A stretch of 21,449 nucleotides of DNA from positions 1 through 21,449 of the IMG/VR virus record IMGVR_UViG_3300050821_016070; one strand, written 5' to 3'. Below the pieces are notes generated by a model. That model was not told the origin of the DNA. It saw only the letters and a program-made list of their open reading frames with translations, and did not search any database. A program made the translations under genes and the position numbers. Source of the DNA: a virus. The stretch's first letter is position 1. Every line of letters begins with the position of its first letter. Positions 1 through 21,449 of the stretch are shown one piece after another.

Positions 1-1
1 G

Positions 2-373
2 GACGCCATTAATCGGATAATCCTTGTAGAAGGGCTTCCAGACTTCTTCGCCGTGCTAGCACTATTAATTGATTGGCCGGGAAACGCCAGGCCGATCGCG
101 ATGTTAGGCGCCAGCACTAAACCGGGTGAAGAATGCCGCAACCTTTTTAAAGGAAGGGATATTCTTATTATTCCCCATAATGATGTAGAGGGAACCGCTG
201 CAACGCAGAAATGGGTTGACATGTCATCTGGATTCGGAGCGAGAGTGTTTGTCCAGAAAATACCGGGAGACAACAAGGACATAAACGAGTTTCTTGTCAA
301 TCCCGGTCAGGAAAACCCCCTCGATCTGCTGAAAGGATTAGTCCATGGAAAAGTATACGGAGTACCCTCCTAA
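2..373 (+). CDS. DNA primase, TOPRIM domain (5' partial)
   Basis: The reading frame is open from base 2, so the N-terminal part (zinc finger and most of the catalytic core) lies before the window. The visible part is a TOPRIM domain. It starts with hydrophobic strand RIILVEG, followed by the acidic loop EGLPDFFA (29-52), whose Glu is the family's general acid/base. The metal-binding DxD-type motif follows as IPHNDVEG (170-193). In DnaG-like and phage primases these acidic residues hold the magnesium used to make RNA primers. A possible GTG start at 53 would remove the first TOPRIM motif, so it is not the real start. The gene ends 29 bases inside the next gene, a helicase, which fits a primase-helicase pair working together at the fork. 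The family call is firm; the exact primase subtype cannot be told from the fragment. Confidence 0.85.
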   Translation, partial: DAINRIILVEGLPDFFAVLALLIDWPGNARPIAMLGASTKPGEECRNLFKGRDILIIPHNDVEGTAATQKWVDMSSGFGARVFVQKIPGDNKDINEFLVNPGQENPLDLLKGLVHGKVYGVPS

Positions 374-1484
374 GGAAGAGCCTCCCCCTCCCAGATTCAA
401 GCCAGGAAAGAGCATCGTCTGGTTTTCCAGCAGGCCAATTGATAAGAGTAAAACCATCCTGGGCAATCGCTATCTCTGCCGTGGCGGCGGGATGTGGATC
501 ATCGCTCCTAGCGGCCTGGGAAAATCAACCCTATCAATTCAGGTCGCTATTCTCTGGAGCCTGGGAAAATACGCCTTCGGAATTTCCTCACACGAGATCA
601 GGCGCATCCTGATCATTCAAGCGGAGGACGATGAGGGTGATTGCATTGAGATGAGTGTGATGGTCGATCACCTTGGATTAACGCCTGATGAGAAAAAGAT
701 TGTCGGGGAAAACACCGAGCTGATCCATTGTAACTCTTTGGTCGGCAAGGAGTTCATCGAGGCGCTGAAATTCAAATTGAAAGAGGCGCGGGACGCTGGA
801 CGTCCGTTCGATCTGGTGATCATCAATCCCTACGGCGTTTACCAGGGCAAGGATGTCCAGAGCCCTTCCGATAACACCGAGTTTCTTAATCATTTCCTCA
901 ACCCGGTGTTGACGGAATTCGATGTGGCCGCGGTCCTGATTCATCACACTCCGAAGACCAACTTCATGAATTTTGAGAACCTTAACCCGTGGGATTTCCA
1001 GTATGCCGGAGCAGGCTCGGGCAACATGACCAATTGGGCGCGGTCGATCATGATTATTGTGCCCCAGACCGTGGAGCGCCTTTTCATGTTTGTCGCCGCC
1101 AAACGCGGGCAGCGGATCGACGGATGGGACGGTGCTAGCACCCGTTTCTTCTCTCATTCGGACGGCAAACCGATCCTTTGGCTGGACGCCAGCGAGGAAC
1201 AGAAGACGGAATCCAAGAAGGCCAAGCAGAAAAAAGGGAATTACTTCGACCGCCCGAAAGGTCAGGAGATTTTCGAGAAATGTTTGAGTCCAATCGATTG
1301 GTTGCACGAGATGGAAGTCTTTGAAAAGGCTCAGGAAATCTGGCCAAAAATCAGTGAAAGATACGTCCATGACCAACTGAAAACCGGGGTCTCAATAGGC
1401 ACTCTGGAAGAAGCAAAATCTCCGAATTCCAAGACTCGACCTCTTCCTATTTACCGCAAAAACGGAGTCCATGACGAAGACTGA
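345..1484 (+). CDS. RepA-like hexameric replicative helicase / AAA_25 ATPase
   Basis: A 379-residue P-loop ATPase of the RecA/KaiC superfamily, most like RSF1010 RepA-type ring helicases (AAA_25). Visible motifs are Walker A APSGLGKST (residues 54-62), the RepA-type acidic motif IQAEDD (91-96), a Walker B-like strand DLVIINP (156-162) and the sensor segment VLIHHTPK (197-204). It probably unwinds DNA at the phage fork with the primase encoded just upstream. Walker B carries Asn161 where most relatives have Asp; I believe some phage members also read INP, so activity need not be lost. The C-terminal 120 residues are charged and not recognised. The ATG at 345 has AAAGGA seven bases upstream and sits inside the primase gene, suggesting coupled translation. 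A cluster of iteron-like repeats starts two bases after the stop codon. Confidence 0.85.
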   Translation: MEKYTEYPPKEEPPPPRFKPGKSIVWFSSRPIDKSKTILGNRYLCRGGGMWIIAPSGLGKSTLSIQVAILWSLGKYAFGISSHEIRRILIIQAEDDEGDCIEMSVMVDHLGLTPDEKKIVGENTELIHCNSLVGKEFIEALKFKLKEARDAGRPFDLVIINPYGVYQGKDVQSPSDNTEFLNHFLNPVLTEFDVAAVLIHHTPKTNFMNFENLNPWDFQYAGAGSGNMTNWARSIMIIVPQTVERLFMFVAAKRGQRIDGWDGASTRFFSHSDGKPILWLDASEEQKTESKKAKQKKGNYFDRPKGQEIFEKCLSPIDWLHEMEVFEKAQEIWPKISERYVHDQLKTGVSIGTLEEAKSPNSKTRPLPIYRKNGVHDED

Positions 1485-1487
1485 AAA

Positions 1488-1613
1488 GATATTGCAGAAA
1501 GATATTGCAAGGATACTGCAACTTGGTGGGAGATAGATACTGCAAGCGGGGGGAGTGTAAACACTCTATCCCCCCGCCGCAATATCTCCTCCTTCTTGCA
1601 GGATTGCAGTATC
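1488..1613. repeat. Iteron-like repeats GATAYTGCA (4 direct, 2 inverted)
   Basis: The nine-base word GATA(T/C)TGCA occurs on the + strand at 1488-1496, 1501-1509, 1512-1520 and 1536-1544. It occurs inverted at 1578-1586 (one mismatch, CGCAATATC) and 1605-1613 (TGCAGTATC). Start-to-start spacings are 13, 11 and 24 bases. Bases around the outer pair (1526-1544 and 1605-1624) extend the symmetry. Repeats like this directly after a replicative helicase gene suggest an iteron-type replication origin; an operator array for the next gene is the alternative. This is the only gene-free stretch in the replication region. Confidence 0.75.
1535..1587. other. Large imperfect palindrome / hairpin at candidate origin
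   Basis: GCGGGGGG (1546-1553) pairs with CCCCCCGC (1570-1577) and AGTG (1554-1557) with CACT (1562-1565), leaving a TAAA loop and a CTAT bulge. The arms extend outward through an iteron (1535-1543) and its inverted copy (1579-1587), giving about 20 pairs over 53 bases. No T-run follows on either strand, so it is not a normal terminator. A cruciform or single-strand initiation site within the candidate origin is the simplest reading. Confidence 0.6.
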
Positions 1614-1632
1614 TATTATCTCACCCCACTTT

Positions 1633-1890
1633 ATGACCAGAAAACAACTAGAAAAAAACACAACGCAATCTCTGAAGTCTGGAGACAGAGCGTTGAAGAT
1701 AAAAAACGGTACTCCGCTTGGAGTGTGGACAGTAAGCTCCGTCGCCCTTGAACTTTCACGCCAGAGCGACGGTACTTACAGCGTCAATGGATTCGAGCTG
1801 AATCTTCATCGTGTGGTGAAGATGCTCCTCGAGGTTGAAGACGAGTTAAGGGAACATTACCAAAAAACCGGAGAGGAACAAAACGAATGA
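1633..1890 (+). CDS. Hypothetical protein, 85 residues
   Basis: Not recognised. It is a small soluble protein with a charged start, a central strand-rich part (KNGTPLGVWTVSSVALELS) and a C-terminal amphipathic helix rich in Glu (VVKMLLEVEDELREHY). It follows the iteron cluster by 19 bases and has no clear Shine-Dalgarno sequence before its ATG. It overlaps the next gene by ATGA, so the two are probably translated together. Its position next to the candidate origin allows a role in replication control, but nothing in the protein itself shows that. Confidence 0.65.
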   Translation: MTRKQLEKNTTQSLKSGDRALKIKNGTPLGVWTVSSVALELSRQSDGTYSVNGFELNLHRVVKMLLEVEDELREHYQKTGEEQNE

Positions 1891-2096
1891 GCCTCACCGA
1901 AATTCTCCTTTGGTCCATCCTCGGTTTTGCCCTTTGGCTGATCGCCGGGTGCGTGGTCATCGCTTTCCTGCGGATGACCAGTTCCGATAACGACGATGAC
2001 GACCAGGGAAAACCCGGTTCAGGCGTGAATGGCGACGGCGACAGTGACAGTCGCCAGCACCAGGACAATGATGACCGCCCATTCCATTTTTCCTAG
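1887..2096 (+). CDS. Small single-pass membrane protein with acidic tail
   Basis: This 69-residue protein has one strong transmembrane helix (about residues 5-28, ILLWSILGFALWLIAGCVVI) followed by a hydrophilic tail with runs of Asp and Gly (DNDDDD, GVNGDGDSDS). It starts at the ATGA overlap with the preceding gene, with GAGAGG about ten bases before. It is the last plus-strand gene before the convergent leftward operon. No family is recognised; an inner-membrane accessory or superinfection-type protein is possible but unsupported. Confidence 0.65.
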   Translation: MSLTEILLWSILGFALWLIAGCVVIAFLRMTSSDNDDDDQGKPGSGVNGDGDSDSRQHQDNDDRPFHFS

Positions 2097-2117
2097 AGGC
2101 TGAAAGTGTTCGTCCAT

Positions 2118-2157
2118 AAAAAAACCCTCGACCGAGATAACCAGTCCCGGTCGAGGG
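2118..2157 (-). terminator. Intrinsic terminator of the leftward operon
   Basis: A perfect 10-bp stem, CCCTCGACCG (2125-2134) with CGGTCGAGGG (2148-2157), encloses a 13-base loop. Read on the minus strand the stem is followed directly by seven Ts (2124-2118). It lies about 60 bases past the last minus-strand gene and stops leftward transcription from running into the replication genes. There is no T-run on the plus side. Confidence 0.9.
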
Positions 2158-2219
2158 CGAACAATGCAAGAAATACAAGAACCAAGTAATATGCCTCAAG
2201 TCACATGCTCACACATGCT

Positions 2220-2702
2220 TTAACTCGACTTGCCATTCTGCCCGGTTTCTTTCCCTGAGGCAAGACCGAATTTCTCGGGCGGTTGAATGTCTTTCATCAG
2301 ATCCAGCGCTTGCCTCACGTACTCGCTTCTCTGGCCCGGCGGCAGCGCTTCCAGTTTTTCCGCCAGGGCGCGATCCAGGCGGACCATGGCGATCTTCTTC
2401 TTGGGTATTCCGTCGCCCTTCGGCCTTCCAGCACCGCGGCGCGCCCCACCCCAGCCCAGCCCTATGGGTACCGGAGGCCCGAACTTAGGCGCTCGTGCCA
2501 TCCGTTCCCGGCGCGACTCTTCCTTGATTTGGTTCCGGAACGCTTGTTCCTCTTTGGTCGGGCGGCCGATATGGTTGCCGGTCGGGCGATAACGCTTCTT
2601 TGGTGTCGGTACGTCAGGCTGTTCAATAATACAGTTAACAGGCTGTTTTTCGGGTAGGCTGGTGGAATGTATCTCTCCCTGAAAATTGCTTTCGTAAGTC
2701 AT
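2220..2702 (-). CDS. RHH/AT-hook-like DNA-binding protein
   Basis: A 160-residue basic protein. The middle carries glycine-arginine-proline motifs like AT-hooks (HIGRPTKEE near 45 and GARRGAGRPKG near 85). The C-terminal part (about 100-137) reads as a ribbon-helix-helix unit: strand KIAMVRLD, helix RALAEKLEAL, then RSEYVRQALDLM. RHH proteins bind DNA as dimers and often act as phage or plasmid repressors. The RRGAGRPKG signature is also seen in phage small DNA-binding proteins. It is the last gene of the leftward operon and overlaps the gene before it by ATGA (2699-2702), so it is translationally coupled. It is a candidate regulator of this phage; the target is unknown. Confidence 0.65.
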   Translation of the reverse strand: MTYESNFQGEIHSTSLPEKQPVNCIIEQPDVPTPKKRYRPTGNHIGRPTKEEQAFRNQIKEESRRERMARAPKFGPPVPIGLGWGGARRGAGRPKGDGIPKKKIAMVRLDRALAEKLEALPPGQRSEYVRQALDLMKDIQPPEKFGLASGKETGQNGKSS

Positions 2703-3154
2703 TGATTATCAAGGGTTGAATTTTCATTAACTGTATTAGGGTGATCGACCTTTTTTTGCCAGTTGCGTTGATTCTCCGCATTTGTCGCTTTCCGGCGGCG
2801 GTTCCGGCACTCAAGGCAATAGCGTTGTCTAGGCAGGATTCCTTTGCCGCAATCCGGGCATTTCCGGGTTGGTACCACCCCGTGAAACCCGCTTTGGGTT
2901 CTTCGGTATTCATGGGCCCCTTCGGCAAATTCCGCCGCTTCCTTGGGATGTGCTCCGATCCATTCAGTGTTCGCTCCCTGAGGCAAAACAGCAGTTTCGA
3001 AGTAACTGCATCGCTGGTTATCCAGCAGAAGGCATTTACAGCCTTCGTCACGGAACCTGATCAGCTCTCCAGCAGGGCCAATATCGATTCCAGAACATCC
3101 GTTATCATGGAAATTAGCGCAGTATGCTCTCGCGAGTGTTGTCGGTGTAATCAT
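2699..3154 (-). CDS. Cysteine-rich zinc-ribbon protein
   Basis: The protein has 151 residues and many cysteines. The N-terminal half has spaced Cys (CANFHDNGCSG, then CKCLLLDNQRCSYFE), a layout I recall from small plasmid and phage proteins. The C-terminal half has a clear zinc-ribbon CPDCGKG...YCLEC (CxxC-14-CxxC) followed by a basic RNRRRK stretch suited to nucleic-acid binding. It likely binds one or two zinc ions in the cytoplasm. It is coupled by ATGA to the RHH gene downstream, so the two may act together. The start has only a weak ribosome site (AAGA); no better in-frame start exists nearby. Function unknown. Confidence 0.65.
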   Translation of the reverse strand: MITPTTLARAYCANFHDNGCSGIDIGPAGELIRFRDEGCKCLLLDNQRCSYFETAVLPQGANTEWIGAHPKEAAEFAEGAHEYRRTQSGFHGVVPTRKCPDCGKGILPRQRYCLECRNRRRKATNAENQRNWQKKVDHPNTVNENSTLDNQ

Positions 3155-3186
3155 ATCTTGAATTCTGTATCCAGTGTTTTCATGTT

Positions 3187-3504
3187 TTAGTTCAGTCCTT
3201 CCTTTCCCTTAGGCACAGGCATCTTGCCGTCCACCTTTTGGAATATCCCCATCTCCGTCGCCGCCATCGCCGCGATAAATCCCTCTTTCCAGCAGTGTTC
3301 GGCAATAAAGCGTAACGCTTCATGGCACGGCTTGTCGTACCCGGCAGCAATTGCGTTATCCGCGGAGTTGGCCAGCAGGTTGTCAGTGATCTCGTTCCGG
3401 ATCTCCGGATCGCCTCCGTCAGTCAGTGCTGCCCAGCAGAATTCTGCCAGAGTCTCTTTTCCCCCGATTACCCTCTTGTTTTTGTTTGTTGGTTCAGCTT
3501 TCAT
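3187..3504 (-). CDS. Hypothetical protein, 105 residues
   Basis: Not recognised. The start at 3504 is preferred because GAGGAGAA stands just before it. The longer frame to 3579 would begin inside the terminator hairpin at 3538-3600. The protein is mainly helical (ETLAEFCWAAL, ALRFIAEHCWKEGFIAAMAA), with no signal or membrane segment; its two Cys-Trp pairs are not arranged as a metal site. It is the first gene after the terminator, so it depends on read-through or on its own promoter in the short gap. Confidence 0.65.
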   Translation of the reverse strand: MKAEPTNKNKRVIGGKETLAEFCWAALTDGGDPEIRNEITDNLLANSADNAIAAGYDKPCHEALRFIAEHCWKEGFIAAMAATEMGIFQKVDGKMPVPKGKEGLN

Positions 3505-3537
3505 TTCTCCTCTTTCTTTCTGAAGTTTCGCGGACAT

Positions 3538-3600
3538 AAAAAAGCCGCCCGCTGCCATGGGCGTACCAGCGGTGGACAAAGCCTATGGCAGATCGGCGGC
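3538..3600 (-). terminator. Internal intrinsic terminator in leftward operon
   Basis: GCCGCC (3544-3549) pairs with GGCGGC (3595-3600), TGCCAT (3553-3558) with ATGGCA (3585-3590), and GGC (3560-3562) with GCC (3581-3583). On the minus strand six Ts follow (3543-3538). It sits between the gene ending at 3616 and the gene starting at 3504, splitting the leftward operon into two expression segments. Confidence 0.75.
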
Positions 3601-3615
3601 CGAGTTTCCTTCCCC

Positions 3616-4119
3616 TTATTCGTCGTCTTTCAGGTACCTGAACCCAGGCACTTCCAGCTCGATGACCCTCATCTTTTCTTCAATGAAGGCGTCCATGCCC
3701 TCGAATCGCTTGTTCCCCTCGATCACCTCGTATGAAAGCCCGTACATCCTAACGAACATCCCCATCGAGATCGGATCGGATTCCAGGGAGACAGCTTCGC
3801 CGTTATCCGGATCAGAGCTGAACATCAGCCCGTACCCGGAGATCTGCACTTCTCCGCCTCCGGCGCTCAAGCCCTTCCTCAGCTTAAAGCGCGGCGCCGG
3901 AACCGCTGCTAGCAGCCCTCGGTCATCAACCCAGAGGTCCAGGACGTACCTGGTTATTTCGGTTAAGACTCCCTGAGGCACACTTAACGGTATGCAATCA
4001 AGGTCTCTACAGCGCATCACCTTGCGCCAGGCTCGCCGATCGTTCTCCATCTCGATCCGGCTAATATCTTGCTTGTACGGATCGATCAGGAACCCCTTGA
4101 TTCTTCCTTTCTTCTTCAT
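3616..4119 (-). CDS. Hypothetical phage protein (weakly DUF3846-like), 167 residues
   Basis: The ATG at 4119 is chosen because GGAGG lies nine bases upstream and it overlaps the preceding small gene by ATGA. A longer frame to 4185 is possible but would cover that gene. The protein starts MKKKGRIKGFLIDPYKQ, a basic head followed by a strand LIDP that recalls DUF3846-type phage proteins. A glycine-containing strand set (ISGYGLMFSSDPDNGEAV) and an acidic C-terminus (RYLKDDE) follow. It is probably soluble and cytoplasmic. The DUF3846 resemblance is weak and from memory. It is the last member of a chain of five overlapping or closely spaced small genes and is followed by a terminator. Confidence 0.6.
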   Translation of the reverse strand: MKKKGRIKGFLIDPYKQDISRIEMENDRRAWRKVMRCRDLDCIPLSVPQGVLTEITRYVLDLWVDDRGLLAAVPAPRFKLRKGLSAGGGEVQISGYGLMFSSDPDNGEAVSLESDPISMGMFVRMYGLSYEVIEGNKRFEGMDAFIEEKMRVIELEVPGFRYLKDDE

Positions 4120-4232
4120 TTGATCCAGCCTCCGGCAAAGGCCAGCGCTTGAAACACCGACCAGATGCTTGCTAAGAGCGCCCATCCAAAGACCAAGATG
4201 AGCGCCGCCCAGGCTATGGTTCCCTCGCTCAT
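4116..4232 (-). CDS. Micro membrane protein, 38 residues
   Basis: A 38-residue protein that is mostly one hydrophobic helix (TIAWAALILVFGWALLASIW, then SVFQALAFAGGW). Both ends are ATGA overlaps: its start with the stop of the 54-residue gene upstream, its stop with the start of the 167-residue gene downstream. This double coupling, with sensible hydrophobic composition, argues that it is translated although it has no good ribosome site of its own. Function unknown; a holin-like or membrane-regulatory peptide is possible. Confidence 0.6.
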   Translation of the reverse strand: MSEGTIAWAALILVFGWALLASIWSVFQALAFAGGWIK

Positions 4233-4393
4233 AGGCCGAATTGGCTCAGATCAGATCTAATTTCCCAATACCAGTATTCTGGATTGAAAATCGGTTCACC
4301 GGCCATCCAAGCTGCTAAAAGATTGCAGCCGATTACGAATCCAAAGAAGAGCAACGCGGTGTGAAATCCAGGATTGCTGAGAATGTTTTTCAT
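4229..4393 (-). CDS. Small membrane protein, 54 residues
   Basis: The protein starts MKNILSNPGF and has one transmembrane helix (about residues 12-31, TALLFFGFVIGCNLLAAWM). An aromatic-rich tail follows (NPEYWYWEIRSDL). The ribosome site AAAGGA lies seven bases before the ATG. Its stop overlaps the start of the next micro-gene (ATGA). No family recognised; it belongs to a run of three tiny membrane genes. Confidence 0.65.
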   Translation of the reverse strand: MKNILSNPGFHTALLFFGFVIGCNLLAAWMAGEPIFNPEYWYWEIRSDLSQFGL

Positions 4394-4406
4394 CTTTAAT
4401 CCTTTC

Positions 4407-4526
4407 CTAGTGATTCATTGCGCCATAGAGCACACATAAGATTAGTCCGCTGGCCATTATCCGCAGGGTTAAGATCGGAAAACAGATAAAGAAGAAGAGG
4501 CCAGCAATGAGGATAAAATAAGTCAT
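4407..4526 (-). CDS. Micro membrane protein, 39 residues
   Basis: This is a 39-residue, very hydrophobic protein (MTYFILIAGLFFFICFPILT, then a second short hydrophobic stretch GLILCVLYGAMNH), likely one or two membrane passes. AAGGGGAGG directly precedes the ATG, which overlaps the stop of the 79-residue gene upstream (ATGA). It ends 13 bases before the next gene. Function unknown. Confidence 0.65.
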   Translation of the reverse strand: MTYFILIAGLFFFICFPILTLRIMASGLILCVLYGAMNH

Positions 4527-4762
4527 ACCTCCCCTTTCCCCAGTTTCCGTTTAATCCGCTCATCCAACGCCGCTTCAAATTCCGCTAGCAGCGCCCGGAC
4601 ATCGCACCTGCGGAAGCAAGCGATCATCAAGCGCAGCTCCGTATCGGTGAAAGCTTCGGTCCGGCCCTCTTTAGCTTTGATCAGAATCTGGCTGACCGCC
4701 CGTTTCTGGTATTCCGATAAGCAAGCCCAAGGATCATTCTGGCTTTGATAGTTGGTATTCAT
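4523..4762 (-). CDS. Hypothetical helical protein, 79 residues
   Basis: Not recognised. A soluble, charged, helical protein (SEYQKRAVSQILIKAKEGRT, then DTELRLMIACFRRCDVRALLAEFEAALDERI). The pattern resembles small phage regulators with paired helices but has no diagnostic motif. It starts four bases after the stop of the secreted small protein upstream and overlaps the next micro-gene by ATGA, so it belongs to the same transcript. Confidence 0.65.
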   Translation of the reverse strand: MNTNYQSQNDPWACLSEYQKRAVSQILIKAKEGRTEAFTDTELRLMIACFRRCDVRALLAEFEAALDERIKRKLGKGEV

Positions 4763-4766
4763 AAAG

Positions 4767-4964
4767 CTAGCAGTTCCCGTGTTCTAACCAGTCAATGAAT
4801 TCTTTAGCCTCCGGCAACGAATCCAGCTCTTCCGGAACTCGCCAGCCATCTTCGTAGACGTGCCAGATATTCCCCTCCTGCCGGATAGTGTAATCACGAT
4901 ACTGAATCTCTTCCGCCTGCAAATTGGCCGCTAAAAGCATCAATCCAATTATTAATCTTTTCAT
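4767..4964 (-). CDS. Small secreted (periplasmic) protein, 65 residues
   Basis: The N-terminus is a standard signal peptide: KR, a hydrophobic core LIIGLMLLAAN and a likely cut after LQA (about residue 17). The mature part is about 48 residues, acidic, with YRDYTIRQEGNIWHVYEDGW and a single Cys at the end. Such exported small proteins in phage accessory operons may change the host envelope, for instance in superinfection exclusion, but this is inference. There is no strong ribosome site upstream of the ATG. The stop codon falls within one of the GCTAGC palindromes. Confidence 0.65.
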   Translation of the reverse strand: MKRLIIGLMLLAANLQAEEIQYRDYTIRQEGNIWHVYEDGWRVPEELDSLPEAKEFIDWLEHGNC

Positions 4965-5009
4965 TTCAACTAATCACTTTCTTGTTTTGTTTACCTACTA
5001 GCACCCTAG

Positions 5010-5285
5010 CTAGCAGACTGGCCAGGGTTTAAGCGAGAGAGCGTATTCCCGGCCCAGCCTTTCGATCTGTTCACCCAAATCGCCGTCAAGCGCCCAGCGC
5101 GCCCCTTTGGATTGTAGCCAGGTCTGAATCTCTTCTTCAGTCCATCCGCGTTTATTGAGGACCCCAGCGATTGCTTGCCAGAGCATCCAAGCCGGTCGTT
5201 CGTAGGAGTACATCGGCCATTCCGGTTCTTCTCGATTGCGCCATAACGGCCCAATTTTACCCGTGATATCGTAGTGTTCTTGCAT
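5010..5285 (-). CDS. Hypothetical protein, 91 residues
   Basis: Not recognised. Start: the ATG at 5285 follows the previous stop codon by one base (TAA T ATG), a typical coupled junction. A TTG at 5297 with AGGA upstream is an alternative that adds four residues. The protein is rich in Trp and charged residues (PLWRNREEPEWPMYSYERPAWMLW cut into short runs; then GVLNKRGWTEEEIQTWLQSK). The helical part EEEIQTWLQSKGARWALDG suggests a small globular fold. A shorter frame across the same bases (5006-5254) has poorer composition and is treated as a shadow. Confidence 0.6.
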   Translation of the reverse strand: MQEHYDITGKIGPLWRNREEPEWPMYSYERPAWMLWQAIAGVLNKRGWTEEEIQTWLQSKGARWALDGDLGEQIERLGREYALSLKPWPVC

Positions 5286-5286
5286 A

Positions 5287-5631
5287 TTAGCGCCCAATGG
5301 TTCCTAGGCTGGTATAGAGCCCAGTTACGGAAGCGAAAATGTCTTGGAGTCGATCGCCGTAAACGTCTTCGTGTTGAGCGATTTCTTTAATCGTGACATC
5401 AAGGGTTTTCTTGTTCAGCCGCTCATTGTAAAAGCGTACAGTGTAGGTATCACGCGGGGTGAGAGTGATGCAGCAGCGGTTTGCTCCTGAACTATTGCGG
5501 CTCAGGTCAAATAAGAGGCTGCCATCGGCCATCGTCATGAACTTCTTTGAGCCAGTCATGGCGATGAAGCGCCTTCCGCCCAATTGGGCGAAGATGGTTC
5601 CAGCGATTTGCTGTCTTTGATAGTCTTGCAT
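5287..5631 (-). CDS. Conserved phage protein of unknown function, 114 residues
   Basis: I recognise this as a member of a widespread phage and prophage family with the signature TIFAQLGGRRFIAMTGSKKF at the N-terminus. A strand-rich middle (LLFDLSRNSSGANRCCITLTP, DTYTVRFYNER) and the closing motif VYGDRLQDIFASVTGLYTSL follow. Length and motif order fit the family. No biochemical role is known to me; it is normally found among early or accessory genes, as here. The ribosome site is weak. It is separated from the gene upstream by a short gap with two small hairpins. Confidence 0.8.
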   Translation of the reverse strand: MQDYQRQQIAGTIFAQLGGRRFIAMTGSKKFMTMADGSLLFDLSRNSSGANRCCITLTPRDTYTVRFYNERLNKKTLDVTIKEIAQHEDVYGDRLQDIFASVTGLYTSLGTIGR

Positions 5632-5656
5632 ATTGTTCTTTCAGAGTTCTCTTCAG

Positions 5657-5688
5657 TGCCGGATTCACCGGCAGACGCCCGAAGGCGT
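5657..5688. other. Two adjacent hairpins, one with UUCG-type loop
   Basis: TGCCGG-ATTCA-CCGGCA (5657-5673) is followed at once by ACGCC-CGAA-GGCGT (5675-5688). On the minus strand the second hairpin reads ACGCC-TTCG-GGCGT, an exceptionally stable UUCG tetraloop in RNA. No T-run follows on either strand, so a transcript-processing or stability element between the two leftward genes is more likely than a terminator. Confidence 0.5.
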
Positions 5689-5695
5689 TTCGAAC

Positions 5696-5926
5696 TTAAA
5701 TTAATCCTTTGGCGTGCCTGACACAGATATCGACCGCTTCCAGAAAGTAAGTGGCATTGCGAAGAAAGGTTCCAGCATGTAACACTTTCCAATAGCCGCC
5801 TGGATCTGCGTGATCTTCGATCACATAGTTTCCGTATTGGTATTCGATTCCGCGAAATGGTTCGTAGACTTTGCGAAAGTTTTGTGGTGTAATGTTTTGT
5901 TTCATTGTCTTTTTGGTTTCTTGCAT
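5696..5926 (-). CDS. Hypothetical protein, 76 residues
   Basis: Not recognised. First gene of the leftward operon, starting 91 bases from the divergent TerS gene, so its promoter must lie between 5927 and 6017. An alternative ATG seven codons in (5905) is possible; neither has a clear ribosome site. The protein is soluble, with aromatic-rich YEPFRGIEYQYGNYVIEDH and a closing helix NATYFLEAVDICVRHAKGL. I could not identify a convincing pair of promoter boxes in the gap. Confidence 0.55.
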   Translation of the reverse strand: MQETKKTMKQNITPQNFRKVYEPFRGIEYQYGNYVIEDHADPGGYWKVLHAGTFLRNATYFLEAVDICVRHAKGLI

Positions 5927-6017
5927 GCTAATACTTAACGACCAAGATGATTAATAGTAAAGCCCAAATTCAAGAAATCTTTAGTGGCGCGCTCCATCTT
6001 TATTCTTTAAGTGCCTT

Positions 6018-6806
6018 ATGCCAAGCCGGATAAATTATACTAAAGCTCTCATCAATCTTATCGCAGGCTGCATCTTCGATGGCCTTACAGACGAAGAAAC
6101 CGCTCTCCTGGCCGGTATTTCTTCCAAAACTATTACCAGGATCAGACAAGGCGATGAGTGTCCTTCAATCAAGGTGGCTACGCTCGAACGTAAACGTCAT
6201 TATATTCGCCTGATTCGCGACTCCAACGAAGGCGGAAATCATTGGCAAAGGATAGCTTGGTTCCTCGAAAGACGTTACCCGAAAGAGTTCGCTAAACCCG
6301 AAGTCCAACTGCAAATCACCGATGCCAGCACCACCAATAACACCATCGTTATCACCGCCGAACAGGCTCAGGGCTTGCGTTCCCGTTCTAGTGCTATCGA
6401 ATCCGAACTAGCAACTCTAACCCCACCAAACAAGCGTAATAGTCAAGTTAATGACAAGCTATTAGATGTTAGCGAGGGAGACTTACGCCTTGCTAAGGCG
6501 TCTAAGAAAGAGCAAGAGCTTAAACCAGAGCTTGATAAGCCTAGCAAGTCTTCTCCTAGCACTATCAACCCGCCTGCCCCCGCCCACCCGCCTACCCGTA
6601 CCCCCGCGGATTCTCAGTCTCCAAAAACTCCCGCCCTCCCACAAAAATCTCAACTTTCAGGCGATTCTAGTAATTCTAGCTTGCCCAAAAGCCCGAAAGT
6701 AATTAAAAGAGGGAGTAAGAACGGCGGTCTTGCCAGTCCAGGCTGTGCGCCGAAGCGGCGCAATTATAATGTCAAGGGCAAATCCGTCAAGCAAATTCGT
6801 ACCTGA
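6018..6806 (+). CDS. Terminase small subunit (candidate)
   Basis: A 262-residue protein in two parts. The first 105 residues hold a helix-turn-helix (TDEETALLAGISSKTITRIR, about 24-43) and the segment HWQRIAWFLERRYPKEFAKP, closely like the WxxxAWxLERRxPxxF block of many phage small terminase subunits. The rest is low-complexity, rich in Ser, Pro and Lys, ending in a basic tail (KRRNYNVKGKSVKQI). Small terminases recognise the packaging site and hand it to the large subunit encoded about 500 bases downstream, which supports the call. The long Pro/Ser linker is unusual. The start ATG has no strong ribosome site. Packaging sites often lie in or near this gene; the C-rich run around 6570-6607 is noted only as an unusual composition. 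Confidence 0.7.
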   Translation: MPSRINYTKALINLIAGCIFDGLTDEETALLAGISSKTITRIRQGDECPSIKVATLERKRHYIRLIRDSNEGGNHWQRIAWFLERRYPKEFAKPEVQLQITDASTTNNTIVITAEQAQGLRSRSSAIESELATLTPPNKRNSQVNDKLLDVSEGDLRLAKASKKEQELKPELDKPSKSSPSTINPPAPAHPPTRTPADSQSPKTPALPQKSQLSGDSSNSSLPKSPKVIKRGSKNGGLASPGCAPKRRNYNVKGKSVKQIRT

Positions 6807-6829
6807 CAGTCGAATAATCCTAGAAATAG

Positions 6830-7024
6830 ATGGCAATGGCGATAAAACGGATCATTCAGGGACACCCCCCTGAGGCAAAAAAGCAGATTAAGGTCACTGA
6901 TTTTCAGGTGGTGACTCATCAGAATTTGAATGGGTACGAGAATGTCTTGATTTATGCGCTTGGGGAAGACGGGGTGGTCCGTGAATATGCCGATGGAAGG
7001 TGGACACCGTTCCCGATTCGATGA
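6830..7024 (+). CDS. Hypothetical protein, 64 residues
   Basis: Not recognised. A compact strand-rich protein (IKVTDFQVVTHQNLNGYENV, LIYALGEDGVVREYADGRW) with the look of a small beta-barrel. Two ATGs (6830 and 6836) could start it; no good ribosome site helps to choose. It overlaps the next gene by ATGA at 7021-7024. Its place between the two terminase genes suggests a packaging accessory, which is inference only. Confidence 0.6.
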   Translation: MAMAIKRIIQGHPPEAKKQIKVTDFQVVTHQNLNGYENVLIYALGEDGVVREYADGRWTPFPIR

Positions 7025-7335
7025 AGAAGAAAGAACTCGAGCAGCGGCTGGAATTGATGGCCGCTAAGATCGATCAGGTGCCGCAGGAGAACTGGGGTGC
7101 CATCGTCGAGAAGTTCAGGGAACTGGAAGCTAAGATTGGGAGGATCGAATCTCTGGAGCGTAACCATGGGTTCTTGGATACCAAAGTGTTTTCCTTAAAG
7201 GAAGAGCTATCGGGTTTTGACCGGAAACTAGACAATTTCAAGATCCGTCTGAGCACCCTGGAACGGCGCTTTAAAGAGGGCAAACCGTTGGTCGAAGTTT
7301 TTAAGGAAGAAGATGTCAAGAAAAGTCATCGATGA
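7021..7335 (+). CDS. Coiled-coil protein between terminase genes, 104 residues
   Basis: The start at 7021 is chosen because it forms an ATGA overlap with the previous gene; an in-frame GTG at 7000 is less likely. The protein is almost wholly charged heptad-like helix (KKKELEQRLELMAAKIDQV, EKFRELEAKIGRIESLE, KLDNFKIRLSTLERRFKEG). It should form a coiled coil or helical bundle. It overlaps the TerL gene by 23 bases, so the proteins are likely made together, and it may bridge terminase subunits. No family recognised. Confidence 0.65.
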   Translation: MKKKELEQRLELMAAKIDQVPQENWGAIVEKFRELEAKIGRIESLERNHGFLDTKVFSLKEELSGFDRKLDNFKIRLSTLERRFKEGKPLVEVFKEEDVKKSHR

Positions 7336-8749
7336 CGTCCTGGCTTTTGCTGAGGTAGGGCTGGAGACGCCCCTTTATCATTGGCAACATAAGATCCTGG
7401 CCGCCATCGATAAATGGTCGCTCTCAGATCGGATCAAGATCGCGGTCTCAGCACCGAATGGAGCAGGTAAATCCGAACGAGTAGTTGGGGTGGCCATCTT
7501 GCGTTGGCTGAACCGTTTTCCTCGGGGGCGAGTGATCCTGACCTCTGCCGATGCTAAACAGATCGATTTCCAGATCATGCCCGCAGTCCGTAAACATGCC
7601 AGCAGATTTCCGGCCTGGGAATTCTTGGGGCGGACCGTGAAAACTCATGATAACGGGTTCTTCCTCAGCTTCACTACCGATGAACCGGCTCGGGCCGAAG
7701 GTCATCATAAGAGTCAAGGCAGCCCGCTCCTGATCATTATCGATGAAGCTAAGTCGGTCGAGAACGAGATTTTTCAGGCTTTTGATCGGTGTACTTATAA
7801 TGTCGAGCTCCTGATCTCTTCCCCAGGCCTGAAGACCGGACGGTTCTATGATGCTTTTACCACTCATCGGGAACAGTTTCTCCTGGTTCAACAGGTCGGT
7901 CTGACCGATTGCCCGCATATTTCGGAGGAACGAATTCGGGATGTCATCGAGACTTACGGTGAGAAAGCCCCCTTTGTCCGCTCCACTATTTACGGGGAGT
8001 TCATGGCCGAAGATGAAGCCACCCCGATGGCGGTCAATTACGAGAAGTTGATCACCTTGATCGAGAACCCGCCAGGAGCGATGATCAGCCGCCATGACTA
8101 TAGCGCTTTCTGCGATTTTGCGGCTGGGGGTGATGAGAACGTTCTTGCTATACGATCCGGCAACAAACTCCTTGAGCTTATCGCTTGGCGAGAACGAGAT
8201 ACTACCGCTTCGGTGGGACGATTTATTATTGAATTCCGTAAACATCATCTGCGCGCCGAACAGATCTGGGGAGATGCCGGAGGCATGGGCACCCCTATGT
8301 GTGACATGTTAGCGGATGCCGGATGGGCGATTAATCGCTTTGATTTCGGGGCACGAGCCTCCAATTCCGCTGTCTATTATAATAGAGGGATGGAAATCTG
8401 GGGGAAACTCTCCCGGATGATCGAGAAAGGCGAAGTGGTCCTGATCAATGATCCGACTCTGATCTCTCAGCTGACCACCAGGAAAATCTTCTACGATCTT
8501 AAAGGCCGGGTCCGGCTGGAGTCGAAGGACGATTTACGGGCCAGAGGAGTCAAATCTCCAGACCGGGCCGATGCGGTCGCCGGTGCCTTCTCTCTCGGGT
8601 CACCAACCTTCGCCAAGTTCGTTAAACGGACCGATGACCCCTGGGAACAGCTCGATCAATATTATGATGGCCTGGATCGGGAAGGGTCTTTCGGGGATTC
8701 CAAAGAAGTCGCTCTCCTGAAAAAGATTGGCGGATTCGCCGGAGAATGA
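7313..8749 (+). CDS. terL: Terminase large subunit
   Basis: A 478-residue packaging motor with ATPase and nuclease domains. The ATPase has an adenine-binding WQHKIL (24-29), Walker A APNGAGKS (47-54), Walker B LLIIIDEA (139-146) with the catalytic Glu, and a coupling segment ELLISSPG (165-172). The RNase H-like nuclease shows the three acidic stations CDFAAGGDEN (Asp268), WGDAGG (Asp321) and SPDRADAVAG (Asp417/Asp420). It pumps DNA into the prohead with ATP and cuts concatemers, acting with the portal. Length and motifs are complete. The ATG at 7313 has AAGGAAGA just upstream and lies inside the preceding gene. The call is firm. Confidence 0.93.
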   Translation: MSRKVIDDVLAFAEVGLETPLYHWQHKILAAIDKWSLSDRIKIAVSAPNGAGKSERVVGVAILRWLNRFPRGRVILTSADAKQIDFQIMPAVRKHASRFPAWEFLGRTVKTHDNGFFLSFTTDEPARAEGHHKSQGSPLLIIIDEAKSVENEIFQAFDRCTYNVELLISSPGLKTGRFYDAFTTHREQFLLVQQVGLTDCPHISEERIRDVIETYGEKAPFVRSTIYGEFMAEDEATPMAVNYEKLITLIENPPGAMISRHDYSAFCDFAAGGDENVLAIRSGNKLLELIAWRERDTTASVGRFIIEFRKHHLRAEQIWGDAGGMGTPMCDMLADAGWAINRFDFGARASNSAVYYNRGMEIWGKLSRMIEKGEVVLINDPTLISQLTTRKIFYDLKGRVRLESKDDLRARGVKSPDRADAVAGAFSLGSPTFAKFVKRTDDPWEQLDQYYDGLDREGSFGDSKEVALLKKIGGFAGE

Positions 8750-8943
8750 AGATGGATACCCCTGAGGCCGCCCTGGAAAGCCTGATCACTGTTGAACAGA
8801 GAGTTTTAGCTGGAACTTCCTGGCTCCAGGGATTCCTCGATGGACGCGAAGAAGGGTTCAAGATCGGATTAAAGCTCGGGCTCCTGGCCGCTACTCAGGA
8901 ACTGGAACACCTGATTAAAGAGCATGCTAGCGCTCCTCGATGA
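8746..8943 (+). CDS. Hypothetical helical protein, 65 residues
   Basis: Not recognised. It overlaps terL by ATGA; a second ATG at 8752 is an alternative start. It is helical, with VEQRVLAGTSWLQGFLDGREEGFKIGLKLGLLAATQE and a charged end, which may pack as a small helical dimer. Likely translated with terL. It contains one GCTAGC palindrome at its 3' end and one CCTGAGGC octamer at its start. Confidence 0.6.
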   Translation: MKMDTPEAALESLITVEQRVLAGTSWLQGFLDGREEGFKIGLKLGLLAATQELEHLIKEHASAPR

Positions 8944-9115
8944 CGGCCCGATGGAAGGCGCTACCTACGAGGTGCCTGATTACATCCCGATGCTCAGGGT
9001 GATCGTCGAGAGCCTGATTCAGCCGGGGATGGAAGAAGAAGATGCACCGGTCGCCGTCTATCGCTTGACCTGGCGCGGTACCCGTTTCGTTTATACCTTC
9101 TGGCGGATGGATTAG
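8924..9115 (+). CDS. Small phage protein, 63 residues
   Basis: The gene overlaps the previous one by 20 bases. The sequence LLDDGPMEGATYEVPD at the start and VYRLTWRGTRFVYTFWRMD at the end match a common layout of small phage proteins (GGPxDGxTYEVP ... Y...G...FVY) whose function is unknown to me. It is strand-rich and soluble. The ATG at 8924 has AAAGAG a few bases upstream. It is the last gene before the minus-strand island. Confidence 0.65.
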   Translation: MLALLDDGPMEGATYEVPDYIPMLRVIVESLIQPGMEEEDAPVAVYRLTWRGTRFVYTFWRMD

Positions 9116-9138
9116 CCCGTCGTTCCACGCCCCGATTT

Positions 9139-9155
9139 CTGTAACGCTGTTACAG
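9139..9155. repeat. Perfect inverted repeat CTGTAAC-GCT-GTTACAG
   Basis: Seven-base perfect arms (9139-9145 and 9149-9155) around a three-base spacer, in the gap between convergent genes ending at 9115 (+) and 9236 (-). It has the form of a small operator. No T-run follows closely on either strand, so a terminator role is weak. Confidence 0.5.
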
Positions 9156-9193
9156 GGAACGGACAAAAGATTTTCCCTCTTTGTTCAATCTTG
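9154..9193. repeat. Imperfect direct repeat, copy A (partner 9800-9839)
   Basis: AGGGAAC-G-G-A-CAAA at 9154-9167 and TTGTTCAATCTTG ending at 9193 recur at 9800-9813 and ending at 9839 with the same internal spacing of 28 bases. By eye 26 of 40 positions match, with the last 12 identical. The two copies flank the lone minus-strand gene. Confidence 0.55.
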
Positions 9194-9235
9194 ACCGCGA
9201 GAAATGTCAGGATTGCTCGAGTGGAACATTCAACG

Positions 9236-9796
9236 TCATTGACTGCCATCCGCTGTCAAAGCATCCACCAGCCATTGAGCAAATCTGACCGGTGTACCGT
9301 CCCTCTCCGTTTTGCTCAGCCTTTGCATATCGGGATGTCTGACCTCGTGTCCCAAGGGACCGCGAACTATCGGATCGCCTAGAACAAACGGAATCTCAGG
9401 CAGCGATTTGATGCCGCAGATATAAAGCCAGGTAGCTTTCTGGGCTTTGTGCCCAAACCATTGCTGATAAAGAGCAATCGAGAATCCGTATTTGTCACCG
9501 GTTCCAGGCTTAGGTAATCCAGCTTTATTCCAGAGCAGAGAACAGGCCGGGTGTTCAAGAATGCCGCCTTCCTTGCGGACCTGATCAACTGACCATAGCG
9601 CAAGGTTTCGTTCTTGGAGCGGCGCAGTAGATAAATGACGCAACCATTTACTCCAGAGCCGACATGGCGGATGGAAGATTCCACGGTTGCCACCCGGCCA
9701 GTTGAGAGCGTTACGCTCCTCGTCCCACACGTCCAGACCTGGGATAGTCTTGTAAATCGAGTCGCGAGCAGCAAACAGGACTGAAACCAACGGCAT
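9236..9796 (-). CDS. Conserved phage protein with PPCR motif, 186 residues
   Basis: I recognise this as a phage family that runs SVLFAARDSIYKTIPGLDVW (N-terminal), WPGGNRGIFHPPCRLWSKWLR, LALWSVDQVRKEGGILEHPACSLLW, then GFSIALYQQWFGHKAQKATWLY and a closing helix RFAQWLVDAL. Length and motif order are complete. The HPPCR and LEHP blocks recall the catalytic PC loop and ENV-type region of C5 DNA methyltransferases, but other methyltransferase motifs are absent, so an enzymatic role is not claimed. It is the only minus-strand gene between packaging and head genes, lies inside diverged direct repeats, and looks like an inserted extra gene (moron). No clear ribosome site precedes the ATG at 9796. 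Confidence 0.75.
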   Translation of the reverse strand: MPLVSVLFAARDSIYKTIPGLDVWDEERNALNWPGGNRGIFHPPCRLWSKWLRHLSTAPLQERNLALWSVDQVRKEGGILEHPACSLLWNKAGLPKPGTGDKYGFSIALYQQWFGHKAQKATWLYICGIKSLPEIPFVLGDPIVRGPLGHEVRHPDMQRLSKTERDGTPVRFAQWLVDALTADGSQ

Positions 9797-9799
9797 TGG

Positions 9800-9839
9800 A
9801 GGGAACAGTCAAAGCAAAAGAGCCAAATGTTCAATCTTG
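9800..9839. repeat. Imperfect direct repeat, copy B (partner 9154-9193)
   Basis: Second copy of the split repeat, exactly 646 bases from copy A, starting four bases upstream of the start codon of the minus-strand gene. The right-hand 12 bases TGTTCAATCTTG are identical to copy A. Confidence 0.55.
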
Positions 9840-9864
9840 GCGCAAATTGAGATAAAAGACTCAA

Positions 9865-9905
9865 CCCCGGACATCCTCACACGAGGAGCCGGGGCACAGG
9901 TTTTT
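9865..9905 (+). terminator. Terminator-like hairpin before structural operon
   Basis: CCCCGG (9865-9870) pairs with CCGGGG (9889-9894) and CCTC (9875-9878) with GAGG (9883-9886), with an ACAC loop; CACAGG then TTTTT (9901-9905) follows on the plus strand. The six-base gap before the Ts makes it less than ideal. It could stop packaging-gene transcripts before the capsid operon promoter. Confidence 0.4.
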
Positions 9906-9961
9906 CCACGTTTAGAGACAGTCACCAACGATTATTCGGAGCATTCTCCATTTAATTGTTG

Positions 9962-9993
9962 TTGAGCAAATGTATCACGTCTGATACAAATGC
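9962..9993 (+). promoter_or_regulatory. Palindromic operator with overlapping promoter-like boxes
   Basis: GCAAATGTATCA (9966-9977) and TGATACAAATGC (9982-9993) form inverted arms, 10 of 12 pairs matching (inner TGTATCA/TGATACA perfect), around CGTC. TTGAGC (9962-9967) and TACAAA (9985-9990), 17 bases apart, could be -35 and -10 boxes, so a bound repressor would block them. It lies about 40 bases before the first structural gene. The gene-free stretch 9797-10030 (234 bases) otherwise holds only the repeat and hairpin listed. Confidence 0.5.
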
Positions 9994-10030
9994 TTGACTT
10001 TTTTTGATTACCAGTCATCAACTTTAGGGC

Positions 10031-10414
10031 ATGGATGTCCCTCCCGCTCCTGCGCCCAAGGCGGAATTTGTCCCCACTCCCGCCACCACTCTCGATGAAC
10101 TGGTTAAAAACGCTTTCTTCGTAGCTGCCGGAATCGATGCGCCGGTTGTCGAGGTCGTTAATCCGCACGCCATCAATCTCCATTATCCAGCCGACGGCAG
10201 TCTGGCCACCGTCCGGATCGAAGCGCGGCCAGGTGCCTGGGGCGGGATCGGGATCAAAGCCGTTTCACCGGAACAGGAAGAGGCGATGAACGCTCATTAC
10301 GACGCCCAGAAAGCCGCCGCCGAAGCGCCGCCACCGGTTGAGCCGCCGATCGAAGATCCGTTGAGACAGGAAAACCCGAATCCGAACCCGGTTTACGAGG
10401 TCCAACGGCAATGA
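10031..10414 (+). CDS. Hypothetical protein at head of structural operon, 127 residues
   Basis: Not recognised. A proline-rich start (MDVPPAPAPKAEFVPTPATT) and a proline-rich tail frame a folded core of about 60 residues (LDELVKNAFFVAAGIDAPVV, then LHYPADGSLATVRIEARPG). The start follows TTTAGGGC. It overlaps the next gene by ATGA. The core faintly resembles that of the next protein (L..NAF/SF ... VNP ... AD ... ARP), so they might be diverged duplicates, but this is too weak to call. First gene after the operator-like palindrome. Confidence 0.6.
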   Translation: MDVPPAPAPKAEFVPTPATTLDELVKNAFFVAAGIDAPVVEVVNPHAINLHYPADGSLATVRIEARPGAWGGIGIKAVSPEQEEAMNAHYDAQKAAAEAPPPVEPPIEDPLRQENPNPNPVYEVQRQ

Positions 10415-10704
10415 GCGCACCGTTTAATCCAATTGCCGGTGTTAATCCCACAGCGGGCGAAGACCCGCCACCACAGGAATTGACCTGGGATTCGACGATT
10501 AAAGACCTGTTTCAGAACAGCTTTAATTTCAGCGATGACCTGATCGACGCCGTTAATCCGCCGCGGTTCATTCGGATGTATGCCGACCGCTGGCAGATCA
10601 ACTGGCAGCTCTCCGGTATTCCTGACCCTGAGGCGCAGACTGTGGTCGATGTCTTCATCAGTGCCCGCCCGGTCGCTCCTGCTAGCATCACCGTCAGGAT
10701 TTAA
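10411..10704 (+). CDS. Hypothetical protein, 97 residues
   Basis: Not recognised. Starts at an ATGA overlap. The N-terminus is proline-rich; the rest is a compact fold with IKDLFQNSFNFSDDLIDAVN, then WQINWQLSGIPDP and strands TVVDVFISARP / SITVRI. It is followed four bases later by another small gene with AGGA before it. Its position before the portal gene suggests a head or head-completion accessory, which is inference from order only. Confidence 0.6.
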   Translation: MSAPFNPIAGVNPTAGEDPPPQELTWDSTIKDLFQNSFNFSDDLIDAVNPPRFIRMYADRWQINWQLSGIPDPEAQTVVDVFISARPVAPASITVRI

Positions 10705-10708
10705 GATT

Positions 10709-10963
10709 ATGGCCTTAGCAACCGCACTCTCCCGCCCGGCGTATATCGAGCCGCCCAACACCCTCTTTAACTGCAAACTCTTGAGCGATACCGGGGCCAC
10801 TGTCGGGTTGACCATCACTCTGACCACGCCCGCCTTGAACGGTTCCAAAGTGGTTACCGCGAAGATTGTCTACAATCTGCCCAATGGCCGGGTGCGTTGT
10901 ATGCCGGTCACCATTCCGCCCAGCGGGATCCAGCTGTTACCCAAAGGCACCAGTGTCGTTTAA
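10709..10963 (+). CDS. Small strand-rich protein upstream of portal, 84 residues
   Basis: The ATG at 10709 follows the previous stop (TAA, 10702-10704) and has AGGA about nine bases before; an open frame back to 10580 is ignored as overlap. The protein is predicted all-beta (CKLLSDTGATVGLTITLTTP, SKVVTAKIVYNLPNGRVRCM, VTIPPSGIQLLPKGT). Not recognised. A small capsid accessory is plausible from position and composition. Confidence 0.6.
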   Translation: MALATALSRPAYIEPPNTLFNCKLLSDTGATVGLTITLTTPALNGSKVVTAKIVYNLPNGRVRCMPVTIPPSGIQLLPKGTSVV

Positions 10964-10977
10964 GGAAAGACTGCACC

Positions 10978-12999
10978 GTGTCTGATGATTCTTCCAACTA
11001 CGACAACGAACTCTATGGGAAGATATTGAAGGATTTAGAGGACCGTTCCGATTGGGAAGGTCGCCAGATCCTCTGGGGTAAAATGCGCAGGCACGGAGTG
11101 CGCCGGAGCCGTAAACCCTGGTCCGGAGCCGCGGACATGCACGTGCCTCTGGGCGACACCATCATCTCCAAGTTAAAAGCGTACTATATGCAGTGGGTCT
11201 TCGGCCCGGAACTGCTGGCCTCCTTCTATTCGATGGAGACCCAAGGCGATTCTTATACCGATTCGGTTGCTCAATGGTTCGATTATCAGGTCCGGGAATG
11301 CAGCAACTTCACCCGAAGCGCAATGTGCGCGATGGATTCTACCCTCCAAAACGGGGTCGGCTTGATCAAGACCTATTGGGACGGAGCCAAGAACCGGCTG
11401 GGGTTTGCCAGTATCCATCCTTATTTTGTTATTACCCCGCCTTGGACCACCACTTTACAGGAAGCGGATCGGGTCACTCACGTGATGCACATGTCGGAAG
11501 CCGATTATCGCCGGTCCGGCGCTGATTGCGGGTACAACATGGACGATGATTTTATCGATTCCATCAAGGGTGAAGGGAAACCGGACAATAAATATCGGGA
11601 AAGCCAGTATCACGCCGAAGGGTTGAGTTATACCCGGCTGAAAGATCTGATCATCCTTTGGGAAGTCTATAATAAGCTGGAAGACGGCAACATTGAGGTC
11701 CAGACCTTCAGCCCGCTAGCGCCGGATGAACCGGCCCGTCAGACTTTCAAGCTGCCTTACGATCATCGGCAATGTCCGATCTGCGCGCTCCCTTATGAAT
11801 GGCTGGACGAGATGTATTACTCCAGCCGCGGGGTGATGGAGCAAGTCCAGATGTTCGAAGCCAGTGCCACAAAAATGTGGAACGAGAAGCTCGATTACAT
11901 GAGCATAGCTAACCGGCCAGTTCTCAGTTCTCAGGGAGGATCGGTCAATGCCCAGAATATCAGATGGGAACCGGGCGCAGTTTATGATGCCATCCTCCAA
12001 CTTGTTCAACAGCCCCCGCCGCCAGTGGACTTCGATAAGGAAGTCCAGAACAACAAAAGCCTGGCAGAGCAGAGGGTTGGGATACCGGATTTTGGAATTG
12101 GCCAAGCGAACACTCAAGACAAGAGCAGAACGGCTACCGAAGTAAATTCGATCACTACCGTGATGCAGCAGAGTAACGATCTGCGGGCCAGGATCTCTAA
12201 GGACGCCATCACCACGGTTTACGAGCAGGCCTGGTCAATCTTGAGGCAATACAAAAAGGCTTCCCTCGATTATTTCTGGCGAAAGCGGCGGATCACTCTC
12301 CCGGATGCCGCGCTCGACAATAAGTATATCTTGAAGCCCAACGGGTCCGTAGACGGCTATTCCAAGGATAAAGAAGTCCAGAAACTGATGCAGTTACGGC
12401 AACTGGCTCAAGGCAGTCCCTGGATCGTGGTCCCCGAAATTGATAGGAAAATCATCGAGTTAATGGACTCAAGCTGGATCGTCGATCTTTATCAGCCGCC
12501 GCCGCTGGTCACCAATTATCAGCAGGAAGAACAGGCCATCGAGACCGCGGTGATGGCCGATGGGTTTGTGCCTCAGGCTGAAGTGGATGATGATCACGTG
12601 ATCCATTGCCAGATGCTGGAAGGCTATATCCAGTTCAGTCAGCAACAGGGCAAACCGGTACCTCCGGATATGATGGGCCGCCTGATGCAGCACGGAATGC
12701 AGCACGTCACTCTGGCTCGGCAAGATCCTAATTATATGCGGGCTCATGGGCAAGACATTGAGCAGTTTGCCAAGAAATTTCAGACTACCGTCAACCAGAT
12801 TCAGCAACAGCAACAGCAACAACAGGTGGCAGCTCAGAAAGCCGCCACCACCATGGGCAACCTTCGTAATCCGGGTAAACCGCCAACTATGCCTGGCGGG
12901 CCAGGACCGGCTCCGGCACCGCCGATGGTTCCGGCTTTGCCGACGCCCGGCGCTAACGGCGGACCGCCTAACCCGCAAAATAACGGAGGACCGCAATGA
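10978..12999 (+). CDS. Portal protein
   Basis: The dodecameric portal forms the DNA gate at one head vertex and docks the terminase and tail. The GTG at 10978 is chosen: it follows TAAGGAAAGA and avoids overlapping the gene ending at 10963, although the frame is open back to 10897. The 673-residue protein has the portal signature RKPWSGAADMHVPLGDTI near residues 45-61. It also has a mid-region ANRPVLSSQGGSVNAQNIRW and the helix RTATEVNSITTVMQQSNDLR seen in large podovirus portals. The C-terminus has a glutamine run (about 12797-12825) and then a Pro/Gly-rich tail. It is a large portal, consistent with a P22-like or related type with a long C-terminal helix. The call is firm; the subtype is not. 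Confidence 0.87.
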   Translation: MSDDSSNYDNELYGKILKDLEDRSDWEGRQILWGKMRRHGVRRSRKPWSGAADMHVPLGDTIISKLKAYYMQWVFGPELLASFYSMETQGDSYTDSVAQWFDYQVRECSNFTRSAMCAMDSTLQNGVGLIKTYWDGAKNRLGFASIHPYFVITPPWTTTLQEADRVTHVMHMSEADYRRSGADCGYNMDDDFIDSIKGEGKPDNKYRESQYHAEGLSYTRLKDLIILWEVYNKLEDGNIEVQTFSPLAPDEPARQTFKLPYDHRQCPICALPYEWLDEMYYSSRGVMEQVQMFEASATKMWNEKLDYMSIANRPVLSSQGGSVNAQNIRWEPGAVYDAILQLVQQPPPPVDFDKEVQNNKSLAEQRVGIPDFGIGQANTQDKSRTATEVNSITTVMQQSNDLRARISKDAITTVYEQAWSILRQYKKASLDYFWRKRRITLPDAALDNKYILKPNGSVDGYSKDKEVQKLMQLRQLAQGSPWIVVPEIDRKIIELMDSSWIVDLYQPPPLVTNYQQEEQAIETAVMADGFVPQAEVDDDHVIHCQMLEGYIQFSQQQGKPVPPDMMGRLMQHGMQHVTLARQDPNYMRAHGQDIEQFAKKFQTTVNQIQQQQQQQQVAAQKAATTMGNLRNPGKPPTMPGGPGPAPAPPMVPALPTPGANGGPPNPQNNGGPQ

Positions 13000-13373
13000 A
13001 GAAATTCATTCAAGCGATGGTCTGGCGGCTGATCTCTATCCCTTTTCAACGCGCCGTTCACTGGACCAGTGATGACGCTAAATCTTTCGAGGTTTTTACC
13101 CGGTCATTGACTGGGCAGAAACTTTTCGAACTCCTGCGGCAGACCGTTGCCACCAACACGTTCCAAGCCGTTTACCACGATAAGGTGAGCGCTAACGCCA
13201 GGGCACGGGGGATGCAGGATTTATTGGCCGTACTCCACCGTCTCCGTAGTTTTCCGCCCGACGCGGAGAGCGAATATACGGACGAGGATGTCGAGCCGCT
13301 ACCGTCGCAGAAACCTTCGATTGATGGCCGGAGGTTTGGTTTAAGCGGCGGAAATTCAGCCATCAGAAATTAG
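12996..13373 (+). CDS. Small head-region protein, 125 residues
   Basis: The gene overlaps the portal gene by ATGA. The core (WTSDDAKSFEVFTRSLTGQKL, FELLRQTVATNTFQAV, ANARARGMQDLLAVLHRL) matches the look of small helical proteins commonly found between portal and scaffold in podoviruses. A disordered acidic tail follows. Exact function is unknown; a portal-associated or scaffold-associated role is inferred from position. Confidence 0.65.
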   Translation: MKKFIQAMVWRLISIPFQRAVHWTSDDAKSFEVFTRSLTGQKLFELLRQTVATNTFQAVYHDKVSANARARGMQDLLAVLHRLRSFPPDAESEYTDEDVEPLPSQKPSIDGRRFGLSGGNSAIRN

Positions 13374-13381
13374 TACTGGAA

Positions 13382-14299
13382 ATGAGCGAAGTAATCTCCA
13401 TGTCGAGCGGGCCGCAAGGCACCGCTAGCAGTGAAGAAGCTTTTGGAGGAGAGCCGAGCCCAGAGTTTGGCCACGACGAAAGCAGTGATACTGGTAGCAC
13501 CAGCTCGCCGGAGAGCAATGTTCCACGTGGAACAAACGGGGAAAGTGGAAATGGCGACGGACTGCCGAGGTCTGCCGCGCAACAAAAACAGGAGTCCCGA
13601 TACGAACGGACCAAGCGCGAGAAGAAAGAGTTTCACGCGCAACGCGAGGCGTTCAGAGCTCAACAAGCCCAGTTTGCCAGAGAGCGAGCAGAGTTTGAAG
13701 AGTCCAAAAAGCCGAAGCGCGAGTATAGTTTGGCTGACCTGAAGAAATACCGGCAGGCATGGATGCAGGAAGCCGAGCAGGGAATCGACGGTAAAGCCGA
13801 GCTGGTCCAGAAAGCGGATGCCGAGATTGCCGCGATGGAAGCCGAGGAACGCGCTTCCAAGATGGTAGTCGAACTTCCGAAACGCGGGACCAAAGAACAC
13901 CGGCAGCAATGGGAATCGGCAGAAGCCGAGCTGAGACAGGTTGATCCGGAGTTCATGAAAGCCGGGACCAGGGTTGATAAGAAGTTGCGCGAGATATTCA
14001 ACGGTCCACACGCCCAAGCTTATTCCGATCATCCACAAGGCATTTACGCCGCTTATGACCGGGCTAAACGGGAGATACTGGAGGAAGACAATCACGGTCT
14101 TCGGACAGAGAATGCCCAACTTAAAAAAGAGCTGCAACGTTTTGGAGGTCTGACTTCGATTTCTGGCGGTGTGCCGGGGCGGGTCGGAGACGGAGGAATC
14201 ACTTCAACGGCTGATTTCGCCCGCCTCTCCAGCGCCGATATGTACAAATATCTGCGAGATAAAGCGAAGCGATCCAAGGACACTACGGGGTGGCTCTAA
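13382..14299 (+). CDS. Capsid scaffold protein (candidate)
   Basis: A 305-residue protein just before the major capsid gene. Residues 1-75 are a disordered Ser/Gly/Glu-rich head. A long charged coiled coil follows (YERTKREKKEFHAQREAFRA, QQAQFARERAEFEESK), then more helices and a C-terminal basic helical end (SADMYKYLRDKAKRSKD). This is the usual form of internal scaffolding proteins, which guide procapsid assembly through their basic C-terminus and then leave. Sequence identity among scaffolds is low, so the call rests on form and position. The codons for NVPRGT contain a perfect parS-like palindrome at 13519-13534. GGAAATG provides a modest ribosome site. Confidence 0.72.
   Translation: MSEVISMSSGPQGTASSEEAFGGEPSPEFGHDESSDTGSTSSPESNVPRGTNGESGNGDGLPRSAAQQKQESRYERTKREKKEFHAQREAFRAQQAQFARERAEFEESKKPKREYSLADLKKYRQAWMQEAEQGIDGKAELVQKADAEIAAMEAEERASKMVVELPKRGTKEHRQQWESAEAELRQVDPEFMKAGTRVDKKLREIFNGPHAQAYSDHPQGIYAAYDRAKREILEEDNHGLRTENAQLKKELQRFGGLTSISGGVPGRVGDGGITSTADFARLSSADMYKYLRDKAKRSKDTTGWL
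13519..13534. other. parS-like palindrome TGTTCCACGTGGAACA
   Basis: A perfect 16-base palindrome with the CACGTG core of ParB-binding parS centromere sites; it differs from the canonical TGTTTCACGTGAAACA at two symmetric positions. From memory, variants with TTCCACGTGGAA are used as parS in pseudomonads and myxobacteria. It lies inside the scaffold gene. No parA or parB gene is in the window. Confidence 0.55.
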
Positions 14300-14315
14300 T
14301 AGCGACTAGGAACAA

Positions 14316-15344
14316 ATGGCAACTACGGTTAATCAACCTATTTACGGGGCAGTCACATCGACAGATAAAGCCTCGGAATATAGGATCTATTTTGCAAAGA
14401 AGTTGCTGGAGCATCAGGTAGATAAATTACAACTCTACCAGTATTGTTATCCGGCAGAAATTCCCACCGGTCAGGGTTCCAAGACAATGAGGATGTTCCG
14501 GGCACCGCCTGCTAACATTTCCAACGTCATTACCCTGACAGAAGGCACTCCGCCGACCGCGGCACCTTACAAGCTGATCTTCGAGTTTATCACTCGCAGT
14601 CTCCAGCAATATGGCGGGTACGCACAGGTCTCGGATATCGTCGATGAGACGGAATTCCTTAACACCGGCGATGCTTTAATGACTAAATTCGGCGAGGAAG
14701 CCGCGCTCTGGTGCGACACCTTGATCCGCGACGCCTGCATCATGGGGACGGTCGAAGAACCGACTAAGTTCGGGAGGATGTACGCGGGTACCGCGACCGA
14801 TTTCACGTCGTTATCCGCCTTGACCGGCGCTACTGGCCGGTTTTCGGGTGATGACCTGATTGATGCGGTGACCAAGTTACGGGTTCAGAAAGCCAAAGCG
14901 TTTGATGACGGCACTTATGTGGCAGTCGTTTCGCCGGAACAGGAACGTGATTTGATCGAGGAACAGGGTTCGGCCTGGGTCTATGCTAGCAGCTTTAATA
15001 AGCCCGACCAGATTTGGAAGGGCGAGATTGGCACCTTGAGCGGCATTAAAGTTGTCCGGGCCACCAATCCCTGTTATCAAACCAGTGGCGGCACCGAAGG
15101 AACACCGGTTCCCGGCGGAGCAATCATCGCCGCTTTGGTCTTTGGGAAGGATAGTTTCGCCGCACCCAAATTGAGCGGTGAAAATCCCCCGAAACCGAAG
15201 GTCTACACCATCACGGAACCCGATAGCGCCAACCCGTTTGGCCAGTTCAGTACGTATGTCTGGAAGACCTTTTACAATGCGGTTTGTCTCTCCACCTGGA
15301 ACGGGATCACGCTCCAGTCTAAGACCGCCTATACAGGCACCTAA
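14316..15344 (+). CDS. Major capsid protein, N4-gp56 family
   Basis: 342 residues, HK97 fold expected. The sequence fits the N4-gp56 major capsid family: TSTDKASEYRIYFAKKLLEH at the start, TLTEGTPP, the hallmark LQQYGGYAQVSDIVDETEF, then GEEAALWCDTLIRDA, a VVSPEQERDLIEE strand-helix, and IKVVRATNP. It assembles the icosahedral shell around the scaffold encoded just before it. AGGA lies before the ATG. It is one of the safest calls in the window and groups the phage with podoviruses carrying this capsid type. Confidence 0.88.
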   Translation: MATTVNQPIYGAVTSTDKASEYRIYFAKKLLEHQVDKLQLYQYCYPAEIPTGQGSKTMRMFRAPPANISNVITLTEGTPPTAAPYKLIFEFITRSLQQYGGYAQVSDIVDETEFLNTGDALMTKFGEEAALWCDTLIRDACIMGTVEEPTKFGRMYAGTATDFTSLSALTGATGRFSGDDLIDAVTKLRVQKAKAFDDGTYVAVVSPEQERDLIEEQGSAWVYASSFNKPDQIWKGEIGTLSGIKVVRATNPCYQTSGGTEGTPVPGGAIIAALVFGKDSFAAPKLSGENPPKPKVYTITEPDSANPFGQFSTYVWKTFYNAVCLSTWNGITLQSKTAYTGT

Positions 15345-15349
15345 ACGAT

Positions 15350-15685
15350 ATGGCAGCACTGATCGGAATTAACGTTAAGAAAGATCCGGAATCAGGAGGC
15401 TACTCCTGCAAAGTGCCGATTGAACTGCTAGCAGAAGACGGGGTGCCGCCTGCCGAAGGGGATACCGTCTCCTATCAGGTGGACGGGACCGTTAAATCTG
15501 TCTCGGGCGACAGCGCCGATATCACAATTGAGGCGATCAACGGGCAACCTGTCAGTGATGCTGCTGCTAGCGCCGCGCCTCCCAGCGATAACGCCGGAGC
15601 GGCACCTCCGGCACCGGATTCATCGGCGGCGATGAGGCCGGGGCTGGCTCAAGCAGCTAAAGGCGGGTCACTGGGAATGTTTTGA
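15350..15685 (+). CDS. Probable capsid decoration/accessory protein
   Basis: It begins six bases after the major capsid stop. The first 65 residues are a compact beta fold (CKVPIELLAEDGVPPAEGD, TVSYQVDGTVKSVSGDSADI, TIEAINGQPV), followed by an Ala/Pro/Ser-rich flexible tail ending KGGSLGMF. Small strand-rich proteins right after the capsid gene often bind the outside of the shell as cement or decoration. Function is inferred from position and form. Its stop overlaps the TTG start of the next small gene. Confidence 0.65.
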   Translation: MAALIGINVKKDPESGGYSCKVPIELLAEDGVPPAEGDTVSYQVDGTVKSVSGDSADITIEAINGQPVSDAAASAAPPSDNAGAAPPAPDSSAAMRPGLAQAAKGGSLGMF

Positions 15686-15843
15686 ACATCATTGTCAAAA
15701 CCAGGAAGTCAGAGGGCGAGCGGAGGAGTAGCGAATCCGCTTCTGCTCTCAAGAAACATTATTACGCCAGAGAAATTCGCGACGGGAGCAGGTTCAGGAG
15801 CAAGGCCGGGACCAAGGAACAGATTAAAAAGGCCCTAGAATGA
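15682..15843 (+). CDS. Small basic protein, 53 residues, TTG start
   Basis: This short gene has a TTG start in a TTGA overlap with the previous stop, and its own stop overlaps the ATG of the next gene (ATGA). The protein (start MNIIVKTRKSEGERRSSESA, then HYYAREIRDGSRFRSKAGTK) is strongly basic and hydrophilic. Its precise fit between two overlaps, filling the whole 155-base gap, is the main evidence that it is real. A nucleic-acid-binding or structural peptide is possible; no family is recognised. Confidence 0.55.
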   Translation: MNIIVKTRKSEGERRSSESASALKKHYYAREIRDGSRFRSKAGTKEQIKKALE

Positions 15844-15880
15844 GAGCGGTTAAGCTCAATTCCAAAGTCGAACATCTCGA
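15840..15880 (+). repeat. 41-bp repeat, copy 1 (partner 18666-18706)
   Basis: First 41 bases of the M15-like gene, from its ATG. 39 of 41 bases match copy 2; the two differences are GCG/GCC (silent) and CAC/TAT first base (the third base of that codon also matches its own copy only in part of the frame, His to Tyr). Upstream flanks do not match. Confidence 0.85.
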
Positions 15881-16313
15881 GGACATGAATAATCTCTTCG
15901 GGTTGTTCGATCTGGATATCAATACCGGACGCCCAACCCCCCAATGGGAAGGCCGCAATCTTCATTCCCTGAGGCTGCCGTTCCCGCTCAAATCGGCTTA
16001 TTTCCCGGATTTCTGGGTTAAACGGATCCAGGTCAATCGACGGGCTGCTAGCGCTTTACTGGCGGTCTTAGAAGAATTCCGGGCTACCCACACCATCGAG
16101 GCCTTGAGCAAGACCGGCCTGGACCAGTTCATTCGCTGTTATTGTTTTGGAGATTCTTCCCCCTCACTTTTCTGGTACGGCGCGGCCTGGGAGTTAAGTC
16201 CCCAGGTTTCCGGTGACGTGCTAACAGCGGCGATCAAGGTGTTTAGCCGTCATGGCTGGACCTATTGCGGGCTGGATAACAGGTCGCGGTCACGTGAATT
16301 TGAGTACTGGTGA
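15840..16313 (+). CDS. Degenerate M15-peptidase-like protein (zinc ligands apparently lost)
   Basis: 157 residues. The middle matches the phage M15 (D-Ala-D-Ala carboxypeptidase / endolysin) layout: LRLPFPLKSAYFPDFWVKRI, then RRAASALLAVLEEF, then LDQFIRCYCF, then YGAAWELSP, and finally FSRHGWTYCG and FEYW. In the active family the third part reads SxHxxGxAxD and the end reads MHF, giving zinc ligands His, Asp, His. Here these positions read Phe111, Glu118 and Glu153. It is therefore probably catalytically dead or repurposed, perhaps as a wall-binding or virion protein. The first 41 bases recur before the GH46-like endolysin at 18666. The ATG is coupled to the previous gene by ATGA. The homology is recognised from pattern, not by search. 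Confidence 0.6.
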   Translation: MRAVKLNSKVEHLEDMNNLFGLFDLDINTGRPTPQWEGRNLHSLRLPFPLKSAYFPDFWVKRIQVNRRAASALLAVLEEFRATHTIEALSKTGLDQFIRCYCFGDSSPSLFWYGAAWELSPQVSGDVLTAAIKVFSRHGWTYCGLDNRSRSREFEYW

Positions 16314-16570
16314 TGCAAGAACCACGATGGAGAATTTTGCTGTGTTGGGGTGCTGTGTTTACCTTTTTCACCGTACCACTGGTTGGGATCGGCTTATTGC
16401 TTCTGGCTGATTCAGTGCCTAACATTCGCAATCACATTAGCGAATACAAATTCATTGGCCCATTCTTTCAGTCTGTAACCGCCTTGGTTTTTGGGCTGGC
16501 CGGATTAAAAAGTTTTGATCGCTATGTAGATGTTAAAAATGGAAAATCTCAGATAAAAACCCCTGAATAA
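16313..16570 (+). CDS. Holin candidate, two membrane helices
   Basis: 85 residues. Helix 1 spans about residues 8-32 (LLCWGAVFTFFTVPLVGIGL) and helix 2 about 49-66 (PFFQSVTALVFGLAGLKSF), with a short charged loop between them and a charged tail (RYVDVKNGKSQIKTPE). Size, two helices and charged tail fit class II holins, which time lysis by opening the inner membrane to let endolysin out. It lies after the M15-like gene and before the endolysin. The ATG at 16313 shares one base with the previous stop (TGATG); a GTG at 16310 is an alternative. Confidence 0.6.
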   Translation: MQEPRWRILLCWGAVFTFFTVPLVGIGLLLLADSVPNIRNHISEYKFIGPFFQSVTALVFGLAGLKSFDRYVDVKNGKSQIKTPE

Positions 16571-16582
16571 ACAAACTAAAAT

Positions 16583-17074
16583 ATGGCAGAAATTCCTATC
16601 TCATTAACTGGTGTTCTTTACGATTTGTTGAATCGTACCACCCAACGAGTCATCTTTATCGGAGACGCCTCTCTTACCGGCCTTAGTATTGGCGGGGGTC
16701 CGATGCCTGGGGGGCCAGGGCAACAGCCTCCAACAGGACAGCCTCCTCATCCGGCATTTCCTATTTGGGGACCTCCTGGATCAAACTTTCCGGAAAAGCC
16801 GGGTTATCCGCCATACGTCAGTGGCGGGCCGATTATTCCGCCAGGTGGGCCGATAACTCCGCCTAAGCCAGGAGATGCTACGCCTCCTCCGGATGCACCG
16901 CCAAAACCGACCGAACCGCCTGCACCTACTGGGGCTTGGTATTGGCAAGGGATTTGGCAGATGTGGGTTTGGGTACCAGCCGCGCCACCAACGAACGTGA
17001 ATCCACCGCCGACCGGTGGTGATGTTGGACCGGCTCATCCGATTCAGCCGACCGTGCCGCAACCGAAGAAATAA
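16583..17074 (+). CDS. Proline/glycine-rich virion-associated protein
   Basis: 163 residues. A short N-terminal fold (IPISLTGVLYDLLNRTTQRV, IFIGDASLTGLSI) is followed by about 90 residues of Pro/Gly-rich repeats such as GGPIIPPGGPITPPKPGD. A tryptophan block WYWQGIWQMWVWVPA then stands before another proline tail. Proteins of this layout are common in podovirus structural regions, and I recall the W-W-V-P block from them. Function unknown; a flexible linker or fibrous structural protein is likely. It is followed by AAGGGAG and the next gene eight bases on. Confidence 0.65.
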   Translation: MAEIPISLTGVLYDLLNRTTQRVIFIGDASLTGLSIGGGPMPGGPGQQPPTGQPPHPAFPIWGPPGSNFPEKPGYPPYVSGGPIIPPGGPITPPKPGDATPPPDAPPKPTEPPAPTGAWYWQGIWQMWVWVPAAPPTNVNPPPTGGDVGPAHPIQPTVPQPKK

Positions 17075-17081
17075 GGGAGTG

Positions 17082-18479
17082 ATGCGCGCGTTATTAGTTC
17101 TCTTGATTGGATTAGCCCAGGTAACACTGGGCTTTTCCAAAACTGTCACCGCTGCTAGCGGTAATGCGACCGACGTCCAGTCGGCGATCAATTCTGCCGG
17201 TACCGGCGATACGGTCCAGATCCCGGCTGGCACCTTTAATTGGGCTAATGGCGTTAGCGTCAAGAAACAGATCAAGCTTTACGGGATGGGCGCCTCCACG
17301 GTGATTAACCAGAACGGGAGCAACACTCTGGTTGATCTGACCGCTCAGCCTGGCGGGAGCGTGGAACTGGCCAAGATCCGTTTTACGAGGACGCCTGGCC
17401 AGAACGGAATCTTCGTCGTTGCCAACGGTGGGGGGGTTCCAACGCTGGTTCATGACTGCACTTTTGAGAATGTGCAGTTTGGCTCTAGGTGCATGGAGTG
17501 GCGGACCAATGGTGGGGTGATTTACGATTGCAACTTTGTCTCCAGCGATAAGAGCGACAACAGCGGGATTGCCTTCAAGAACCCTTCCAGCGATTCCGCG
17601 TGGCACGAGGTCGACGTGATGGGAGACAAGGATGCGAACGGGGATAAGAACACCTACCTCGAGGACTGTACTTTCAAAGACTTCTTCCTTCAGGCGCTCG
17701 ACTTCGATGACAACTCCAGAACGGTGATGCGTCACTGCAAGTTCGATAACAGCGCGGTTGCGTCGCACGGGCAGGAGACCAGCGCGGTCGGGGCGCGTCA
17801 GTGGGAGCTGTATGAGTGCGAATTCATTTTCACCAATGGCGGGAATAGTAACCCTGGCAAACAAGAATACCCCTTAAATATGAACCTCTTCCTCTTCATC
17901 AGGGGAGGCGGGCCAGGAGTTTGCTGGAACAACAAAATCCCGGACATCAGCTCGAGCGCTTGGGGGAACAAGCCCGAAGTAAAGTTCAACCTCTACAACA
18001 TTCGCCGCAGAGGCCAGGTGCCCTGTCAAACTAGCTATCCTGCCGCCAGACAAATTGGATTTGGCTCTGACACACAGGGCAGACTGGTATCGAGCCCGGT
18101 CTATTTCTGGGGTAATACTGGAGCTGGGAACTACGCAAATCCAGCCTTGGAAGATTACAATCCAGATGAGTGCGGCAACGGGCTACACACCGCGGATTTT
18201 GTCAAGAAGGGCAGGGATTTCTTCGTCGATACTGAGAAGCCAGGGTACAAACCCTACGCCTATCCGCATCCTTTGAGAGCTGGCGGGAGTGGGCCAACGC
18301 CAACCCCTAATCCAACGCCTACAGCCACTCCTCCGCCACAGCCAACGCCAACACCCACTCCGCCTCCTCAACCAACACCAACGCCAACACCCACTCCTCC
18401 GACCACTGAAACCTATCGTAATTGGTTGGATCTGTTAAGCCGCTGGATTGAAACTCACCCGGCCCAACCCGATCAATGA
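17082..18479 (+). CDS. Secreted parallel beta-helix protein with Pro-Thr tail
   Basis: The ATG at 17082 is chosen: GGGAG precedes it and it starts a signal peptide (MRALLVLLIGLAQVTLGFS). The mature 445 residues begin TVTAASGNATDVQSAINSAG, the entry of pectate-lyase/tailspike beta-helix domains. Repeated turns follow, such as VHDCTFENVQFG, IYDCNFVSS, LEDCTFKDFF, MRHCKFDNS and LYECEFIF. The tail is a low-complexity Pro-Thr linker (about residues 404-443) and a short amphipathic end with RNWLDLLSRWIE. Beta-helix phage proteins usually bind or cut host polysaccharide; active-site residues are not identifiable by eye. A signal peptide is unusual for a virion protein and points to export or host origin. 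Confidence 0.75.
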   Translation: MRALLVLLIGLAQVTLGFSKTVTAASGNATDVQSAINSAGTGDTVQIPAGTFNWANGVSVKKQIKLYGMGASTVINQNGSNTLVDLTAQPGGSVELAKIRFTRTPGQNGIFVVANGGGVPTLVHDCTFENVQFGSRCMEWRTNGGVIYDCNFVSSDKSDNSGIAFKNPSSDSAWHEVDVMGDKDANGDKNTYLEDCTFKDFFLQALDFDDNSRTVMRHCKFDNSAVASHGQETSAVGARQWELYECEFIFTNGGNSNPGKQEYPLNMNLFLFIRGGGPGVCWNNKIPDISSSAWGNKPEVKFNLYNIRRRGQVPCQTSYPAARQIGFGSDTQGRLVSSPVYFWGNTGAGNYANPALEDYNPDECGNGLHTADFVKKGRDFFVDTEKPGYKPYAYPHPLRAGGSGPTPTPNPTPTATPPPQPTPTPTPPPQPTPTPTPTPPTTETYRNWLDLLSRWIETHPAQPDQ

Positions 18480-18679
18480 GTAGACGAAGTATGAACGAAG
18501 TAAAAGACGGCGGGAAATTGGCCTACAACGCTTATTGCGAGGCAGTAGGCTGGAAATCGGTTCGCGGCGATTCTCTTCCAAAATGGGAAGAGCAATCTGA
18601 ACGTCTGCAAATCGCCTGGGATAAAGCAGCCTTGGCGGTTGCCATGGCAGTAGTCTTTGAACAACATGAGAGCCGTTAA
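18476..18679 (+). CDS. Conserved small phage protein, 67 residues
   Basis: Coupled by ATGA to the beta-helix gene; a second ATG at 18491 is an alternative. The core GKLAYNAYCEAVGWKSVRGD-SLPKWEEQSERLQIAWDKAA matches a very common small phage and actinophage-type family (AYEAYxEAVGxxxxxGxPLPxWEELPExxxxAW). No function is known to me. It overlaps a 15-residue micro-ORF at its 3' end. Confidence 0.7.
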   Translation: MSRRSMNEVKDGGKLAYNAYCEAVGWKSVRGDSLPKWEEQSERLQIAWDKAALAVAMAVVFEQHESR

Positions 18680-18706
18680 GCTCAATTCCAAAGTCGAATA
18701 TCTCGA
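18666..18706 (+). repeat. 41-bp repeat, copy 2 (partner 15840-15880)
   Basis: Copy of the start of the M15-like gene placed just before the endolysin gene, with 39 of 41 matches. The match stops at a GAG/GAT codon, after which this copy runs into a stop codon. Confidence 0.85.
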
Positions 18707-18713
18707 TCAATGA
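18666..18713 (+). CDS. 15-residue micro-ORF, remnant or leader of endolysin
   Basis: The frame encodes MRAVKLNSKVEYLDQ and is nearly identical to the start of the M15-like protein (MRAVKLNSKVEHLED). Its stop overlaps the ATG of the endolysin gene (ATGA at 18710-18713), and its start lies inside the preceding gene. It may be a translational coupler for the endolysin, or the stump left when a GH46-like endolysin replaced an M15-type one. No ribosome site is obvious. Whether it is translated cannot be told from sequence. Confidence 0.5.
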   Translation: MRAVKLNSKVEYLDQ

Positions 18714-19408
18714 GCATTCCCGCTCCATTTGACCCTAAGTACATCGAGTTTATCCGGCGGATTCTGAGCGTTGCGGAAACCGATACCGCCAAGTGGAACC
18801 CGGCAGCGGTCTACGTTTACAACGATGGGGACGATGGGAGACGGCAATGTACCTTGAGCATTGGGTTCACGGCTGACGGCGGGAATCTGAGGAAGGTCCT
18901 GGAACGCTACGTTGAACGGGATGGCAGCTACAGTGATCAGCTTGCGCCGTGGATTGCGCGAATCAAGGCCGGAGATCCAGGTACCGATCCGGATTTTATT
19001 TCGCTCCTAAAAAAAGTGGGCAAAGAAGACCCGCTAATGATGAGCGTTCAGGAGGAGATGTTCGACAAACTGTACCTTGGCCCAGCTTTTGAATGGGCCT
19101 CCAAGTATGGTTTTGGTTTGCCGCTCTCTTATTTAGTGATTGCCGATTCGTTTTTGCACAGCGGTGGCATGCGCGATTCCCTGATGAAGCGTTTCCCAGA
19201 GAAAAAACCGAATGCCGGTGGCGACGAACAAGCTTGGACCCGGGCTTACATCGACACTCGGCGGGAATGGTTGGCCACCCATTCGAATAAGATTTTACGG
19301 AATACGATTTATCGTTGTGACTGTTATCTGCATGAAATGGCTCGCGGCAATTGGTCTTTAGCTCAATCTCCGGTCAACATGCACGGGACGGAGGTTAATT
19401 ACGCATGA
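18710..19408 (+). CDS. Endolysin, GH46 (chitosanase)-like
   Basis: 232 residues. The N-terminus VAETDTAKW (Glu23) and VYVYNDGDDGRRQCTLSIGF (Asp39) fit the Glu and Asp catalytic pair of GH46-type enzymes, spaced as in chitosanases. QEEMFDKLYLGPAFEWASKYG, LPLSYLVIADSFLHSGGM and GGDEQAWTRAYIDTRREWL follow, a pattern I know from phage chitosanase-like endolysins. It would cut the glycan backbone of the cell wall to release progeny. There is no signal peptide, so it needs the holin. The start is coupled by ATGA to the micro-ORF upstream, and its stop overlaps the next small gene. Confidence 0.75.
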   Translation: MSIPAPFDPKYIEFIRRILSVAETDTAKWNPAAVYVYNDGDDGRRQCTLSIGFTADGGNLRKVLERYVERDGSYSDQLAPWIARIKAGDPGTDPDFISLLKKVGKEDPLMMSVQEEMFDKLYLGPAFEWASKYGFGLPLSYLVIADSFLHSGGMRDSLMKRFPEKKPNAGGDEQAWTRAYIDTRREWLATHSNKILRNTIYRCDCYLHEMARGNWSLAQSPVNMHGTEVNYA

Positions 19409-19560
19409 CGATTATCCTGATCATCCTTCTGGTTTTGCTTCTTGGTGGCGGCGGATGGTACGCCTACCCAAGATACGGCTATGGCGGGGTGGGAGGGATA
19501 TTGGGTTTGGTCTTAATCATTATCTTGATCGTTTACCTGCTGGGAGGACTAAGGCTGTGA
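19405..19560 (+). CDS. DUF3309-like small membrane protein, 51 residues
   Basis: The gene starts at the ATGA overlap with the endolysin stop. Two hydrophobic helices (MTIILIILLVLLLGGGGWYA and ILGLVLIIILIVYLLGGL) are joined by a short Tyr/Gly-rich turn (YPRYGYGGVGG). This is the layout of DUF3309 proteins. Function unknown; in this lysis cassette a second holin-like or antiholin peptide is possible. Its stop overlaps the GTG of the fibre gene. Confidence 0.7.
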   Translation: MTIILIILLVLLLGGGGWYAYPRYGYGGVGGILGLVLIIILIVYLLGGLRL

Positions 19561-20504
19561 CGATCCGATTTAAAAACAGTCCGCTCGGGATCACTGCCAA
19601 CAAGTTGAACAAAGCTTTCCTGGCCTCAGGCGGTGGAGGAACGGGTACCGGCGATATGACCAAAGCGGTCTATGATGCCGACGGGAACGGGATCGTCGAT
19701 ACTGCTGACTCGATCCCCTGGACTAAAGTGACCGGTAAACCCGTTGCCTTAGGCGACATGACCAAGGCGGTTTATGATACAAACAACGATGGAATCAGCG
19801 ATCACGCAGCATTGGCTGATACGGCTACCAGTGCGACGACGGCGGCAGCGGTCCCGTGGACTGGCATCACTGGCCGCCCGTCGACGTTTCCACCGGATTC
19901 GACGGCAATGCTCAAAAGTGTCTACGACACCAACGGCGACAGCATTGTCGATCACGCAGCGTTATCAGACGCTGTACCCTGGACAGGAATATCGGGGCGT
20001 CCCTCTACCTTTCCGCCTGACTCAACCGCCATGCTCAAGGCTACCTACGACATCAACGGGAACGGTAAAGTGGATGGAGCCGAAACTGCCGACTCAGTAC
20101 CTTGGACAGGAATTACCGGTAAGCCGACGTTGCCCGATCCAGGTGTCTGGACAAACCTCTCCCTGGCCTCAGGCTGGAGCGTACCAGTCCAAGCTCAGTA
20201 CCGCGTCGATGTCAGCGGGTCCATTACCACCATTCACTTCCGTGGGATGATCCAGGCGGCTTATAGTGCGATGGGAACCACGGCCTTTACGGCTCCGGTC
20301 GGAGCGCGACCGAGCATGACCAGGAGTACAGTCTTAGGTGGCGCACAGGCGACCGGGACACCGAGTGATGTGGCGAGTTACATTGCCAGCGTGGCTTCAA
20401 GCGGTGTCTGCACCATCTATTTTCTGGGGGCTGGCCCATTTGTCTGGGCCGACCCGGCGCAGACTCAGCAAGTTTATTTAGACGGACTAAGTTACTCACT
20501 TTGA
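19557..20504 (+). CDS. Tail fibre protein with calcium-loop-like repeats
   Basis: 315 residues from the GTG at 19557, which overlaps the previous stop (GTGA); an open frame back to 19455 covers the DUF3309-like gene and is rejected. The N-terminus FKNSPLGITANKLNKAFLAS is a short anchor also seen in the next fibre. Four repeats follow, each with a Y-D-x-[DN]-x-[DN]-G-x-x-D loop, as in YDADGNGIVDTAD and YDTNNDGISDHAA, and a W-T-x-[IV]-[TS]-G-[KR]-P block. The aspartate-rich loops resemble calcium-binding loops. The C-terminal 110 residues form a strand-rich tip (PGVWTNLSLASGWSVPVQAQ ...) typical of receptor-binding fibre ends. Confidence 0.8.
   Translation: MTIRFKNSPLGITANKLNKAFLASGGGGTGTGDMTKAVYDADGNGIVDTADSIPWTKVTGKPVALGDMTKAVYDTNNDGISDHAALADTATSATTAAAVPWTGITGRPSTFPPDSTAMLKSVYDTNGDSIVDHAALSDAVPWTGISGRPSTFPPDSTAMLKATYDINGNGKVDGAETADSVPWTGITGKPTLPDPGVWTNLSLASGWSVPVQAQYRVDVSGSITTIHFRGMIQAAYSAMGTTAFTAPVGARPSMTRSTVLGGAQATGTPSDVASYIASVASSGVCTIYFLGAGPFVWADPAQTQQVYLDGLSYSL
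19653..20130 (+). repeat. Four tandem repeats inside fibre gene
   Basis: Units of roughly 90-130 bases begin at about 19653 (GATATGACCAAAGCGG), 19756 (GACATGACCAAGGCGG), 19894 (CCGGATTCGACGGCAATG) and 20016 (CCTGACTCAACCGCCATG). Codons have drifted while the protein pattern is kept. Such repeats allow fibre length to change by recombination. Confidence 0.7.
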
Positions 20505-20507
20505 CCT

Positions 20508-21449
20508 ATGGCTGATATCACTACCACGCGCATATTTACCGACGGTGAACGCGGGATCACGGCTGCTAAGCTCAATGATATTGTTGGTAGTTCAACGATT
20601 CAACCGGCCTTTTACAGCGCAAAGCCGGTTTCTTCGACTTTGGTAGCTGGGGATAAGATGCTAGCACTGAAAAGCACTGGGTCATACGCCCAGGCTGATT
20701 TTCAGTCGGTGATCGATTCGGTCAGCGCAGCGATCTCTAGTGATGCTGAAATTTGGAGTGTTCGTTTGCGCTCGTTCTCGGCGGTGGGCAATCCGAATTT
20801 CGAGGTCGACCAGCGAAATGCTTTTGCAGGATTAACAAATCCGCCCGGTGGCACATTTATTCAGGATCGCTGGGCTGCTAGCAAAGCGGGTACTACAACT
20901 ATGGGCGGTAATTGGAATATAGTGACTTCAGGTACGAATGTTCCTGGAACTAGTTTTGCGATCACTAAAAATGTCCTGCGATTTACTTTATTGACTCAAC
21001 AAGCCAGTTTAGGGGCGGGGGATACTTGCGGCGTGATACAAACTATTGAGGGTACTCAGATACGGGAATTGCTTAGTGATGTGACCAGTATATCGCTTTT
21101 GGTCCGCAGCTCGGTTGCTGGATTGAAGTTTGCTGTTTCAATCAGAGATAGTCCTGTCACTAAGAGCATGGTTAAACTTTGCACTATCCCAACGGCAAGT
21201 GTTTGGACGCTCGTCCAGCTAAATAACATCCCAATTTTTCCGGCTGCAAATTTTGGAATTCAACCAGGGCAAGCTGGATGTGTTTTAGGTATTTTCTTTG
21301 CTGTCGGATCATCGCTTGTAGCATCAGCGGCGGACACTTGGCAAAATGGTCAGTTCGTCGGTGCGCCTGGAATGGATAATTTTGGGAGTAAGCCTGTCAA
21401 TTCGATATTCGATGTCGCTTTTGTTCAGTTCGAGCCAGGCCCGGTTTGC
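20508..21449 (+). CDS. Tail fibre / tail protein (3' partial)
   Basis: An ATG at 20508 opens a frame with no stop up to the end of the window (314 codons). The N-terminus ITTTRIFTDGERGITAAKLN and IQPAFYSAKP match the virion-anchoring start of podovirus fibres and share GITAxKLN with the previous fibre. The middle, NPNFEVDQRNAFAGL then FIQDRWAASKAG, begins a jelly-roll-like carbohydrate-binding domain that I know from phage tail proteins (NxNFExDQR...DRW). The rest is strand-rich. It probably binds the host surface. The end lies beyond the window. Confidence 0.8.
   Translation, partial: MADITTTRIFTDGERGITAAKLNDIVGSSTIQPAFYSAKPVSSTLVAGDKMLALKSTGSYAQADFQSVIDSVSAAISSDAEIWSVRLRSFSAVGNPNFEVDQRNAFAGLTNPPGGTFIQDRWAASKAGTTTMGGNWNIVTSGTNVPGTSFAITKNVLRFTLLTQQASLGAGDTCGVIQTIEGTQIRELLSDVTSISLLVRSSVAGLKFAVSIRDSPVTKSMVKLCTIPTASVWTLVQLNNIPIFPAANFGIQPGQAGCVLGIFFAVGSSLVASAADTWQNGQFVGAPGMDNFGSKPVNSIFDVAFVQFEPGPVC

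What the first reader, a model, noticed from the sequence alone, without database searches (positions are those of the whole stretch)
1486..1625. Iteron-like candidate origin with nested cruciform after the RepA-like helicase
Six copies of GATAYTGCA (four direct, two inverted) and a 53-base imperfect palindrome with an uninterrupted G6/C6 arm fill the 148-base gap right after a RepA-type helicase gene. The outermost repeats are themselves mirrored (1526-1544 and 1605-1624). Iterons with a RepA/primase pair is a plasmid-like replication layout, in contrast to a T7-like linear strategy. No initiator gene is visible, so the binding protein may be the 85-residue gene just after it or lie outside the window.
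Basis: partly seen in the sequence, partly recalled or inferred. Interest (0 to 1): 0.72.

Follow-up and report, generated by a model that had tools for sequence, protein, structure and literature searches.

The report
Phage helicase carrying its own origin
Right after a phage's DNA-unwinding (helicase) gene sits a cluster of short repeats around a hairpin, almost certainly the phage's replication start site; related phages keep the same arrangement but each uses a different repeat, and the tail end of the helicase itself looks like the part that reads it.

Summary
Six GATAYTGCR sites (four direct, two inverted) fill 1488-1613 around a nested hairpin (inner stem 1546-1577, outer stem about 1525-1625). 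No other exact copy occurs in the window (shuffle p about 0.001; fold z = -6.2). Relatives found through the major capsid protein nearly all have such an array directly 3' of the replicative helicase stop codon, but with a different private repeat (GTCCGATA, CAGTCTAC, GTGTCAAA, CGTTTAGTA, GTGCAC and others), usually flanking a palindrome. It is the strongest two-orientation repeat cluster of the record in 12 of 17 cases. Phages 94-95% identical in capsid protein and/or 83-86% in terminase have unrelated helicases and different arrays, so gene and array change together. The window helicase has an RSF1010 RepA-type core plus a C-terminal domain that models as a winged helix (pLDDT 82). Across 40 loci, similarity of this domain predicts iteron similarity after controlling for the ATPase core (p = 0.0016); the reverse does not hold. 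Best reading: a replication origin bound by the winged helix of its own neighbouring helicase. This is the SaPI/PICI and pRN1 logic carried by a RecA-fold helicase in tailed phages.

The parts
2..373 (+). 3' part of a Toprim_2 (primase-like) gene, cut by the record's start
   Evidence: Pfam PF13155 E=9.5e-5; 40-51% identical genes lie directly upstream of the helicase in relatives L219, L259, L203, L313, L319
345..1484 (+). RepA-type (RecA-fold, AAA_25) hexameric helicase gene, 379 aa
   Evidence: PF13481 E=1.4e-12; model matches RSF1010 RepA 1nlf/1olo/1g8y
1230..1481 (+). C-terminal domain of the helicase (residues 296-379), predicted winged helix, inferred iteron-binding domain
   Evidence: AlphaFold2 pLDDT 81.7, H-H-H-E-E; Foldseek matches to PerR/Fur/MarR/PadR DNA-binding domains, TM 0.6-0.7
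1488..1496 (+). iteron 1 GATATTGCA
1501..1509 (+). iteron 2 GATATTGCA
1512..1520 (+). iteron 3 GATACTGCA
1536..1544 (+). iteron 4 GATACTGCA, in the left arm of the outer stem
1578..1586 (-). iteron 5 GATATTGCG (one mismatch), inverted
1605..1613 (-). iteron 6 GATACTGCA, inverted, in the right arm of the outer stem
1525..1625 (.). nested inverted repeat of about 100 bases carrying iterons 4 and 6 in its arms
   Evidence: DNA fold -28 to -32 kcal/mol, z = -6.2 against shuffles; 13/13 arms
1546..1577 (.). inner hairpin GCGGGGGG-A-GTGTAAACAC...CCCCCCGC
   Evidence: similar G/C-armed hairpins at the same place in L201 and L346

Best explanation
The 1486-1625 element is the phage's replication origin, part of a self-contained helicase-origin cassette. 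The RepA-type helicase encoded just upstream carries a C-terminal winged helix that binds the iterons next to its own gene. Binding to the tandem and the mirrored sites gathers helicase subunits around the hairpin, the inverted repeat is melted or extruded, the helicase ring forms there, and the adjacent Toprim primase starts synthesis. Shown here: the array, its recurrence at the same place with private sequences, its joint replacement with the helicase, the helicase fold, a winged-helix model, and a correlation between C-terminal domain and iteron. Inferred: binding, melting, helicase loading, priming and actual origin activity.
For: (1) Array and hairpin far above chance and unique in the record. 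(2) The same anatomy 3' of the helicase in relatives with different repeats; top two-orientation repeat cluster of its record in 12 of 17; 31 of 65 non-redundant AAA_25 helicases have a significant exact-repeat array within 300 bases of the stop at p<=0.01, less than 1 expected. (3) G001, G002 and G034 share 83-86% of terminase (G001 and G002 also 94-95% of MCP) with the window but have a different helicase and a different array; G001 even has a different helicase type (weak DUF5906 match), again followed directly by its own array. (4) RepA fold plus winged-helix model of the window's C terminus; relatives have Pfam-detectable HTH there, e.g. HTH_23 2.5e-7, HTH_5 8.4e-7. (5) Iteron similarity follows C-terminal similarity given the ATPase core (partial r 0.15, p 0.0016) but not the core given the C-terminus (p 0.15); share of pairs with a common core rises from 4% to 78%. 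(6) Precedent: SaPI Rep and SCCmec Cch2 use a C-terminal domain to bind repeats directly downstream of their genes (PMC7581432); the pRN1 origin is a 100-bp stem-loop 3' of a winged-helix replication protein (PMC4234260).
Against: No replication experiment. L006, whose helicase is nearest to the window's, has a palindrome but no clear iterons. About half of the helicase loci fail the strict array test; the window itself scores only p=0.055 there because the Y position splits exact 7-mers. The winged helix of the window is weak by sequence (2.3 bits) and rests on a model. GC skew is inconclusive. In the 40-locus test the iterons of about eight loci were chosen by eye; the stricter 31-locus version gives partial p=0.044. 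TCATTTCA recurs with differing C-terminal domains (L224 group, Bacillus phage BCJA1c).
Confidence: 0.76

Rival explanations
1. Replication origin, but bound by a separate initiator (RepC-like) encoded outside the window, with the RepA helicase loaded by it as in RSF1010.
For: The helicase core matches RSF1010 RepA, and RSF1010 uses a separate RepC for iterons (PMC4234260). The record is a fragment.
Against: The array is tied to the helicase even when neighbouring genes change, and iteron type follows the helicase's own C-terminal domain. The next gene, ORF85, is not conserved.
Confidence: 0.12
2. Packaging (pac) or regulatory site bound by the small terminase.
For: In several relatives (L201, L211, L226, L224, L232, L204) the next gene after the array is terS.
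Against: In the window terS is 4.4 kb away (6018) and in L219 about 9 kb away, while the array stays at the helicase in all 17 records. TerS is conserved across relatives although the arrays differ.
Confidence: 0.04
3. Transcriptional operator array or terminator rather than an origin.
For: Repeats with mirrored copies resemble operators; the helicase winged helix could autoregulate; it lies between two + strand genes.
Against: It lies 3' of the gene. No sigma-70-like promoter and no T-tract terminator is found in the array; no Rfam family. Tandem plus mirrored sites around a palindrome are classical origin anatomy.
Confidence: 0.08

Closest known systems
SaPI / PICI pri-rep-ori and SCCmec Cch2 (PMC7581432, PMC6092414)
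   Same: Origin of short iterons directly 3' of the helicase gene; two iteron sets around a central element; C-terminal DNA-binding domain of the helicase reads the iterons; private iteron sequences per element.
   Different: Their Rep/Cch helicases are DUF927, D5-like or Primase_Cterm families; here a RecA-fold RepA/AAA_25 helicase. Their centre is AT-rich; here it is a G/C-armed palindrome. They are islands or satellites; here tailed phages with their own terminase and capsid.
Crenarchaeal plasmid pRN1 and phage BIP-1 (PMC4234260)
   Same: Stem-loop of about 100 bases a short way 3' of a replication protein with a C-terminal winged helix; stem-loop conserved in structure, not in sequence.
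   Different: pRN1 has an SF3 helicase with an archaeo-eukaryotic primase domain and lacks iterons; here a RecA-fold helicase, Toprim gene and iterons.
RSF1010 RepA/RepB'/RepC-oriV
   Same: RepA-fold hexameric helicase, iterons and hairpins at the origin, separate primase.
   Different: RSF1010 needs a separate iteron binder RepC, and its RepA has no winged helix (own knowledge); no RepC is seen here.
Phage P4 alpha protein and its origin (described in PMC4234260)
   Same: Helicase with a winged-helix domain that binds repeats at the origin; Toprim primase.
   Different: P4 alpha is one fused protein; here primase and helicase are separate genes and the helicase fold differs (own knowledge).
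Lactococcus phage F13 GP46 (PMC8965321)
   Same: RepA-cluster/AAA_25 phage helicase, shown to unwind DNA 5'-3'.
   Different: The passages read mention no winged-helix domain or iterons.

Membership tests
SaPI/PICI-type rep-ori | Iteron array immediately 3' of the initiator-helicase gene | tested here: met
   Array begins 4 bases after the helicase stop
SaPI/PICI-type rep-ori | Two iteron sets flanking an AT-rich region | tested here: not met
   Two sets present, but the centre is a G6/C6 hairpin
SaPI/PICI-type rep-ori | Rep of DUF927 or D5-like helicase family | tested here: not met
   AAA_25/RepA fold
SaPI/PICI-type rep-ori | C-terminal DNA-binding domain of the helicase binds the iterons | tested here: inconclusive
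   Winged-helix model and covariation support it; no binding assay
RepA/AAA_25 hexameric helicases | RecA-type fold most like RSF1010 RepA | tested here: met
   PF13481 1.4e-12; Foldseek 1nlf E 3.5e-8, TMt 0.60-0.64 for RepA chains
RSF1010 replicon | Separate RepC initiator that binds iterons | tested here: inconclusive
   None recognised among the proteins scanned in the window, but the record is a fragment
RSF1010 replicon | About 20-bp tandem iterons | tested here: not met
   Repeats are 9-12 bases, direct and inverted; the 20-bp figure is own knowledge
pRN1-type origin | About 100-base stem-loop 3' of a winged-helix replication protein | tested here: met
   1525-1625, z = -6.2; winged-helix model
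pRN1-type origin | SF3 helicase plus AEP primase in one protein | tested here: not met
   RepA-type helicase; separate Toprim gene
Functional replication origin | Supports autonomous replication with its cognate protein | not testable with these tools
   Needs an experiment

The most novel reading that the evidence does not exclude
RepA/RecA-fold replicative helicases of many tailed phages (environmental contigs, and cultured Streptococcus, Enterococcus, Paenibacillus and Bacillus phages) are self-loading initiator-helicases: a C-terminal winged helix/HTH reads a private iteron-hairpin origin directly 3' of the helicase gene, and helicase and origin are exchanged between phages as one cassette. 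Origin specificity would then be readable from the helicase C-terminus.
Probability: 0.6. Interest if true: 0.74.

Novelty: new variant of a known kind. Interest (0 to 1): 0.62.

Why it matters
Origins of most uncultured tailed phages are unknown. A rule [quoted passage not shown] would locate origins in hundreds of phage genomes from sequence alone. It would also add a RecA-fold helicase class to the self-loading initiator-helicases (so far SF3/AAA+ types such as SaPI Rep, Cch2, pRN1 ORF904 and P4 alpha), and give a large natural set of winged-helix/iteron pairs for learning DNA specificity. Examples in cultured phages make it directly testable.

Tried and rejected
Scanning viral contigs for pairs of GATAYTGCA gave mostly chance or coding repeats: the repeat itself is private to this phage. 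Single-protein search for the helicase in viral contigs found only L006, and nothing confirmed in genomes. ORF85 as the binder: rejected, no relatives. pac site: disfavoured, since the array follows the helicase and not terS. Terminator or known RNA: no support. GC skew as origin evidence: array near an extremum in 8 of 9 but with inconsistent sign and confounded by gene strand. Strict gap-free palindrome score: window hairpin not significant, because its stems have bulges; the fold z-score is. Full-length helicase model: C-terminus unresolved; refolding the domain alone resolved it. Named cultured phages: Serratia phage Serbin and Vibrio phage 82E33.2 show no array.

Full report
What is there. 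The window is an IMG/VR virus record of 21,449 bases, linear, probably a fragment. A Toprim-like gene end (2-373) is followed by a 379-residue AAA_25 helicase (345-1484) and then 148 non-coding bases. This gap holds iterons GATAYTGCA at 1488, 1501, 1512, 1536 (+) and 1605 (-), plus GATATTGCG at 1578 (-). With one mismatch allowed there are 6 sites, against at most 3 in 1000 shuffles, and the gap ranks first of 288 windows. The sequence folds as a nested stem of about 100 bases (1525-1625) with an inner G/C-armed hairpin (1546-1577); z = -6.2. The capsid and terminase matches identify a tailed phage.

Comparative evidence. The capsid protein finds 65 related loci. A profile search started from the helicase finds RepA-like helicases in over a dozen of them. 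An independent detector of clustered 8-mers flags, in most, an array directly after the helicase stop, but made of a different word each time: CGTTTAGTA, CAGTCTAC, GTCCGATA, CTGGAGTA, GGTTCAAAA, TCATTTCA, GTGTCAAA, GTGCAC. Printed regions show the same plan: often two to four tandem direct copies, a palindrome flanked by mirrored copies, then inverted copies. In 12 of 17 records the array is the strongest two-orientation repeat cluster of the whole record. Three more viral scans with helicase subfamilies bring the set to 65 non-redundant helicases; 31 have a significant exact-repeat array within 300 bases of the stop (p<=0.01 each), and 28 of 65 have a hairpin better than every one of 30 shuffles. 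In G008 the helicase crosses the contig ends, whose sequences overlap, and the array again follows the gene.

The cassette moves as a unit. G001, G002 and G034 have 83-86% identical terminase (G001 and G002 also 94-95% identical capsid protein), but their helicases give no tblastn match to the window's (15-16% identity in the alignment for G034 and G002), and each has its own array. In G001 the helicase is of another type (weak DUF5906 match below cut-off), yet the array still sits directly 3' of it. The upstream Toprim gene is 40-51% identical to that of G002 and G034. The 85- and 69-residue genes after the array have no relatives.

Which protein reads the repeats? The window helicase core matches RSF1010 RepA structures among its best hits. 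Its last 84 residues, refolded alone with an alignment from relatives, give a confident three-helix, two-strand domain (pLDDT 81.7) whose matches are winged-helix DNA-binding domains of PerR, Fur, MarR and PadR proteins (TM 0.6-0.7, E about 2e-3). By sequence alone the match to the relatives' C-terminal profile is very weak. Other helicases have clear HTH hits there. Recognition-helix types go with repeat cores: GW[SP]RAT with TGATAC (L255, L256); W[AS][KR]RT with GTGCA (L219, L232, L257, L259); [VM]TRSTFF with TCCGAT (L210, L299); S[AE]AT[VI] or SQAAV with CATTTCA (L319, L224, L320); NKSNV with AGTTGCG (L324, L326). Quantitatively, iteron similarity correlates with C-terminal similarity (Mantel p = 0.0002). 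After removing the ATPase core's effect the C-terminus still predicts the iteron (p = 0.0016, 40 loci; p = 0.044 in the strict 31-locus set), while the core adds little beyond the C-terminus (p = 0.15 and 0.13). Caveat: about eight of the 40 loci had iterons called by eye.

Breadth. The anatomy also occurs in cultured phages whose primase-helicase belongs to this family: Streptococcus phage Javan199, Enterococcus phage EFC-1, Paenibacillus phage Diane and Bacillus phage BCJA1c each have a C-terminal HTH-like stretch and a repeat array directly 3'. Serratia phage Serbin and Vibrio phage 82E33.2 do not show an array. The only genome match is a Verrucomicrobiia MAG contig (L346), a hint about hosts, no more.

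Mechanism. The most likely reading is an origin recognised by the winged helix of the helicase encoded next to it, which then assembles on the hairpin and starts replication with the Toprim primase. The architecture is shown; binding, melting, loading and priming are inferred. Known analogues: SaPI Rep and SCCmec Cch2, with iterons directly downstream read by the helicase C-terminal domain (PMC7581432); PICI origins (PMC6092414); pRN1, a 100-bp stem-loop 3' of a winged-helix replication protein (PMC4234260); P4 alpha. All of these use other helicase types. RSF1010 has the same helicase fold but a separate RepC. A RecA-fold RepA helicase as self-loading initiator was not found described in the papers searched; the main review of phage replication modules (Weigel and Seitz 2006) was not read, so priority is uncertain.

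Verdict. New variant of a known kind.

Noticed in passing
window 18710-19408: Glycosyl hydrolase family 46 (chitosanase) gene in the structural region of the phage (PF01374, E 5.9e-17).
   Followed up: no
window 17016-18479: Pectate-lyase-like beta-helix protein, probably a tail spike.
   Followed up: no
L236 14551-14860 and 15709-15966; L216 18291-18510: 36-nt tandem repeats with alternating GAAACCCA and GAGCGAGC motifs (36-base spacing) in two relatives, within a few kb of the helicase; function unknown.
   Followed up: no
L128 2726-5482: DEAD-type helicase ORF of 918 aa that appears to contain an intein-like insertion (CFRKGTPV...VTHNT).
   Followed up: no
window 2124-2158: Strong terminator-like hairpin with T-run on the minus strand, just beyond the end of the minus-strand gene block.
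   Followed up: no
L265 3022 onward: Long CGGGAAA repeat array downstream of the helicase in a different phage group; near-relative L264 with a very similar C-terminus lacks it at that place.
   Followed up: no
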